A stretch of 64,000 bases of DNA from Flavobacterium sp. I3-2. GTDB lineage: Bacteria > Bacteroidota > Bacteroidia > Flavobacteriales > Flavobacteriaceae. The DNA lies in NCBI RefSeq assembly GCF_013389595.1, contig NZ_CP058306.1:3485934-3549933 (forward strand). The letters are read 5' to 3'. Under the pieces are notes generated by a model. The model had not been told where the DNA came from and made no database searches. It saw nothing but the letters and a program-made list of their open reading frames with translations. The position numbers were made by a program, and so were the translations under genes. Positions 1 through 64,000 of the stretch are shown piece by piece (the stretch's first letter is position 1; each line of letters begins with the position of its first letter).

Positions 1-362
1 TCCATTTCTTTTGGAATATAGTCATTATCTTTAGCATTGATTGCTGCATTAGCGAAAGCATTGAAGTCTGTACCTTGTGCAAGAATAGCAACATTATGTC
101 CCATTGCTTCAATTGGTGCTTTTCCGGTATGCTTAAGAATCAACTTTACAGTTTGTCCTTCTTTTACTTTAAGTTCGGTCTTATCAAATTTCATATCATC
201 ACCGCCACTGATGGTCAACTCAACTTCGTTTGCTTGTTCCGTCGAGACAGTTGCTTGTTCTAATACAGGCTGATTGTTTTCTTGTGCACTTTGTTCTGTT
301 TTCTTATTATTGTTACAGGCAGTAAATATGATTACTGACAAGCCTAAAACTAGCTTTTTCAT
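1..362 (-). CDS. Azurin-like blue copper lipoprotein (3' end outside window)
   Basis: Small periplasmic type-1 copper electron carrier. The minus-strand frame opens at 362 with a lipoprotein signal (MKKLVLGLSVIIFTAC, lipobox ending FTAC), followed by a Gln/Glu-rich linker. The azurin core follows: ISGGDDMKFDKTEL, then KHTGKAPIEAMGHNV, whose MGHN holds the first copper-ligand His, then a TDFNAFANAAINAKDNDYIP stretch typical of azurins. The second part of the copper site (Cys, His, Met) lies beyond base 1, so the gene is partial. It is first in a minus-strand group of metal genes and has its own upstream element at 390-463. Probably outer- or inner-membrane anchored. Family assignment is confident; its electron partner is unknown. 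Confidence 0.88.
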   Translation of the reverse strand, partial: MKKLVLGLSVIIFTACNNNKKTEQSAQENNQPVLEQATVSTEQANEVELTISGGDDMKFDKTELKVKEGQTVKLILKHTGKAPIEAMGHNVAILAQGTDFNAFANAAINAKDNDYIPKEM

Positions 363-389
363 TTTCTATGTAATTTTAAATTGTTATCT

Positions 390-463
390 TATACTGCAAA
401 TTTCGGTACATTTGTTATCCTAAATATTATGCAATTCCTTTTTAGATTTATGATATTTACTGA
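390..463 (-). promoter_or_regulatory. Two-part promoter/activator element upstream of azurin
   Basis: Read on the minus strand: box A (445-463, core AGTAAATATCATAAA) is followed 55 bases downstream by box B (390-408, core CGAAATTTGCAGTATA). Box B resembles a degenerate Bacteroidota -7 element ending in TTTG. The same pair occurs before the MFS gene, and close variants occur before czcD and copA, so box A is probably an activator site. Role inferred from recurrence and spacing. Confidence 0.5.
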
Positions 464-492
464 ATTGTAAAATTGTATTGTTGATGCAATGC

Positions 493-524
493 AAAACACC
501 CATTGTAATTATTACAACGGGTGT
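493..524 (-). terminator. Terminator after MFS gene
   Basis: Inverted repeat ACACCCATTGTAA / TTACAACGGGTGT with one mismatch, followed on the minus strand by TTTT. It lies 20 bases beyond the MFS stop codon. Confidence 0.5.
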
Positions 525-546
525 CTGTTCCTCTAATTTTATAAGG

Positions 547-1902
547 TTACTTTTGACTATTTGGAATGCTCAATACGATAATAGTACCAAGAATTGCAGG
601 AATTGCCCATACTGCGAAATTAGCAAAGTTGGATAGTTCTGATGCGATAAGAATACCGCCAAGAATGATTGCAACTGCTGCACCTATACGACCTACTGCA
701 AGGATAGTACCTAAAGCTGTACCACGAGTGGCATCGGGATAATAGGTAGCGATAAAGCCATTCAACAAAATTTGTGCACCTATGGAGCCGAAACCAACTA
801 CGGCTACAAGCAGGTAAGTAAGGCTCATAGACCATCCATTACCGTCGCCTGTACTAAAGCCAAGAGCCATTAGGAATAATGCAATGCCTGCCATCGCAAA
901 TGCCGCTGAAACAACTCTTTTTGCTCCGAACTTGTCTGCCAATGGGGAAGCAATTAGCGAACCTGCTACTGCTCCAGCATTCGTGACCAACAAGAACGTT
1001 AATGCTGAAGTAGCCGAATAACCTGCAATAGTTAATAACGTAGGCAACCACGTATTAAGTCCATAGATTAAAATCTGACCAGAAATAGCTGCGAGCAAAA
1101 ACACAATTGTAATCAATGCCCAGCGGCCTGTAAAGATTGCCAATAAAGGATTGCGTTTTTTTTCGACTTGCTGAACTTCTTTTTTAATTGGCGAAGTTGG
1201 TTCTATGGGTGTTAAGCCGTATTCTGCTATAATTGTATCTGCTTCTCTAATGCGACCTTTTGATCTTAAATATACCGGACTTTCAGGGAGATAATAGAGT
1301 AATAGTGGTACAACGGTAATTAATGGCAATGCACCGATCCCTAACATTCCACGGAAACCAATTGTTTCTACTAAACCGATAGCCAACAATGCGGCGAAAA
1401 TACCTCCCATAGAATAACCGGAAAACATTAAAGCGTTATTGAAATTTTTACGCCCTGCTCTTGAAAACTCTACTGTTGTAGCTACTGCTGTAGGGATTAC
1501 ACCACCGAGACCTAAACCAGAAATAAAGCGAAAAATCCCGAACAGAAACGGTGTAGGAGCCAACGCCGTCGCAATCATAAAGAGAGAAAAAAATGTGACT
1601 GCTCCAATTAAAACTTTTCTACGTCCAATTAAATCTGTAAGGTAGCCAACAGTAAGTGACCCTATTGCCATTCCCACAAGAGCTAGACTATTTATAGAGC
1701 CTGTTTCAGCGGTAGTTAACCCCCATGCTTCATAAGCTAGAATAGATTTTACTATTGTTCCGTATACTACTAAATCATAGCCATCAAATACTAAGACGAT
1801 AAATGCTAATGCAATAACAATGGCTGGGGATTTTTTTATTTTAGTTTTAGAGTGATTGGACAAACCTGTCTCAAGGGCACTCTCTTGAATATTTTGTTTC
1901 AT
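547..1902 (-). CDS. MFS transporter, aromatic-acid/H+ symporter-like
   Basis: 451-aa integral membrane carrier with about twelve hydrophobic segments. Residues 40-44 are DGYDL in TM1, the hallmark of the aromatic acid:H+ symporter (AAHS) group. The loop 2-3 signature GYLTDLIGRRK is at about 86-96, and ESPVYLRSKGR marks the end of the N-terminal half. The cytoplasmic N-terminus (about 28 residues) is Lys/Ser rich. Family knowledge points to uptake of benzoate-like acids, but its place among copper genes, behind the same two-part element as azurin, czcD and copA, suggests a metal-linked or detoxification role. Substrate not determinable here. Terminator at 493-524. Confidence 0.75.
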   Translation of the reverse strand: MKQNIQESALETGLSNHSKTKIKKSPAIVIALAFIVLVFDGYDLVVYGTIVKSILAYEAWGLTTAETGSINSLALVGMAIGSLTVGYLTDLIGRRKVLIGAVTFFSLFMIATALAPTPFLFGIFRFISGLGLGGVIPTAVATTVEFSRAGRKNFNNALMFSGYSMGGIFAALLAIGLVETIGFRGMLGIGALPLITVVPLLLYYLPESPVYLRSKGRIREADTIIAEYGLTPIEPTSPIKKEVQQVEKKRNPLLAIFTGRWALITIVFLLAAISGQILIYGLNTWLPTLLTIAGYSATSALTFLLVTNAGAVAGSLIASPLADKFGAKRVVSAAFAMAGIALFLMALGFSTGDGNGWSMSLTYLLVAVVGFGSIGAQILLNGFIATYYPDATRGTALGTILAVGRIGAAVAIILGGILIASELSNFANFAVWAIPAILGTIIVLSIPNSQK

Positions 1903-2114
1903 TATTAATATTTGTAAGAATTAAAAAATTGTTTATCAATTTGAGTTGGATTGATATTTGCCAAACCCAGAAAAAGTAAAGTGTCTTATCGGGTTTGAAT
2001 ATAGTCCTCAACAGTGACAACAACAATCAGATTTCTCACTGTGGTAGTGAGTTAATCCAAAAATAATTCTATTAATAATGTTCAACATTTTGTTTTTACT
2101 TTAATTATAACTTC

Positions 2115-2188
2115 TATACTGCAAATTTCGGTATTGCAACCAAGCTTTCCATTATACTTTTCTTTATTAGTTTTATGATATTTACTGA
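2115..2188 (-). promoter_or_regulatory. Two-part promoter/activator element upstream of MFS gene
   Basis: Box A (2170-2188) and box B (2115-2133) repeat the azurin elements base for base in their cores, with the same 55-base offset. The MFS start codon is about 210 bases downstream of box B, an unusually long leader that holds no clear ORF. Confidence 0.5.
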
Positions 2189-2201
2189 TTGTACAAGACA
2201 T

Positions 2202-2234
2202 AAAAAAAAGAGGATGTAATACCCTCTTTTTTTT
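2202..2234 (-). terminator. Terminator after copper-storage gene
   Basis: A12-type stem AAAAAAAAGAGG / CCTCTTTTTTTT with a 9-base loop, just beyond the csp stop codon. It is symmetric, so it could act in both directions. Confidence 0.7.
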
Positions 2235-2252
2235 AGAAAAATACTTATTAAA

Positions 2253-2594
2253 TTATGCTGCCATCATTTCTTCACAAGCTTGAGCACATTTTCTACAAGC
2301 TTCGGCACATTCTCTACAATGCTCCATTCCCATAGCAACATGTTTTTCACATTCTTCAGCACAAGCGTTGCAAATTTCCATACAAAGTTTGCAAATGTCT
2401 TTACTAAATTTACCGTCAAGACTTAGAATATTGGCTGCTGCCTGACAAATTGCAACACATTCTAAATTGAGTTGAATACATTTTTTTAGATGAGCTACTT
2501 CTTTCTCATTTAAGCAAGCAATAGCACACTGGTTACAGATCGCCACACAGTCAAGGCAGGCTTCTATACACGATTGGAATTTTGTCTGTATCAT
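2253..2594 (-). CDS. Four-helix-bundle copper-binding protein (Csp/DUF326 type)
   Basis: 113 aa with 19 cysteines spaced as CxxC and CxxxC along predicted helices (for example C9, C13, C16, C20, C23, C27 and C93, C96, C100, C103, C107). This is the pattern of copper storage proteins, whose four-helix bundle is lined with Cys thiolates binding many Cu(I) ions. No signal peptide, so it is a cytosolic (Csp3-like) form. It sits in a metal cassette with CopA, a CDF exporter and azurin, fitting a Cu(I) buffering role. The boxes found before its neighbours are not obvious upstream of this gene. Family assignment is confident; copper storage itself is inferred. Confidence 0.88.
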   Translation of the reverse strand: MIQTKFQSCIEACLDCVAICNQCAIACLNEKEVAHLKKCIQLNLECVAICQAAANILSLDGKFSKDICKLCMEICNACAEECEKHVAMGMEHCRECAEACRKCAQACEEMMAA

Positions 2595-2699
2595 ATCTAT
2601 ATATTTTTGTGAATACTAAATTTAAAACAAAATAAAGTCATTTTAGTTCTTTTTAAGTTAACTTTAATAAACTTCAATGGTATTTTTATAGGTTCTACA

Positions 2700-3122
2700 T
2701 CAACATTCCTTTAATATATTCAACTGCAAATACTGTTCCTTAATAAAAATAGCCTCTTTCAATTTGTCATATCGGCTGGGTAATTGTTCTGAAATTTGAT
2801 AGTAATTTTTGAGTATGATATTTTTTCTAATATATATTGTTCTCAACAAACTTATCTCAGACACCAGATTTTTCCTATCATTCTTATTTTTTATACTTAA
2901 TCTGATCAGTTCATAAATCTTATCAAGTTCCTCTGCTATTACTAATTCCAATACCGTATTAATCCCACCAAAGAAACTAAAAAACTTACTTTTAGAAATG
3001 TTGGCAACTGAGGTAATATCAGATATTTTTACGTCTTGTATGTTCTTTTTCATCAGAACTGTCCTTATATTTCCAATAGCTTGGTATACAAGGCTAGCAT
3101 TTCTTCTATCAATATTCGTCAT
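2700..3122 (-). CDS. TetR-family-like transcriptional regulator
   Basis: About 140 aa. The N-terminal helix-turn-helix reads NASLVYQAIGNIRTVL...KISDITSVANISKSKFFSFFGG, the TetR arrangement in which the recognition helix ends in a Y/F-F motif. A short helical ligand domain follows. The ATG at 3122 is preferred because GGAGG lies about 10 bases upstream; an in-frame ATG at 3158 would add 12 residues. The protein is short for TetR regulators (about 190 aa), so the ligand domain is reduced. It stands alone between the copper-storage gene and the terminator of the lipoprotein gene. Ligand and targets unknown. Confidence 0.6.
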   Translation of the reverse strand: MTNIDRRNASLVYQAIGNIRTVLMKKNIQDVKISDITSVANISKSKFFSFFGGINTVLELVIAEELDKIYELIRLSIKNKNDRKNLVSEISLLRTIYIRKNIILKNYYQISEQLPSRYDKLKEAIFIKEQYLQLNILKEC

Positions 3123-3234
3123 ATGAAAAATTCCTCCATTTATTTTGACCATACACAAATCTAGTTATCTGCAAGGTCGTAAAAGTGCAATTTGACTATT
3201 AACAATTGTAATTTTTACGGATTTTGGGCAAATA

Positions 3235-3269
3235 AAAAGCGGTAGTTCCTTTTCAGAAACCACCGCTTT
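3235..3269 (-). terminator. Terminator after lipoprotein gene
   Basis: Stem AAAGCGGT / ACCGCTTT extended by GTT/AAC pairs, followed by TTTTTA on the minus strand. It closes the czcD-lipoprotein unit. Confidence 0.65.
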
Positions 3270-3298
3270 AGCAAACGCAATAAAGCTACTCGACCTTA

Positions 3299-3688
3299 TT
3301 ATTTTTTCAACTTGTCCGCAGGCGGATTATAATCAGGTAAAGAGGTTACCCTTACCGTATCTACCCCAGTAATATCCCAAGTGATAGGAATCATCGTCAT
3401 ATACTCGCATTTAGGACACATATCACCTTCAGAGCCTACCATTTCTTTATGTCCGGGACAACCGGTAATCAAGTGTCCGTGTGCATCGATCAATTCACCT
3501 TTTTCATTTCTGTCTTTGCCCGCAATTTTATCGACTGACTTCTCAACTTGTTGTTCTGTAGCATGGTTATGTCCATCGCCTTCTGCGTGTGCGTGTCCAT
3601 CTTTTCCTGCTTTTGTATCACCTCCACAAGCAGTAAAGAAAATGGCTAAAGAGGCTAAAGCCGATATCATTAATTTGTTCATTTTCAT
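3299..3688 (-). CDS. His-rich metal-associated lipoprotein
   Basis: 129-aa lipoprotein: MKMNKLMISALASLAIFFTAC signal with lipobox FTAC, then a His/Asp-rich stretch (HAHAEGDGHNH) that should bind divalent metal. The C-terminal half contains GCPGHKEM and CPKCEYM, a CPxH...CPxC arrangement like that of heavy-metal-binding domains in Bacteroidota efflux systems. It lies 57 bases downstream of czcD on the same strand, probably in one transcript, so a periplasmic metal-scavenging role beside the exporter is likely. Exact family not recognised. Confidence 0.6.
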   Translation of the reverse strand: MKMNKLMISALASLAIFFTACGGDTKAGKDGHAHAEGDGHNHATEQQVEKSVDKIAGKDRNEKGELIDAHGHLITGCPGHKEMVGSEGDMCPKCEYMTMIPITWDITGVDTVRVTSLPDYNPPADKLKK

Positions 3689-3745
3689 TTTATTTATTTT
3701 TTAAAGATTAAAGCTTATTTAAGTACTATTGAATGATTTTTAAGT

Positions 3746-4687
3746 TTAATGCTGATGGTCATGTGCTGAAGGAACAGCTTTTACATTACATAATATTGAA
3801 TTATCATGTTGATGTTGGGGTGTCTCTAATTGAATAGTTACGTGATTAATACCTAAATGTTCCAATTCATGTTCTATTTTCCGAAGAAGTGTCTCACTTT
3901 GACCAATTGTCATTTGTTCATCTACCACAGCGTGACAAGTAAGCGCATTTAACCCACTTGTAATTGTCCAAATATGCAAATCGTGAATAGCTTGGACACC
4001 CTCGGTTTTTAAGATTTCTTCTGTTACCTTCTCAATTTCGATATTATCGGGTGTCCCTTCCATCAATACATGAACAGATGATTTGGTAACCAGATATCCA
4101 CTTCTTAAAACCAAGACAGAGACGATAATACTTGCTAAAGGATCTGCCCAACCCCATCCGAAAAACATAATAAGTAAGGCTGCGATAATTGCCCCTACAG
4201 ATCCTAGCATATCACTGATGACATGCAGATAGGCACCACGCATATTGAGGTTTTCTTTTACATCCGCTCCACGCATCATTATCCAGGCCACTAAGATATT
4301 AACCAGTAATCCTATAAATGCTACAATCAACATTCCGCTAGACTGGATTTCTGGCGGACTCTGAAAACGTTCAACAGCCTCATAGATAATATATCCAGAA
4401 ATCAATATTAGTGTTGCACCGTTGATAACGGCTGCCAATATTTCAAAGCGTTTATATCCATAGGTTTTAGCATAATCGGCTATTTTGCTACTGAATTTAA
4501 AAGCCATTAATGCAATGAATAGTGAAATGGCATCACTTAACATGTGTCCAGCATCCGCTAATAAAGCAAGACTATTTGTCAAAAACCCTCCCACAACTTC
4601 TACAGCCATATAAACTGTAATAATCACCAAACTAATGGTTAGCGTCTTTTTGTTTGCGCTATGCGAGTGGTTATGCTCTTGTCCCAT
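3746..4687 (-). CDS. czcD: Cation diffusion facilitator, CzcD-type metal exporter
   Basis: 313 aa with six predicted membrane helices. The intramembrane metal sites are visible: LLADAGHMLSDAISL in TM2 and HVISDMLGSVGAI in TM5 (HxxxD in both). The N-terminus (HNHSHS) and C-terminus (HQHDNSI...AHDHQH) are His-rich, and the cytoplasmic ferredoxin-like domain spans about 210-290. The family exchanges cytosolic Zn2+, Co2+ or Cd2+ for H+. It lies between copA (upstream) and the lipoprotein gene (downstream), with the two-part element at 4709-4781. The symbol reflects family, not a proven orthologue. Confidence 0.9.
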   Translation of the reverse strand: MGQEHNHSHSANKKTLTISLVIITVYMAVEVVGGFLTNSLALLADAGHMLSDAISLFIALMAFKFSSKIADYAKTYGYKRFEILAAVINGATLILISGYIIYEAVERFQSPPEIQSSGMLIVAFIGLLVNILVAWIMMRGADVKENLNMRGAYLHVISDMLGSVGAIIAALLIMFFGWGWADPLASIIVSVLVLRSGYLVTKSSVHVLMEGTPDNIEIEKVTEEILKTEGVQAIHDLHIWTITSGLNALTCHAVVDEQMTIGQSETLLRKIEHELEHLGINHVTIQLETPQHQHDNSILCNVKAVPSAHDHQH

Positions 4688-4708
4688 ATTTTTATAATTA
4701 TTGTTTTG

Positions 4709-4781
4709 CTACTGCAAATATCAGCAGCAAAACGTTTTAAACTATTTCGATATTTTTTGTTTGATTTGTAAGATTTACTTC
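4709..4781 (-). promoter_or_regulatory. Two-part promoter/activator element upstream of czcD
   Basis: Box A variant (4763-4781, core AGTAAATCTTACAAA) overlaps the copA stop codon. Box B variant (4709-4727, GATATTTGCAGTA) lies 54 bases downstream on the minus strand. It lets czcD be expressed separately from copA. Confidence 0.5.
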
Positions 4782-7186
4782 TTCCACTTCAAGCGCAAGC
4801 TGTTACTCACCACACTTACACTACTTAAAGCCATTGCAGCTCCTGCAATCATCGGATTCAATAAGAAACCATTAATTGGATACAATATACCTGCTGCAAT
4901 TGGAATACCTATAAGGTTGTAAATAAAAGCCCAGAACAAGTTTTGTTTGATGGTAGCTACTGTTTGTTTTGACAATCTGATCGCTTGTGGAATCTTAGTC
5001 AAATCGGAAGAGATGATGGTCATTTTTGCTACGTCCATCGCAATATCGGAACCTTTACCCATTGCGATACTTACATCGGCTGTTGCCAAAGCTGTACTAT
5101 CGTTGATACCGTCACCGACCATTGCAACTACTTTGCCTTGGGCCTGTAGTTCTTTTACAAATTCTGCTTTCTGATGTGGTAATACTTCTGCTTTATAATG
5201 ACCAATTCCAGTCTGCTCAGCAATAGCTTTTGCTGTTGCTTCATTATCGCCTGTAAGCATGTATAAATCAATACCCATACCTTGCAATTCTTTAATTGCG
5301 GCTACTGAAGTTTCTTTAATTTTATCAGAAATAGCCACTACAGAAAGTGCTTCTTTACTATTGGCAAACCAAATTACCGTTTTAGATTCTTTACCCCATT
5401 CATCAGCTTGAGATTGTAACTGAGTAGGAATACTAATGTTATTTTCAAACAATAACTTTTTGTTTCCAACATAGTAAGTTTCGTTATTGTAGTCGGCTTT
5501 TGCACCTTTACCTGTAATACTGTCAAATCCACTCAAACTTACGGTTGATGTACCTTCTAAGTTTTTTACTACCGCTTCCGCTAATGGATGCTCTGATTGT
5601 TTTTCAATACTCAACAAAATATTCTTAGTAGTATCATCATTATTCAACCACGTAATACCGGTTACTTCTGGCTTACCCTCGGTAATGGTTCCTGTTTTAT
5701 CTAAAATGATAGCTTGCACTTTTTTAGCCAATTCCAAACTTTCAGCATCTTTAATCAAGATACCTTTCTCTGCACCTTTACCAACGCCTACCATTATCGC
5801 AGTTGGAGTAGCTAATCCTAAAGCACAAGGACAGGCAATAACCAATACCGTAACGGCGGCTAACAGACCTTGTACAACTCCATTGTCTCCGCCTAAAATC
5901 AACCATAAAACGAAAGTCAAAATGGCGATACCAATTACTACAGGAACGAAAATACCTGCAATTTTATCAACTAATTTTTGCACTGGAGCTTTACTACCTT
6001 GCGCATCTTGCACCATTCTGATGATTTGTGCAAGCATAGTTTCTTTACCCACTTTCACCGCCTCAAATTGGAAGCTACCTTTTTGATTGATGGTTCCTGC
6101 AAATACTTTTTCTTTCTCTTTTTTCAATACAGGAACGGGTTCGCCACTCAACATACTTTCATCTACATAAGAGTTACCAGATATCACCATTCCGTCCACA
6201 GCAATTTTCTCACCTGGCTTTACTAAAATAATATCACCAGCATTCACATCTTCAATAGCCGTTTGTTTTTCTGTACCATCTTTTTGAATGACGATAACGG
6301 TTTTAGGCTGTAATCCCATCAATTTTTTGATAGCAGTCGAAGTATTTCCTTTTGCTTTTTCTTCTAATAACTTACCTAAAAGAATGAAGGCTATAATAAC
6401 CGCTGCAGCTTCAAAATACACGTGGGGGTGAATGCCTCTTGCCATCCAGAAATCCATAAATACCATATTGAAAACACTGAACAGATAGGCGATACCAGTG
6501 CTCAACGCTACTAAAGTATCCATATTAGCAGATTTGTTTTTGGTTTGCTTCCAGGCATTGATAAAAAAATCACGACCAATCCATAACACTACCGGAGTAG
6601 AAAATACCAACATAATTTCATTGGCATAAGGCATATCCATAAAGAACATTCCTATAACAACTACAGGTAATGATAGAATGATCGCCCAAGTGGTTTTATT
6701 TTTTAACTGTTTGAATTTCTTTTCGTGGATGGCTTCTAATGTTTCTTGTTGTTTAGATTCATCTTCAATCAACAAGTCATAGCCTCCAGCTTGAACAGCT
6801 TTTCGAATAGCATTGGCATCTGTCATATTTGGAAAATATTCAACAGAAAGATTTCCAGTAGCAAAGTTTACAGAAGAATTAACAACACCAGGTACATAAC
6901 GCACCACACTTTCTGCACTACCTGCACATGAAGCACAAGTCATTCCCAAAACCGGAAAACTAGCTTTTACTGTTGGTACACCATAACCTAAATCTCTTAT
7001 GGCATTTACAGCATCAGCGACTACTTCTTCTTCCTTAACCGTAATAGCAGCTCTGCGATTATTGATTTCAACTTTTTGACTTTCAACGCCTTTTACTTGC
7101 GCTAGTCCTTTTTCGACTATCAATGCACAGTGTTCGCTTTCTACATCCTCTAGAGGTATGTAAATTATTTCTTTATTTGTTGCCAT
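4775..7186 (-). CDS. copA: Cu(+)-exporting P1B-type ATPase
   Basis: 803 aa. Two N-terminal HMA domains: the first (about 8-66) is degenerate, with a single Cys in SEHCAL; the second has GMTCASC (C84, C87). Eight membrane helices, with the ion-site CPC in VIACPCALGLATP (452-454). TGE-type actuator motif LSGEP at about 347-350, phosphorylation motif DKTGT at 496-500, nucleotide-domain SEHPLAEA near 535 and GDGINDS near 707. CPC plus GMTCASC indicates Cu(I) export from the cytosol. It is preceded by the AraC-HMA regulator gene and has its own promoter region (7205-7278). The first HMA has lost a ligand and may be non-binding. Confidence 0.95.
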   Translation of the reverse strand: MATNKEIIYIPLEDVESEHCALIVEKGLAQVKGVESQKVEINNRRAAITVKEEEVVADAVNAIRDLGYGVPTVKASFPVLGMTCASCAGSAESVVRYVPGVVNSSVNFATGNLSVEYFPNMTDANAIRKAVQAGGYDLLIEDESKQQETLEAIHEKKFKQLKNKTTWAIILSLPVVVIGMFFMDMPYANEIMLVFSTPVVLWIGRDFFINAWKQTKNKSANMDTLVALSTGIAYLFSVFNMVFMDFWMARGIHPHVYFEAAAVIIAFILLGKLLEEKAKGNTSTAIKKLMGLQPKTVIVIQKDGTEKQTAIEDVNAGDIILVKPGEKIAVDGMVISGNSYVDESMLSGEPVPVLKKEKEKVFAGTINQKGSFQFEAVKVGKETMLAQIIRMVQDAQGSKAPVQKLVDKIAGIFVPVVIGIAILTFVLWLILGGDNGVVQGLLAAVTVLVIACPCALGLATPTAIMVGVGKGAEKGILIKDAESLELAKKVQAIILDKTGTITEGKPEVTGITWLNNDDTTKNILLSIEKQSEHPLAEAVVKNLEGTSTVSLSGFDSITGKGAKADYNNETYYVGNKKLLFENNISIPTQLQSQADEWGKESKTVIWFANSKEALSVVAISDKIKETSVAAIKELQGMGIDLYMLTGDNEATAKAIAEQTGIGHYKAEVLPHQKAEFVKELQAQGKVVAMVGDGINDSTALATADVSIAMGKGSDIAMDVAKMTIISSDLTKIPQAIRLSKQTVATIKQNLFWAFIYNLIGIPIAAGILYPINGFLLNPMIAGAAMALSSVSVVSNSLRLKWKK

Positions 7187-7204
7187 ATTTCGATTGCTTT
7201 ATTT

Positions 7205-7278
7205 TACAATACAAAATTGACAATAAATAGATAGATATTTATTGTGAAATTATGGGTTTGATTTGTAAGATTTACTTA
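7205..7278 (-). promoter_or_regulatory. copA control region with palindrome 7221-7244
   Basis: Box A variant (7260-7278, core AGTAAATCTTACAAA) overlaps the stop of the AraC-HMA gene. A box-B-like AATTTTG (-7-like) lies about 55 bases downstream. Between them is a perfect palindrome: arms CAATAAATA / TATTTATTG around GATAGA (7221-7244). The palindrome is absent from the other three promoters, so copA may have an extra control layer. Confidence 0.5.
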
Positions 7279-7839
7279 AACCTCGTCTAAAGGCTTACGT
7301 TTGTCTTCTCGAATTTGTTTAAAATGGCTAGGTGTAAGACCTGTTACCTTCTTGAACTGATTACTTAGATAAGCCACACTTGAATAGTTCATGCGATCGG
7401 CAATTTCACTTAATGATAACTCATCATAAACTAAAAGTTCTTTCACTTTTTCTACTTTTTGAGCTATAAAATATTTTTCAATAGTTGTACCCTCAATATC
7501 AGAAAACAAATTAGAAAGATAATTATAATCATTATGTAATGCATCACTTAAAACATCGGAAAGATTTGTTTTTACGTCATTGTCCTGATGATGTACCAAT
7601 TCAATGATAACGTTTTTTATCTTCTCAATCATGCGACTTTTCTTGTCATCAATGACCTGAAAACCTAAGGGATCTAACGCACTTTCTATTGCTTCTCGTT
7701 CTTTTGTAGTCAGATCTTTCACGAGAGAAACTTCTCCCAATTTTATATTACTAGCCTCTAAACCGAGCTTATCGAGTTCGTTCTGAACAACGAGAATACA
7801 GCGGTTGCAGACCATATTTTTTATAAACAATGTCCCCAT
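7276..7839 (-). CDS. AraC-type regulator with N-terminal HMA-like CxxC module
   Basis: 187 aa. Residues 1-60 look like a heavy-metal-associated domain: MGTLFIKNMVCNRC holds C11 and C14 in the MxCxxC position, and the segment has the beta-alpha-beta length of HMA. Residues about 95-175 are the AraC/XylS DNA-binding domain: DELSLSEIADRMNYSSVAYL as first HTH and FKKVTGLTPSHFKQIR as second. This suggests a one-component metal sensor that binds Cu(I) through its own HMA-like module and activates neighbouring genes. It is directly upstream of copA. Box A at four nearby promoters is a plausible binding site. Domain calls are confident; metal identity is inferred. Confidence 0.85.
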   Translation of the reverse strand: MGTLFIKNMVCNRCILVVQNELDKLGLEASNIKLGEVSLVKDLTTKEREAIESALDPLGFQVIDDKKSRMIEKIKNVIIELVHHQDNDVKTNLSDVLSDALHNDYNYLSNLFSDIEGTTIEKYFIAQKVEKVKELLVYDELSLSEIADRMNYSSVAYLSNQFKKVTGLTPSHFKQIREDKRKPLDEV

Positions 7840-8050
7840 ATATCACAAAGTCAGTTTTTAATTTACATAAATACACAAATACAAATTTATGATTAATAAT
7901 TTAGTATTTATCGTTTATGGGTGGTTAAGTGATAAACCGCCGATGAAAAACGATTAAAATCTTTCCCATTGTAGGGACACATTGGTTATTAAATTACTAT
8001 TTATTGGTAAAATTTGTGTGATACCGATATTGATAGTAAAATCTTCCTTT

Positions 8051-8896
8051 ATGAGAAAGTCAATAAACAATATTGTTAGCGAAATTCAGGAACAAGAACG
8101 GAAACTCTCAGTCACGTGCTCGGGACTAATTGAAGAAGCTTTTCAAATGACGGTCTTTCTTCAGGAGCTATTGGTTTCGGCAAAAGAATATGTGTTAAGT
8201 TCGGGATTTGAGAACGAGGCAAAAGAGATTGAATTCTTTAAAATGACTAAGCCCCAAATCCTCGGAAAGCTAATTTACTATAATAAACTGTACCGGATAG
8301 AAACCTCGTGCCCGGTCAATAATGGAAAAATCTACCGCAACTATTTCTCGAAACATTTAACAGAGCTGAAGATTGAGTTCAGGGAACATATCTGCAATTC
8401 CCACTTTTACCGATACTACCGTTCAGGCAGAATAGATAAAGATCAAGAATATTTTAAACGGGGGCAGATAAATTACCTCGAAGGGCTTAATAGTTATGTG
8501 TTTGAAATCGACCCGCTTTTCTCAACCTATTACGATTACAAATTAGCTCGTATTCTCTCCAACGACCTGTTATATGCCTACCTCTTAACCAAAATCAGTC
8601 CCGAAGAAAACTCTGATACATTTTTCAGCAGCACCAGCGAAATTAAAGAGCTATCTTGGACGGACAGCAAGAATGCTTTGATTGAGCTAACGTATGCCCT
8701 ATACGCATCTGGTGCTATTTCGGACGGTAAGTTAGGCATCCGGAAGCTCACTGCTATTTCACAAGTGTTGTTTCGAATACCACTGACCGATGTGCATCAC
8801 GCATTCCACCGGATGAAAACCCGTGCAGGTTCTCGAACCTTGTTTTTAGATCAGTTGAAACAGGCATTGGAAGAATATATGGATAAAGACTTATAA
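8051..8896 (+). CDS. rteC: RteC-domain regulator of the conjugative element
   Basis: 281 aa. RteC family: helical protein with the conserved core LGKLIYYNKLYRIE and YYRSGRIDKDQEYFKRGQ. In CTnDOT, RteC is a DNA-binding protein that activates the excision operon. The ATG at 8051 (MRKSINNI) is chosen over an upstream TTG at 7982. It is the first gene of the ICE core on the plus strand, upstream of HTH and topoisomerase genes. No rteA/rteB two-component pair is seen in this window, so its upstream signal would differ from CTnDOT or lie elsewhere. A terminator follows at 8921-8950. Confidence 0.8.
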   Translation: MRKSINNIVSEIQEQERKLSVTCSGLIEEAFQMTVFLQELLVSAKEYVLSSGFENEAKEIEFFKMTKPQILGKLIYYNKLYRIETSCPVNNGKIYRNYFSKHLTELKIEFREHICNSHFYRYYRSGRIDKDQEYFKRGQINYLEGLNSYVFEIDPLFSTYYDYKLARILSNDLLYAYLLTKISPEENSDTFFSSTSEIKELSWTDSKNALIELTYALYASGAISDGKLGIRKLTAISQVLFRIPLTDVHHAFHRMKTRAGSRTLFLDQLKQALEEYMDKDL

Positions 8897-8920
8897 ACAC
8901 TCCAATCAATAAAGAGTTTG

Positions 8921-8950
8921 AAAGCGATACGCATCCCGTATTGCTTTTTT
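8921..8950 (+). terminator. Terminator after rteC
   Basis: Stem AAGCGATAC / GTATTGCTT (one G-U pair) followed by TTTTTT. Confidence 0.65.
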
Positions 8951-9024
8951 GTGTTTGCATCTGCCCATATATGCCAACTGGCATAAGGGCTTGTTTTACC
9001 ATGGCTCAAATCGGAAAATCTAAC

Positions 9025-9049
9025 GAAAGCCTTATTTAATAAGGCTTTC
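9025..9049. repeat. Perfect palindrome between rteC and HTH gene
   Basis: Eleven-base arms GAAAGCCTTAT / ATAAGGCTTTC around a 3-base loop. No T-run follows, so an operator or excision-related site is as likely as a terminator. The rest of 8951-9158 holds no gene; a TGCCACCTTTCTCAATTT stretch near 9113 echoes the leaders at 9625 and 35443. Confidence 0.45.
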
Positions 9050-9158
9050 CGTCAAATTGTAAAATTTTCAAAAAACCGCTAAACCAATTGGCAAGGCTTG
9101 GCAGACAAACACTGCCACCTTTCTCAATTTTGCATTGTAAACATTAAAGAGCAATGCG

Positions 9159-9287
9159 ATGAAAATTATAACTATTGAAGCAGCAGCAGGGATACAGCTT
9201 AATAACTGGATAAATACTATTGCTGATTATCTACAAAGGCTGAATGATACAAGCTATGATGACTTATGGCAAAAGGCAGAAAGCTGA
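9159..9287 (+). pseudogene. Remnant of an ICE helix-turn-helix gene
   Basis: A 42-codon frame, MKIITIEAAAGIQLNNWINTI...DLWQKAES. Its start resembles the first part of the small HTH proteins that usually occur in pairs in these elements (MxxITIE...), but it stops where the HTH (LDNQDVxxLL...) should begin. It overlaps the region just before the intact HTH gene. Most likely the N-terminal stub of a deleted paralogue; a genuine 42-aa peptide is possible. Confidence 0.4.
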
Positions 9288-9324
9288 AAACAGACAAAAA
9301 AATAAATCCTTAAAAACATGTGCT

Positions 9325-9606
9325 ATGAATATTGATAGAATGGAATTTATATCGTGGATGGAACGCATCATGGACAGATTTGATATGTTGGGCGACAATA
9401 TTAACGATTTAAAAAAGAAACGAAATACCATTGATGGAGAGGAACTACTCGACAATCAGGATATTTTGCAAATGCTGAAAGTCAGTAATCGTTCTCTGCA
9501 ACGTTATCGCTCTATTGGGAAGCTCCCATATTACACGATTAGCGGGAAATTGTATTATAAATTATCAGATGTACATCAGTTTATCAGAGAGAGCTTTAAT
9601 AAATAG
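9325..9606 (+). CDS. Helix-turn-helix DNA-binding protein (MerR/excisionase-like)
   Basis: 93 aa. Helical N-terminus (MNIDRMEFISWMERIMDRF) followed by the winged HTH typical of small Bacteroidota ICE proteins: LLDNQDILQMLKVSNRSLQRYRSIGKLPYYTISGK..., ending KLSDVHQFIRESF. This is the helix_turn_helix_17/excisionase-like fold. The ATG at 9325 is preferred to an upstream frame start at 9244, which adds a low-complexity Lys/Gln stretch. It lies between rteC and the DUF3945-topoisomerase operon, fitting an Xis-like or regulatory role. Function inferred from family and position. Confidence 0.8.
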   Translation: MNIDRMEFISWMERIMDRFDMLGDNINDLKKKRNTIDGEELLDNQDILQMLKVSNRSLQRYRSIGKLPYYTISGKLYYKLSDVHQFIRESFNK

Positions 9607-9624
9607 AACAGAACGCCAATGAAA

Positions 9625-9649
9625 GCCAAACATTTCCATTGACTGCCAC
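9625..9649 (+). promoter_or_regulatory. Conserved ICE leader motif (DUF3945 operon)
   Basis: GCCAAACATTTCC then TTGACTGCCAC. The same two-part sequence precedes traE at 35443-35467, and GCCAAACAATGCC repeats occur upstream of parA. It lies about 60 bases before the DUF3945 start codon. A shared regulatory or RNA-level element is inferred. Confidence 0.4.
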
Positions 9650-9711
9650 TTTAGGCTAAGCAGGAAGCACTTCCTTTACTTTCGGCATAAAAACTTTAAA
9701 ATTTTCAGATT

Positions 9712-11202
9712 ATGAGCGAAGAAACAAAGAAACAGGAAACCTCCGAGCAATCTGTTCAGAACGTACCAGAACAACTGTCGGACATACTGTTAATATTGGA
9801 TAAGGAAAAAATGAAAATCCAAGCCGTAAAGAGCATTGACGAAAACGGCAAAATGGAAACCGTTGACCCTACCAAAAAGAACCAATCTGATTTTATGCGT
9901 GTGGACAAACACGGCGATTTCGTTTCCAATTTCCTATCCAATTTTTGGAGACAGCTAAAAGATCCTACCAATTTCACATTCTTTAAAGTGCAGGCAGGAG
10001 AAGCTGTAGAAAAGGCAAAAAAATTTCAAAAGCAGGTAGATAACCCTACACCGGAGGGTAAAAAAGAAATGGAAAAACACGAGGTGAAAAATGAACCCGA
10101 AAAAGAACAAAAACAAGAAAATAAAAATGATATGGCAACAACACACACAACACCAGAAACAAACGAATACCGTTTCAAGCCGGAACAGATTGATTGGGAA
10201 ACAATGAACAATCTCGGATTAAGCAAGGAATACCTTGAAAAAAAGAACCTCCTTGAACCATTATTGAAAGGTTACAAGACTAATGAGCTTGTACCTATTA
10301 GTATTAATCTTGGCGGTGCAGTAGTACGCACAGATGCCCGTTTATCGTTACAGCCTACACCAGATGGAAGTATCGTGGCGGCAGTACATGGTATCAGACG
10401 TGAACCCAACCTAAACTTTGAGTTCTTTGGACACAAGTTTAACGAAGAAGACAAAAAGAACTTGCTCGATACGGGTAATATGGGGCGTGTGGTAGATTTG
10501 AAAAATCCCAAAACAGAAGAAATGATGCCGTCCATTATCAGTGTGGACAGGCTTACCAATGAGCTGATTGCTTTAAAAACAGAATTTATCAAAATCCCTG
10601 ATGAATTAAAGGGGATAAAACTGAACGATGTGCAAAAGCAAACCTTAATGGAGGGGAAACCTCTGTTTATCGAGGGAATGATTTCTACAAAGGGAACCAC
10701 CTTTGATGCAAATGTTCAGTATAATGCTGACAAAAGATTTGTTGAGTTTTTGTTTGACAGAAACAACAATAACCAGCAATCCCAAAATAAGCAACAAAGT
10801 AATAAGCAAACCAGTCAACAAAAGCAATCGCACGAAGCTCCGAGAACTTTCAGAGGTAAGGAACTGACTGATGAGCAGTACAACAAATTCAAAGACGGAC
10901 AAACCGTATATATTGAGTTGAAAGACAAAAAGGACCAGCCCTACCAGGGTTACATCACTTTCAATAAACAAGATGGAAAAACCAATTTTGAGTTCCCAAA
11001 TCAATATAAGGAACGTGTAAAACCTACCGAAGCTCACAAAACACAAACTGCGGTTAATTCTGAAGGAAAAACCAACGAAGCAACCAAAAATGTGAAAGAA
11101 CCTTTGCAAAAAGAACAGCAAAAACCGAAGAATGAAAAGCAACAGGAGCAACAGGAAAAACCGAAAGCTCCAGCAAAATCAAAAGGTAAAAAAGTGAGTT
11201 AA
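9712..11202 (+). CDS. DUF4099/DUF3945 domain protein
   Basis: 496 aa, soluble, rich in Lys/Gln/Glu. Residues about 17-75 resemble the N-terminal region of these ICE proteins. About 155-215 (FKPEQIDWETMNNLGLSKEYLEK...) is the DUF4099 region, and the two repeats around 220-350 and 375-430 (ELTDEQYNKFKDGQTVYIE) are DUF3945-type. The C-terminal 70 residues are low-complexity Gln/Lys/Pro. It ends 2 bases before topB, a pairing conserved in Bacteroidota ICEs, so it probably acts with the topoisomerase in DNA processing. No biochemical function is known to me. Confidence 0.8.
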   Translation: MSEETKKQETSEQSVQNVPEQLSDILLILDKEKMKIQAVKSIDENGKMETVDPTKKNQSDFMRVDKHGDFVSNFLSNFWRQLKDPTNFTFFKVQAGEAVEKAKKFQKQVDNPTPEGKKEMEKHEVKNEPEKEQKQENKNDMATTHTTPETNEYRFKPEQIDWETMNNLGLSKEYLEKKNLLEPLLKGYKTNELVPISINLGGAVVRTDARLSLQPTPDGSIVAAVHGIRREPNLNFEFFGHKFNEEDKKNLLDTGNMGRVVDLKNPKTEEMMPSIISVDRLTNELIALKTEFIKIPDELKGIKLNDVQKQTLMEGKPLFIEGMISTKGTTFDANVQYNADKRFVEFLFDRNNNNQQSQNKQQSNKQTSQQKQSHEAPRTFRGKELTDEQYNKFKDGQTVYIELKDKKDQPYQGYITFNKQDGKTNFEFPNQYKERVKPTEAHKTQTAVNSEGKTNEATKNVKEPLQKEQQKPKNEKQQEQQEKPKAPAKSKGKKVS

Positions 11203-11204
11203 TT

Positions 11205-13289
11205 ATGAAAACAGTTATCGCAGAAAAACCAAGCGTAGCAAGAGAAATAGCCAGCCTGTTGGGAGCATCTGATAAAAAAGACGGCTACTTAACGGGTAAT
11301 GGCTATTTTATTACGTGGGCATTCGGTCATTTAATTGGCTTAGGAATGCCCGAAGATTACGGGATTTCGGGGTTTGATAAGACTTCATTGCCTATCCTCC
11401 CGAACCCGTTCATATTGACCGTTAGAAAGGTCAAAAAAGACAAGGGCTACCAAGCCGATACGGGAGCATTAAAGCAACTGAAAATCATCAAAGAATTGTT
11501 CAACAAAAGCGACAGCATTATCGTTGCTACCGATGCAGGACGTGAGGGCGAGTTGATTTTTAGGTATATTTACGAGCATCTAAAATGCTGTAAACCCTTT
11601 GAGCGACTTTGGATTAGTTCACTTACCGAAAAGGCAATCAAGCAAGGCTTTGATAGCTTGAAAGACGGCAAAGAATTTGACGGATTGTATCAGGCTGCGC
11701 AAGGCAGAAGCCGGGCCGATTGGTTGGTGGGCATCAATGCTACACAAGCATTGAGTATTTCGGCAGGCAATGGTATTTATTCGTTAGGTAGGGTGCAAAC
11801 GCCTACATTGGCTCTTATTTGTAAACGCTATTTGGAAAACAAAAATTTCTCTATTAAGAAGTATAGGCAAATTCAGCTATCACACAACAAAGAAAATGTT
11901 GATTTCAAAAGCCTTTCCAAAACCAAATGGGAAAACCAAAAACTTGCCGATGATACATTGAAAGCCATTCAGCGAAGCGATACGGCAACAATTACATCGG
12001 TAGAAACCAAAAGCGTTACAGAGCAACCGCCTTTGTTGTTTGACCTTACAGGACTGCAAAAGGAAGCTAATAAAAAGCTCAACCTTTCTGCCGAAGAAAC
12101 CCTGAATATTGCCCAAAGCCTTTACGAAAAGAAGTTTATCACTTACCCACGCACCGGAAGTAAATATATCCCTGAAGATATGTGGGCTGAAATTCCCAAC
12201 CTTGTAAGAGCATTGCAGAATAATGAGCAATTTAAACAAGCGGTATCAAAAGTAAAATGGGGTCGGTTTAATAAGCGTATCGTAAACGATTTACGTGTGA
12301 CAGACCACCACGGTTTACTTATTACCGACAAAATTCCGTCTGCTCTCAAAACGGACGAAACGAAAGTTTATAATATGATTGCCTTTCGACTGCTCGAAGC
12401 CATATCACAACCTTGTATCAAAGAAGTAACAGATATAGCGTTGCAAGTATCGCATTACGATTTTACGTTGAAAGGCTGTAAAGTTTTGGAAGCAGGTTGG
12501 CGTTTGATAAAGGGAACTTTCTCGGACGAAGACACTGAACCAATTCAGGACTTACCCGATTTAAAAAAAGGTGACGAACTGAACATTAAGGAAGCCATTT
12601 GTTTAGAAAAGAAAACCAAACCGCCTGTGCTTTATACAGAAGCCGGGCTATTGTCGGCAATGGAAAATGCAGGAAAGGAAATTGAAAACGAGGACGAACG
12701 GAAAGCCCTGCAAAATATCGGTATTGGCACGCCTGCTACAAGGGCAGCGATAATCGAAACGCTGTTTACCCGCAACTATATCCAACGAGAAAAGAAATCC
12801 CTGATACCCACTGAAAAAGGATTGCAGGTATATGAACTAGTAAAAGACCGCAAAATTGCAGATGTGGCAATGACCGCTGAATGGGAACTTGCCTTGCAGA
12901 AAATAGAAAACAATGAAGCTGATGTCGGAGCATTTCAAACAGAAATGGAAAAATATGCAATATCTATTACCGATGAACTATTGCAAACTTCCATTGCTCA
13001 AAACAACCTGCCTAAACTGAATTGCCCGAAATGTAAAAGCCAGCAACTCATCATCCGGGATAAAATTGTAAAGTGTCCTGATGAAGTTTGTAATTGGATA
13101 CAGTTCCGTAATGTGTGTGGCGTACAAATCAGGATAGCCGATATTGAAAGTCTTATCAATAAAGGTAAAACTTCACTTATTAAAGGAATGAAAAGCAAGG
13201 CAGGAAAGAAGTTCGATGCCTTTATCATATTGGATGAAGAATACAAAACCTCTTTTGAATTTGAAAAAAACAAAAGTTACAAAAAGTAA
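11205..13289 (+). CDS. topB: Type IA DNA topoisomerase (topoisomerase III-like)
   Basis: 694 aa. Toprim domain starts MKTVIAEKPSVAREIA (catalytic Glu), with DAGREGELIFRYIYEH as the second Toprim motif. The active-site Tyr lies in FITYPRTGSKYI (Y314) and the type IA signature GIGTPATRAAIIE at about 505. A C-terminal zinc-ribbon-like CPKC...CPDEVC is near 606-630. It cuts and rejoins one DNA strand through a 5'-phosphotyrosine and should resolve intermediates during ICE transfer or replication. Start follows the DUF3945 stop by two bases; its TAA overlaps the start of the broken ORF6N gene (TAATG). Confidence 0.95.
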   Translation: MKTVIAEKPSVAREIASLLGASDKKDGYLTGNGYFITWAFGHLIGLGMPEDYGISGFDKTSLPILPNPFILTVRKVKKDKGYQADTGALKQLKIIKELFNKSDSIIVATDAGREGELIFRYIYEHLKCCKPFERLWISSLTEKAIKQGFDSLKDGKEFDGLYQAAQGRSRADWLVGINATQALSISAGNGIYSLGRVQTPTLALICKRYLENKNFSIKKYRQIQLSHNKENVDFKSLSKTKWENQKLADDTLKAIQRSDTATITSVETKSVTEQPPLLFDLTGLQKEANKKLNLSAEETLNIAQSLYEKKFITYPRTGSKYIPEDMWAEIPNLVRALQNNEQFKQAVSKVKWGRFNKRIVNDLRVTDHHGLLITDKIPSALKTDETKVYNMIAFRLLEAISQPCIKEVTDIALQVSHYDFTLKGCKVLEAGWRLIKGTFSDEDTEPIQDLPDLKKGDELNIKEAICLEKKTKPPVLYTEAGLLSAMENAGKEIENEDERKALQNIGIGTPATRAAIIETLFTRNYIQREKKSLIPTEKGLQVYELVKDRKIADVAMTAEWELALQKIENNEADVGAFQTEMEKYAISITDELLQTSIAQNNLPKLNCPKCKSQQLIIRDKIVKCPDEVCNWIQFRNVCGVQIRIADIESLINKGKTSLIKGMKSKAGKKFDAFIILDEEYKTSFEFEKNKSYKK

Positions 13290-14171
13290 TGGAAAACAAA
13301 CCTACCATTAGCACAATGGAAATCAAGAGCCTGATTTATTCCTTACGTGGAAAGCAAGTAATGCTAGATAGCGACCTCGCTTCCTTACACCAAGTGGAAA
13401 CAAAGAACCTCAACAAAGCGGTAAAAAGAAATATGAAAGGTTTCCTATTTCATTTTGCTTTCAATTGACAGATGAAGAATTTGAAAACTTGAGGTTCCAA
13501 TTTGGAACCTCAAGTTTAAACTATGGTGGAAGACGTTATCTACCTTATGCTTTTACCGAACAAGGTATTGCAATGGCATCTGCTATACTTCGTTCACATA
13601 TTGCTATTAAAGTGAGCGTTGAAATTATGGAAGCTTTCGTAGAAATGAGAAGAATGCTAATCAGTAACGCCTCTTTATTTCATCGTTTGGATAAGATTGA
13701 ATTGAAGCAATTACAAGCCGATCAAAAATTTGAGAAAATCTTTAAGGCTTTGGAAAACGACAAGCTCCACAGCGAAAAAGGTATCTTTACAACGGACAGG
13801 TTTTTGATGCCGATGCTTTTGTTTCTGATATTATCCGTAGTGCTGGAAATTCCATTATCCTGCTTGATAATTATGTGGATGATACGGTGCTGACCTTATT
13901 GAGTAAGCGCAATACAAATGTAGCCTCCACCATACATACCAAATCTATCAGCAATCAATTACGGCTGGATTTACAACGGTACAACATCCAATATCCTCCC
14001 ATTATTGAGATTGAGATTTTCTCCGATGCTCACGACCGATTTTTGATTATTGACGATACGGAACTTTACCATATCGGGGCATCACTCAAAGACCTGGGCA
14101 AAAAATGGTTTGCCTTTTCACGAATGGATATTGAAGTTTGCAGGATGCTTCAAATATTGAATAAACAATAA
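13289..14171 (+). pseudogene. ORF6N-domain gene broken by two single-base losses
   Basis: Frame 1 from 13289 gives MENKPTISTMEIKSLIYSLRG..., the ORF6N (KilA-N-like) DNA-binding domain, and then stops. The homologous text continues one frame back at about 13437 (RFPISFCFQLTDEEFENLRFQ) and again one frame back near 13790 (after KGIF), running DNYVDDTVLTLLSKR...ELYHIGASLKDLGKKWFAF to 14171. Restoring one T near 13436 and one T in the TTT run near 13786 would give a full-length protein of about 294 aa. The family consists of phage/ICE-associated regulators. Real decay is more likely than error because there are two independent lesions, but sequencing error is not excluded. Confidence 0.75.
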
Positions 14172-14217
14172 AAACCTCTCGTTTCTATAAAGAGTTTGTT
14201 TATACCATTCTCAAATT

Positions 14218-15189
14218 TCAATTGAATGATTTTCTAAATTCTAAAGGAGATTGGTTAGTCTTACTTTTGAATATTCTATTAAAAGATTGAGAATGCTCAA
14301 AACCTAATCCATATGCAATTTCACTAACCGTCAAATCTGTTGTTGAAAGTTTTTCTTTAGCTTTTAAAATCAGTTTATCGTGAATGTGTTGCTGCGTGGT
14401 CTGTCCTGTCAATATTTTAAGTAAGCCACTTAAATAGTTTGGCGACACGTTTAATTTATCCGATACATATTGAACTGTAGGAAGTCCTCTTGAAGCCAGA
14501 TCGTTGTCGTTAAAGTAATCGTTTAATAATTTATCCAGTCTGTCCAGGATTTGATGATTAGTGATTTTTCTTGTCAGAAACTGCCGCTCATAAAACCGTT
14601 CGGCATAATTGAGCAACGTTTCTATTTGTGAAATAATAATATGCTGGCTGAACTTATCCATATTCGTGTGATACTCCTGCTGAATACCCAGAATAATATT
14701 CTTCAATAGTAATTCTTCCTTTTCCGATAGGAATAATGCCTCGTGTACATCATAACCAAAGAACTCGTATTTTAAGATCTTATCAGCGAGGCTCGTATGC
14801 CATAAAAAGTCAGGGTGAACAAGCAATATCCACCCTGAAAAATCGGGCGTTGCCTCTTTATCTATTTCAAAACTAAATAACTGCTTCGGTGCAGAAAAAT
14901 ACATAATCCCCTCATCAAAGTCATATTCCTGTTGCCCATATATTGCCTTAGAATACGAAGACCGTTTGAGCGATATGGAATAAAAATCGAGCATCCATCT
15001 ATAATCACATACGTTGCCTATATGTCGAATGTCGGCACAATTAATCACACTGATAAGAGGGTGCTGTGGCTTGGGCAACTCCCTGACCTTATGGTATTCG
15101 CTAATGGTTTTTATTCGATATGTAGGCTTATTTTGCACAGTATAAAGATATTTATTTTTTATTGAAGACGGTTGCAAATTCGCCTGCAA
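14218..15189 (-). CDS. AraC-family transcriptional regulator
   Basis: 323 aa. N-terminal ligand-sensing half (about 1-210) and a C-terminal AraC domain: PTVQYVSDKLNVSPNYLSGLLK as the first HTH and DLTVSEIAYGLGFEHSQSFNRIFK as the second. Its start overlaps the end of the NmrA-family gene by 38 bases on the same strand, so the two are co-transcribed and it probably regulates that gene. No alternative in-frame Met lies close downstream. The pair sits inside an insert flanked by ORF6N 3' ends. Inducer unknown. Confidence 0.85.
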   Translation of the reverse strand: MQANLQPSSIKNKYLYTVQNKPTYRIKTISEYHKVRELPKPQHPLISVINCADIRHIGNVCDYRWMLDFYSISLKRSSYSKAIYGQQEYDFDEGIMYFSAPKQLFSFEIDKEATPDFSGWILLVHPDFLWHTSLADKILKYEFFGYDVHEALFLSEKEELLLKNIILGIQQEYHTNMDKFSQHIIISQIETLLNYAERFYERQFLTRKITNHQILDRLDKLLNDYFNDNDLASRGLPTVQYVSDKLNVSPNYLSGLLKILTGQTTQQHIHDKLILKAKEKLSTTDLTVSEIAYGLGFEHSQSFNRIFKSKTNQSPLEFRKSFN

Positions 15190-16048
15190 AATCGGTCAAT
15201 TTTACTTTACCCAATGATTGCGGTTTGTACAAATTGTAATCTTCGTAGGCATCCGTTCTTCGGCTGGCGTTCATTTCTGTATAACCTTTGGCAACCTGTG
15301 GATTGAAACCAATAGCCAACAGAGCATTTAAAAATTGTTCATCAGAAACCATCTGCCATTTCAGATCGGGTTTTCCAATTGCCTCGCCCAGCACTTGAGC
15401 CACTTTGTTTGGAGAAACTTCATCGCTGGCAATATAACGAATTGTCCTGCCGTTAAATGGTTTTTCCATCTCTTCTACAATGGCACTGGCAATATCTAAA
15501 GGCGAAACCCAAGGTTCTTTTTTATCGCCACCATAATTTTGGATAATTGCCCCCTGTGATTTGATAGCAGGTATAAATGCAAACATGTTATAGTAAAAGC
15601 CAACAGGTCGCATTTCTTTCAGGGAAACCGATTCCGGTAATTCTTTTAAAATCTGCTCTACCTCATAATGAATTCGGAGCATTCCGTTTCCGTGATCTGT
15701 ATGTGCACCGATACTGCTCAAATGCACCACTTTGGTTACACCTGCCAATAGAATAGCCTGTACGTAAATATTAGCTATCCTTATCCTGTGTGCGTAAACA
15801 TCGATAGTTTTATTGAAATAATTTGCGGGCGGTTCCATCAGATAAACGATGTTTGCACCTGTAAAAGTTTTCACAAGAAAACCTACGTCTTCAAGCGAGC
15901 CAACAGCAGGAACTGCCCCAATAGCTTCGATCTCATTTTGTCTGCCGACATTACTGCTGATAACCGTTACGGAATGTCCTTTTGCTACCAACCCTTCTGC
16001 AAGTGGTTTTCCGATATGCCCTAAAGAACCTGTCAATACAATTTTCAT
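15152..16048 (-). CDS. NmrA/SDR-type NAD(P)-binding oxidoreductase
   Basis: 298 aa. Rossmann start MKIVLTGSLGHIGKPLAEGL (TGxxGxxG) is followed by VTVISSN at strand 2. The middle has VVHLSSIGAHTDHGNG, and MRPVGFYYNMFAFIP is typical of NmrA-like atypical SDRs. The classical YxxxK pair is not in its usual place, as in NmrA and quinone-reductase-like members that bind NADP. It is the first gene of a two-gene unit with the AraC regulator. Likely a redox-sensing or quinone/carbonyl reductase; substrate unknown. Confidence 0.85.
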   Translation of the reverse strand: MKIVLTGSLGHIGKPLAEGLVAKGHSVTVISSNVGRQNEIEAIGAVPAVGSLEDVGFLVKTFTGANIVYLMEPPANYFNKTIDVYAHRIRIANIYVQAILLAGVTKVVHLSSIGAHTDHGNGMLRIHYEVEQILKELPESVSLKEMRPVGFYYNMFAFIPAIKSQGAIIQNYGGDKKEPWVSPLDIASAIVEEMEKPFNGRTIRYIASDEVSPNKVAQVLGEAIGKPDLKWQMVSDEQFLNALLAIGFNPQVAKGYTEMNASRRTDAYEDYNLYKPQSLGKVKLTDFAGEFATVFNKK

Positions 16049-16154
16049 ATTTTAAAATTTAATTATTGACAAAGTTCAGTGGTTTAAAAATCCGGGATGT
16101 AACCAAATCTATCTTTGTTGTAACCGAAAAAATAAGTATAAAATTTCTCTATAT

Positions 16155-16296
16155 CAACGACCGTTTTTAAATTATTGACAAGACAGAGCTTTACCACATC
16201 GGGTCATCACTCAAAGACCTCGGCAAAAAATGGTTTGCCTCTTCCCGAATGGATATTGAAGTCGGCAGGATGCTTCAAATATTGGGTAGTCAGTAA
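16155..16296 (+). pseudogene. Second ORF6N 3'-end remnant
   Basis: This stretch repeats the last ~140 bases of the ORF6N gene (14031-14171). I count 16 mismatches over the final 118 bases; both copies encode a version of LYHIGxSLKDLGKKWFA. It has no start of its own. The two ORF6N ends bracket the AraC/NmrA pair, so the pair arrived together with, or recombined at, a related ORF6N gene. The rest of 16049-16346 holds the NmrA upstream region and no further gene. Confidence 0.75.
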
Positions 16297-16346
16297 GTGT
16301 GTTAGCAATTTAAGTGGATTTAATATTTTTATCCTTTACAAATTGT

Positions 16347-17696
16347 TTATTTATGATTTCCATTGAGTTCAGTTAAGCGTTTTCCTTGGTGATTTGAAAA
16401 TCTGCGGTTCTTTGGTTCGCCAATCATTTGTTTACCGTAAATACTAGTGTGGCCTGACAAGAGATACGAAATTACACAAGCGATAGCTACATATACACCA
16501 CATTCAACACCAAATAGTTCAATTGCCATAATAATACAAGCTAATGGTGTATTGGTTGCTCCTGCAAATACAGCAACAAATCCCATTCCTGCCAAAAGTC
16601 CTGTTGGTAACGGAATGAATAAACTTATAGTATTTCCCAAAGTTGCTCCGATAAAGAATAACGGCGTTATTTCGCCGCCTTTGAAACCTGCCGAAAGTGT
16701 GATAATAGTAAAAGCCATTTTCAACGCAAAATCATATGCAGGTAATTGTTGGTCAAACGAGTGAACAATAGTTGGAATACCTAACCCAATGTATTTTGTT
16801 GTGCCGATTGCCCAAACCGCAAAAGCCACAATCACTCCGCCAACTAAGGGACGAAAAGGAGCAAATTCAATTTTTGATTTAAAAATCGCACTTGTTTTAT
16901 GAATGACCTTGCTAAATGTTGCGGAACATAACCCAAAAATAATCCCTGCAATAATTGCATATATAATATTTAGAAATGAAATGTTGGGTACAAAATTGAT
17001 GTGATAATGTGTGTGATGTGTCTGCCAAAGTTTGGTAACTAAATCGGCAATAATTCCTGCGGCAAATGCAGGAAAAATAGCATCATATTTCAGTCGTCCG
17101 ATTAGAAAAACTTCCAAACCAAAGACTGCACCTGCTAATGGTGTTCCGAATACGGAGCCGAAACCTGCGGAAATAGCCGAAATAATTAAAATTTTTCGTT
17201 CGCTCTCTGTCAATCGAAAAGGTTTGACAAATTGGTCGGCAATAGCACCCGCCATTTGTAAAGCCGTCCCCTCACGTCCTGCCGAGCCGCCAAAAAAATG
17301 CGTAGCAATAGTTCCGATATACACATACGGAGCCATTCGGAACGAGATAATTTCTTTTGGATTGTGAATGGTGTCAATAAGCAAATTATTTCCTGCTTCA
17401 ATGTCTTTGCCCAAATAGTAATAGAGCAAACCGATGAAAAAACCACCAATTGGCAATAATGCAATTAACCATAAATGATTTTCACGATAATTTGTAACCC
17501 AGTCCAATGATTGCAGAAAACCTGCTGAAGCACTACCAACACAAAGTCCGATAAGCAAACATAAAAATGTCCATTTAAGGATGTAGGAAATTGAAGGATA
17601 CTTTCTGAAAAATACTTTCGTAGATAAATTGATTTTTTGACCGAATGACTTTTTGTTATTTATTGACATAACCAACCCGATTAAAATGTTAAACAT
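16347..17696 (-). CDS. CLC-family antiporter, fluoride (CLC-F) type
   Basis: 449-aa membrane protein of the CLC chloride channel/antiporter fold. The gating-Glu motif reads GSAGREGTALQM near residue 130. The place of the canonical GSGIP selectivity loop is taken by GNNLLID near 100. GREGT plus GNN are features of CLC-F proteins, which export fluoride in exchange for protons. A fluoride riboswitch in its leader (17706-17765) strongly supports this. Ten or more hydrophobic helices are visible. The start at 17696 (MFNILIGLV) is followed by a second Met (MSINNKKSF) about ten codons on, which may be the true start. Confidence 0.88.
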   Translation of the reverse strand: MFNILIGLVMSINNKKSFGQKINLSTKVFFRKYPSISYILKWTFLCLLIGLCVGSASAGFLQSLDWVTNYRENHLWLIALLPIGGFFIGLLYYYLGKDIEAGNNLLIDTIHNPKEIISFRMAPYVYIGTIATHFFGGSAGREGTALQMAGAIADQFVKPFRLTESERKILIISAISAGFGSVFGTPLAGAVFGLEVFLIGRLKYDAIFPAFAAGIIADLVTKLWQTHHTHYHINFVPNISFLNIIYAIIAGIIFGLCSATFSKVIHKTSAIFKSKIEFAPFRPLVGGVIVAFAVWAIGTTKYIGLGIPTIVHSFDQQLPAYDFALKMAFTIITLSAGFKGGEITPLFFIGATLGNTISLFIPLPTGLLAGMGFVAVFAGATNTPLACIIMAIELFGVECGVYVAIACVISYLLSGHTSIYGKQMIGEPKNRRFSNHQGKRLTELNGNHK

Positions 17697-17705
17697 TTAA
17701 TTTAA

Positions 17706-17765
17706 TCAGGCGTCATCAGCTTTTAAAAGCGGTTGGGTAAGGAAGAACACCATTTCCTTTTGGAA
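17706..17765 (-). ncRNA. Fluoride riboswitch (crcB motif)
   Basis: On the minus strand: GGAAATGGTGTTCTTCC, then AACCGC, a short hairpin TTTTAAAAG, then CTGATGACGCCT. These are the conserved blocks of the crcB fluoride aptamer in order and at its usual spacing. It lies just before the CLC-F start, with a -7 promoter element immediately upstream. Fluoride binding should increase expression of the exporter. Confidence 0.9.
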
Positions 17766-17768
17766 CGA

Positions 17769-17776
17769 CAAATGTA
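17769..17776 (-). promoter_or_regulatory. -7 promoter element for the riboswitch-CLC unit
   Basis: TACATTTG on the minus strand exactly matches the Bacteroidota TAnnTTTG -7 consensus. Transcription would start a few bases before the aptamer. Confidence 0.6.
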
Positions 17777-17839
17777 TTAAAAAAATATTATAATATATCT
17801 GCCGTAAAGAAATATCCTTTTTGTCTTTTCATTCTATTA

Positions 17840-17873
17840 CGCCAAATACCGCCTCTCAACGCCAAACCCTGCA
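17840..17873 (+). repeat. GCCAAA direct repeats before DUF1896 gene
   Basis: GCCAAATACCGCC (17841) and GCCAAACCCTGC (17861) repeat with a 20-base period, as do the GCCAAACAATGCC copies at 30171 and 30191. They lie about 70 bases before the DUF1896 start. Confidence 0.35.
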
Positions 17874-17943
17874 ACATTCACAAAGGCATTTGCTTCCGCT
17901 TATAATTTTAGGCTTCAAGCAAAATTCTAAACAAAATTATAGT

Positions 17944-18381
17944 ATGAGTACACAGCAAAAAGACCTATCGTATTTCAGGTTACGACTGCAAGAATTATTA
18001 AACAGCAGCTTCCCTGAAAAGGCACACGACCAAAAGTTTATCGACCAACGTTCATCGTGGGCTGCCAATGCTTATGAGGTGGCTTTCCGTTGGGGAAACG
18101 TAGTTGAGCAATGCAACGAGATTGCCAATTATATCCTGTTTGAAAATCTGCATTTCTCCAAATTCGATACGGTTTTCCAAGTCGTATGCAATGAGTTTGA
18201 TACCCTAATGGCAGACGAAGAACTACGACCGTTCGCTCTTAAAATGTTCACCGTCTGTGAGCCTGTTTTCTCCAACTATAAATTAACTGATGATTTCGCT
18301 TACACCTATGAGTTTGATGCTCTTTATACCGAAGTAACTGGAACCATTGCAATATGGATAGAGAAAAATGGGCTTCAGTAA
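17944..18381 (+). CDS. DUF1896 family protein
   Basis: 145 aa, soluble and acidic. Matches the DUF1896 proteins that regularly precede the large methylase-helicase in Bacteroidota ICEs: [20 protein letters not shown] at the start, [21 protein letters not shown] in the middle and [15 protein letters not shown] at the end. The ATG at 17944 is chosen over a TTG at 17821. It overlaps the helicase start by 14 bases, so the two are translationally coupled. Function unknown; an accessory to the helicase is inferred. Confidence 0.8.
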
Positions 18382-21300
18382 AAAGCAACATCTCCAACAA
18401 AACATTGATGCCTTACGAATTGCTTTTAAACTGGAAAAGGAGAACCGTCAAGCCACCGTAGGCGAAAGACTGCTAATGATGCAATACAGCGGATTTGGCG
18501 GTCTTAAATTCGTGCTGAACCCCATAGCGGATGATATAGACATCAACCATTGGAGAAAAACCGAACATAACCTTTTCCCGATTGTGCAGGAACTCCACCA
18601 ACTGCTAAAAGAAAATCCCCAAGACGAAAAGCAATACCGCAGGTACGTGGACAGTATGAAAAGCTCGGTACTAACCGCTTTTTATACACCACCGCAGGTG
18701 ATAGATGCCATTTCGCAATCAATGCGTGATAAGGGTTTGCACATTGACAAGTTCCTTGAACCATCGGCAGGTATCGGATCATTTGTCGAATCCTTTGCAG
18801 GGAACGAAACCAAAGTTACAGCCTATGAAAAAGATGTGCTCACAGGAAAAATATTAAAACAGCTTTATCCCGAAAGCACTGTCCGTATAAGCGGTTTTGA
18901 AGAAATACCCGAAAAAGAACAAAACAGTTACGATGTTGTTGCCAGCAATATCCCTTTTGGCGATACTTCTGTTTTTGACCTTTCGTATTCTCGTAGTAAA
19001 GAGAGTGCAAAAGTTCAGGCTGCCCGAAGCATTCACAATTATTTCTTTCTGAAAGGTAACGATATGCTCCGTGAGGGCGGTTTACAGGCTTTTATTACCT
19101 CACAAGGGATTTTAAACAGTCCGAATAACGAGCCTATACGCAGAGCGTTGATGGAAAACAACGATTTGGTATCCGTAATTCGCTTACCCAATAATCTATT
19201 TACTGATTATGCAGGTACTGAGGTCGGCAGTGATCTTATCATTCTCCAAAAGAATACAGCAAAACAAAATCTGACCGAAAGAGAAGATTTATTTTGCCAA
19301 AGTACGAAAACAGGCTACGGTACGCCAAGCAATGCTTTGTTAGATAAAAGTGGACAAATTGTACATACACATTGGAAAGTAGCTACCGACCCTTACGGGC
19401 AACCTGCTTTAATCTATACACACAACAAGGGTGTTGAGGGCATTGCAAATAGCCTTGAACAGATGCTTTCCGATGATTTTGGAAAGCATTTAAACTTGTC
19501 TTTGTACAAAGAAAAACGGAATGATGAACCTATTGTTCAAATTCCGACACAGCCCATTGTTACACCTCCAGTTATTGAACGTGAAATTCAAGAGCGTGAA
19601 ATCATTCAGCCGGAACAACATCGTTTAACACAATCAGCCATCATACTGGAAAGTCCGCAGGAATTAAAACAGTTAAGCATTTTCGACCTGTTTGAAAATG
19701 ATGATGAAAACATAGCGGTTTTAACTCCACCAAAGAAAGCAACGAAATCTAAAAAGCAAACTACCAAAAAACAACGGGCTAACATTGGTCGCCAAATCGA
19801 CCTGTTCAGTTCAGCAATGCAGCAACCTTATACGCCTTCAGTTTCCAATGGCTCGGTCAATAGAACCGTTCCACCCAACGGAACAAAACAGGAAATTATT
19901 CGCGATTTATTTTCGCAGTCTAACGGAAATGACCAGGCTGATAAACCAGCTATTTCCGTACCTGTTCTTGCAGCCATTCCTAAGCCTGCTCCGTATAGTG
20001 GCGAATTGCAATCGTTCCATCGTAACGATTGCCTTGTGGTTGATAATGGTTGGGTAGGTCATTTACAGGAAGTAGATAAAGTGGATAAAACTGCAATGTT
20101 CTACCCATTGCAATTACCTTCTTTACAGAAAGCAAGAGCCGAAGCGTATATCGGAGTACGTGATATTTACCAACAGCTTTACAATAAAGAAGCGGAACTA
20201 CAAACCGAACATAAGGCAGAAAGAGAAAATTTAAACCAACTGTACGATGCTTTTGTAAAAAGGTACGGTAGTCTGAACAGTGCCGATAATATCAAGCTGA
20301 TTAAGACGGATAGTGCCGGAAAAGAAATCCCTTATTTGGAGCGTGTAAAAGGGAGTGTTATCCATAAAGCGGATATTTTCAGCCATCCTGTAAGTTTTTC
20401 CACGACAACATTAGCAACCGATAATCCCGAAGAAGCATTAGCATCCTCATTGAATAAATACGGAAGTGTTGATTTGGACTATATGTCCGAAATCAGCAGT
20501 ATGTCTGCAGATGCCTTGAAAGATGCTCTGCACGGTCGTATTTTTTATAATCCCCTGCAAAGTGAATACGAAATTTCCGAACGCTGGATAGCCGGTAACG
20601 TGGTAGAAAAAGCACAGGAAATAATAGAATATGTAGAAAGCAATCCCGAAAATACCGAAGCAAAGCACAGCCTTATGGTATTGGAAGAAGCCCGACCAAG
20701 ACGTATCGAATTTGAGGAACTGGACTTTAACCTTGGTGAACGCTGGATACCCACAGGTATTTATGCCAAATTTGCTTCGCACCTGTTCGATGCGGAAGTG
20801 AATATCCATTATTCCGACAGTTCCGATGATTTTTCCGTAATCTGTAATCGGGGCAATCAAAATATATGGGTAAAATATGCGGTAAAGGCTGAAAGCAGGA
20901 CGTTTGATGGCGTTGCTCTGCTCAAACACGCTCTTGTCAATACGACGCCCGATATCACCAAAAAAGTCGAAATAGACGGCAAGGAAGTCAAAGTAAAGGA
21001 TATGGAAGCCATACAGATGGCAAACACTAAGATTGACGAAATACGTACCGCTTTTACCGATTGGTTACACGCACAGAGCAATGAGTTTAAAAAAAGGCTA
21101 ACCGACCAATACAATGATAAGTTTAATTGTTTTGTTCGCCCAAACTATGATGGAAGCCATCAGGAGTTTCCGGGATTAGACCGTAAAGCATTGGGCATTG
21201 AAGACCTGTACGGAAGTCAAAAAGATGCCGTATTGATGATTAAACTCAATAACGGTGCTATCTGCGATCACGAAGTAGGTACAGGAAAAACATTGATAAT

Positions 21301-23818
21301 GTGTACGGCAGCACAGGAAATGAAGCGTTTGGGACTTGCTCATAAACCAATGATAATCGGGCTGAAAAGTAATGTGCACGAAATCGCCGAAGCCTATCGC
21401 ACTGCCTATCCGCACGCTAAAATCCTCTTTCCGGGCAAAGAAGATTTTACACCGCAAAAACGCCTGCGAATTTTCGGAGATATTAAAAACAACGATTGGG
21501 ACTGTGTGATTTTAACACACGACCAATTCGGTATGATACCGCAATCGCCAGAAATTCAAAAGGAAATCCTCGAAATAGAATTGGATAATGTGGAGCGAAA
21601 CCTCGATGCGATGCAGTCGCAGGGAGCTGAAGTAACAAGAGGTATGCTTGCCGGGTCCATTAAACGGAAAGAAAACCTCGAAGTAAAGCTAAAGACTTTA
21701 CAGCACGATATTGAAAATCGCAAAGATGATATTGTGGACTTTAAAATGATGGGCATAGACCATTTGTTTATCGACGAGAGCCACCAGTTTAAAAACCTGA
21801 TGTTTAACACCCGTCACAGCCGTGTAGCTGGATTGGGTAACGTGGACGGTAGCCAAAAAGCGTTAAACCTGCTGTTTGCAATCAGAACCATACAGGAGCG
21901 TACCGATGCAGATATGGGTGCAACCTTTCTTTCGGGTACAACCATCAGCAATTCATTGACGGAATTGTACCTGCTCTTTAAATACCTGCGACCACGGGCA
22001 TTGGAAAAACAAGGTATTAACTGTTTTGATGCGTGGGCAGCAATCTATGCCCGTAAAACGACCGATTATGAGTTTTCAGTTGCCAACAATATTGTGGCGA
22101 AAGAACGTTTTCGATACTTTATCAAAGTACCCGAGCTTGCACAGTTTTACTCGGAAATTACGGATTACCGTACTGCAAAGGATATTGGCATTGACCGACC
22201 TGTAAAAAACGAAATCCTGTACAACATTCCACCAACGCCCGACCAGGGCGTATTTATCAAAAAGTTGATGGAGTTTGCTAAAACAGGAAATGCAGTCTTG
22301 CTCGAACGACCGCCCTTATCTCCAACAGAAGAAAAAGCAAAGATGCTGATTGCTACGGACTATGCTCGTAAGATGTCATTAGATATGCGAATGGTAAGCG
22401 GAGCTTATGAAGATCATCCCGATAGCAAGGCTTCGCATTGTGCAGCTAATATTGCCAAGTATTACAACAAATTCAATGCACAGAAAGGAACGCAGTTCGT
22501 CTTTTCGGATTTGGGTACGTACAAACCTAACGAATGGAATGTGTACTCCGAAATCAAACGTAAGCTCGTGGAAGATCACGGTATACCTGCACACGAAGTA
22601 CGCTTCATTCAGGAAGCCAAAACAGATAACCAACGCAAGGAGCTTATCAAAGGAATGAACGAGGGCAAAATCCGTGTGCTGTTCGGCTCAACGAGTATGC
22701 TCGGTACAGGTGTCAATGCACAGAAAAGAGCCGTTGCCATTCATCATTTAGATACACCGTGGCGACCAAGCGACCTTGCCCAGCGTGACGGTCGGGCAAT
22801 CCGCAAAGGCAATGAGATTGCCAAGTTCTTTGCCGATAATAAAGTAGATGTAGTTATCTATGCCGTTGAAAAATCATTGGATAGTTATAAGTTTAATCTG
22901 CTCTTCAACAAACAGTTATTTATCGACCAATTAAAATCCAACAATCTCGGCAAGCGAACCATAGATGAAGGCAGTATGGACGAAAAATCGGGTATGAACT
23001 TCTCCGAGTATGTGGCAATCCTGTCGGGAAATACCGATCTGCTGGATAAAGCCAAAGTAGAAAAACAGATTGCCGGATTGGAAAGTGAAAAACAGGCGTT
23101 TAACCGTTCCAAGTCAAGTGCCAAATACAAGCTGGAAGATTTTACAGATGAACTGAGCAAAGCTCAATCCCGTTTGAACCGGATGAGTACAGACTGGGAA
23201 AACTTGCAGCAACGCCTACAAAAGCATTCAGACGGAACAATCGCAAATCCTGTGCTGTTGGATGGCTTACCGCCCAATGCAAACCCGAAACAAATCGGCA
23301 CGAAACTTAATGAGATTGCGGATAGGGCTCGTACCGCAGGGCAATATGAAGAAATCGGCAGCTTGTACGGTTTTACGCTGTTGGTTAAAACTGAAATGTC
23401 TGAAAAAGAGGGGGCAGATATTAGGGTAAACCGTTTTTTGGTTCAGGGCGAGGGCAACATCAAATACACCTACAACAACGGTTTAATGGCGAAAGACCCT
23501 GAAACCGCAGCAATGAACTTTTTGAAGGCTTTAAAAAAGCTGCCGGGCTTTATTAAACAGGAGCAGGAGAAAATTTCTGAAATACAAAAAGACCTGCCTA
23601 TACTTCAGGAAGTGCTTAGCGGTACGTGGTCTAAGGAAAGCCGATTGAGCGAACTCAAAACGGAACTGGCTGCGGTAGAACGGAAGATACAGCTATCCAT
23701 TACGCCGGAAACAAAAACAGATGCTCCGGAGCAGGAAGAAAAGAAGAAAGAAACCCCGACGGTTCAGGAAAGCATTGTGCGGGTAAAAGGTGTTCATATG
23801 CCCCGTGGTATATTGTAG
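18368..23818 (+). CDS. Giant DNA methylase-helicase fusion of the ICE
   Basis: 1816 aa. N-terminal half: AdoMet-dependent N6-adenine methylase fold ([16 protein letters not shown] near 136, catalytic-motif variant VASNIPFGD near 192; the usual NPPY is replaced by NIPF). Middle: linker rich in Gln/Lys. C-terminal half: SF2/SNF2 helicase with [15 protein letters not shown] (Walker A, about 967), [15 protein letters not shown] (DESH, about 1134) and [35 protein letters not shown] (motifs V/VI). A coiled-coil tail follows. Such proteins are core ICE/plasmid genes in Bacteroidota, thought to protect or remodel transferred DNA. With NIPF instead of NPPY, methylase activity is uncertain. Confidence 0.9.
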
Positions 23819-23835
23819 TAATATAGCATACGGGC

Positions 23836-23872
23836 AAAATAAAAGGGAGGTGTTAGACCTCCCTTTTATTTT
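23836..23872. terminator. Bidirectional terminator, helicase / mobC
   Basis: Perfect 16-base stem (AAAATAAAAGGGAGGT and its complement) around GTTAG between two convergent genes; A/T tracts on both sides allow both strands to terminate. Confidence 0.85.
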
Positions 23873-23873
23873 A

Positions 23874-25871
23874 TCACTCCTGTACCAAATGCTGTAAATC
23901 GGGGTCATTCTTGATGCGTTCCATTTCACTTACAACAATATTTAGTATATCTGATTTTATCTGCTTGTAATTGGCTTCAATTTCCTGCTTCATTTTATCT
24001 TCACCCTGCTTATCAACAAAGGACAGGATTTCCGGTATTTTCTGATAGGCTTTTGTTTCGGCAGCAACTGTTTCATTATCTACCACAATTTCGGCGTGGA
24101 AAATCTTTTGCTCGATACGCTCGTCAAAGTTATCTGATACCGAACCTACGAACATCCCCTGCGTTAAGGTCGAAATTTTAGAGGCAGGTATCAGGCTATC
24201 CAACTGGGTAGATATAGAGGTAGATTTATCGTTTCGGTTGATGGTCATACTCTGGCGTTTCTGCAACACTTTACCGAAGCGTTCGGAAAGGCTCTTTGCC
24301 GTTTCGCCTACAACCTGCCCGCTGAAAACATTACCGACGGTATTCTGAATAACCTTGCTTTCCTTATCGCCGTAATCTCTTGTTAATTGCGAAAAGTCCT
24401 GAAAACCCAGACATACCGCCACCTTATTACTTCTCGCCGTTGCGATGAGATTGTCCAGTCCCCTAAAATAAATTGTGGGCAGCTCATCAATTATAACCGA
24501 ACTCTTTAGCTGTCCTTTTTTATTGATGAGCTTTACAATCCTTGAATTGTACAAACCCAAAGCTGCCGAATATATATTTTGCCTGTCGGGATTGTTACCT
24601 ACACATAAAATCTTAGGTTCATTCGGGTTATTAATGTCGAGCGTGAAGTCGTTGCCAGTCATTACCCAATAAAGCTGCGGGCTAATCATTCTTGATAGTG
24701 GAATTTTTGCAGATGCGATTTGACCTTGTAATTGGTCTTGTGCGCCGCCTTGCCACGCATCCATAAACGATGACAAATAATTTTCTAAATCGGGATAGGA
24801 AGTTAAAATCGTGAACACGTCCGAATACTTTTTATTCAGCAATTCGATGGCGTGCGGGAAAGTGCAATACTTCCCGTTTTCGTAGATTTTGAGATACCAA
24901 ATAATGGCTGCAAGCAATATAATTGGGCTTTCCACGAAGAAATCCCCTTGCTTCAAAATCCACGACTTGTTAAGATTTAGCATTATCGTATATGCCGCTT
25001 CGTAGGCATCCGATATGTCCGTCATAAATTCGGGATTGAGTGGATTACAACGGTGGCTCTTGCGTGGGTCGTCGAAGTTTATCACGTAGAATTTGGGTTG
25101 TACTTCGTACTTATCCCGATGCTTCAGTAAGTGATTGTAGGCAATAGTAGAAAGGTCGTCGAACTTGAAATCGTAGATGTACATACTAAACCCTTTCTCT
25201 ATCTGCTGCTTGATGTAGTTGTTTACAATTGCATAGCTCTTGCCCGAACCTGGTGTGCCCAACACAATCGAGGCTCGAAAAGGGTTCACGATGTTAATCC
25301 AACCGTTGTTCCATTTGTTTTTGTAAAAGAACTTTGTGGGTAGATTGACGGAATATTCGTTTTCCATCAGCTTTGTTTCCTGTTGGAAGCTCTCGTTTTC
25401 ATTATTGAAAACGTCGTCCATCAGGTTGTTCTTTAATAGTCTGCTCATCCATACACCCGCCATCAGCAAAGCGATATAGCCTAACGATATAGTCAGGATA
25501 TACAGGAACGTGCCTACTGCCGGGGATAGCTTTAGCAATGGTGTGTTCAGGAAAAACAGCACGAAACCGATACCCAAAGTCACGTAAATTTTAGTCCAGG
25601 TTATCTTCTCATTCTTTACGCCCTTAGTGCCTAAACAGCTTAAAGCGAGCAATACCAAAGCAAAGGCTTTGGTATATAGGGTATGTGAGAACAAACCCGC
25701 CGTTCTGTCGAAATTGCCTAAAATCTTGTTGATTACTTCCAGTGTCCAGCCACGTTCTAAAAAGAACCCGTAGCAGAACCAATAAAGGTGCATCAGTACC
25801 AATAGAATACTGACTGCCCGCATAAAAGCCATTATCTTGGCTAAGCCTCTTAAATCGTCCTCTCCCTGCAT
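23874..25871 (-). CDS. mobC: Type IV coupling protein (VirD4/TraG-like), MobC
   Basis: 665 aa. Residues 30-34 are YWFCY, the name-giving motif of the domain found in Bacteroides-type coupling proteins. Four N-terminal membrane helices follow, then a hexameric motor ATPase domain: Walker A LGTPGSGKSYAI (about 204-214), Walker B SVIIDELPTIYF near 460 and ATARSNKVAVCLGFQDFSQL after it. It should dock the relaxase-DNA complex onto the Tra channel at the inner membrane and drive DNA export. Downstream of mobA and mobB on the same strand, but separated from them by an inserted cargo block. Confidence 0.92.
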   Translation of the reverse strand: MQGEDDLRGLAKIMAFMRAVSILLVLMHLYWFCYGFFLERGWTLEVINKILGNFDRTAGLFSHTLYTKAFALVLLALSCLGTKGVKNEKITWTKIYVTLGIGFVLFFLNTPLLKLSPAVGTFLYILTISLGYIALLMAGVWMSRLLKNNLMDDVFNNENESFQQETKLMENEYSVNLPTKFFYKNKWNNGWINIVNPFRASIVLGTPGSGKSYAIVNNYIKQQIEKGFSMYIYDFKFDDLSTIAYNHLLKHRDKYEVQPKFYVINFDDPRKSHRCNPLNPEFMTDISDAYEAAYTIMLNLNKSWILKQGDFFVESPIILLAAIIWYLKIYENGKYCTFPHAIELLNKKYSDVFTILTSYPDLENYLSSFMDAWQGGAQDQLQGQIASAKIPLSRMISPQLYWVMTGNDFTLDINNPNEPKILCVGNNPDRQNIYSAALGLYNSRIVKLINKKGQLKSSVIIDELPTIYFRGLDNLIATARSNKVAVCLGFQDFSQLTRDYGDKESKVIQNTVGNVFSGQVVGETAKSLSERFGKVLQKRQSMTINRNDKSTSISTQLDSLIPASKISTLTQGMFVGSVSDNFDERIEQKIFHAEIVVDNETVAAETKAYQKIPEILSFVDKQGEDKMKQEIEANYKQIKSDILNIVVSEMERIKNDPDLQHLVQE

Positions 25872-25979
25872 TATTTTGAGTTTTAATGTTCGGGCGTGAA
25901 TTTAAAGTCTGTTCGGAATAGTTATAAGATTGTGGTAGTCTAAGGCAGTACGTGGCGGTATTTGGCTTAATCAGTGTAT

Positions 25980-26759
25980 TTATTTAGGAGCGGATTTCAT
26001 TAATGATTTATAGGAAGTAAGGAATGCGGACAAACTCTTGTATCCTACTTTGAATGCTACTTCTGTAAGGGTATATTTTTTAGTATCAATTAGTTCAATA
26101 CTCTTCAAAATACGGGTAAGCTGTATATATTTCTGTATGGTTATCCCCGTTTCATTTTTAAAGATACGTTGTAAATTGCGTACCGACATATTCGCAATTT
26201 CTACATAATCTTCGACTTTAAACTCATATCTGAAATTTTCATTGATATGACTGCAAATCGGAATTAGTCGCTCGTCTGAAGGTACAGGGATTTCCAAAGC
26301 ATTATTTTTCTGATAAAAATCTGGAAGGTTTTGCAAAATGGCTAATAAAAAGACTTTCTGATTATCATCTTCAATAAGTTGTTTATTCCACTTAGTTGCA
26401 TAATTGAGCATTTCGTGTAAGACAATAGGAACACGGAAAATCTTTACGGAATTGTAAAATTGATTTTGCGGAATATACTTAAAGAGCAATACTGTCAGAT
26501 TAACGGTTTCTGCTGATGATGATATGCGGTGTTTTATATTTGACGGTATCCATATTGCGTGATTTTGAGGTACAAAATAAACCTTATTCTCTATGTAAAA
26601 ATACTGAAAACCCTCTGTAACATAGGATAGCTGATAACGTGCGTGAGAATGCTCGTAATCATCATGTTTCCAGTTTTGTTGCTGCCATATATAAGCATCG
26701 CTTATAACATCATCTGAATAATTGCCAGGAGTTGTTTCCTTAAGACCACATTTTAGCAT
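25980..26759 (-). CDS. AraC-family regulator (cupin-type sensor)
   Basis: 259 aa. N-terminal cupin-like half (HARYQLSYVTEGFQYFYIEN, then WIPSNIKHRI), a typical sugar/aromatic-sensing AraC arm, and a C-terminal DNA-binding half: VEDYVEIANMSVRNLQRIFKNETGITIQKY and YTLTEVAFKVGYKSLSAFLTSYK. Transcribed divergently from the flavodoxin-RidA gene across an 83-base gap, the usual layout for a local activator or repressor of that gene. Part of a cargo block between mobB and mobC. Confidence 0.85.
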   Translation of the reverse strand: MLKCGLKETTPGNYSDDVISDAYIWQQQNWKHDDYEHSHARYQLSYVTEGFQYFYIENKVYFVPQNHAIWIPSNIKHRISSSAETVNLTVLLFKYIPQNQFYNSVKIFRVPIVLHEMLNYATKWNKQLIEDDNQKVFLLAILQNLPDFYQKNNALEIPVPSDERLIPICSHINENFRYEFKVEDYVEIANMSVRNLQRIFKNETGITIQKYIQLTRILKSIELIDTKKYTLTEVAFKVGYKSLSAFLTSYKSLMKSAPK

Positions 26760-26806
26760 TGCGTTTTAAATATACTTTTTGGCAAAGCTAATAAAAACGA
26801 AATATT

Positions 26807-26814
26807 TAATTTTG
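26807..26814 (+). promoter_or_regulatory. Possible -7 element for flavodoxin-RidA gene
   Basis: TAATTTTG matches TAnnTTTG, 28 bases before the start codon. A TTTTTGG about 25 bases further upstream could be the -33 box, though the spacing is long. Confidence 0.35.
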
Positions 26815-26842
26815 CAATATTATTAGAAAAATTTCCTGTGCA

Positions 26843-27994
26843 ATGAATAAAACAATCTCATTTTTAGTTTTCACGCTCTCCTTTTTATTATCAATCAACA
26901 CTACTGCTATGGCTCAAAATAAGAAAACAAACATACTGGTGCTTATCCATTCTGATAATGGCGGCACTTATGAACTGGCAAAGAACATTACCGAAGGAAT
27001 TGAGAAAAATAGCGATGCTAATGCTACTATAAAGTTGGTGAAAGCATCAGATAATGTCAAGTTGAAAGACATTCCCGTAGCCAACGTTGATGAATTAAGT
27101 TCCTACGATGGCATAGCTTTTGGCTCGCCTGTGTACTTCGGGAATATCAGTACGGCAATGAGCGAATTTTTATCAAAAACGGTAGATGTCTGGACAAAAC
27201 ACGAATTAGAAGGTATGCCTGCAACTGTTTTTATGTCTGCAGGAAGCGGAGCCGGAAAAGAACTGGCATTGCAATCTTTCTGGAATAGTCTGGCAGTACA
27301 CGGTATGATACTGGTATCAAATGGTATTCGTGGATATGAAAACATAGAAAAAAATATACCGCAAGGGAACTCGGTGTTAGGTACAACTAGTCTGGCTTCC
27401 TTAAAAGATGTGACAAGACCAAGCAAAAGCGAGCGTTATCTTGCCAAATTACAGGGAGAAAATTTTGCTAAAGTTTCCACGGCATTAAAAGGAACTTTCA
27501 AACAAAAGTCAATCGAAACTAAATCTGCATACACAGTGGATATCAACGAGGTATTGAAACAGAAAAATATTGTTTTACCTGAATTACCAAAACCTGTAGG
27601 AAACTACGAGCTTTTTTCGCGTTCCGGGAATTTAGTATTTATCAATCAGGTTTCACTTAAAGACGGAAAGATTTTATATCCTGGAAAAGTCGGTATTGAT
27701 GTTACTGAACAACAAGTAGAAGAAGCGACCAAAGTTACTATGCTCAACATTATTGCAATTTTGAAAGAGGCAGTGGGAGGCGATTTGAACAAAGTAAAAA
27801 AATGTGTGCAATTGATTGGCGTTTTTAATACTCCTGAAACATATACGCAGCACGCTATGTTGATGAATGCAGCTTCTGACCTGACAGTGGAAATATTCGG
27901 AGAAAAGGGAAAGCATACACGAAATACATCGGGGGCATATTCCTTACCAGTTGGTTCTTCTGTATCTATTCAGGCAATTTTTGAAGTTGAGTAG
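26843..27994 (+). CDS. Exported flavodoxin (WrbA-like)-RidA fusion protein
   Basis: 383 aa. Residues 1-25 are a signal peptide ending AMAQ. About 28-205 is a flavodoxin/WrbA-like FMN domain: ILVLIHSDNGGTYELAKNI (phosphate-binding loop), FGSPVYFGNISTAM and FMSAGSGAGKELAL. About 240-383 is a RidA/YjgF domain: LVFINQVSLKDGKILYPGKVG, then LKEAVGGDLNKVKKCVQLIGVF and VSIQAIFEVE. RidA proteins hydrolyse reactive imines or enamines; WrbA-like domains reduce quinones. The fusion and the export signal are both uncommon, so the joint function is unclear. Divergent AraC regulator upstream. Confidence 0.85.
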   Translation: MNKTISFLVFTLSFLLSINTTAMAQNKKTNILVLIHSDNGGTYELAKNITEGIEKNSDANATIKLVKASDNVKLKDIPVANVDELSSYDGIAFGSPVYFGNISTAMSEFLSKTVDVWTKHELEGMPATVFMSAGSGAGKELALQSFWNSLAVHGMILVSNGIRGYENIEKNIPQGNSVLGTTSLASLKDVTRPSKSERYLAKLQGENFAKVSTALKGTFKQKSIETKSAYTVDINEVLKQKNIVLPELPKPVGNYELFSRSGNLVFINQVSLKDGKILYPGKVGIDVTEQQVEEATKVTMLNIIAILKEAVGGDLNKVKKCVQLIGVFNTPETYTQHAMLMNAASDLTVEIFGEKGKHTRNTSGAYSLPVGSSVSIQAIFEVE

Positions 27995-28028
27995 ATAGCT
28001 GTTATACGCAGATAGATAATTATTGATA

Positions 28029-28145
28029 ATGAGAAAAATAATTCTGATTACCATTCTTTCATTCACTATGTTGCAATATACTGTCTTTCAGAAAGGTCAG
28101 CGTAATGTTAAAGAACGAATCCAATATATTTTTAGTGAACTATAA
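28029..28145 (+). CDS. Small secreted peptide or gene remnant
   Basis: 38 codons: MRKIILITILSFTMLQYTVFQ looks like a signal or membrane segment, then GQRNVKERIQYIFSEL. It starts 34 bases after the flavodoxin-RidA stop and ends 9 bases before the convergent mobB end. Probably the truncated start of a secreted protein at the edge of the inserted block; no family recognised. Confidence 0.3.
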   Translation: MRKIILITILSFTMLQYTVFQKGQRNVKERIQYIFSEL

Positions 28146-28154
28146 AAGGAAGAA

Positions 28155-29432
28155 TTACATTTTTTTCTTCCTTTTCTTCTTCATCTTGTTAGCAAAATCC
28201 TGTTCCTCATAATCCTCGCCCTGGGCTTCGGGTAGCAAACCGCCCAATGCTTCAATCAAACCATCTTCGTGTTTTTCCGTAGTTAAGAAGTCGAACAAAT
28301 GGTGTGGTTCTTCCGCAGGAAGATCCGCATCATTTGATGTGGATAGTTTGGGGATTGGTACAGCAGCTTCTTTTATATCCGGTTTGATATTATTATTCCA
28401 GTAATCATTAAAGACATTGGCAGAAAGCTCCTTGTCTAAACGTGAACCGTTCCAAACTGCTTTGGAATTATGGTCTATGAATGTGATACCATAAATACGA
28501 CCTGTATCGTTCTGTCGTACCACCACGTTAATGCCCTGTTCAATTAGCTGCTTTTTAAAAGCCTGCTCGTCGCTCGTGGTTTTCAGGGCAACGGTAACGG
28601 CAGCTTTTAGGGTCTGCTTGCCTGGGTGGTCTTTCAAAGCCGTTTTGCATTTCGCAAAATGCAATTCCAAAGCCGGAAGCCCTGCGCTCTTTCCGAACAA
28701 GGAAGCCTTGAACGGATGCCCGGCTTTTTCGCCATTTTCATTTAAGGGGATGTACAGTAAACCCTGCCGCATCTTTTTGTGTAGTTCGCCCTCCACTTTT
28801 TCGGTGGTAATATTGAACAGGGATAGCAGGGCATTGTATTCGCCCAAAGTCTGGTACTGGTAATAGTTTGGCAGGTGACGAACAACCGAAGCGATTTGGC
28901 TCTTTACGTCGCCTGCCTTATAATCTATCGGGAGGAAAACATTGTCATTTTGGTTACGCTCTTTATCGGTTGCGGGTATCAATCCATGTTTCTGCTCCAG
29001 TTCACGGCACAGGTTCATAGACCGCATTTTCTCGAATTTGTCCGAAATCTTTTTGCCTTGTTCATCAACACAAACCGATACAATATGAATATGGCTTCGG
29101 TCAATATCAGTGTGCTTGAATACCACAAAAGGCTGTTCTTCATAACCCAGCTCCCGCATATACTGTTGTGCTATTTCCCGATATTTATCATCACTAACAT
29201 TATCTTTCGGGTCGGGATTGAGTGAAATATGCAAAGTATGTTTCTCGGTTTTTTGATTTGCCAGAAGATAAGGAGCAAAAGATTGTGCCAATTGCGCAAC
29301 GGAATATTGCCCGCTTGCCGTTTCAATAATCTTATTTGTAAACAAGATTTGTCCGTTTTCTTTCTCTACTTTTAGATTATTATATGCCAACGCACCGTAC
29401 AAATTTGCACTTCTACCGATTTTTGCTATCAT
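28155..29432 (-). CDS. mobB: Relaxase MobB
   Basis: 425 aa. N-terminal relaxase domain: MIAKIGRSANLYGALAYN, then HTLHISLNPDPKDNVSD, and the metal-binding histidines in KHTDIDRSHIHIVSVCVDE (HxDxxHxHI). This matches the MobB/BmgA-like MOB-P relaxases of Bacteroides elements, which nick oriT and stay bound to the 5' end. The C-terminus ends in a basic KKKRKKK tail. It starts 8 bases after mobA ends on the same strand. The nicking residue, probably a Tyr in the first 30 residues (Y12 or Y17), is inferred. Confidence 0.92.
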   Translation of the reverse strand: MIAKIGRSANLYGALAYNNLKVEKENGQILFTNKIIETASGQYSVAQLAQSFAPYLLANQKTEKHTLHISLNPDPKDNVSDDKYREIAQQYMRELGYEEQPFVVFKHTDIDRSHIHIVSVCVDEQGKKISDKFEKMRSMNLCRELEQKHGLIPATDKERNQNDNVFLPIDYKAGDVKSQIASVVRHLPNYYQYQTLGEYNALLSLFNITTEKVEGELHKKMRQGLLYIPLNENGEKAGHPFKASLFGKSAGLPALELHFAKCKTALKDHPGKQTLKAAVTVALKTTSDEQAFKKQLIEQGINVVVRQNDTGRIYGITFIDHNSKAVWNGSRLDKELSANVFNDYWNNNIKPDIKEAAVPIPKLSTSNDADLPAEEPHHLFDFLTTEKHEDGLIEALGGLLPEAQGEDYEEQDFANKMKKKRKKKM

Positions 29433-29440
29433 TTCTAAGG

Positions 29441-29875
29441 TTATTTTTTGAGGTATTTCTTGTCAAATTCCTCGGTTATTTCCAGCACTTTTTTAAACAG
29501 CTCAACCATTTCTGTCGTCTGCTTTTCTAATTTATACAGGTATGCCGATGCTTTTTTCTCCGAAAAGCTCTTGTACAATAGCTTTACAATCTGGTTATAA
29601 TTGACACCAATAGAACGAAACTGACTGTGAAACGAAGTCAACCGCATATAGAAATCAACCGTTCCTTTGTCAATCTGAACGGACTTCATTTTGTTTCCGA
29701 ACAGTTGTGTAATGATAAATTTTGCTTTGTTGGGCATTCCTGATCCTTCAAAAAGCGATAAAAATTTGGCGTTTTCTTCGTCCGTAAGACGAAAAACGTG
29801 GCGGTGGATGCTTGGGTCGGTCTTAGGTATCCGTCCGCCCTTATTCTGTTTTTTGTTACTGTTGTCGTTCATCAC
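29441..29875 (-). CDS. mobA: Relaxosome accessory protein MobA
   Basis: 144 aa. Ribbon-helix-helix-type mobilisation protein: GGRIPKTDPSIHRHVFRLTDEEN, then FEGSGMPNKAKFIITQLFG and FYMRLTSFHSQFRSIGVNYNQIVKLLYKSFSEKKA, the conserved core of MobC/MobA-like relaxosome proteins. It should bind oriT and help the relaxase melt the nick region. First gene of the mob unit, directly downstream of the palindrome-rich candidate oriT. Confidence 0.85.
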   Translation of the reverse strand: MMNDNSNKKQNKGGRIPKTDPSIHRHVFRLTDEENAKFLSLFEGSGMPNKAKFIITQLFGNKMKSVQIDKGTVDFYMRLTSFHSQFRSIGVNYNQIVKLLYKSFSEKKASAYLYKLEKQTTEMVELFKKVLEITEEFDKKYLKK

Positions 29876-29938
29876 TAATCCATTTTTAATCTACACAAAA
29901 CCTCGACTTCGGAGAGTGTTTTTTAGCTCCCGGCAGGG

Positions 29939-30007
29939 CAAGTTGTTTTAGGCACTAACTCGGTTTCGAGTGCCTTAAAACACAACTTGCCGTGTTCCGG
30001 TGAACAC
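29939..30007. other. Candidate origin of transfer (oriT) palindromes
   Basis: A nested inverted repeat (CAAGTTGT...GGCACT with AGTGCC...ACAACTTG, 29939-29989) is followed immediately by GTGTTC-CGGT-GAACAC (29992-30007) and a third hairpin ATCCG...CGGAT (30012-30031). Three hairpins directly upstream of mobA, with no ORF, match the layout of Bacteroidota oriT regions. Nick site not determined. Confidence 0.55.
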
Positions 30008-30156
30008 AAAAATCCGCCCTGAGGGCCGGATTGGATTTAGCAGGGAAAAACGGCTCGATGCCGTGGCTGTTAAACTCTATTTTGTCAATTCGATTTTGCA
30101 TAAATCCGTTAATAAAAATCATTACACAAAGTAAAGACCTGTTTTTTAAAGCATTG

Positions 30157-30209
30157 CAATGTGGCACAGTGCCAAACAATGCCTTTGAACGCCAAACAAT
30201 GCCACATTG
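30157..30209. repeat. GCCAAACAATGCC direct repeats inside a 10-base inverted repeat
   Basis: CAATGTGGCA (30157-30166) and TGCCACATTG (30200-30209) form a perfect inverted repeat. Inside, GCCAAACAATGCC occurs at 30171 and 30191 with a 20-base period. Possible relaxosome, partition or leader site; related to motifs at 9625, 17841 and 35443. Confidence 0.5.
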
Positions 30210-30289
30210 AACGAACTGCTTGTTTATCTCTTTTTATTTGTACCAACAAAAGGATATAAGTGCATAAATAGTTATGCACGTAACAACCT

Positions 30290-30550
30290 AAGTATATAAC
30301 TATCGAGGTAGATAGATAAAAGTACAAGTACATGTTCAGATACTTATCTGTGTAGTTCTATCTGTGGAGATACAGGCATATCAGTAAGTAGGTTTTTCGA
30401 TACAGACTTACTTACCTGCACACCTACAGAGGTATGTGTTTAGGTGCATAAATACCTGCCTAAATATATCTGTATTGAGCAACATACCTATATGTAGAGA
30501 TAAATAGGTAGCAGACTGCAAACATAGGCACCTACGCAAATAGGTAAATG
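30290..30550. repeat. AGGTA/TACCT-rich degenerate repeats upstream of parA
   Basis: About ten AGGTA, TAGGT, ACCTA or TACCT pentamers occur in 250 bases in both orientations, with GATAGATA, TATCTGT and an AGTAAGTAGG...ACTTACTTACC inverted pair. No ORF is credible here. The dense short repeats before a ParA gene suggest a centromere-like or autoregulatory site. Confidence 0.45.
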
Positions 30551-30582
30551 TGTATATAAATAATTTAAAAAAAGTTAAAAAG

Positions 30583-31350
30583 ATGAATGCAAAACACAAA
30601 ACAGTTTTTATCGCCTTTTCTTCTCAAAAAGGCGGCGTAGGTAAGAGTACGTTCACAACACTTGCGGCAAGCATTCTGCATTATCGTTTGGGCTACAATG
30701 TAGCTGTATTTGATGCAGATTTTCCACAGCATAGCCTGTTGAAAATGAAAGAGCGTGATTTGAAAATGGTGATGGAAAACGAGGCTTTGAAAAAGCTGGC
30801 ATACAAACAGTTTACCACCATAAACAAAAAGGCGTACGAGATTATTCAACACAGAGCGGATAGCGTACTGGAAGCAGCCAACGAATTTGTTGAGGCTTCT
30901 CCGATTTCAATTGATGCTGTATTTTTTGACCTTCCGGGAACGGTAAACACGCCGGGTATTCTGAAAGCATTGGCGGGAATGCACCACATTTTTACGCCAA
31001 TCACGGCAGATCGTGTAGTAATGGAAAGCACTCTCGTTTTCACACAGCTCTTGCAAGACGTGATTATGAAAAAAGGTGAAACTTCCATAAAAACGATCAA
31101 CCTGTTCTGGAACCAGGTTGATGGCAGGGAGAGCACACCTTTATACGATGTGTATAACAACCTTATCAATGATTTAGGATTTAGCCTGATGCAAAGCCAA
31201 GTCAAAAACAGCACACGCTTTCGCAAAGAAAGCGAAGTGAACAGCAAAGCTATTTTTCGCTCAACGCTGATGCCTCCGGACGAAAGGTTGATGAACGCCT
31301 GCCAACTAGACCTTTTTATGAACGAATTTTTAAAAATCATTCAATTATAA
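30583..31350 (+). CDS. ParA-family ATPase (TraA position)
   Basis: 255 aa. Deviant Walker A SSQKGGVGKSTFTTLAAS at the N-terminus, FDADFPQHSLLKM as switch I/A' motif, and VFFDLPGTVNTPGI as Walker B. ParA/MinD ATPases position DNA or protein complexes. In CTnDOT-type elements this gene opens the transfer operon (TraA). The ATG at 30583 is chosen over an upstream GTG at 30550. No parB homologue is next to it; the following DUF3408 protein may be its partner. The repeat-rich region immediately upstream could be its DNA site. Confidence 0.9.
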   Translation: MNAKHKTVFIAFSSQKGGVGKSTFTTLAASILHYRLGYNVAVFDADFPQHSLLKMKERDLKMVMENEALKKLAYKQFTTINKKAYEIIQHRADSVLEAANEFVEASPISIDAVFFDLPGTVNTPGILKALAGMHHIFTPITADRVVMESTLVFTQLLQDVIMKKGETSIKTINLFWNQVDGRESTPLYDVYNNLINDLGFSLMQSQVKNSTRFRKESEVNSKAIFRSTLMPPDERLMNACQLDLFMNEFLKIIQL

Positions 31351-31355
31351 TCCCT

Positions 31356-31793
31356 ATGGAAAAAGATAATAAGAAAAAAATTACTCCTGATATTGACGAG
31401 GAGCTAATGATGAACCTGATGGTTGACGGTGTAAAGAAAGAAGGGTTACAGCTTCCGCAGGAACCTGAACCAAAAATAACCGAAACGGAGGTCATTAAGC
31501 CAAAGGAACTGTCACAGGAGAAACAGACTGTCAAGGATAAAAGCCGTAGTAAGAGAAATTCTGAAGTAGATTACGAAAGCGTATTTTTTAAGAAATCAGA
31601 TACCAATGCCCGTGACGGAAAAACAGTTTATATCAGACCAGAATTTCATGAAAAGTTGACACGCATCATACAGGTGATCGGCGAAGATAAGATTACTATT
31701 TATGCTTATTTGAACAACTTACTGGATTATCATTTTCAGGAATTTAGCGAACAGATTACCAAAAGTTATAACGACAAGTATAAACCTATTTAA
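31356..31793 (+). CDS. DUF3408 protein of the tra operon (TraB-like)
   Basis: 145 aa. Acidic, disordered first half (DIDEELMMNLMVDGVKKEGLQ...). The folded second half, SVFFKKSDTNARDGKTVYIRPEFHEKLTRII then TIYAYLNNLLDYHFQEF, is a ribbon-helix-helix-like DUF3408 domain. It starts 5 bases after parA and is a constant companion of it in these ICEs, so a ParB-like DNA-binding role is plausible but unproven. Confidence 0.8.
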   Translation: MEKDNKKKITPDIDEELMMNLMVDGVKKEGLQLPQEPEPKITETEVIKPKELSQEKQTVKDKSRSKRNSEVDYESVFFKKSDTNARDGKTVYIRPEFHEKLTRIIQVIGEDKITIYAYLNNLLDYHFQEFSEQITKSYNDKYKPI

Positions 31794-31798
31794 TAGTT

Positions 31799-32428
31799 AT
31801 GGAAACATTAATTGTAATATGCCTGCTGATAGTCATTGGGCTATTGTTGCATGATAAGATTGTTATCAAAAAGAGGTCGGAGCAAAAGTCTAAACAGGAA
31901 AAAGTCAATCCTAATCTTCCAGATATAATGGGGCAACCGAAAAGAAGCCAATTAGTGCCAAACATCGCCAATGAACGCCAAATTGAGGAACCGCAGTTCA
32001 ACCCTGCTAATTTAGACATAGAATACGACGAGAATGAAAACTTAGGTATTCAAATTCCGCAGGAAGAGCTGGATGAAGTTTTTAGTAAGATGCCTGATTT
32101 TGAGGAAGAGGAAGAAGAATGGAACAGGTATAGAATATCCGGTGGCAATAATGGTTTAGCCCAAGGGGTTACTTTTGAAGAACTAAGCTCCGTGGGAGTA
32201 TTGCTCCAAAAAGAAAAATTGGAAACAGCCCAAAAGGAAACAGCGATAGCTATAGTTCATAAAATACAGGGAACCGAATTATTCAGCCTACTGGAAAATT
32301 CCATAGACGGTGCATCCAGAAAAATTGCCGAGCTTTTGAATAGCACACTCACTTCTGAAACGGACCCCAGTTCTTCCACCTTGCGGAAAAATGATTTGAA
32401 TGATTTTGACATTGGGGAGTTCGTTTAA
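31799..32428 (+). CDS. traD: Conjugal transfer protein TraD
   Basis: 209 aa. One N-terminal membrane helix (METLIVICLLIVIGLLLHDK), then a basic stretch and an acidic soluble domain (LDEVFSKMPDFEEEEEEWNRY; QGVTFEELSSVGVLLQ). Matches the small TraD proteins between the DUF3408 gene and traE in CTnDOT-type operons; molecular role unknown. Its stop codon lies inside a strong terminator hairpin, so the first tra transcript ends here and traE onward needs its own promoter. Confidence 0.75.
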   Translation: METLIVICLLIVIGLLLHDKIVIKKRSEQKSKQEKVNPNLPDIMGQPKRSQLVPNIANERQIEEPQFNPANLDIEYDENENLGIQIPQEELDEVFSKMPDFEEEEEEWNRYRISGGNNGLAQGVTFEELSSVGVLLQKEKLETAQKETAIAIVHKIQGTELFSLLENSIDGASRKIAELLNSTLTSETDPSSSTLRKNDLNDFDIGEFV

Positions 32429-32443
32429 CTCCCCAATGTTTTA
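32410..32443. terminator. Terminator between traD and the Septu-like pair
   Basis: Perfect 12-base stem CATTGGGGAGTT / AACTCCCCAATG followed by TTTTA, overlapping the traD stop. Convergent genes on both sides, so it probably serves both strands. Confidence 0.85.
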
Positions 32444-32444
32444 C

Positions 32445-33479
32445 TTAAATTACAAGTCCAAATTCTTCTGCTATATCTCTTACCATTTTTGTATGTATCC
32501 GCTTGTGAGAATCTGCTTTACTTAAATAATTGCCAACAATGAGTTCTTTTATTTCAAGTTCAGAATTAAAAATGCTTTTTCCATTTATTTGGAATGTTTT
32601 GTAAAGGTCTAAAATAGCCGTATTGCAATAGATATGAGAATTTCTTATAACACTTTCTGCAATATCCTTATGGTATCTGTAACGGTCATTCAAAGCAAAT
32701 ATTTCAATGTTATTTCTGACTTTGACTGCGACAGGGTTTTTGTATTTCACTTTGTCACATAAAACCATTTTTAATTCAAAACTGCCAGCTGAAACAAGAA
32801 AATCTACAGCAGTGATTTTTGTTCTGAATTGATAGATGTTATCTATTGATTCTATGAAGGGATGACTATTTTTTGCCAATGAAAATTCTTTCTGTCCTTT
32901 TAAAGCCCCTGAATTACAAAGTACACAGCTTGGGATTAAATTGTAAAATGATAGTGACAGATAAGGATGTCTACTTTTATTATAAAAATGATCAAACTGC
33001 GGTCGGGATTTCAGTCTTTTATTTCTTATGGTGAAAGTGAAATTTGCGTTACAATAAGGACAGGTATTCATACCAAGCCTCTTTGCATGCCTGTATGCCA
33101 ATCTTCCCGAATCTTTTTTTGTAAAAGAATCTTTGCTAATATCATAATCAAAAACCTTGAAAATTTCACGTTTAAACCACGAATGTAAATCTGAATTCGT
33201 AATATCTTTCCCCTTAGAATTTTTTGGATTATTGCTTTTATAATTTTGTTTCGCAGTGTCAACAAGGTTTTTTAATGACCCTATCTCTGATTCAAGTTCA
33301 TGTGGCCTCCCGCAGATAATTTTTTTTAGATTTTTTGCCAAATAATCCATAACAAGCTTTAGTTCATCATTTGGCCAATTCTGCAAATTATTTTTAATGT
33401 TAAACTCTTTTTCCAAATCTTTATAAAAGATAGTTGCCATTGTATCTAATTCTGATAAGCTATAGGGAATTTTTATCAT
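32445..33479 (-). CDS. HNH nuclease of a Septu-like pair (PtuB-like)
   Basis: 344 aa. HNH core: CPYCNANFTF (near 140), QFDHFYNKSRHPYLSLSFYNLIPSC, then CVLCNSGALKG, giving paired CxxC zinc ligands and the catalytic DH. The rest is helical. It overlaps the upstream ATPase gene by 20 bases on the same strand. An AAA/ABC ATPase followed by an HNH protein is the layout of Septu (PtuA/PtuB) anti-phage systems. Located between traD and traE on the opposite strand from the tra genes, so it is cargo. Nuclease activity and defence role are inferred from family and layout. Confidence 0.78.
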   Translation of the reverse strand: MIKIPYSLSELDTMATIFYKDLEKEFNIKNNLQNWPNDELKLVMDYLAKNLKKIICGRPHELESEIGSLKNLVDTAKQNYKSNNPKNSKGKDITNSDLHSWFKREIFKVFDYDISKDSFTKKDSGRLAYRHAKRLGMNTCPYCNANFTFTIRNKRLKSRPQFDHFYNKSRHPYLSLSFYNLIPSCVLCNSGALKGQKEFSLAKNSHPFIESIDNIYQFRTKITAVDFLVSAGSFELKMVLCDKVKYKNPVAVKVRNNIEIFALNDRYRYHKDIAESVIRNSHIYCNTAILDLYKTFQINGKSIFNSELEIKELIVGNYLSKADSHKRIHTKMVRDIAEEFGLVI

Positions 33480-35301
33480 TAGTATCTTTAATTTTCTGTT
33501 CTACTTCTGCGACTTGTTTTCTTAATACTTCTAATTTTTCCTGCAATCCAAATTTTTCAAACCACATGTCCTGTAGCTTTTTGCGTAGTAATGGTTCTCC
33601 AATGCTGTCAATAATTTTCTTGTAATTTTGATTGCTCATAGTTACTTCTGGGTCATTTAGGTATTTTATGATTTCATTTATCTTATCTTTTGCATATTCT
33701 CCTATCAGCATTCCATCCATATAAAAGGAATCTGAAAAGAGGGTGTGTATATTTGCAGCAAATGTATTTGAGTTATGATTCTGTTTGTCCAGGAAGAAAG
33801 GTATTCCCTCTTCTGTTTTCTGCACAAATAGTATATTTGTCTTAGGAAGATCAGATGTCAAGAAGGGAGTATTAGATGTAAAAATAAGCTGTATGCTGTG
33901 TTTGTGAAACAGCGAACTTAAAAAACATATCGTATTTTTAAAAAATATTCTTTGCCATTCTGGATGATAGCCAGTATCACCCTCATCAATCAAAATAATC
34001 AGGTTTTTTTGTAGACGAACCGATTCTTCATGAACCAGTGAGTAAAATCTGGACATCAAGGATAAGTAAGATTGCTCGCCCGAACTTAAAGAATGCCATC
34101 TAAATTGTATAAATGAAGTAATCCCTTTTATCTTAACATATAAATCCTGAAATTCTTTAAAATCTAGTTCAGAACCAGTATTTAATTGAAAAAAAGCCTC
34201 GGTTTCATTTTTTATATTTATCGTTTTATTTTCAATTAATTCCGAAGCTAATGCGATAAAAGAAGGAATCAATATTGATAAATTCTCTAATTTAGGAATA
34301 CCAACATCATATATTTTACCATTTAGAGAATGAGGAAATGTTACACCTTTCATAGTGGTAAAAAAACGCTCTATAAAAAGGTCTCTTGTATCCCCTTCTT
34401 CAAGATTGACAATATGTTGATAGGGGTTATTTACGCTGTATTTCCTTTCTGTTATAAGGAAATTAATAAACACAGAGTACCACAAATTACCTATAAAATT
34501 TTCTTCTGGACTACTGTAATGAGGAACTATGCTTTTCAGAGAGTTTATCAAATCAATCACATCCGAATATTTTTCATGATCTCCAAAAAAATAATTTTCC
34601 TCTTTACTATCAAGCATTAGATGGAGTGATTTGGGTTTTAAAAAAGGTAACTCTTCCTCTGTATTATTAATAAAAATGACAGCTTGATAAACTTCCATCA
34701 TATGCAAATACTGTATATCACTTGTACTATTTAGCAATACTTTCTTAAATTCTACAGATTGTATTTCTTCTAATATCCTTTTGCGTTCTTTTTGTAATAG
34801 TGAAGTTGTAGAAATGTTTTGTAATCCATGCCAGTTAGTATTGTCTTCATTGTAATCTAGAAGATAATTGTAATAAATGTAGTCAGCATTACCTAATCCA
34901 GAGGAAGAACGTATTTTGGTATATTTTTGCGTTTTGAAATCAACATCTGTATTATTTTCTAACTTTAGATTTATTGATTTAGGACAAGATATATAATGCT
35001 TTTCATCGACTGAATAGACAATAATATCATTCTCTATTCTGCTGCTTAATCCGTTAGGCATATTCTCTTTAATATATTTAAGTACGCTAGATTTTCCTGT
35101 TCCATTTTTTCCAATAATTGCACATACATCAGTCACATTTTCTTCCTTGAAGAAATTACTTATGTAGTCGGGATTTTGCATGATAATCATTGAAAAAAAA
35201 TCATGTTTTTTTTCAATATGGATTAAGAATTTCGAAGATAGATTTATTCCTGATTCTTTAATGGCATTGAATTCCTTTATCCAGATATAATGTATTTGCA
35301 T
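33460..35301 (-). CDS. AAA/ABC-type ATPase of a Septu-like pair (PtuA-like)
   Basis: 613 aa. Walker A IIGKNGTGKSSVLKYI near 65-80; ABC-signature-like SLSSGEQSYLSLMSRF near 405; Walker B NLIILIDEGDTGYHPEW near 435; then SIQLIFTSNTPFLTSDLP (D/H-loop region). This is the SMC-like/OLD-like ATPase class used by PtuA. Without a long coiled coil it is not a true SMC. It precedes and overlaps the HNH gene. PtuA-type ATPases form a complex with the nuclease and gate its activity. Codon use is more AT-rich than the tra genes, fitting acquisition. Confidence 0.8.
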   Translation of the reverse strand: MQIHYIWIKEFNAIKESGINLSSKFLIHIEKKHDFFSMIIMQNPDYISNFFKEENVTDVCAIIGKNGTGKSSVLKYIKENMPNGLSSRIENDIIVYSVDEKHYISCPKSINLKLENNTDVDFKTQKYTKIRSSSGLGNADYIYYNYLLDYNEDNTNWHGLQNISTTSLLQKERKRILEEIQSVEFKKVLLNSTSDIQYLHMMEVYQAVIFINNTEEELPFLKPKSLHLMLDSKEENYFFGDHEKYSDVIDLINSLKSIVPHYSSPEENFIGNLWYSVFINFLITERKYSVNNPYQHIVNLEEGDTRDLFIERFFTTMKGVTFPHSLNGKIYDVGIPKLENLSILIPSFIALASELIENKTINIKNETEAFFQLNTGSELDFKEFQDLYVKIKGITSFIQFRWHSLSSGEQSYLSLMSRFYSLVHEESVRLQKNLIILIDEGDTGYHPEWQRIFFKNTICFLSSLFHKHSIQLIFTSNTPFLTSDLPKTNILFVQKTEEGIPFFLDKQNHNSNTFAANIHTLFSDSFYMDGMLIGEYAKDKINEIIKYLNDPEVTMSNQNYKKIIDSIGEPLLRKKLQDMWFEKFGLQEKLEVLRKQVAEVEQKIKDTNDKNSL

Positions 35302-35442
35302 TGCTTTAAGATCTTTTTTAAGATTGAATGTTTGAGTTTGGTTTGAAGAATGTATGGTACTACTATCTTAATTAAAAACTTACCTGCCCATTTTTCAACG
35401 CAACTAATATAAAACAATTCTTACTTAGATAAGCCATTCACC

Positions 35443-35467
35443 GCCAAACAATTCCTCTGACTGCCAC
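35443..35467 (+). promoter_or_regulatory. Conserved ICE leader motif (traE operon)
   Basis: GCCAAACAATTCC then TCTGACTGCCAC, matching 9625-9649 in order and spacing. It lies about 90 bases before traE. The rest of 35302-35556 has no ORF and should hold the traE promoter. Confidence 0.4.
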
Positions 35468-35556
35468 ATTCTTACAACGCCTCAATTTCCATAAGACATT
35501 TGTCCCGAAAGCCCACAAGGTGTGGGATAACAAAAACAAATTAATGTGTTTCAATT

Positions 35557-35862
35557 ATGGAAAAACAAAGAAAAAAAGTTTTGCTGATAGCAGCGACAAT
35601 GTTGTCAGGAATTGGTGCATTTGCACAGGGAAATGGCTCGGCAGGTATCAACGAAGCTACCCAAATGGTAACGTCGTATTTCGACCCAGCCACACAGCTT
35701 ATTTACGCTATCGGTGCGGTCGTAGGATTAATCGGGGGTGTTAAGGTTTATAACAAATTCAGTTCAGGAGACCCTGATACATCCAAGACTGCAGCTTCCT
35801 GGTTCGGTGCGTGTATTTTCCTGATTGTAGCGGCTACAATTCTTCGTTCATTCTTCCTTTAA
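35557..35862 (+). CDS. traE: Conjugative transposon protein TraE (DUF4134)
   Basis: 101 aa. Signal-like N-terminus ending GAFAQG, then QMVTSYFDPATQLIYAIGAVVGLIGGVKVYNKF and ASWFGACIFLIVAATILRSFF, two membrane helices. DUF4134/TraE has the size and layout of VirB2-like pilins: a cleaved leader and two hydrophobic segments. First gene of the second transfer operon, starting behind the Septu-like cargo. The pilin role is inferred from the resemblance. Confidence 0.9.
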   Translation: MEKQRKKVLLIAATMLSGIGAFAQGNGSAGINEATQMVTSYFDPATQLIYAIGAVVGLIGGVKVYNKFSSGDPDTSKTAASWFGACIFLIVAATILRSFFL

Positions 35863-35873
35863 TCTATTGCCTT

Positions 35874-36203
35874 ATGAATTACAATATCAATAAAGGCATC
35901 GGCAGGACAGTCGAATTTCAAGGGCTGAAAGCACAGTATCTGTTCATCTTCGCAGGTGGATTGCTCGGTACCTTAATCTTCATTATGATAATGTATATGG
36001 CAGGTGTGAATTCTTACATCTGTCTATTCCTCGGAACCGGAGGTGCTTCACTCATCGTATGGCAGACTTTTTCACTGAACAGAAAATATGGCGAACATGG
36101 ACTGATGAAATTGGGAGCCATAAAAAGGCATCCCCGTTACATCATCTGTCGCAAGCCTATACACAGGTATTTAAAATTCACTCCTAAACCCAAAACCGTA
36201 TGA
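35874..36203 (+). CDS. traF: Conjugative transposon protein TraF (DUF4133)
   Basis: 109 aa. MNYNINKGIGRTVEFQGLKAQY then two close membrane helices (LFIFAGGLLGTLIFIMIMYM; SYICLFLGTGGASLIVWQ) and a basic C-terminus. DUF4133 members correspond in size and place to VirB3, an inner-membrane partner of the VirB4 ATPase. The ATG at 35874 is chosen over an upstream frame start inside traE. Its stop overlaps the traG start by 4 bases. Confidence 0.88.
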   Translation: MNYNINKGIGRTVEFQGLKAQYLFIFAGGLLGTLIFIMIMYMAGVNSYICLFLGTGGASLIVWQTFSLNRKYGEHGLMKLGAIKRHPRYIICRKPIHRYLKFTPKPKTV

Positions 36204-38590
36204 GAAATGTAGCTAAGACAGCCACATTGGAAAACAAATTTCCTTTGTTGGCAGTAGAGAACAACTGCATTCTTTCTAAAGATGCGGACATTACCGCCTG
36301 CTTTGAAGTACGATTGCCAGAACTGTTTACCGTTGCGTCGGCAGAATACGAAGCTATCCATTCCGCTTGGCATAAAGCAATCAAAACTTTACCAGACTTT
36401 ACCGTCATTCACAAACAGGATTGGTACATCAAAGAAAACTACGCTCCCGATCTGGCACAGGAAGATCAGAGTTTTTTGTCAAAATCCTACCAACGGCATT
36501 TCAATGAGCGACCGTTTCTGAACCATTATTGCTATCTGTTTTTGACCAAGACGACCAAGAATAGAATGCGTATGCAAAGCAACTTTAGTTCGCTTTGTAA
36601 GGGTACACTTATTCCAAAGGAAATCAATAAGGAAACGATACACCGGTTTATGGAAGCGGTGGCACAGTTTGAGCGGATTGTGAATGATAGCGGATTTATA
36701 AGCCTACGACGTTTGACCGAAGACGAAATCATCGGTACGGACGAAACACAGGGATTGTTGGAGCAATACCTAACGCTATCAAGAGAAAACGGAACGGCAA
36801 TGCAGGACATAGCACTAAGTTCTGAAGAAGTCCGTATCGGAAATAAAAGGTTATCTCTGCACACCTTGTCTGATACGGACGACCTGCCTGCAACCGTTTC
36901 GGCAGATACCCGGTTTGAAAAACTTTCCACCGACCGAAGTGACTGCCGTTTGTCATTCGCTGCTCCCGTAGGCTTGTTGTTGAGTTGTAATCATATTTAC
37001 AATCAATATTTGTTTTTGGATAACAGCGAAGACAACCTGCAAAAGTTTGAGAAATCTGCCCGAAACATGCACTCTTTGGCTCGGTACAGCCGTGCCAACC
37101 AAATCAACAAAGAGTGGATTGAGAAGTACCTTAATGAAGCGCATTCGTTCGGGCTTTCATCTGTGAGGGCGCACTATAACATAATGGCTTGGTCGGAAGA
37201 CCCGAAAGAGCTTAAACAGTTGAAAAACGATTGCGGCAGTGCGTTAGCGTTGATGGAATGTAAACCAAGGCACAATACAACGGATGTCGCCACCTTGTAT
37301 TGGGCAGGAATGCCAGGCAATGCAGGTGATTTTCCGAGCGAGGAAAGTTTTTACACATTCATAGAACCTGCCTTATGTTTCTTTACCGAAGAAACCAACT
37401 ACCACAATTCGCCTTCGCCATTCGGGATAAAAATGGCTGACAGGCTTACAGGAAAGCCTATCCATTTGGATATATCGGATTTGCCGATGAAACGAGGGAT
37501 TATCACTAACCGAAACAAGTTCATACTTGGTCCGTCAGGTTCGGGAAAATCTTTTTTTACCAACCACATGGTTAGGCAATACTACGAGCAAGGTGCTCAC
37601 GTATTGCTAGTAGATACAGGGAATTCTTATCAAGGATTGTGTGAATTGATTAAGGGAAAAACCAAGGGCGAAGACGGTGTTTACTTCACTTATACCGAAG
37701 ATAACCCGATTGCCTTTAATCCATTTTACACCGATGATGGTGTGTTCGACATTGAAAAGCGTGAGAGTATCAAAACTTTGATACTCACGCTTTGGAAACG
37801 TGACGATGAACCACCTACAAGGTCAGAGGAAGTTGCCTTGTCCAATGCCGTTTCAGGTTATATCGACCGAATAAAAAGCGAGGGCTTTTTCCCATCGTTC
37901 AATGGCTTTTACGAATATGTGAAAGGAGATTACCGCAAGGTACTCGAAGAAAAACAGGTTCGTGAAAAAGACTTTGATATAGCCAATTTCCTCAATGTTT
38001 TAGAACCTTATTATAAAGGTGGCGAGTATGACTATCTGCTGAACTCGGACAAGCAGTTAGACCTTTTATCCAAACGCTTTATCGTGTTTGAAATTGATGC
38101 GATTAAAGACCACAAAATCCTCTTTCCAATAGTTACCATTATCATTATGGAGGTATTCATCAACAAGATGCGAAGACTGAAAGGTATTCGCAAACTGATA
38201 CTGATTGAGGAGGCTTGGAAAGCAATCGCAAAGGAAGGAATGGCGGAATACATAAAGTATCTCTTTAAAACGGTTAGAAAGTTTTTTGGCGAAGCCATAG
38301 TCGTAACACAGGAGGTAGATGATATTATCCAATCTCCGATTGTGAAAGAGAGTATCATCAACAATTCCGATTGCAAAATCCTGCTCGACCAGCGTAAGTA
38401 TATGAACAAATTTGATGATATACAGGCAATGCTGGGGCTTACTGAGAAAGAAAAAGCACAGGTTCTCTCCATCAATATGAACAACGATGCCAGTCGCTTG
38501 TACAAGGAAGTTTGGATTGGATTGGGCGGAACACACTCGGCAGTGTACGCAACGGAAGTAAGCCTTGAAGAATATTTGGTGCGCCCATAA
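36200..38590 (+). CDS. traG: TraG, VirB4-like conjugation ATPase (5' exon, interrupted by intron)
   Basis: The frame encodes 796 aa, of which the last four codons (38579-38590) are intron sequence. N-terminal DUF3875-type region, then Walker A FILGPSGSGKSFFTNHMVRQYY near 434-455, Walker B KLILIEEAWKAI near 665 and VTQEVDDI after it. It is the main cytoplasmic ATPase powering TraE assembly and substrate transfer. The natural sequence ...VSLEEYL is cut after TTG at 38578 and resumes at 41065 as AYTTEETEKM. Spliced product: 833 aa. Without splicing the protein lacks about 40 C-terminal residues and ends in VRP. Function thus depends on intron excision. Confidence 0.92.
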   Translation: MRNVAKTATLENKFPLLAVENNCILSKDADITACFEVRLPELFTVASAEYEAIHSAWHKAIKTLPDFTVIHKQDWYIKENYAPDLAQEDQSFLSKSYQRHFNERPFLNHYCYLFLTKTTKNRMRMQSNFSSLCKGTLIPKEINKETIHRFMEAVAQFERIVNDSGFISLRRLTEDEIIGTDETQGLLEQYLTLSRENGTAMQDIALSSEEVRIGNKRLSLHTLSDTDDLPATVSADTRFEKLSTDRSDCRLSFAAPVGLLLSCNHIYNQYLFLDNSEDNLQKFEKSARNMHSLARYSRANQINKEWIEKYLNEAHSFGLSSVRAHYNIMAWSEDPKELKQLKNDCGSALALMECKPRHNTTDVATLYWAGMPGNAGDFPSEESFYTFIEPALCFFTEETNYHNSPSPFGIKMADRLTGKPIHLDISDLPMKRGIITNRNKFILGPSGSGKSFFTNHMVRQYYEQGAHVLLVDTGNSYQGLCELIKGKTKGEDGVYFTYTEDNPIAFNPFYTDDGVFDIEKRESIKTLILTLWKRDDEPPTRSEEVALSNAVSGYIDRIKSEGFFPSFNGFYEYVKGDYRKVLEEKQVREKDFDIANFLNVLEPYYKGGEYDYLLNSDKQLDLLSKRFIVFEIDAIKDHKILFPIVTIIIMEVFINKMRRLKGIRKLILIEEAWKAIAKEGMAEYIKYLFKTVRKFFGEAIVVTQEVDDIIQSPIVKESIINNSDCKILLDQRKYMNKFDDIQAMLGLTEKEKAQVLSINMNNDASRLYKEVWIGLGGTHSAVYATEVSLEEYLVRP

Positions 38591-39080
38591 GGGCATATAG
38601 TGAATGTGGTTTGGCAACCACTGGGCAAGTGTTTATAACGCCCATCAACAGCCGACTTATCCGAACGGGAAACCCGACGGGGAGTGTAGCATGTCGGAAA
38701 AGCCATAAGTCAACTAATTGTCGTGTTGCGACTGAATGGCGAGTTGAAAAGTTAGATATAAGGATGAAGTCTTGATTGATTGAACGACAGTCCGAACGGT
38801 CAGTTCTTAGGCAGTGACGGAAGACAGTTACCAACGTCACTTTGTGGTAATATCCTAATGACAGGTAGTAGTGATAGCATAAACAGACCACAACGTAACT
38901 GCAATAAGCAGAAAAGGGCGAACATCGCATCCGACAATCTAACGTGCCAATCGTTGCTATATGTCTAAATGGGGATTGCCTAAGTCGGAATGCCACAGGC
39001 GTGGCTATGGAAAAAGCTCCTGAATATCCGATACGGCAACGGAGTCTCCGTAGTAGTCCGAGCAGGGGAAAGCCCTGTAC

Positions 39081-40955
39081 ATGGCGAAGGGAGACAGTCA
39101 ATTTAGTTTAATACGATTAACGGAAAATGTGAGAGACATTATGAGAAATCCAGAAAAAGTATTGAACAGTCTAATAAGGCACAGCGGAAGCACGGACTAT
39201 AAGTTCGAAAGGCTGTACAAGGTTCTGTTCAATGAAGAGATGTACTTTATCGCCTATCAGAAAATCTACAGTAAAGTAGGCAATATGACGGCAGGAGTTG
39301 ATGGAAAGACCATCGACGGAATGAGTATATCCCGCATTGAAAGGTTGATTGCATCGTTGCGAAACGAGACCTATCAGCCAAACCCATCCAAGAGGACATA
39401 CATTCCGAAAAAGAACGGGAAGAAACGTCCGCTTGGTATACCATCTTTTGATGACAAATTAGTGCAGGAGGTTATCAGAATGATATTGGAAGCAATTTAT
39501 GAGGGTAGCTTTGAGCATACTTCACATGGGTTCCGACCCAATAGAAGCTGTCACACAGCCCTATTAAGCGTCCAACAGTCATTCACTGCTGTACGGTGGT
39601 TCATCGAGGGCGATATAAAAGGCTTCTTCGACAATATCAATCACGAAATATTGATTGGTATCCTAAAGGAGCGTATCGCTGACGACAGGTTCATTCGGTT
39701 GATACGAAAGTTCCTCAATGCAGGGTATATTGAAGATTGGGTGTACCACAAAACATACAGTGGCACACCGCAAGGTGGGATTGTAAGCCCCATCCTTGCC
39801 AACATTTATCTTGATAAACTCGATAAATATGTCAAGGATTATATCAAGGACTTCGATAAGGGTAAAAGAACTACGGCTACACGCCAGTACAGGCTACACG
39901 AACAGAGACGATACCGCTTGGCCAAGAAACTCAAATGTGAGACAGACGAAACTGTCAGAGAGCAGATGATTAAGTACATCAAAGAGTTGAGACAGGAAAG
40001 AAACAAATATCCAGCCTATGACAAGATGGATGGCAGTTTCAGAAAGTTAAAATACGTTAGGTATGCGGACGATTTTCTTATCGGGGTCATAGGTAGCAAA
40101 GAAGACTGCAAAAAGATAAAGGAAGACATCAAGGTTTACCTTGATGAAAAACTGAAACTTGAACTGTCTGATGAAAAAACCTTGGTGACTAATGCTAAGA
40201 AACCAGCCAAATTCTTAGGCTTTGATGTCTCCGTGCGAAACTCCGATGAATCCAAGAGAGATAAGCACGGTAGATCCGTAAGATGTTTCGGAGATAAGAT
40301 TGTACTCCGTGTCACAGCAGACGTGATGAAGAAAAAGCTACTGAGATATAATGCCATGAAACTGGTAAATGAAAAAGGCACAGAAGTTTGGAAACCACGC
40401 TCACGCTATTACATGAAAGACTTGGATGACTTAGAAATCATCAGTCAGTACAACGCTGAAATACGGGGCTTTTACAATTATTACTCAATTGCCAACAACA
40501 GCTCGTTTGTCCAGTCATTATCTTACATCTTGGAGTACAGTATGTACAAAACGTATGCACTTAAATACCAAACTTCAATCAGTCAGGAAAAGACTAAAAG
40601 ATGTATCAACGGAGTGTTTTCCATTCCCTACAAAAACAGGAAAGGAGATATAATGTACAGACGCTTTTACAAAGAGGGTTTCAAACGCCAAAAAGCTGCC
40701 CGTGGTGCTTACGTGGATAGTTTACCTGTCACAGTTACCATTACAGGAGGAAGAAACAGCCTTGTAGCAAGGTTGCAAAACCAGAAATGCGAATTATGCG
40801 GTGCCAACGAGAAATTGGAAATGCACCATATACGCAAATTGAAAGACCTGAAAGGTAAGCAAGACTGGGAAAAACGAATGAGTGCAAGGAGAAGAAAAAC
40901 CTTGGCAGTATGCTCAAAATTCCACGATAAGATACACGCAGGCAAGTTAGACTGA
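39081..40955 (+). CDS. ltrA: Group II intron reverse transcriptase/maturase
   Basis: 624 aa. Reverse transcriptase palm with GTPQGGIVSPILANIYLD and the catalytic YADD in LKYVRYADDFLIGVIG. Maturase (X) domain near 440-510 (RGFYNYYSIANN). C-terminal HNH endonuclease CELCGANEKLEMHHIRKLKDL...CSKFHDKIHAGKL. All three activities needed for splicing and retrohoming look intact, so the intron may be active. Start ATG at 39081 lies within domain IV of the intron. Confidence 0.95.
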   Translation: MAKGDSQFSLIRLTENVRDIMRNPEKVLNSLIRHSGSTDYKFERLYKVLFNEEMYFIAYQKIYSKVGNMTAGVDGKTIDGMSISRIERLIASLRNETYQPNPSKRTYIPKKNGKKRPLGIPSFDDKLVQEVIRMILEAIYEGSFEHTSHGFRPNRSCHTALLSVQQSFTAVRWFIEGDIKGFFDNINHEILIGILKERIADDRFIRLIRKFLNAGYIEDWVYHKTYSGTPQGGIVSPILANIYLDKLDKYVKDYIKDFDKGKRTTATRQYRLHEQRRYRLAKKLKCETDETVREQMIKYIKELRQERNKYPAYDKMDGSFRKLKYVRYADDFLIGVIGSKEDCKKIKEDIKVYLDEKLKLELSDEKTLVTNAKKPAKFLGFDVSVRNSDESKRDKHGRSVRCFGDKIVLRVTADVMKKKLLRYNAMKLVNEKGTEVWKPRSRYYMKDLDDLEIISQYNAEIRGFYNYYSIANNSSFVQSLSYILEYSMYKTYALKYQTSISQEKTKRCINGVFSIPYKNRKGDIMYRRFYKEGFKRQKAARGAYVDSLPVTVTITGGRNSLVARLQNQKCELCGANEKLEMHHIRKLKDLKGKQDWEKRMSARRRKTLAVCSKFHDKIHAGKLD

Positions 40956-40967
40956 ATAAATTGATGG

Positions 40968-41003
40968 AAAGCCGTATACCTGGAGACAGGTACGTACGGT
41001 TCG
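40968..41003 (+). ncRNA. Group II intron domain V
   Basis: AGCCGTATACCTG-GAGA-CAGGTACGTACGGTT: the catalytic hairpin with its AGC start, GNRA-like loop and two-base bulge, located just after the maturase ORF. Confidence 0.88.
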
Positions 41004-41064
41004 GGGGAGAGTTCTTGGAAACCTACCATAGTCAATATGGCAAGGCGCCGGGTCCTTATCCTAC

Positions 41065-41187
41065 GCTTATACGACAGAAGAAACCGAAAAAATGGAAGTG
41101 ATGCAGCTCGCTTCCGAACTGGGCGGTAACGTGGAACTCGCAATTAAGCATATCGCTATGCAAAGGCGCGACAACTTAAATCAATAG
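41065..41187 (+). CDS. traG: traG 3' exon
   Basis: In frame with the 5' exon: AYTTEETEKMEVMQLASELG...VELAIKHIAMQRRDNLNQ, the conserved TraG C-terminus, ending TAG at 41185-41187. It has no start codon of its own and is translated only after intron splicing. Confidence 0.85.
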   Translation, partial: AYTTEETEKMEVMQLASELGGNVELAIKHIAMQRRDNLNQ

Positions 41188-41214
41188 TAATTAACAATCA
41201 AAAATTTCAAGACA

Positions 41215-41847
41215 ATGAAAAAAATATTTTTAATGATGCTCACGGCAATCATGTTTGTCGTAGCACCGTCAGCAAAAGCTCAATTTGTCGTGACTGACCC
41301 CGCAAATTTAGCATCAGGTATCCTCAACAGTGCGAACGAAATTGTACAGACTTCCTCTACGGTAAGCAATGTCGTAAAGAACTTCAAAGAGGTTGAAAAA
41401 GTGTACAAACAAGGCAAGGAATACTACGATAAACTGCAAGCTATCAACAACCTTGTAAAAGATGCACGTAAGGTGCAACAAACAGTTTTACTGGTGGGCG
41501 ATGTGTCCGAAATGTATGTGACCAATTTCGGTAAGATGATGAACGATCCGAATTTCAAACCAAATGAATTAGTAGCCATTGGTAACGGGTATTCAGCACT
41601 GCTGAACGAAAGTACTGAACTGCTAAAGGAATTGAAACAGATCATCAGTGCATCAAGTCTTTCACTGAATGACAAAGAGCGTATGGATATTATTGATCGT
41701 GTGTACAAAGAAGTAAAAGAATACCACAGCCTTGTACGCTATTACACCAATAAGAACATATCAGTAAGTTACCTGAGAGCAAAAAAGAAAAATGATGCTA
41801 AAAGAGTGCTTGATCTGTACGGAACTTCTAACCAAAAATACTGGTAA
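41215..41847 (+). CDS. traI: Conjugal transfer protein TraI (DUF4141)
   Basis: 210 aa. Cleavable signal (MKKIFLMMLTAIMFVVAPSAKAQ), then a helical periplasmic domain (NLASGILNSANEIVQTSSTVSNVVKNFKEV; ending SVSYLRAKKKNDAKRVLDLYG). Matches DUF4141/TraI of CTnDOT, with the size and heptad character of VirB5-like secreted proteins. 27 bases downstream of the traG stop. Not the relaxase TraI of F plasmids despite the name. Confidence 0.88.
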   Translation: MKKIFLMMLTAIMFVVAPSAKAQFVVTDPANLASGILNSANEIVQTSSTVSNVVKNFKEVEKVYKQGKEYYDKLQAINNLVKDARKVQQTVLLVGDVSEMYVTNFGKMMNDPNFKPNELVAIGNGYSALLNESTELLKELKQIISASSLSLNDKERMDIIDRVYKEVKEYHSLVRYYTNKNISVSYLRAKKKNDAKRVLDLYGTSNQKYW

Positions 41848-41850
41848 ATT

Positions 41851-42846
41851 ATGGAATGGGATAATCTTCACGAACTTCTGCGTTCGCTATACGATGATAT
41901 GATGCCTCTTGCAGGTGATATGGCTGCGGTTGCGAAAGGTTTGGCAGGATTGGGAGCTTTGTTCTATGTAGCATTAAAGGTTTGGCAGGCTTTAAGTCGT
42001 GCCGAACCTATTGATGTTTTCCCATTACTTCGCCCATTTGCCTTAGGACTCTGTATTATGTTTTTCCCAACTATTGTGTTGGGAACCATTAATGCGGTAT
42101 TAAGTCCTGTTGTAACAGGAACCCATCAAATAATCGAAGACCAGGTACTTGATCTGAACAAGCTACAACAGCAGAAAGACCAATTGGAATATGAAGCAAT
42201 GGTCAGAAACCCCGAAACAGCCTATATGGTATCGGACGAAGAGTTTGATAAAAAGCTGGAGGAACTGGGTTGGTCGCCATCGGATATTGGAACAATGGCA
42301 GGAATGTATATGGACAGACAAGCTTACAAGATCGAAAAAGCTATCAAAGATTGGTTTCGTAACCTACTTGAAATACTATTCCAAGCTGCGGCTTTAGTCA
42401 TCGATACTATCCGAACGTTCTTCCTGATTGTTTTAAGCATTCTTGGTCCAATTGCTTTTGCCATCTCCGTATGGGACGGTTTTCAGTCCACGCTCACACA
42501 ATGGATCACCAGGTATGTCAGTGTATATCTCTGGCTTCCCGTTTCGGATTTGTTCAGCTCTATGCTGGCAAGAATACAATCCCTCATATTAGAACGGGAT
42601 ATAGCTATGCTAGTAGACCCAACTTATATACCCGATACGAGCAATACAGTGTACATCATTTTTATGATTATCGGCATTATCGGATACTTCACTATACCAA
42701 CAGTTACAGGATGGGTAATCCAAGCCGGAGGTGCAGGAAACTTTACACGCAACGTAAACCAAGCAGCTATGAAAACTGGAAATATTGCAGGTGCAGGAGC
42801 TGGTTCAGCAGCAGGAAATATCGGTGGAAAATTAATGGGAAAATAA
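41851..42846 (+). CDS. traJ: Conjugal transfer membrane protein TraJ
   Basis: 331 aa, multi-spanning: helices around 20-45, 55-85, 160-205 and 260-290 (IIFMIIGIIGYFTIPTVTGWVIQ), with a Gly/Ala-rich cytoplasmic tail (GAGAGSAAGNIGG). Matches TraJ of Bacteroides conjugative transposons, a VirB6-like inner-membrane channel component. Starts 3 bases after traI. Confidence 0.88.
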   Translation: MEWDNLHELLRSLYDDMMPLAGDMAAVAKGLAGLGALFYVALKVWQALSRAEPIDVFPLLRPFALGLCIMFFPTIVLGTINAVLSPVVTGTHQIIEDQVLDLNKLQQQKDQLEYEAMVRNPETAYMVSDEEFDKKLEELGWSPSDIGTMAGMYMDRQAYKIEKAIKDWFRNLLEILFQAAALVIDTIRTFFLIVLSILGPIAFAISVWDGFQSTLTQWITRYVSVYLWLPVSDLFSSMLARIQSLILERDIAMLVDPTYIPDTSNTVYIIFMIIGIIGYFTIPTVTGWVIQAGGAGNFTRNVNQAAMKTGNIAGAGAGSAAGNIGGKLMGK

Positions 42847-42866
42847 AATAATTAAATCAGTTAAAA

Positions 42867-43490
42867 ATGGAATTTAAAACTTTAAGAAATATAGAAAACA
42901 GCTTTAGGCAGATACGTTTGTATGCCATAGTATTTGCAGTTCTCTGTATTGGTATTGTAGGATATGCCGTATGGAAATCCTACAGCTTTGCCGATGAGCA
43001 ACGCCAAAAAATCTATGTACTGGATAACGGTAAATCCTTAATGCTTGCCCTGTCGCAAGATGCCAATATTAACCGACCTGTTGAGGCTCGGGAACACGTA
43101 AGGCGTTTTCACGAGCTGTTCTTTACCCTTGCTCCAGATAAGAATGCAATCGAGAGCAATATGAGCAGGGCATTCAATCTTGCCGATAAAAGTGCTTTCG
43201 ATTATTACAAAGACCTATCGGAAAAAGGTTACTACAGCCGTATCATTTCGGGTAATGTACAGCAACGCATAGAGGTGGATAGTGTCGTGTGCAACTTTGA
43301 CAGTTATCCATATGCGGTGCGTACCTACGCAAAGCAGTTCATCATAAGGTCTAGTAATGTAACACGTCGTAATCTGGTTACTTCCTGCTATCTCGTAAAC
43401 TCCGTTCGTTCCGACAACAATCCACAAGGTTTTAACATCGAAAAATTTGCGGTGGTAGAGAACAAGGATATAGAGGTCATCGAACGCTAA
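42867..43490 (+). CDS. traK: Conjugal transfer protein TraK
   Basis: 207 aa. One N-terminal membrane helix (IRLYAIVFAVLCIGIVGYAVWKSY), then a periplasmic domain (NRPVEAREHVRRFHELFFTL; GYYSRIISGNVQQRIEVDS). Topology and fold signals match VirB8-like assembly proteins; the family is TraK of CTnDOT. Part of the uninterrupted traI-traQ run. Confidence 0.9.
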   Translation: MEFKTLRNIENSFRQIRLYAIVFAVLCIGIVGYAVWKSYSFADEQRQKIYVLDNGKSLMLALSQDANINRPVEAREHVRRFHELFFTLAPDKNAIESNMSRAFNLADKSAFDYYKDLSEKGYYSRIISGNVQQRIEVDSVVCNFDSYPYAVRTYAKQFIIRSSNVTRRNLVTSCYLVNSVRSDNNPQGFNIEKFAVVENKDIEVIER

Positions 43491-43500
43491 AACAGGATAT

Positions 43501-43788
43501 ATGAAAAAAATCAGGGAAAATATGGAGAGGTTTTTTGACAAGCTGGACGACCGTTGGAGGGCTCTACCATTGAGGAAGCAACACCTATACACGCTGTACT
43601 TCTTTATTGGCTATCTGCTGGTTACTGTAGGCGTTGTTGCCAAAGTATGGTACGATACAAGCAATTCAAAAAATGATATGCAGATAGAGCATATTGAAAA
43701 CCCTGTCCTTAAAAAGAACGAAAGTCCTGCAACGTTGCAGGACACATTATCAACAATTTTAAAAAATCAGATTTATGAAAGAAAATGA
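43501..43788 (+). CDS. traL: Conjugal transfer protein TraL (DUF3989-like)
   Basis: 95 aa. RRWRAL-type start (DKLDDRWRALPLRKQHLYT), one membrane helix (LYFFIGYLLVTVGVVAKVWY) and a short polar tail. Size, start motif and place between traK and traM fit TraL. Its end overlaps traM by 14 bases. Role unknown; probably an inner-membrane scaffold. Confidence 0.8.
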   Translation: MKKIRENMERFFDKLDDRWRALPLRKQHLYTLYFFIGYLLVTVGVVAKVWYDTSNSKNDMQIEHIENPVLKKNESPATLQDTLSTILKNQIYERK

Positions 43789-45127
43789 GAACAAAAAGTC
43801 GGCTGTTCGGGTAACAGAGGGTAACCCGAAAGAAACCGCCGATTTACTGCAAAACGGTAAGGAGAATAAAATGAAAAAGCTTAAAAAACCTTTGATTTTT
43901 GGTTTGATGGGTATTGTTTTCGTTGGTTGTATGTATTTAATTTTCAAACCGTCGGAAGACAAAAAGGAAATCGAAAACATCGGGCTGAACGATGCCGTTC
44001 CACAAGCTACCGGAGCAGGAATGCCTGCCGACAAAGGCAAGGCGTATGAACTTGAAATGCTGGAACGCAAAGAACAGGAGAAACGTAATGGTTTGGCAAC
44101 GCTTTCAGATTATTGGAACACAGATGACAAGAAAGAACCTGCGGATGAATTTACCGAAGATGATGATGAAAGCACCGGCTATGGAGGTGGTAGTAGAAAT
44201 TCGGGAAGAAACAGTAGTCTTGCATTAAACAGCTATCGAAATGCACAAAGCACATTGGACAATTTCTATCAGGACAACAATTCGGAAACAATGGAGCTTC
44301 GCAAGCAATTGGACGAGTTGAAAGAACAACTAGCCGATAGAGATATGCCAAAGCCTACAACCGTAGATGACCAGATTGCATTAATGGAAAAATCTTACCA
44401 GATGGCGGCAAAATATCTCCCGACAAATACGAATCCCAACACAGCAGAACAACCTGTACCCGCAACAAATGGTACCACTTCAGTGGCTTCGGGTGCTAGT
44501 AAAAAAGAGCATTTTGTATCATTTACTGCTGCAAGGAAGAATACCGTATCTGCTTTATATCGGGAGCCTACAGATAGTGAGTTTTTGGAAAATTGGAGTG
44601 AAACTCGAAACAGAGGGTTTTATACCGCAGGTACTACCGAACAAGTAGTACAGCCCAAAAACAGTATCAAAGCCTGTGTACACGATGCGCAGACAGTGGT
44701 TGGCGAAACGGGTGTTCGTTTGCGATTATTAGAACCAGCAAAAACACCAAGTCGTACTATTCCGCAGGGAACGATTGTAACCGCTAATGCCAAGTTTCAA
44801 AGCGGACGTTTACAGCTTAAAATTACCTCTGTTGAACTGGAAGGTAATATCATTCCGGTTGATATCACTATCTATGATATAGACGGACAACAAGGCCTGT
44901 ATGTTCCATATTCTCCCGAAATGAACGCCCTTACTGAAATGGCTGGCAACATGAGTCAGCAATCAGGGACAAGTCTTATGCTCACGCAGAATGCCGGACA
45001 ACAAGTTGCTGCCGATTTGAGCCGTGGTGTAGTGCAAGGAATTTCGGGCTATTTCGCCAAGAAAGTACGAACGCCAAAAGTTACCTTAAAGGCAGGTCAT
45101 CAGGTCTTTCTCGTTTCCAAACAATAA
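43775..45127 (+). CDS. traM: Conjugal transfer protein TraM
   Basis: 450 aa. Membrane helix KPLIFGLMGIVFVGCMYLIF near 39-58, a long polar and coiled linker (about 60-230), and a C-terminal beta domain (IKACVHDAQTVVGETGVRLRLLE; PQGTIVTANAKFQSGRLQLKI; ending VSKQ). The layout of TM, linker and beta barrel is that of VirB10-like energy sensors joining the inner and outer membrane; the family is TraM of CTnDOT. Overlaps traL. Confidence 0.9.
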   Translation: MKENENKKSAVRVTEGNPKETADLLQNGKENKMKKLKKPLIFGLMGIVFVGCMYLIFKPSEDKKEIENIGLNDAVPQATGAGMPADKGKAYELEMLERKEQEKRNGLATLSDYWNTDDKKEPADEFTEDDDESTGYGGGSRNSGRNSSLALNSYRNAQSTLDNFYQDNNSETMELRKQLDELKEQLADRDMPKPTTVDDQIALMEKSYQMAAKYLPTNTNPNTAEQPVPATNGTTSVASGASKKEHFVSFTAARKNTVSALYREPTDSEFLENWSETRNRGFYTAGTTEQVVQPKNSIKACVHDAQTVVGETGVRLRLLEPAKTPSRTIPQGTIVTANAKFQSGRLQLKITSVELEGNIIPVDITIYDIDGQQGLYVPYSPEMNALTEMAGNMSQQSGTSLMLTQNAGQQVAADLSRGVVQGISGYFAKKVRTPKVTLKAGHQVFLVSKQ

Positions 45128-45151
45128 TGTTGAACTCAAATAAATAAAATA

Positions 45152-46054
45152 ATGAAAAATCTTTTTAAAACCTTTTGGGCGGTTGCCCTGACTATCGGCT
45201 TTGCCGTAACCTCTTTTGCACAGGATAGTGCAAATACAAAAACACCGCTTGCAATGGGCAAGATAGAACCTTATCGTATGGAAGTTACCTACGATAAAAC
45301 TTCACATTTGATTTTCCCTACCGCAATTCGTTATGTGGATTTGGGAAGTGAGTACCTGATTGCTGGAAAAGCAGAAGATGCAGAAAACGTATTGCGTGTA
45401 AAAGCATCGGTTCGGAATTTTGAAGCCGAAACCAACTTTTCCGTCATTACCAATGATGGTCGTTTTTACTCTTTCAATGTATATTACAGTTCTTACCCGG
45501 TAGCGTTGAGCTACGACCTGCTAACAATGCAAAAAGCTGTAGATAAATCCAATGGAAACGATGTGCTGTTTGAAGAATTGGGCAACAATTCTCCGTCTTT
45601 GGCTGGCTTGTTATTGGAAACCATTTACAAGAAAGATAAGCGTATTGTAAAACACATCGGGGCAAAGAGCTTTGGTATTCAGTTTATCCTGAAAGGTATC
45701 TATATCCACAACGGGAAATACTATTTCCATACAGAATTACGAAACAAAAGCAATGTACCGTTCAATATTGATTTTATCAATTTCAAGGTAGTAGACAAAA
45801 AGGTAGCCAAACGTACCGTAGTACAGGAACGACCTATGATACCGCTTCGCACTTATAAGCCTTTGGAAGACGGAATAAACGGACAATCTACCGAGCAAAA
45901 TGTTTTTCTGTTAGACCAGTTTACCATTGCCGACAATAAGGTGTTGCTGATTGAAATCTTTGAGAAAAACGGCGGACGACACCAAACGCTTCAGGTGGAA
46001 AATTCGGACTTGATCAAAGCCCGTGTAATCAATGATATGCACCTGAAATTTTAA
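45152..46054 (+). CDS. traN: Conjugal transfer protein TraN (DUF4138)
   Basis: 300 aa. Signal peptide (TFWAVALTIGFAVTSFAQ), then an all-beta domain with KTSHLIFPTAIRYVDLGSEYLIAGKA and FNVYYSSYPVALSYDL, and RPMIPLRTYKPLEDGINGQ in the second half. DUF4138/TraN is the VirB9-like outer-membrane-associated component that pairs with TraM. Next in the operon after traM. Confidence 0.9.
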   Translation: MKNLFKTFWAVALTIGFAVTSFAQDSANTKTPLAMGKIEPYRMEVTYDKTSHLIFPTAIRYVDLGSEYLIAGKAEDAENVLRVKASVRNFEAETNFSVITNDGRFYSFNVYYSSYPVALSYDLLTMQKAVDKSNGNDVLFEELGNNSPSLAGLLLETIYKKDKRIVKHIGAKSFGIQFILKGIYIHNGKYYFHTELRNKSNVPFNIDFINFKVVDKKVAKRTVVQERPMIPLRTYKPLEDGINGQSTEQNVFLLDQFTIADNKVLLIEIFEKNGGRHQTLQVENSDLIKARVINDMHLKF

Positions 46055-46075
46055 TAACCTTTTAAAGCAATTACA

Positions 46076-46636
46076 ATGAAAAAATATATCTACACCGTGA
46101 TGTTGCTCTTTATGACCATTACAGTAACACAGGCACAAAGAATGCTACCTAAACAAAAAGGTTTGGAGATAAGCACAGGCATTTTGTCTGATGATAAAAT
46201 CGGTAACGATTATTACATCAGTCTGGGTATGACCGTGAATGGTAAAAATGGCAATTACCAGATTTGGGCTTTGGAATACACACACCAATACCACAAGTAT
46301 AAATCGCTCCAAATACCACAGGAAACCTACACGGCTGAAGGAGGTTACAGTTTCTTTTTATTGGGTGATGCCCGTAAGAATATCACGCTGAATGCAGGGA
46401 TAACAGGTGTTGTTGGTTACGAAAACATCAACCGTGGCGAAACGATGCTGTATGATGGTGCGAAAATAATGAGCGAGGATAATTTCATCTATGGTGCCGG
46501 TGGTCGGCTGACCTTTGAAACGTACCTGTCTGACAGATTTGTATTGGTTTTACAAGGGCGTACAAAGGTGTTATGGGGTACAAATTTGCGACAGTTCCGA
46601 CCGTCCGCAGGTGTGGGATTAAGATTTAACTTTTAA
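46076..46636 (+). CDS. traO: Conjugal transfer protein TraO
   Basis: 186 aa. Signal peptide ending TQAQ, then a small outer-membrane-type beta barrel: alternating hydrophobic strands (YYISLGMTVNGKNGNYQIWALEY; GGYSFFLLGDARKNITLNAG) and a C-terminal Phe (VGLRFNF), the usual insertion signal for barrel proteins. Matches TraO of these elements. Probably an outer-membrane partner of the TraM/TraN complex. Confidence 0.87.
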   Translation: MKKYIYTVMLLFMTITVTQAQRMLPKQKGLEISTGILSDDKIGNDYYISLGMTVNGKNGNYQIWALEYTHQYHKYKSLQIPQETYTAEGGYSFFLLGDARKNITLNAGITGVVGYENINRGETMLYDGAKIMSEDNFIYGAGGRLTFETYLSDRFVLVLQGRTKVLWGTNLRQFRPSAGVGLRFNF

Positions 46637-46644
46637 AACGTAAA

Positions 46645-47097
46645 ATGATGATAGCAATATTTAATAAATTCAGAATAGGATTACTGCCTATATATGTAAT
46701 GATGGCGATCCTGACAGCCTCGGTTTCTTTGGTATCTTGTAGCAAAGATGATGAACTAGAAATACAGAATGATTTTCCTTTTGAGGTCAATGTAATGCCA
46801 GTTCCTAAAGACATTGCTAATGGAAATACCGTTGAGATCCGCATTAACATACAGCGTACAGGAAATTACAGCAACACACAATATTTCCTACGCTACTTCC
46901 AATTCGACGGACAAGGTACATTGCAGTATTATAATGAACCTCCGTATCTTCCGAATGATTTGTATCCTTTGACATCGGAACAATTTCGATTGTATTATAC
47001 TTCGACTTCAGCGGTTTCACAATCCTTTGACGTTTGGATTTCGGACAGTTTTGGTAATGAAAAGCAAGTGAGTTTTCAGTTCAATAGTAGAGATTAA
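46645..47097 (+). CDS. traQ: Conjugal transfer protein TraQ (DUF3872)
   Basis: 150 aa. Hydrophobic signal with a lipobox-like SLVSC (MAILTASVSLVSCSKDD), then a beta domain typical of DUF3872: DFPFEVNVMPVPKDIANGNTVEIRINI and QYFLRYFQFDGQGTL. A lipoprotein is likely. Last recognised tra gene; a terminator follows at 47104-47140. traP is not present, as in several related ICEs. Confidence 0.82.
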   Translation: MMIAIFNKFRIGLLPIYVMMAILTASVSLVSCSKDDELEIQNDFPFEVNVMPVPKDIANGNTVEIRINIQRTGNYSNTQYFLRYFQFDGQGTLQYYNEPPYLPNDLYPLTSEQFRLYYTSTSAVSQSFDVWISDSFGNEKQVSFQFNSRD

Positions 47098-47103
47098 ACT
47101 TAG

Positions 47104-47140
47104 AAGAATTCCTGCCATAAAAGCAGGAATTCTTTTTTAA
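47104..47140 (+). terminator. Terminator after the tra operon
   Basis: Stem AAGAATTCCTGC / GCAGGAATTCTT with a short loop, followed by TTTTTT, 7 bases after the traQ stop. Confidence 0.85.
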
Positions 47141-47199
47141 GATAATGAGTGGGAAAATTATTTTGTAAATTTAAAATGTGAATTTAAAGTGCTTTTGTT

Positions 47200-47463
47200 A
47201 TGATTTCATCATTGGTTATAGGGATAATATTTTTGATCGTAGGCTTGGCACTTCGCTATTGGATTAACCGGAGAAAGTTTTATAGAAGAAGCCACACTGG
47301 AGCAGAGGGCTTTTCGTCTTATGAAAAGCAGGTTACTATTAAGTTTCTTGAACGAATTGGTAAATGGATAGCTTATGCACTAATTATTTTCGGGCTGTTG
47401 TCATTGTGGGTTTATTCCCGTGAAAAAAAAGAAATAAAAACAGAGCAATCAAATCAAAAATAA
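47200..47463 (+). CDS. Small two-helix membrane protein
   Basis: 87 aa. Helices ISSLVIGIIFLIVGLALRYWI and IAYALIIFGLLSLWVYS flank a basic, Arg/His-rich loop with FYRRSHTGAEGFSSYEKQVTIKFLERIG. Homologous small proteins sit in this place in many Bacteroidota ICEs; I do not know a function. It has its own transcription unit between two terminators. Confidence 0.7.
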   Translation: MISSLVIGIIFLIVGLALRYWINRRKFYRRSHTGAEGFSSYEKQVTIKFLERIGKWIAYALIIFGLLSLWVYSREKKEIKTEQSNQK

Positions 47464-47485
47464 TTTCTAATTACATTTTTAGGAG

Positions 47486-47518
47486 AATCGGATATCTAAA
47501 AGGTTATCCGATTTTTTG
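47486..47518 (+). terminator. Terminator after the small membrane protein
   Basis: Stem AATCGGATA / TATCCGATT followed by TTTTT. Beyond it, 47519-47648 carries no gene; CTTAAAG-N8-CTTTAAG near 47621 is a small palindrome. Confidence 0.75.
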
Positions 47519-47648
47519 TTTTTTAAAAGAGATAATGATTGATAAAGGATTACAATTATAGAGAGTATGCTAATCAATTAAAACGACTTTAGTATATTTG
47601 CTTAGTAAAATATAGAAAATCTTAAAGTGTTTTTGCTTTAAGTCTTGG

Positions 47649-47755
47649 TACTGAAAACTGGTAATTTTTAAGACAACAAGACGATAAGGAAGAACGCTCA
47701 CGCTATAGGCGTGGGCGCTCGCTTATTCGTTGTCGGGTATACCAGTGCCTCAGTA
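47649..47755 (+). ncRNA. Putative structured RNA / leader of receiver gene
   Basis: Six nested helices pair in perfect order: TACTGA/TCAGTA (47649, 47750), ACTGGTA/TACCAGT (47657, 47740), GACAAC/GTTGTC (47672, 47729), CGATAAG/CTTATTCG with one bulge (47682, 47722), CGCTCACGC/GCGTGGGCG with one G-U (47695, 47709), with loop TATAG. Such order over 107 bases is unlikely by chance. It could be an ICE small RNA (CTnDOT has RteR) or a 5' leader of the receiver gene 66 bases downstream. No ORF crosses it convincingly. Strand is assumed from the downstream gene. Confidence 0.6.
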
Positions 47756-47820
47756 TCGGTAAGTGTAGTTGCCTGCGCTTCTTTTTTGTGCAGGGCTACG
47801 TCATCTTAAAAAAGTATGAT

Positions 47821-48222
47821 ATGCAAACCGTTACAGCTCAACAAAAATTTACCCTAGCCTTTATCAATGATAAGAGCCCAATTTTAGATCTTATTTGCAA
47901 CGATCTCATTGCTTCAGGAATTGAGGTTATGTTCAGGACTGAAACCGTCGAAAATTGTTTACATAAATTATCAGAATTAAACACTCTTCCCCAAGTATGT
48001 GTTATCGATTTGAATTTTCATCGTCAGGATATAATAGCAATAATTAAAAAATTGAGAACACATTATCCAACAATAAAACTAATTGCTCACAGTGATATTG
48101 ATGATGATAAAGTAGGCAAGGCTCTTTTAAATATTGGTTTTTCAAACTATCTAATTCTTGGTAGTGACATAGATGATTTTAAAAGAGCCATTGACAAGAC
48201 TGCCAATGGCTATCATTTTTAA
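47821..48222 (+). CDS. Stand-alone, degenerate response-regulator receiver
   Basis: 133 aa from the ATG at 47821. Receiver fold: FTLAFINDKSPILDLICNDLI at the start, phospho-acceptor Asp in VCVIDLNF, then LIAHSDIDDDKVGKALLNIGFSNYLILGSD. The N-terminal acidic pair is reduced to ND, and the conserved Lys of the last loop (usually YLLK) is missing (YLIL). It has no output domain, unlike the LuxR-type relatives. It may have become a protein-interaction module. Convergent with the SMC gene, 11 bases apart. Confidence 0.7.
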   Translation: MQTVTAQQKFTLAFINDKSPILDLICNDLIASGIEVMFRTETVENCLHKLSELNTLPQVCVIDLNFHRQDIIAIIKKLRTHYPTIKLIAHSDIDDDKVGKALLNIGFSNYLILGSDIDDFKRAIDKTANGYHF

Positions 48223-48233
48223 TATATAAAGCA

Positions 48234-51200
48234 CTAACGCTCTAGCTGAAATTCTCTAAATTCATTCTGGCCTAGAAATTCGAATTTCTTTCTAAATAAA
48301 TTTGAAAACTTCTTGTTGGCGGTTGCAAAGAATATTTGTTTTTTTTCCTTGACAATAAAATATCTTAAAAAATCCAAGAAAGATAATGCATTGAAATCGT
48401 CAATAAAAGTTACTGGATCGTCAAAGATTAAAATATTTGGTCCATTCTGTAGTTTTCTATTTAAACTTATAAAAATTGACAATACTAATGCAGCTCTTTG
48501 ACCTGTACTAATTTGTGAAATTTCAAATGCCTTATCTTCTTTAAATAAAATCAATTTATTGTCTTTATATTGCAACGTTGAAAACTCTTGAGGTGAATGT
48601 ATCGTTTTAAAGATATCCTTTATTTCATTAAGATTGTTTTTAAAAAAATCCTCCAAAATTATGTCTTCACTATTGTTGTTTAGCTTTTCTAACAGTTCAA
48701 CTGCAATATTCAACCTCCTGCTAAGTTCCTTAATTTGAGGTAGTGATTTCTCTATATCTTCATTAACAATTAAAAGTTTTTTAATTTCATTCTGGCTGTT
48801 TTCTATAATTCTTAATGTGTTCAAATTCTCATTCAAGAGAGCTAAATCTTTTGAGATCTCTACAATATTTCTATCCTCGGGAATCTGAATGTAGCGGTTT
48901 AAATTTTCAAAACTAAAATTTAGAGATTCGATTTTAGTATTATTAGAATTAACTATTTCTTCTATTTTATCGAATCTATCGGTGTATTCTTTTAACTTCA
49001 GCGAGCTGTTTAGTTCACTAATAATTTTATTATTTGTGAACTTTAAATTTTCTATGTCAGTTGTGTATGTTGCTAATTGATTCTTTAGCTCAACAATGAT
49101 CTTTCTTAATATTTGTTCATTGCAAATATCTTGATTTGGAAACTTCGATAATAGTTCAGATTTTAATTTTGAATATTCAGATATTGACCCACTAATTGTT
49201 CCTAATCGAAAAAATAATCTATCATAGGATTCCTTTTCAATCAAGATCTCTTTCTCTTTATTTATCGTATCCTGGATATTTTTATCTATTTGATCCAAAC
49301 TTATAACTTCATTCGTACTTAAATAATTTGATACAACAACATCATAATGTTTTAAGTCACTTAATTCTTTTTCTAAAAATGCAACTTCTAAAGCTAAGGT
49401 GTCAATTAACACATTCTTATCATTGATGGCTTTTTTTACAGTATCATTTCTAAATTCAGATTCAAGTTTTTGTAAAAGGTTAGAATGTGAAATTTGTTGC
49501 TCACAAAGTGGACAGCTATTGGAATGAGAATTCTGATTCAATATCTTTTTCCCTAATTGTTTGAGCTCATTGATTAATTTCTCATTTTGAGACAAATTCT
49601 CTTGTAATACATGAACATCATTTTTCAAATCTTTAAGAGAACTTGCTTTAGTACTTAATATCAACTCTTTCGACGAAATAGCTTCAGGCAAGGTTTTGTA
49701 ATCTTCTGCTAATTTTAGAATATCTAATTGTAAATTATTTAAGTCGATAAGCTTTTTTATAATTGAAAGCTGAGTATCATTTTTTTTACTGTTGATTTCT
49801 AATAACTCAATTCTAAAATTATCTTCAATTTCAGAGTATTTCAAAAAGTTATTCGCTTTGCTAAGAACGTCATCTATTTGCAGTCTATTTTGAATGCTTT
49901 TATTTGAATTTTGAATATTTTCATAGTAAGATTCTTTTGCCTCAGCAACTAGCTTATTTCGTGTCAAAATGTTCTCTTTGACGCTTAGGAATTTTTTGTA
50001 ATTTGTTAGCCACTTGTTTGGTAAAATAAAATCTATTTCATTTTTTATTTCGTTAATAAATAAATTAGTCACAGAAAATTTAGACTCTTCAATAGATGTT
50101 CTGTAATTTAGATTGCTAATATTAAACTTGATATTATCTTTTACCTCCTCGAAGCTGTTATTGCTCCTTAATTCATTTATTCGATCAGAATTTTTTTTAA
50201 ACTCCTCGTTCTTTTCTTTAATAGATCTTGATGTCTTATTTAATTCAGGTTTTAATCTAGTTTGAATTTTTTGAATTTTATCTTTTAAAGTTGTGTATTC
50301 CTCTCCCAATATTATTTGCTTTAGAGAATCATTTATCACATCTCTTTCTTCTGAATTTGAAAATTGATGTGCCGCATCAGTATTAAAAAAATTAAATTGA
50401 TTAAAAGATTTAAAAGTTTGGTTTCCTTGTTCAGAAATTCTTCTGTTATACCATTTAGATCCTCTCTCTTTATATAATCTATTATTGTGTGTATAAGTCT
50501 CATTTAAATTTTCATTCAAAATAGCCGATATAGAGTTTGAGTCCTCAGTTTTATCTTGATTTCTCTGTGTTCTTCCAGTAAGAATTAATTCTATCGATTC
50601 TAATAGACTTGTTTTGCCGACACCATTCGAACCTGTAAATAAGTTTACAGAACCAAAATTAAAGTCTCTTAGCTTTGGATATGGTCTGTAAGTATCTTTT
50701 AAACTTATAGAACTTATATTTTCAATAACAGGAACATCATCTAAGTTTTTATCTTTCTTTTCTACAATATTGGGTATAGTATTGTTAAGAAAATTTCTAA
50801 CGATACCATCATAAGATGCTTGACTATATATTTCTTGTAAACCGACTTTATTTAGTTCGTCCTTCCATGTAGCAACAATATCAGGCAATTCTGATTTTTC
50901 AGATTTCTCTAACTCAAAATAATCCAGAAATTCTTTATCACTAAATATTAATTTTCGGGCATATTTGTCATCTTTAAGAATTCTTATTTTTAAACTATCT
51001 GAAATATTGCTATTGATAAATAATAAATAAATATTCCATTGAAGTGCTTCATCTTGATTGTAAAACTCTTCTGCTAAATATTTATACTGTAGCTGATCAA
51101 ATTCTTCTTCAGAAATTTCTTGATTGAAATTCAAGTAATATATTCCTGCTATTTTATCATCAATTGATAAATTCCCTTTATATAAGTTACTATCTACTTC

Positions 51201-51257
51201 AGAAAACCCATTAAAAAGTTTTCTAGATTGATCTAAAAGTTGTTGAGTATTCATCAT
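48234..51257 (-). CDS. Rad50/SMC-like ATPase with zinc hook
   Basis: 1007 aa. An N-terminal helical extension of about 190 residues is not part of the ATPase. Walker A FTGSNGVGKTSLLESI near 208-223; long coiled coils with a central hook CPLC near 580; signature motif ISTGQRAALVLSIFI near 910; Walker B/D-loop NILIFDDPVTFIDDF near 937-951. This is Rad50/SMC architecture, but the extension sets it apart from housekeeping SbcC. It follows the nitrilase-like gene by 5 bases on the same strand, so they form a two-gene module between ICE core genes. SMC-type ATPases in such positions are often anti-phage or anti-plasmid sensors; that role is inferred. Confidence 0.82.
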   Translation of the reverse strand: MMNTQQLLDQSRKLFNGFSEVDSNLYKGNLSIDDKIAGIYYLNFNQEISEEEFDQLQYKYLAEEFYNQDEALQWNIYLLFINSNISDSLKIRILKDDKYARKLIFSDKEFLDYFELEKSEKSELPDIVATWKDELNKVGLQEIYSQASYDGIVRNFLNNTIPNIVEKKDKNLDDVPVIENISSISLKDTYRPYPKLRDFNFGSVNLFTGSNGVGKTSLLESIELILTGRTQRNQDKTEDSNSISAILNENLNETYTHNNRLYKERGSKWYNRRISEQGNQTFKSFNQFNFFNTDAAHQFSNSEERDVINDSLKQIILGEEYTTLKDKIQKIQTRLKPELNKTSRSIKEKNEEFKKNSDRINELRSNNSFEEVKDNIKFNISNLNYRTSIEESKFSVTNLFINEIKNEIDFILPNKWLTNYKKFLSVKENILTRNKLVAEAKESYYENIQNSNKSIQNRLQIDDVLSKANNFLKYSEIEDNFRIELLEINSKKNDTQLSIIKKLIDLNNLQLDILKLAEDYKTLPEAISSKELILSTKASSLKDLKNDVHVLQENLSQNEKLINELKQLGKKILNQNSHSNSCPLCEQQISHSNLLQKLESEFRNDTVKKAINDKNVLIDTLALEVAFLEKELSDLKHYDVVVSNYLSTNEVISLDQIDKNIQDTINKEKEILIEKESYDRLFFRLGTISGSISEYSKLKSELLSKFPNQDICNEQILRKIIVELKNQLATYTTDIENLKFTNNKIISELNSSLKLKEYTDRFDKIEEIVNSNNTKIESLNFSFENLNRYIQIPEDRNIVEISKDLALLNENLNTLRIIENSQNEIKKLLIVNEDIEKSLPQIKELSRRLNIAVELLEKLNNNSEDIILEDFFKNNLNEIKDIFKTIHSPQEFSTLQYKDNKLILFKEDKAFEISQISTGQRAALVLSIFISLNRKLQNGPNILIFDDPVTFIDDFNALSFLDFLRYFIVKEKKQIFFATANKKFSNLFRKKFEFLGQNEFREFQLER

Positions 51258-51262
51258 AAATT

Positions 51263-53011
51263 TTATGAAATAGAATTATTACTGTTTGGCGTTTCCGTAA
51301 TACTTCCTGCTTCAGGATTTGACTTATTTAAAATTGTATTACCTTGTTTATAAAAAACGACGATTGTATACTTGCCAGGAGACTCTTCATCGAATAAGTT
51401 TTGTAATGCATCATAAACTTTATTTACTTCGCGAGGACTAACGGCACTTCCAACATAACAAACGGTGGCCTTTTCAATAGTTCTGTTATCACTTACCAAA
51501 TTGTATTTATAATTAAAAACTTGAGCGTTATCTGCATAAGCTAGGGAAATATTTTTATTTTCTAAATGCTTTATACTGTGAGGGTAATGTGATGCAGTAG
51601 GAATTATATTTTGATCTAATTCAAAGATATTAGAGCAATTTATCATTCTTACTTGTTCACTTGACGGATATCGATCTTCTATATAAGTAAGCCTATTATT
51701 ACATTCGTCAGATTCATTTAAAATAAAGCTATTTAAATGAATTACATCTGACCAATTGTCTTTCACTTTGCTTTTCACTTTACCTGTAGATATATTTATC
51801 AATCTCTCTTTATCTATTATCGACGTATCTGTATTAAGCAAAAAAGAATTTTGAATTCCTCTCTCTATTAGAAAATTAATATGATTGTCTTCAATTTGAT
51901 TTATTTCTGATAAGTTCAAGTCTTCGTTAAAAATAAATATATTACCGATAGTTGGTCCTTCTCTACGTTGTTGTACATCTTGTCCGTCATCTATACTAAC
52001 AGGTTTATTGTAAATTTTAAAAAGTTCAACATTTCCGTTTAAAAAATAAACTCTTTTAGTTCGAAGAATTTGCAAAAAGTATAACCCTTTTTTGTGATTT
52101 TCTTCAATATTGACTGTCCTGAAATCTAAATCATCATCAGTTGTTCTGAAATAAATTGCACTTCTAGGTGTATTCGTTTCATTATACAAATTATTACCAT
52201 TTATAAAAGTTGTTTCAATACCCCAATTTAAAGTAATTAATTCTCTTTTCTCCTTCTCTAAAACAAATTTTTTAAAGGCTATAAAATCAATATGAGATGG
52301 ATTTGGATTATACTGTAAATTTAGCACCAAAAATGGCGAATCCGTCCAGCTATGATGATTTATTAATTGTTCTTTATAAGATGCATCAAAATTTATTGCC
52401 TGTGAACATATAAAGGACATCAAGCGGATTGAATTATGATTATTTTTAATGATATATACATTTTCTCCTTCAATAAGATTTTCTGCTTCTAACTGACTAG
52501 AACGCAAACCTCCCATATGTCGACTTTTGAACTGGATTAGAATAATCAGTTTCTCAACACCTTCATGGATACCTCTAAAAATGTAATACAAAGGATCTAC
52601 ATAATTTTTATCTGAATTTGTATAACAATCTTCAAAATATATGTAATGATTATCATTATTTAATCCCTTCAAAGCGGTTAATTCTACCTTACTTAAAGAT
52701 TCACCTCCTAAAACCCATATTTTCCCTTGAGGAGGATATATATTCCCATTTAAAATTACCTCTTCTATCACTCTTTTGGGACAGGAGTACTCTGGTGACA
52801 AAACTAAAGCGGTATTATCATCTTTAGCCCTAATTAATACATTTGTAAATTTGGTTATTGCTTCTTCTTGGTTATTATTTCCAATACGTGTATTGTCAGC
52901 AAAAAACACACCTTTATGCTGATAAAGAAAAAGACTATTACGTTGAGTGTCACGTTTCAATACATCTAATTCAACCTCGACATTTAAGGTTGATATATCT
53001 ACTAAATTCAT
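51263..53011 (-). CDS. Nitrilase-like (CN-hydrolase fold) protein partnered with SMC ATPase
   Basis: 582 aa, no signal peptide. Residues about 60-215 carry a possible Glu-Lys-Cys triad: E74 in LVLSPEYSCP, K162 in LIQFKSRHMGG, C202 in MSFICSQAIN. An extra Glu follows K162 in LEAENLIEGENVYII, as in the K-x-H...E...G pattern of nitrilases. Strand GKIWVLGGE matches the core sheet. The C-terminal 350 residues are unrecognised. Nitrilases cleave C-N bonds in small molecules; here a nucleotide- or amide-targeting effector controlled by the adjacent SMC ATPase is conceivable. I know no described system with this pair. Fold call by eye, so moderate. Confidence 0.55.
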   Translation of the reverse strand: MNLVDISTLNVEVELDVLKRDTQRNSLFLYQHKGVFFADNTRIGNNNQEEAITKFTNVLIRAKDDNTALVLSPEYSCPKRVIEEVILNGNIYPPQGKIWVLGGESLSKVELTALKGLNNDNHYIYFEDCYTNSDKNYVDPLYYIFRGIHEGVEKLIILIQFKSRHMGGLRSSQLEAENLIEGENVYIIKNNHNSIRLMSFICSQAINFDASYKEQLINHHSWTDSPFLVLNLQYNPNPSHIDFIAFKKFVLEKEKRELITLNWGIETTFINGNNLYNETNTPRSAIYFRTTDDDLDFRTVNIEENHKKGLYFLQILRTKRVYFLNGNVELFKIYNKPVSIDDGQDVQQRREGPTIGNIFIFNEDLNLSEINQIEDNHINFLIERGIQNSFLLNTDTSIIDKERLINISTGKVKSKVKDNWSDVIHLNSFILNESDECNNRLTYIEDRYPSSEQVRMINCSNIFELDQNIIPTASHYPHSIKHLENKNISLAYADNAQVFNYKYNLVSDNRTIEKATVCYVGSAVSPREVNKVYDALQNLFDEESPGKYTIVVFYKQGNTILNKSNPEAGSITETPNSNNSIS

Positions 53012-53041
53012 TAAAAGCGTAATTAAGCTGATTAAAATTCA

Positions 53042-53059
53042 ATAACTTAAATAAGTTAT
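53042..53059. promoter_or_regulatory. Palindromic operator upstream of nitrilase-SMC module
   Basis: Perfect ATAACTTA-AA-TAAGTTAT, 31 bases before the start codon of the first module gene. Related half-sites (TTAAGTTC, CAAGTTAT) follow within 35 bases upstream. Likely a repressor site; no regulator gene is encoded in the module itself. Confidence 0.45.
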
Positions 53060-53162
53060 GAATAAATTATTTAAGTTCACAAGTTATCAAATTTATAATA
53101 AATAAACTTATCGATAGATAGACATAAATGAAAATGTTTAATAATAGTGCGACGTTCTTTTG

Positions 53163-53200
53163 CTTCTTTTCTTTGGTCGCAGATGTGGAAAGAAAAGAAG
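53163..53200. repeat. Extragenic palindrome CTTCTTTTCTTT / AAAGAAAAGAAG
   Basis: Perfect 12-base arms around a 14-base loop. Pyrimidine-rich palindromes of this type recur between genes in Bacteroidota. The interval 53060-53382 otherwise holds no credible gene. Confidence 0.5.
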
Positions 53201-53328
53201 TTAGCTAAAACAACGAAAGGGATACCGAATATCCCTGCAAAAACAGATCGCAACCTGTTTGATGAAATGTGAAGTGAGGACGGTGCGTAGCCTTACATTT
53301 TGGCAAAGTGGTTGGTCCGCTTAGATGC

Positions 53329-53367
53329 AAAAAGACTGCCCCGACCTTTGGGAGGGAGTGTCTTTTT
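53329..53367 (-). terminator. Terminator-like hairpin after the PRTRC ThiF gene
   Basis: AAAAAGAC / GTCTTTTT arms flank a G/C-rich loop, ending in a T-tract on the minus strand. A second hairpin (CGCCCGAT / ATCGGGCG) at 53370-53393 overlaps the ThiF stop. Confidence 0.5.
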
Positions 53368-53382
53368 GCCGCCCGATTCCGG

Positions 53383-54192
53383 CTATCGGGCGACTGCAAT
53401 AGGTTGTGAACGAAAATCTTTCAAATTGAGAAAAAAGCCTCTGTATTCTATCAATCCGTGGCGAAATAGACCCCATAACAAAGAACTACCCATTTGAGCC
53501 AATGACGAATTGATATACAAATCCTGTTTTTCCAATGCTTCAGCTATACTACAACTTGGTGTGTCGTCTTCCTGTTCGGACTGCTTCAGCAAATCACCAA
53601 ATTCATCTGTGATCATTGGAAGATTAGATACTATTTCGTATCTGTCGGAATTAGGTTGTTTTATCTCTCCAATGGTTGATAATAATACCTGTCCTGTATA
53701 TTGGCTGTTTCCATAATCCAACCAATACTTTGGTTTATGGTGGTAATACTTTCCGTTATCCAATGCTTTAAATATTTCGGCAATACTAAATCTTGCTTTT
53801 ACACTATCTACACAGGTAATAAAGATTGTAGCCAGTACGTTTTCGGGAACTTTTCCGAAACTGTCCTTTTCAAACCTCTGCGTTTCAGCTTTCCAGTTTG
53901 TACCTGTAAAGCGGTTGGCTCGATTGATGAGAGCAACGGATTTATATAGCCCGACCTCACACTCTGCAAAACGCTGTCTACCCAAATTAGCTTCTGTAAT
54001 AACATCATCATCCCAAAGGCGAACAGACAATCCTGCGTGTCCTAACGCAATTAAACTGTGGTTCATTTCCATTAAGGCGGTCAAAACCTTTGAGCCTGTG
54101 CCACCTGCACCGATAAGGTTTACCGATATGGGATTGGTAGCGTTAATTAAGCTATTGTCCGTAAAATGGACTTTTATTTTTTCGGTATTCAT
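53383..54192 (-). CDS. PRTRC system ThiF-family protein
   Basis: 269 aa. E1/ThiF-like Rossmann fold: SVNLIGAGGTGSKVLTALMEMN (nucleotide loop GxGGTG), then VRLWDDDVITEANLGRQRFA with the conserved Asp and Arg, and IFITCVDSVKARFSIAEIF. PRTRC clusters (ParB-related, ThiF-related cassettes) occur on plasmids and ICEs; the ThiF protein probably adenylates a partner or a small modifier. The expected catalytic Cys is not evident. Last gene of the minus-strand PRTRC operon; its start overlaps the protein B stop by 4 bases. Confidence 0.88.
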   Translation of the reverse strand: MNTEKIKVHFTDNSLINATNPISVNLIGAGGTGSKVLTALMEMNHSLIALGHAGLSVRLWDDDVITEANLGRQRFAECEVGLYKSVALINRANRFTGTNWKAETQRFEKDSFGKVPENVLATIFITCVDSVKARFSIAEIFKALDNGKYYHHKPKYWLDYGNSQYTGQVLLSTIGEIKQPNSDRYEIVSNLPMITDEFGDLLKQSEQEDDTPSCSIAEALEKQDLYINSSLAQMGSSLLWGLFRHGLIEYRGFFLNLKDFRSQPIAVAR

Positions 54193-54902
54193 CGCAATAT
54201 GTCTTTTAAGGTTAGGTTACTTTTTGTCAATACTTCCATTGGAAAGGCTTCGCCTGTGGCGATTAAATTCTCCCAAAGGCTTACGCAATTTCCCTTTATC
54301 GGGTTATGACCGTGCATTAAATGACTGAAATAGCTGTCAAAGAAAAAGTTTTCCCATTTGTTTGTAAATTCTTCCAATGAAGCGGTTTTCTTTATGCGTA
54401 CATCAACTGTACCCATACATACATTGCCATCCTCATACACGTTAAAAAAGGGAGCATTGTACAGCTTTGTTTTTATGGTAGGTCTTCTGCCATTTGGTAA
54501 GGCAAAAACGGCTAAACCGTTTCGGTTTGCTACCCACAACATAGGCGGTACATTGGCTTTGCCTTTAGGTATGCCAAGACTTTCGGTAAAATACTTTTCC
54601 CTTTGTGTGGCTTTGGTAAACCAAACCACTTTGTTTCCTGTCGGCTCAAAGTATAAGACCTCATTGCTTAATATTCCCTGCGGTTTCAATAACAGTTCTT
54701 TTTCCTCTTTGGCAGTTTTCAAAGCCTTTGCCAGTTGGTTAGCTTCTTTTACGGTCAGAGGGTGTGCATTAATGGGCATACCGTTTTTATCCATATCAAA
54801 ATGCTCTACATAAGTATCGTTACCCTTTCCAGTAGTCTGATAAAATACCAATGCCGATTTTGGATAGTACAGTGTTCCGAAATCCTGTGTTATATCGTTC
54901 AT
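54189..54902 (-). CDS. PRTRC system protein B
   Basis: 237 aa. PRTRC-B features: YYPKSALVFYQTTGKGNDTYVEHFDMDKNG near the start, PPMLWVANRNGLAVFALPNGRRP in the middle, and NVCMGTVDVRIKKTASLEEFTNKWENFFFDSYFSHLM near the end. The last region resembles the JAB/E2-associated partner proteins of ThiF-like genes. Overlaps the ThiF gene (ATGA-type coupling), which fits a shared complex. Biochemical role unknown. Confidence 0.85.
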   Translation of the reverse strand: MNDITQDFGTLYYPKSALVFYQTTGKGNDTYVEHFDMDKNGMPINAHPLTVKEANQLAKALKTAKEEKELLLKPQGILSNEVLYFEPTGNKVVWFTKATQREKYFTESLGIPKGKANVPPMLWVANRNGLAVFALPNGRRPTIKTKLYNAPFFNVYEDGNVCMGTVDVRIKKTASLEEFTNKWENFFFDSYFSHLMHGHNPIKGNCVSLWENLIATGEAFPMEVLTKSNLTLKDILR

Positions 54903-54912
54903 AGCTTTTGTT

Positions 54913-56067
54913 TTAAAAATTATTCAAAATGTAGGTCAATTCGTTTATCATCGGCAACAAACGGTTTTCAAACTCCAATGTATTGGCGGTTATATCACTT
55001 CCGTCAAACCGTTTGATAATAATGGGTTCTTCCATCTGTCCGTATTCCTGTAATTCGTTGTTTACGGATTCTACTATATTATCCATTAGCCAGCCTGTAC
55101 CATCTGCACAGAATGAAACATACTTCTGCATTGAAATGATATTTTCCATATCTTCTTCGTTGGCTTCGCCATTGGATCGGGCATTGCGGAATACGTTAGC
55201 ATTAGGGTATTGCTGGTAAATGGCATAGGCTTCCTGTGCTACTTTATAGCAATCAGCATCAATTCTATCTTTCGATTTAAAACGGTTTAAACGTTCTTTA
55301 AAGAACCTTAAATTGGCTTCGTTGTAAATCTTCTGTTCCATACGGTCGCCAATCCATTCTGCTTGTGCAAATTCACGGAGACAGGCTTCTGTATCTTCTC
55401 CGTAATCATCCTCGGCTACCCAATCTTTGTGCATTTCATACATCCAGTACAGATAACTGCTTTGTTGTCTGTAATATGGTATATCGGCAATGTGGTACAA
55501 ATAACTGCAAACCGACAAAAGCAGTTGAGCGGTATGTTTTCGCTTTGGGTCTTTCAACCAACGAAATAGGGGTACTACGGGAATGTAATACAGGGTTGCA
55601 CCAGTATCATATCTTTCCTCACTTGTAAAAAATACTTTCTTACTATCCTGTATCAGTCTGATTTCTTCCCAATCACTGGCTTTAAGTTTTAGCTGTTCTT
55701 CGGTATCTTTTAAAGCCAATGCAATATTGTAGGGATAGCCATAAGATTGCGTTGGTTTCGGAATGATACCGTAATGCTCTACCAATTGAGAAAGGGAGCG
55801 ATAAAAATCCCTTTCCATTTTGGCATTATCCCTGCAAGCCTGTACAGTTTCTGTTTCGTTCAGTCTTGGAAGAAACGAAGTCCTTAAAAAACCATTGGCA
55901 ACATGGCTACTGGTACGGACTGCTGTTTGTCCTTTTGGATTTCGTTTGCGTCTTTCGGTCGTTGCATCCAGTTGGCGAACTCGCTTAACTGACGGTGCAA
56001 TTTCTTTTGCTTGGGTTCTTGGGGCATTTGGAATGTTCCCGATACGGTATGTCGTTGCATAAGTCAT
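54913..56067 (-). CDS. Uncharacterised PRTRC-cluster protein
   Basis: 384 aa, no membrane segment. A basic N-terminus (ERRKRNPKGQTAVRTSS), a helical centre with YYIPVVPLFRWLKDPKRKHTAQLLLSVCSYLYHIADIPYYR, and an acidic C-terminus. Located between PRTRC proteins B and C in the same operon, so it is probably the Bacteroidota equivalent of PRTRC protein F or a lineage-specific part. I do not recognise a domain. Spacing of 10 bases to protein B suggests co-expression. Confidence 0.6.
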   Translation of the reverse strand: MTYATTYRIGNIPNAPRTQAKEIAPSVKRVRQLDATTERRKRNPKGQTAVRTSSHVANGFLRTSFLPRLNETETVQACRDNAKMERDFYRSLSQLVEHYGIIPKPTQSYGYPYNIALALKDTEEQLKLKASDWEEIRLIQDSKKVFFTSEERYDTGATLYYIPVVPLFRWLKDPKRKHTAQLLLSVCSYLYHIADIPYYRQQSSYLYWMYEMHKDWVAEDDYGEDTEACLREFAQAEWIGDRMEQKIYNEANLRFFKERLNRFKSKDRIDADCYKVAQEAYAIYQQYPNANVFRNARSNGEANEEDMENIISMQKYVSFCADGTGWLMDNIVESVNNELQEYGQMEEPIIIKRFDGSDITANTLEFENRLLPMINELTYILNNF

Positions 56068-56084
56068 TGTTTTACTGTTTTGGT

Positions 56085-56303
56085 TTAACCTTTTGTTCCC
56101 ATAGCACTTTCAAAGCGGTACTGTATTGTATCATCTTTAATCTGTGGTGCTGATACTTTTGCGGTGGTCAGAATGGGGTATGTATTGGAATAAAAATTCA
56201 TTACTGCCTGTACACTCCATTGCGGTTCGGGGTCGTTGAGTTTGATTTCCTGCCCCTTATCATTCAGTATGAAAACTCGTTGTAATTGCGTTGCTAATAA
56301 CAT
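56085..56303 (-). CDS. PRTRC system protein C
   Basis: 72 aa. MLLATQLQRVFILNDKGQEIKLNDP, then WSVQAVMNFYSNTYPILTTAKVSAP and TIQYRFESAMGTKG. This is the compact PRTRC-C family (about 70 aa). The size and beta-alpha-beta pattern, and the C-terminal Gly-containing end, invite comparison with ubiquitin-like modifiers used by ThiF proteins, but that is inference. Between protein E and the 384-aa protein. Confidence 0.85.
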   Translation of the reverse strand: MLLATQLQRVFILNDKGQEIKLNDPEPQWSVQAVMNFYSNTYPILTTAKVSAPQIKDDTIQYRFESAMGTKG

Positions 56304-56329
56304 AGCATTTGATTTTTGGGTTAGTACTT

Positions 56330-56932
56330 TTATTCTTCTTCTCCTGCTTCATCTATGGGGTAATCGTCTGTAACTTCTGCCGATTGTATCGGTTCGGGTG
56401 TTGCTTCTTCCGTAGTGCCGAAAAGGCTCGGTGTGGCAAATTTGTCCGATAGTGAAGTTTTGCGTTTGCGTATGGCTTCTGCATAGTCGGGAAAATCGGC
56501 AGGGTTCGGCACTTTCATCCACGCTTCACGGAATTTGCCCTCTTTTTCCAGTTCGTCTGCCTTTGCCATAGCTTCTTTATACTTCTTGTCCCTGGCTTCC
56601 TTTTCTTTCTTCTCCTTATCGGCTTTTTCCTTTTCCATTGCCGATTGTTTTTTGACTTCCTCCATTTGTTTTAGAAACTTTTCCATATCCACCATCAAAC
56701 CCGAAACGGTTTGTACTGGTACGGTTATCTGCTCAAAAAATTCCTCGTCAAATTCCTGTGCAGTAGCGTTGAGTGTAAGGGGCGGAATAAGGTTTTTGGC
56801 ATTATCTCCACATTGTTCGTTATTGAGCATAACCGATACGATTAGCTTGGTTTCTGCTCCCTTTGAAATGTTCAGTTGCAATACTCCTGTAAAGTCCAAC
56901 TGCTGTATCTGATTGAAAAAATTTGTGTTCAT
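56330..56932 (-). CDS. PRTRC system protein E
   Basis: 200 aa. Folded N-terminal half (FFNQIQQLDFTGVLQLNISKG; LIVSVMLNNEQCGDNAKNLIPPLTLNA) matching PRTRC-E, followed by a Lys/Glu-rich coiled coil (about 95-140) and an acidic C-terminus. Coil and tail suggest a scaffold role. First clear PRTRC gene in transcription order, preceded by two small genes. Confidence 0.85.
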   Translation of the reverse strand: MNTNFFNQIQQLDFTGVLQLNISKGAETKLIVSVMLNNEQCGDNAKNLIPPLTLNATAQEFDEEFFEQITVPVQTVSGLMVDMEKFLKQMEEVKKQSAMEKEKADKEKKEKEARDKKYKEAMAKADELEKEGKFREAWMKVPNPADFPDYAEAIRKRKTSLSDKFATPSLFGTTEEATPEPIQSAEVTDDYPIDEAGEEE

Positions 56933-56936
56933 CGTT

Positions 56937-57140
56937 CTAATTTTTTTGTTTGTCCTCTAATCGTTTTTTCTTTGCTGTCAGTTTATTGTACATATCCGTC
57001 CAGTAGGCGTTCTGTCTTTTGTCGAACTCGGAAAAACTTTCGTCCTCGTGCCTGTAACCAGTGAACCGTTTACTAATCTTTATGGCTTCATCAAGGTCAG
57101 TGACTTCGATAGAGCATCCGTTTAAATCCATTACTTTCAT
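56937..57140 (-). CDS. Small hypothetical protein in PRTRC operon
   Basis: 67 aa: MKVMDLNGCSIEVTDLDEAIKISKRFTGY, then a charged helical end (MYNKLTAKKKRLEDKQ). It overlaps the upstream 150-codon frame by 4 bases and lies 4 bases before PRTRC-E, so it is clearly part of the operon. Homologous short proteins occur in this place in related ICEs; function unknown. Confidence 0.7.
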   Translation of the reverse strand: MKVMDLNGCSIEVTDLDEAIKISKRFTGYRHEDESFSEFDKRQNAYWTDMYNKLTAKKKRLEDKQKN

Positions 57141-57614
57141 AGCAATGATAATTTGCGTTCCAAAAGCGTTTCCAGTATTTCGCTATCACTTTCATAAGTT
57201 TCCCCCTCAAAATGGTAGGTGTCTGTATCTTCGTCAAATTCGTAGGTTTCCAAATCTTCATCGCTCAAACATACATCGTCCAATATGCCGTTTTGATAAG
57301 TTGCCCTGCCATATATTCCGTTGCTTATTTCCTCATAATCCTGTACAAAATCAACTTGGTATTGGTCTGCTATGCTCCGCAGTATCTCGGAGTTTGGCGA
57401 CCATTTTGTTTCGTACTGAAAATTTCCTTCATCGCCCTCGTTCCAATAGATATTGAAGAAATACCCACCGTTTGTACTGTCTGAAAAGTCGGGCAATTGC
57501 CCTTCTTCGGCTTGTTCTTCCTTTTCTTTTAGGGTTTGGAAAAGTTGTTGTATCTGTCTAGATTGCTTCGGGTTTTCCCTCGAATACAACCGTATTACTG
57601 CAACAATTCGCCAT
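57137..57614 (-). pseudogene. Api92/DUF1281-like protein with N-terminal frameshift
   Basis: The conserved start lies at 57614 (MANCCSNTVVFEGKPEAI), the usual N-terminus of ferredoxin-like Api92-type proteins, and then reads a TAG. The same family text resumes one frame over as RQIQQLFQTLKEKEEQ and runs to 57137 (GYFFNIYWNEGDEGNFQYETKW...). Removing one T in ATCTAG near 57560 joins them into about 158 aa. Without this, translation could start at an internal ATG at 57589 and make 150 aa lacking the first strand. Real mutation or sequencing error cannot be told apart here. Confidence 0.6.
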
Positions 57615-57668
57615 AATATTTAGTTTTTAAGGCTACTGCCGTTTGCAAGGCGGTAGCCTGTGGTTTAA

Positions 57669-58742
57669 TTAATTGAGTTGGAAAACGTCTGCACCGACTT
57701 TCTGAAAAGAGGTACATAATTCAAATGCTTTCTGTGATTTGAGTTGAGCAGTACCGCCCATTACAATACTCTGCAATTTGGCTTCGTCGTCTTTGTAATT
57801 TCTTACGTTCTGATAGTAGCCTGTCACCGCATTGTATGCTCCGAACAATGTACCTTTGGTGGTGTCCATCTGTTGGGTATCGCTTACCATTGCATATGCA
57901 AAAGCATCTTCAACCACGTTTTTGAATACTGTGGAAACTTCATCTTCCGCACCTTTTTTTAGCAGTTCCAATGTTTCCTTATTTGGGCAAAGTGCCAGTT
58001 GGATTAGCTTTTTAACTTCTTGGTCTGAAACTTTTACTTTCGTCCACTCATTGAAAATCCCTTCTAATTGGTGACTGAACTGGTTAGCAATTCCCATAAC
58101 TTTATGTGCGTTGTCCAAACGTTGTTTTGCTCCTGCGGTGTGCTTAATGCGTACAACATTGCTCATATTACGCAAAGAAGCATTTAAGGTATTTTGGCAA
58201 ACGATACGGATAGGTGTAAAAGCGGCTGTAATACTACCGCTACCGTCATGCGAAGTCGTAAGGAAGATGTATTTTTCTGTCACATCATCGCCATTGCCCA
58301 CACGGATATAACTCGGTAATTTGGCGGTAATAAAAATGCGTTCCCCATTACCCAAAGCTCCTGCTGTTTCGTATAAAATGCCGTCCGTACCGCCTACAAT
58401 ACTGTCAAAGAATGAAAAAGCATCCCTGTTTTGTACGATATGATAGTCTTTACCGACCACACCCAAAACTGCATTGTTATCGGTGCGTATGTTGGCGAAA
58501 TAACTAGGTACTTCCAGTTCGCTATTTCCAATCTCGATACCGTTAGCAGTTTCTATAATGCCTGAGCTTTTTGTAAAGAGTGGAGATTTTACCACTTCAT
58601 AATCTAACCCTGCGTGTCTGATTGCTTGTTCGCTTGTTGGGTAATCCTGTACGATTTGCCCCAAACCGTGCCACGCTTTTTCCTTTACACTAAAAAATGA
58701 GTAACGTCCTGTTCTGCTGTTGAAATTGATATTATGTGCCAT
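57669..58742 (-). CDS. DUF932 (phage/plasmid-like TIGR03299) protein
   Basis: 357 aa. Family motifs: AWHGLGQIVQDYPTSEQAIRHAGLDYEV near the start, VVGKDYHIVQNRDAFSFFDSIVG, then SHDGSGSITAAFTPIRIVCQNTLNASL near 190. DUF932 proteins are frequent on plasmids, phages and ICEs, near Ssb and PRTRC genes, and are presumed to act in DNA maintenance; no biochemistry known to me. Between ssb and the Api92-like gene on the same strand. Confidence 0.88.
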   Translation of the reverse strand: MAHNINFNSRTGRYSFFSVKEKAWHGLGQIVQDYPTSEQAIRHAGLDYEVVKSPLFTKSSGIIETANGIEIGNSELEVPSYFANIRTDNNAVLGVVGKDYHIVQNRDAFSFFDSIVGGTDGILYETAGALGNGERIFITAKLPSYIRVGNGDDVTEKYIFLTTSHDGSGSITAAFTPIRIVCQNTLNASLRNMSNVVRIKHTAGAKQRLDNAHKVMGIANQFSHQLEGIFNEWTKVKVSDQEVKKLIQLALCPNKETLELLKKGAEDEVSTVFKNVVEDAFAYAMVSDTQQMDTTKGTLFGAYNAVTGYYQNVRNYKDDEAKLQSIVMGGTAQLKSQKAFELCTSFQKVGADVFQLN

Positions 58743-58787
58743 GTTGTTGAAATTTTAAAAGTTTGAAAAATGAATATTTGATAGCTG

Positions 58788-59180
58788 TTAAAATGGTAGG
58801 TCATCTTCGGTTTGCTCCGCTTTAGCCTTGCCTTTGTTGTTATTGTCAGTAGCCTGTGCGGTTTCTGTTTTCCTGCTACCTCCGTGCAGTTTGATTTGCG
58901 AGGTATGAAAATTCAGTCCTGCTTTTGGCTCTCCGTCATTTCCTGTCCACGCTCTTGTACTTACTCTGCCTCTCAGTTCTACCAATGTGCCTTTTGTGAG
59001 TAGTCTGGCTACGTTGGGAGTTATCCAGTACGAGCAGTCGAAATAGGTTGTTTCTTCTATGCGTTCGCCCTGCTTGTTTTTGTAGCTGTCGTTTGTTGCT
59101 ACTGAAAAGTTTACTACTTGTTTGTCCTGTGACGTTGTGCGTACTTCCGCATCTCTTGTCAGTCTTCCTGTGATGTTCAT
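58788..59180 (-). CDS. ssb: Single-stranded DNA-binding protein
   Basis: 130 aa. OB fold: MNITGRLTRDAEVRTTSQDKQVVNFSVATND, then YFDCSYWI and GTLVELRGRVSTRAW. The acidic tip ends EDDLPF, the canonical partner-binding tail of bacterial Ssb. Should coat transferred single strands during ICE conjugation or replication. First gene of the minus-strand PRTRC-ssb unit. Confidence 0.95.
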   Translation of the reverse strand: MNITGRLTRDAEVRTTSQDKQVVNFSVATNDSYKNKQGERIEETTYFDCSYWITPNVARLLTKGTLVELRGRVSTRAWTGNDGEPKAGLNFHTSQIKLHGGSRKTETAQATDNNNKGKAKAEQTEDDLPF

Positions 59181-59359
59181 GATTTTCGATTTTTACGTTG
59201 TTAAATTCCTGTTTGATTTTTTTTTGATTTGATTTATTCGGCAATGAGAGGAGGTGCTTGTTTTCGTTTCACTTTTTCCATTTCTAATGCTGATAATTTT
59301 CAATTCTGACATTTTTTTTATTCGTGTAAAGAGCCGGAGTATGCTTTGTATCGTTTCAC

Positions 59360-59490
59360 GAGCATAAAAGGTTAGTGTTTAGCAACAGCAAGGTTTTGCA
59401 AAAAAATACTACCCTTGGGTGGAGATTATTTTGCAAACCCGGAGGGCATGACCTTGCTGTTGCGTTAAGAACACTGAAATACCTTTGCTC
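59360..59490. repeat. Long nested inverted repeat between ssb and recombinases
   Basis: Paired blocks from outside in: GAGCA/TGCTC (59360, 59486), AGTGTT/AACACT (59374, 59470), GCAACAGCAAGGT/ACCTTGCTGTTGC (59382, 59451), TTTGCAAAA/TTTTGCAAA (59395, 59429) and ACCC-TT-GGGT (59411). No gene is present in 59181-59778. Could be an RNA, a replication or transfer site, or a recombinase-related site. Confidence 0.55.
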
Positions 59491-59778
59491 TTGAAATGGA
59501 ACAAAAACAGCATACCGGTTCTTGAATAAAAAACTATGTGGAAGGCGGTGAAAATGGCATTGGGTAATGGCCTGATGTGGTAACAAAGCATGCAGCCATC
59601 TAGGCTGAATTTTAAATACTTTTTAATAATACGACTATGCAACCTAGTCTGTAGCTAAAATAATTGTGGTTGCATTTAGTCAAATACTGCCTCTAGGCGA
59701 CAAACAGAACATTGTTAAACCTTCATCTTACAAACATTGATAATTTCAGATTCTATTAATGTTCTAAATGGATTTGAT

Positions 59779-59937
59779 ATGAAAGAAAATTTGCAGAAAA
59801 CTAGAATGACAGCAGAGAAATTGAGAAAAATTATGAAAGGTGATAAAACTGAAATGTCAAACGAAGATGCCTCCAAAATGCTTGACTTTTTAAAAAAGCT
59901 GGCACGCATCACTGTAAAAAAATATCTGGAAAAATGA
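59779..59937 (+). CDS. Small helical protein preceding the recombinase
   Basis: 52 aa: MKENLQKTRMTAEKLRKIMKGDKTEM, then EDASKMLDFLKKLARITVKKYLEK. Basic and helical. It overlaps the recombinase start by 4 bases (ATGA), showing translational coupling. Such short ORFs often precede large serine recombinases in Bacteroidota and may act as directionality or expression factors; no family is recognised. The ATG at 59779 is chosen over an upstream TTG. Confidence 0.6.
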   Translation: MKENLQKTRMTAEKLRKIMKGDKTEMSNEDASKMLDFLKKLARITVKKYLEK

Positions 59938-61403
59938 AAGCAGGAAGAGACCCCATTGCAGATCTATATGTACGTGTAAGCACAGATGAGCAAGCTGATA
60001 AAGGTTATTCGCAGCGCAATCAGGAAGAAATGTTACGCAAATATTGTGAGAATTATTCTATATCAATTCGCAATGTTATATACGAAGATCATTCTGCAAA
60101 GACCTTCAATAGGCCAGAATGGAAAAAGTTAATCACGAACCTCAAAAAGAAAAAGAACAGCGTTGATTTTATCCTTTTCACAAAATGGGACCGTTTTAGC
60201 CGAAATGCCGGTGATGCTTACCAAATGATAAATCAACTCCGAGATCTCAATGTAGAACCACAGGCAATTGAGCAACCATTGGATCTATCAATACCAGAAA
60301 ACAAAATGATGCTCGCATTTTACCTTGCAGCTCCAGAAGTTGAAAATGACAGGCGGGCATTAAACGTATTTTATGGTATGCGACGGGCGAAGAAAGAAGG
60401 AAGGTATATGGGGTTGGCTCCGGTTGGTTATAAGAACAAAATTGATGAGGCCGGAACTAAATACATTACACCAAAGGAACCAGATGCTTCCACCTTGCGG
60501 TGGTCGTTTGAGCAATTAGCAAAGGGAACATACAACACCGAGCAAATTTGGAAGAAAGCAAAGGAAAAAGGTCTGAAATGCAGCAAGAACGCTTTTTGGC
60601 AAGTAATAAGAAATCCACTTTATTGCGGAAAAATCTTTATACCGACATTTAAAGATGAAGAGAGCTATTTTGTACAAGGGCAACATGAAGCGATATTAAG
60701 TGAAGAACTATTTGAACAAGTGCAAGACGTTTTGGATGGCAGAGGCAGAAAATACCGCTTAAAGATTGAAACTCGTGATGAATTTCCATTACGAGGATTT
60801 CTGATCTGTCCAGAATGTGGAAAATTATTAACAGCAAGTCGTTCCAAAGGTAGAAACAAATATTACAATTATTATCATTGCTATAAGGGATGTTCTTTGC
60901 GAATCGGTGCAGAAGAGTTAACTGAATTATTTAAAAATGAGCTAAGACGCTATGCACCTTCAAAAGAAGTAATAGAAGTCTATAAAGATATTTTATTAGA
61001 GAGCTATTTAGAACAGACCAAGGATATTCAAACTTCAAAAAAACAGATTTCTGTACAACTTAAGGATTTAGCAAACAGGATATCGCATATTAGGGATTTG
61101 TTGGCCACTGACAAGATAGACGCTTCGGAATATCATGAGATAAAGAACCAATACAGTACGTCTATTGACCAGCTAAATAAAAAGTTTCAGGAAGTTTGTG
61201 GGCGAATACCAGATATAGACGAGCTATTGAAAAATGACATCGCAGAATTTCTCAAGCTCGATAAGGTTTTGCAACAAAGCAACAGTGAAGACTTCAGGGG
61301 ATTTTTAAACCTGATCTTTCCAGAAAAGTTGCTATTCGATGGGATATCGTTTTCAAAATCAAAATTCTGCACCGCTGTTAAACTAGGTTATAGTTATATC
61401 TGA
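59934..61403 (+). CDS. Large serine recombinase 1
   Basis: 489 aa. Resolvase domain with catalytic Ser in LYVRVSTDEQADKGYS (S16) and FTKWDRFSRNAGDAYQM; recombinase domain from about 150 (MRRAKKEGRYMGLAPVGYKNK; NAFWQVIRNPLYCGKIF); zinc ribbon CPECGKLL...YHCYKGC near 285-325; C-terminal coiled coil. Large serine recombinases integrate and excise ICEs at att sites through a Ser-linked intermediate. Ends normally (LGYSYI) before a terminator at 61447. Likely integrase, together with its tandem relative. Confidence 0.95.
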   Translation: MKAGRDPIADLYVRVSTDEQADKGYSQRNQEEMLRKYCENYSISIRNVIYEDHSAKTFNRPEWKKLITNLKKKKNSVDFILFTKWDRFSRNAGDAYQMINQLRDLNVEPQAIEQPLDLSIPENKMMLAFYLAAPEVENDRRALNVFYGMRRAKKEGRYMGLAPVGYKNKIDEAGTKYITPKEPDASTLRWSFEQLAKGTYNTEQIWKKAKEKGLKCSKNAFWQVIRNPLYCGKIFIPTFKDEESYFVQGQHEAILSEELFEQVQDVLDGRGRKYRLKIETRDEFPLRGFLICPECGKLLTASRSKGRNKYYNYYHCYKGCSLRIGAEELTELFKNELRRYAPSKEVIEVYKDILLESYLEQTKDIQTSKKQISVQLKDLANRISHIRDLLATDKIDASEYHEIKNQYSTSIDQLNKKFQEVCGRIPDIDELLKNDIAEFLKLDKVLQQSNSEDFRGFLNLIFPEKLLFDGISFSKSKFCTAVKLGYSYI

Positions 61404-61446
61404 TTATCCCAACTATAAAAATTACTGTAGAAAAAACACTTATCAA

Positions 61447-61475
61447 AAATGCCCAATTTGGGCATTTTTTTTGGC
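61447..61475 (+). terminator. Terminator after recombinase 1
   Basis: AAATGCCCA-ATT-TGGGCATTT followed by TTTTT. The remaining 61476-61721 has no gene and holds the second recombinase's promoter. Confidence 0.8.
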
Positions 61476-61721
61476 TTATTCCGTACAGGATTGCAGGAGA
61501 TTTATCGCTGACAATCCTGAAAATCATTTTTAAATAAAACGACTATTTTATACCAATATTCCTGAAAAATAAGGGATTAGATGCTATTGATTTAGTAAAT
61601 TAGTACCAATAAAAGCCAAAGAGTGCTACTATATACGAAAGATACTGTTTAATGCTTTGCAACGCAGTTTTTTATCGGGTAACTCCTAGGTCATATTTTG
61701 TGCAATTTTATATTTAAAGAA

Positions 61722-63428
61722 ATGGGTTATATAGCAGACATATACATACGAGTTAGTACAGACGAACAAGCTGATAAAGGTTATTCCCAAAGAAATCAGG
61801 AAGAGATGCTACGTAAATATTGTCTTAATCAGTCAATTGAGATAAGGGATGTTATTTATGAAGATCACTCAGCAAAAACATTCAACAGACCGCAATGGAA
61901 AAGCCTTATCACAACATTGAAAAAGAAAAAGAATAATGTAAACCTTATCCTTTTCACGAAATGGGACCGTTTCAGCAGAAATGCTGGTGATGCCTATCAA
62001 ATGATTAACATTCTTCGTGGGTTGGGCGTAGAACCGCAGGCGATAGAGCAACCACTTGACCTGTCTATCCCTGAAAATAAAATGATGCTGGCATTTTATC
62101 TTGCGGCTCCAGAAGTAGAAAATGACCGTCGTGCATTGAATGTATTTTACGGCATGCGCCGAGCGAAGAAAGAGGGTCGCTATATGGGATTAGCCCCTGT
62201 AGCATATGAAAATAAAACTTCCGAAAATGGAAAGAAATTTATTGCACCGAAAGAGCCTGACGCTTCCGTTTTAAGGTACGCATTTAAAGAAATTGCGAAA
62301 GGTATTTTCAATACTGAGCAGGTGTTTAAGCAAGCGAAAGAAAAGGGATTGAAATGTAGCAAGAATGCTTTTTGGCAGGTTATACGAAATCCGTTGTATT
62401 GTGGTAAAATATTCGTTCCCCAGTTCAAAGACGAAGAAAGCCGTTTCGTTGATGGGCAACACGAGGGGATCATATCTGAATCGCTCTACTATGAAGTACA
62501 GGACGTATTAGATGGACGCGGACGAAACTATCGCCCCAAGATAAAAACCATTGATGAGTTTCCGGTTAGAGGATATTTGGTTTGCCCCGAATGCAGTAAG
62601 TTATTGACTGGAAGTAAATCAAAAGGTAGAAGCCGTTACTATGCATATTACCATTGTATCGGAGGATGTACGCATCGTGTGAATGCTGAAAAAGTCAACG
62701 CGGCTATTGTAGAAGACTTAATTGAATTTCTTCCTAAAATCCAAAATGTATCTTTCTATGAAGAAACCATTTCGAAAGACTACCTAGGTGGAACACTAGA
62801 AGTACAATCAGAAAAAAAGGAGATTTTGGCAGAAATTAAAGATTATGAAGATCGATTATCTCACACGCGAGACCTGCTTGCTACTCGTCAGATTGAAGCT
62901 GAAGACTATAGAGAAATGAAATCAGTCTATAGTTCAAAGATTTCTGCTCTGGAAGCAAAGCTAAATAGAGTTAATTATGATTCAGATAACATTCAAGACC
63001 TTATAAAACAAGGAATTAACAAGATAATTGAGATAGAGAAAAATGTAATGAAGGGAGAACTTGCAGAGATATCAAAAGATATTGGTTCAATTTACCCTGA
63101 AAAAATCATTTTTTCAGAAAGCCAAGTTCGAACCGCTCGGCGCAATGATTTTATACAACATATCAACCTGATAAACAAAAAGTTATATGCAAAAAAAAAC
63201 GAGACAAAAGTAGATTTTTCTACTTTGTCCCGTCAAGTCGGGGTGGCAGGATTCGAACCTGCGACCTCCTGCTCCCAAAGCAGGCGCGATAACCGGGCTA
63301 CGCTACACCCCGATTCGGTTATCTGTTGCGGAGAGACAGGGACTCGAACCCTGGCGACCCGTAAAGGTCGACAGATTAGCAATCTGCTCCATTACCGCTC
63401 TGGCACCTCTCCTAATTACAATAAATAA
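61722..63428 (+). CDS. Large serine recombinase 2, ORF running into the tRNA array
   Basis: 568 aa from the ATG at 61722 (MGYIADIYIRVSTDEQ). N-terminal catalytic and recombinase domains closely match recombinase 1 (same FTKWDRFSRNAGDA and LDLSIPENKMMLAFYLAAPEVENDRRALN). Zinc ribbon CPECSKLL...CIGGC; coiled coil. Family-like sequence ends near LINKKLYAKKNETK. The rest (VGVAGFEPATSCSQSRRD...) is antisense translation of tRNA-Pro and tRNA-Ser, ending at TAA 63426-63428. So the C-terminus is set by the host sequence at the insertion site. It may still be functional since the tail lies after the DNA-binding parts. Confidence 0.88.
   Translation: MGYIADIYIRVSTDEQADKGYSQRNQEEMLRKYCLNQSIEIRDVIYEDHSAKTFNRPQWKSLITTLKKKKNNVNLILFTKWDRFSRNAGDAYQMINILRGLGVEPQAIEQPLDLSIPENKMMLAFYLAAPEVENDRRALNVFYGMRRAKKEGRYMGLAPVAYENKTSENGKKFIAPKEPDASVLRYAFKEIAKGIFNTEQVFKQAKEKGLKCSKNAFWQVIRNPLYCGKIFVPQFKDEESRFVDGQHEGIISESLYYEVQDVLDGRGRNYRPKIKTIDEFPVRGYLVCPECSKLLTGSKSKGRSRYYAYYHCIGGCTHRVNAEKVNAAIVEDLIEFLPKIQNVSFYEETISKDYLGGTLEVQSEKKEILAEIKDYEDRLSHTRDLLATRQIEAEDYREMKSVYSSKISALEAKLNRVNYDSDNIQDLIKQGINKIIEIEKNVMKGELAEISKDIGSIYPEKIIFSESQVRTARRNDFIQHINLINKKLYAKKNETKVDFSTLSRQVGVAGFEPATSCSQSRRDNRATLHPDSVICCGETGTRTLATRKGRQISNLLHYRSGTSPNYNK
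63191..63232 (-). terminator. Terminator of the tRNA operon, overlapping recombinase 2
   Basis: On the minus strand: GGGACAAAGTAGA / TCTACTTTTGTCTC stem followed by GTTTTTTTTT. It lies just downstream of the last tRNA-Pro of the minus-strand array and inside the recombinase 2 reading frame. Confidence 0.8.
63238..63312 (-). tRNA. tRNA-Pro(TGG), copy 1
   Basis: Reverse strand folds as a cloverleaf: acceptor CGGGGTG/CACCCCG, discriminator A, anticodon loop TTTGGGA (TGG) and TTCGAAT T-loop. CCA not encoded. Adjacent to the ICE end. Confidence 0.95.
63329..63412 (-). tRNA. tRNA-Ser(GCT), copy 1
   Basis: Acceptor GGAGAGG/TCTCTCC, discriminator G, anticodon loop TTGCTAA (GCT), and a long variable arm as expected of tRNA-Ser. 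Confidence 0.95.
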
Positions 63429-63432
63429 TTTG

Positions 63433-63506
63433 TGATCCAATCAGGATTCGAACCTGAGACCTACTGCTTAGAAGGCAGTTGCTCTATCCAGCTGAGCTAT
63501 TGGACC
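63433..63506 (-). tRNA. tRNA-Arg(TCT), copy 1
   Basis: Acceptor GGTCCAA/TTGGATC with one G-U, discriminator A, anticodon loop CTTCTAA (TCT), TTCGAAT T-loop. Confidence 0.95.
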
Positions 63507-63530
63507 TAACCTAACACTTAAGTTATTTTG

Positions 63531-63605
63531 TCGGGGTGGCAGGATTCGAACCTGCGACCTCCTGCTCCCAAAGCAGGCGCGATAACCGGGCTACGCTACA
63601 CCCCG
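63531..63605 (-). tRNA. tRNA-Pro(TGG), copy 2
   Basis: Same sequence as the copy at 63238, shifted by 293 bases. Confidence 0.95.
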
Positions 63606-63621
63606 ATTCGGTTATCTGTTG

Positions 63622-63705
63622 CGGAGAGACAGGGACTCGAACCCTGGCGACCCGTAAAGGTCGACAGATTAGCAATCTGCTCCATTACCGCTCTGGCACC
63701 TCTCC
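63622..63705 (-). tRNA. tRNA-Ser(GCT), copy 2
   Basis: Same sequence as the copy at 63329, shifted by 293 bases. Confidence 0.95.
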
Positions 63706-63725
63706 TAATTACAATAAATAATTTG

Positions 63726-63799
63726 TGATCCAATCAGGATTCGAACCTGAGACCTACTGCTTAGAAGGCAGTTGCTCTATCCAGCTGAGCTATTGGACC
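63726..63799 (-). tRNA. tRNA-Arg(TCT), copy 2
   Basis: Same sequence as the copy at 63433, shifted by 293 bases. Confidence 0.95.
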
Positions 63800-63823
63800 T
63801 AACCTAACACTTAAGTTATTTTG

Positions 63824-63898
63824 TCGGGGTGGCAGGATTCGAACCTGCGACCTCCTGCTCCCAAAGCAGGCGCGATAACCGGGCTACGCTACACCCCG
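63824..63898 (-). tRNA. tRNA-Pro(TGG), copy 3
   Basis: Third copy of the unit's first tRNA, 293 bases after copy 2. Confidence 0.95.
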
Positions 63899-63914
63899 AT
63901 TCGGTTATCTGTTG

Positions 63915-63998
63915 CGGAGAGACAGGGACTCGAACCCTGGCGACCCGTAAAGGTCGACAGATTAGCAATCTGCTCCATTACCGCTCTGGCACCTCTCC
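63915..63998 (-). tRNA. tRNA-Ser(GCT), copy 3
   Basis: Third copy, complete just before the window edge. A third tRNA-Arg would follow outside. Confidence 0.95.
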
Positions 63999-64000
63999 TA

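Follow-up and report, generated by a model that had tools for sequence, protein, structure and literature searches.

The window analysed here, a stretch of 64,000 nucleotides from Flavobacterium sp. I3-2, contains two genes which lie on the minus strand with a gap of 5 bases between them. The first, at 51263..53011 (-), encodes a protein of 582 amino acids, which we call the effector, and the second, at 48234..51257 (-), encodes a Rad50/SMC-like ABC ATPase of 1007 amino acids, the putative sensor, with a CPLC zinc hook and an N-terminus fused to a middle component. An open reading frame check confirmed the coordinates, common strand and spacing given in the original prediction, and the placement of the pair between core genes of an ICE was borne out as well. 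On one flank lies a CTnDOT-type tra operon, in which TraG, TraJ, TraM and TraQ are recognized by Pfam, and on the other lie PRTRC genes for ThiF, protein B and protein E; because the pair sits between these two gene sets, the element is read as an ICE, of Bacteroidota as judged from its relatives. The genes on either side of the pair belong to its surroundings and not to the module: the PRTRC ThiF-family gene at 53383..54192 (-) (TIGR03736, E 2.2e-72) is ICE core, while a response-regulator-like gene at 47788..48222 (+), on the opposite side, matches PF00072 with E 4.1e-06 and 27.4 bits, below the cut-off of 30.2. G+C content is 0.278 in the two genes versus 0.412 in the tra flank and 0.407 in the PRTRC flank. 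The palindrome upstream of the pair, which had been taken for an operator, does exist at 53042-53059 with 8-bp arms, but its regulatory role is not supported: when this stretch was shuffled 500 times under a first-order Markov model, 40 shuffles had an equal palindrome, which is within chance, and it is absent from the 150 bases upstream in all nine relatives inspected. Other palindromes occur upstream in three of these nine, that of locus L013 with 9-bp arms.

The pair occupies a cargo segment with approximate borders at 48195..53140, not assigned to a strand, at a place where related ICEs carry other cargo. Twenty-four other places of ThiF were found in relatives and 19 were fetched, and in 12 of the 19 ThiF faces traQ as it does in the window. 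In all of these 12 ICEs, DNA homology with the window ends at 53124-53165. Six of the 12 keep a syntenic homologue of the response-regulator-like gene at the slot, and in all six the homology stops again at 48188-48194. Between these borders each related ICE carries other genes, none of which is akin to the pair at E <= 1e-4; what recurs among the slots is limited to a gene of 182-184 amino acids, in four ICEs, and a short gene of 73-116 amino acids beside ThiF. The closest ICE compared (L079), which has the ThiF most like that of the window (86%), holds Gabija in its slot, with GajA at E 2.3e-294 and GajB at E 3.1e-102. Ten cargo proteins were scanned, seven of them from this slot, and among those seven GajA and GajB gave the only matches.

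If a slot is embedded in a conjugative element, does its content simply serve that element? The pair might act in stability of the ICE, in exclusion of rivals or in addiction, and not in phage defence. In favour of this, tra and PRTRC genes flank it, homologues of the tra/mobilisation genes of the window occur in the fetched flanks of five of 25 relatives (L008, L013, L014, L015, L022), and in Dyadobacter (L008) the pair again adjoins the end of a tra run. However, the content of the slot varies, and related ICEs carry other cargo there, Gabija among it; 20 of the 25 loci have no tra/mobilisation homologue in the flanks fetched, though for some loci these flanks are short. Moreover, the pair is found in restriction or BREX neighbourhoods elsewhere. 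In Flavobacterium gillisiae (L002) it is embedded in a type I restriction locus, with HsdM and a specificity subunit upstream and HsdR downstream, one gene between; in F. flabelliforme (L003) HsdR follows it directly; and upstream of it in L019, a Neomarinimicrobiota bin, are genes for PglX, BrxL and a protein with a PglZ domain. We therefore hold a role in maintenance of the element to be quite unlikely, while Gabija in the same slot together with restriction at L002 and L003 and BREX genes at L019 supports a defence context for the pair, in agreement with the original prediction.

Other neighbours were also surveyed. In a tally of 123 neighbouring proteins, which has no control set and leaves out 104 farther genes, the 25 most frequent of 300 PADLOC families consist of models for type I restriction and AbiE, each matched by two or three neighbours. 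Four-gene operons directly upstream of the pair in L013, L014, L015 and L020 are weakly suggestive of Wadjet: a MukB N-terminal domain is present in a 1051-aa protein of L020, and PADLOC gave a JetD match (E 4.8e-05) in one of the eight proteins scanned from L013 and L020, while the 1083-aa counterpart in L013 has no Pfam match. This picture does not hold at all loci; in L005, for example, a TonB-receptor-type protein lies downstream of the pair. Overall, the pair is cargo, and likely defence cargo.

A pattern scan of a species-genome collection from the effector side yielded 25 loci, and in 23 of them the ATPase directly follows the effector on the same strand, a count that includes L005, where the ATPase is interrupted, and L016, where the effector is. 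The remaining two are L018, rearranged with the genes still adjacent, and L026, which ends inside the effector at a contig end. From the ATPase side, bearing genomes number 2 of 395 in the own phylum of the window at E <= 1e-30, and 4 of 249, 2 of 196 and 0 of 299 in three other phylum samples at E <= 1e-20, the last from the phylum to which L026 belongs (a betaproteobacterial bin); because the genome searches score few candidates per genome, these counts are lower bounds. All eight of these genomes, among which G624, G648 and G1035 are new, have the effector adjacent to the ATPase. The co-occurrence of both families, on which the original prediction had staked itself, thus held from either side (23/25 and 8/8). 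Over 25 pairs, with L005, L016, L018 and L026 left out, the distance matrix of the effector correlates with that of the ATPase at r = 0.941, a value reached by none of 2000 permutations, although common descent of the host lineages could account for part of it. Effector and ATPase behave as a single unit of cargo.

This unit is rare and patchy: as judged from names and titles, it is present in Bacteroidota, Firmicutes (Desulfosporosinus, Syntrophomonas), Leptospira, Acinetobacter and an archaeon, and among 199 close relatives the single ATPase match is the own genome of the window. A DNA search of plasmid records and an effector protein search of phage records gave no match, and one IMG/VR contig carries the pair. 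Could it then be a housekeeping or DNA repair ATPase accompanied by a metabolic nitrilase? The Rad50-like and nitrilase folds described below would fit such a role, but patchiness (two of 395 genomes of the own phylum, yet several phyla including an archaeon) and a G+C content of 28% within an ICE of 41% make it very improbable.

In the effector, residues ~19-351 form a divergent nitrilase (CN-hydrolase) domain. The nitrilase alpha-beta-beta-alpha fold, against which the 582-aa protein was to be checked, was found in the predicted structure by structure comparison. The candidate catalytic residues named beforehand, E74, K162 and C202, were correctly numbered and are invariant in 81/81, 99/99 and 103/103 aligned relatives, and a fourth invariant residue of catalytic type, E175, which had been missed, completes an E74-K162-E175-C202 tetrad. 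It is to be noted that the search found 103 effector proteins, of which alignment A1 keeps 81 after near-duplicates and short sequences were dropped, and that the set of 103 rows is A1 plus the effectors of 18 loci and of L098, L106, L107 and L111. In this set the effectors of L002-L006, L016 and L026 have no row of their own, and a protein of A1 may be present again among the added loci. In a full-length alignment (-mact 0) the tetrad stands against PF00795 columns with E in 30/30, K in 30/30, E in 28/30 and C in 30/30. The profile-profile match between the effector and PF00795 is weak by itself (pair E 9e-04, probability 22%), and its default alignment spans the E74 region only.

Sequence libraries hardly see this protein. 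At E <= 1, no family of Pfam, NCBIfam or PADLOC matches the window effector, and a sequence search of the PDB with it gave nothing; the profile search of the PDB matched only two chains of Fel d 4 (E 0.031), which are taken as chance. The PADLOC model of LmuA (PDLC03850) is touched by nine of 81 effector relatives, with a best E of 9.8e-04, and nine of ten more distant effectors scanned are without any PADLOC match, while L025, alone of these ten, touches the PADLOC RT-nitrilase model at E 0.011. Neither the effector nor the ATPase matches a reverse transcriptase family in Pfam or NCBIfam. The absence of PF00795 among the effectors scanned and the low identity to CN-hydrolases in structure alignments (8-14%) might be taken to mean that the domain has the fold without acting as a hydrolase effector in cells, and is a ligand binder or only an oligomerisation scaffold, with DNA binding or looping as the sole action of the system. 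Against this, none of the four catalytic-type residues varies in any of 103 proteins, even though identity between members falls to 26%, and we regard a non-hydrolase as unlikely. The rest of the effector, residues 352-582, is a conserved C-terminal domain and may be a docking part. The lists of structure matches bear almost wholly on the nitrilase domain of the effector and on the ATPase beyond residue 176.

The ATPase motifs read from the window are real, namely Walker A, the CPLC zinc hook, the signature and the D-loop region. In alignment A2, which keeps 100 of the 120 ATPases listed after near-duplicates and short sequences were dropped, the Walker A residues G209, N211, G212, G214 and K215, the hook cysteines C582 and C585, the signature residues S917, G919 and Q920, and D946-D947 of Walker B with D953-D954 are invariant in all 100 rows. 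By structure comparison the Rad50-like fold begins at about residue 177; PADLOC matches the ATPase to LmuB (E 3e-20), and Foldseek matches include chains of solved Lamassu LmuACB structures (9hqx_B, 9hqu_A, 9uxh_F). No Mre11-type nuclease family is matched among the window neighbours scanned.

What precedes the Rad50-like fold had been described as an unusual N-terminal extension of 190 residues. The extension is real, but it is no longer unusual once it is explained as a fused middle component: about 176 residues of the sensor N-terminus, at 50730..51257 (-), are MComp1-like and probably equivalent to LmuC. Pfam finds no MComp1 in the window ATPase itself, and the assignment comes from relatives. 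MComp1 is above the Pfam cut-off in P0193 and P0197, precomputed PF20289 (MComp1) is present in P0225, which is 69% identical, and in L018 the middle component is encoded as a separate gene (E 2.5e-37); L020 scores 26.4 bits, just below the cut-off of 27.3, and L017 has no match. A profile search of the PDB with the N-terminal unit (A3) gave nothing, and a protein search with it gave 13 proteins, four of which were inspected. As stand-alone middle components, P0235 and P0236 were rejected because both continue past the unit, and P0225 because it sits on a contig of 1220 bases; the fourth, P0234, has 219 amino acids. L018 is the only clear natural split of the middle component from the ATPase. 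What the data show is a protein with a predicted nitrilase fold and all residues of the E-K-E-C site, in tight association with a Rad50-like ATPase whose N-terminus carries a unit related to the middle component.

We consider it quite probable that the pair is a two-gene ABC-three-component (ABC-3C) immune system, similar to the Lamassu superfamily, which is carried as cargo of the ICE and uses a metabolite-hydrolysing nitrilase as its effector. Homology to Lamassu gives the ATPase the role of sensor and the nitrilase that of weapon, and the division of labour first proposed for the two proteins is supported as a reading. How would such a system work? The ATPase dimer, joined by the zinc hook, may sense ends or structures of DNA that are foreign or abnormal. 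In the resting complex, the middle component and the C-terminal domain of the effector would keep the nitrilase inactive, and binding of DNA and ATP would free or oligomerise it. That the DNA-bound ATPase frees and assembles the nitrilase is suggested by two reports: fused effectors of Lamassu are reportedly activated by oligomerisation (PMC12799240), and nitrilases require oligomers (PMC13275509). The active nitrilase might then hydrolyse an essential small molecule bearing an amide, for which glutamine or an NAD-related amide are candidates, and the infected cell would be stopped before a phage or plasmid can move on. As cargo of an ICE, the pair would additionally guard its carrier against rival elements.

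Nitrilase chemistry is rare in immunity, and the pair is a second candidate, with two genes and an intact tetrad. The first, DRT1, is a class 3 defence-associated reverse transcriptase with a nitrilase domain that acts against phages by abortive infection, and the paper that describes it notes a lack of precedent and leaves the substrate open (PMC13275509). A two-gene candidate makes directly testable what an immune nitrilase cleaves, and the fusion of the middle component provides a sensor of Lamassu type that is minimal by nature. Since Pfam, NCBIfam and PADLOC give the window effector no name, annotation tools that rely on these libraries probably miss it. More tentatively, and with somewhat less than even confidence, the pair may represent a distinct two-component class in which a Rad50-like clamp with a built-in regulator recognizes aberrant DNA and itself activates the nitrilase, which breaks down an amide metabolite the cell cannot do without, so that abortive infection by nitrilase was reached independently of DRT1. 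If this is true, there are two routes to nitrilase-driven abortive infection, via DNA synthesis in DRT1 and via DNA sensing in the window system.

How, then, does the pair compare with known systems? With DRT1, an anti-phage protein, it shares a nitrilase domain (PMC13275509); DRT1 joins its nitrilase to a reverse transcriptase, without an SMC ATPase, whereas the pair has no reverse transcriptase match. With the CN-hydrolase superfamily the effector shares the predicted nitrilase fold and the catalytic Glu-Lys-Cys with a second Glu, but it is unrecognized by the PF00795 model and carries a long extra C-terminal domain. The ATPase resembles Rad50/SbcC in head fold, zinc hook and motifs, and differs from them by its N-terminal middle component and by the nitrilase as operon partner. 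The pair is also like ABC-3C and Lamassu (LmuA-LmuC-LmuB): an effector with an N-terminal enzyme domain, a zinc-hook ATPase of SMC/Rad50 type, and a middle component, here a fused domain recognized via relatives, are all encoded in one operon. A review describes an LmuA N-terminal domain that varies in enzyme type, C-N hydrolase among them, and a C-terminal part as a possible docking station (PMC10586767). The claim that nitrilase chemistry is new to such systems is therefore not supported, with C-N hydrolase in this LmuA list and a nitrilase in DRT1. Unlike Lamassu, the window system has two genes instead of the usual three, with the middle component fused to the ATPase, and its effector is not recognized as LmuA. 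According to the same review, LmuB has about 650 residues and, as a general statement, a Glu-to-Gln change in Walker B (PMC10586767), while the window ATPase has 1007 residues and its family keeps D-D at this place in every row. An ABC-3C/Lamassu system with a C-N hydrolase is thus already known, as one item of a printed list (PMC10586767), and the two-gene nitrilase form with a fused middle component was not found in the open-licence literature. What sets this form apart is the fusion, the two-gene layout, the D-D of Walker B and an effector missed by the libraries, and because of these features we assign the pair to ABC-3C and not to Lamassu proper.

What else can occupy the slot, the variable cargo place of the related ICEs between the PRTRC ThiF gene and the response-regulator-like gene? 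In four of these elements (L081, L083, L084 and L090), its sole content is a single conserved gene of 182-184 aa, 72-86% identical among them, and the slot with this gene alone is perhaps its near-empty state. In another related ICE, a ZacA/ZacB-like pair (L087:4643-8895; E = 1.2e-06 and 8.3e-14) is found in a second variable place, which is bordered by the response-regulator-like gene on one side and by a homologue of the 87-aa ORF on the other. The window itself carries, besides the nitrilase-type effector and Rad50-like ATPase genes, a heavy-metal P-type ATPase gene (4775-7186) and a gene for a reverse transcriptase/maturase of the group II intron type (39081-40955), which is located within the tra operon, flanked by traG and the tra gene that follows it.

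Both genes of the effector-ATPase pair are also present on an IMG/VR viral contig (L098:7995-12807; 584 and 1021 aa), and therefore the unit may ride on prophages as well. Of two relative loci, L005 and L016, one has an interrupted ATPase gene and the other an interrupted effector gene, as might be expected if costly genes decay. In the archaeal form, from Methanosarcina sp. KYL-1 (L018:4827-9890 and L018:11703-13385), the ATPase makes up the C-terminal portion of a longer protein (1687 aa), which by eye appears to have a P-loop-like start and TPR-like repeats. The separate middle component of this locus also bears a TPR array (Pfam), and this array and the extension possibly constitute an extra sensing layer.

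Immediately upstream of the pair in four relative loci (L013, L014, L015 and L020) lies a four-gene operon encoding proteins of approximately 440, 215, 1083 and 318 aa. Because a MukB N-terminal domain is found in the operon of L020 and a weak JetD match in that of L013, these sequences may represent a divergent Wadjet.
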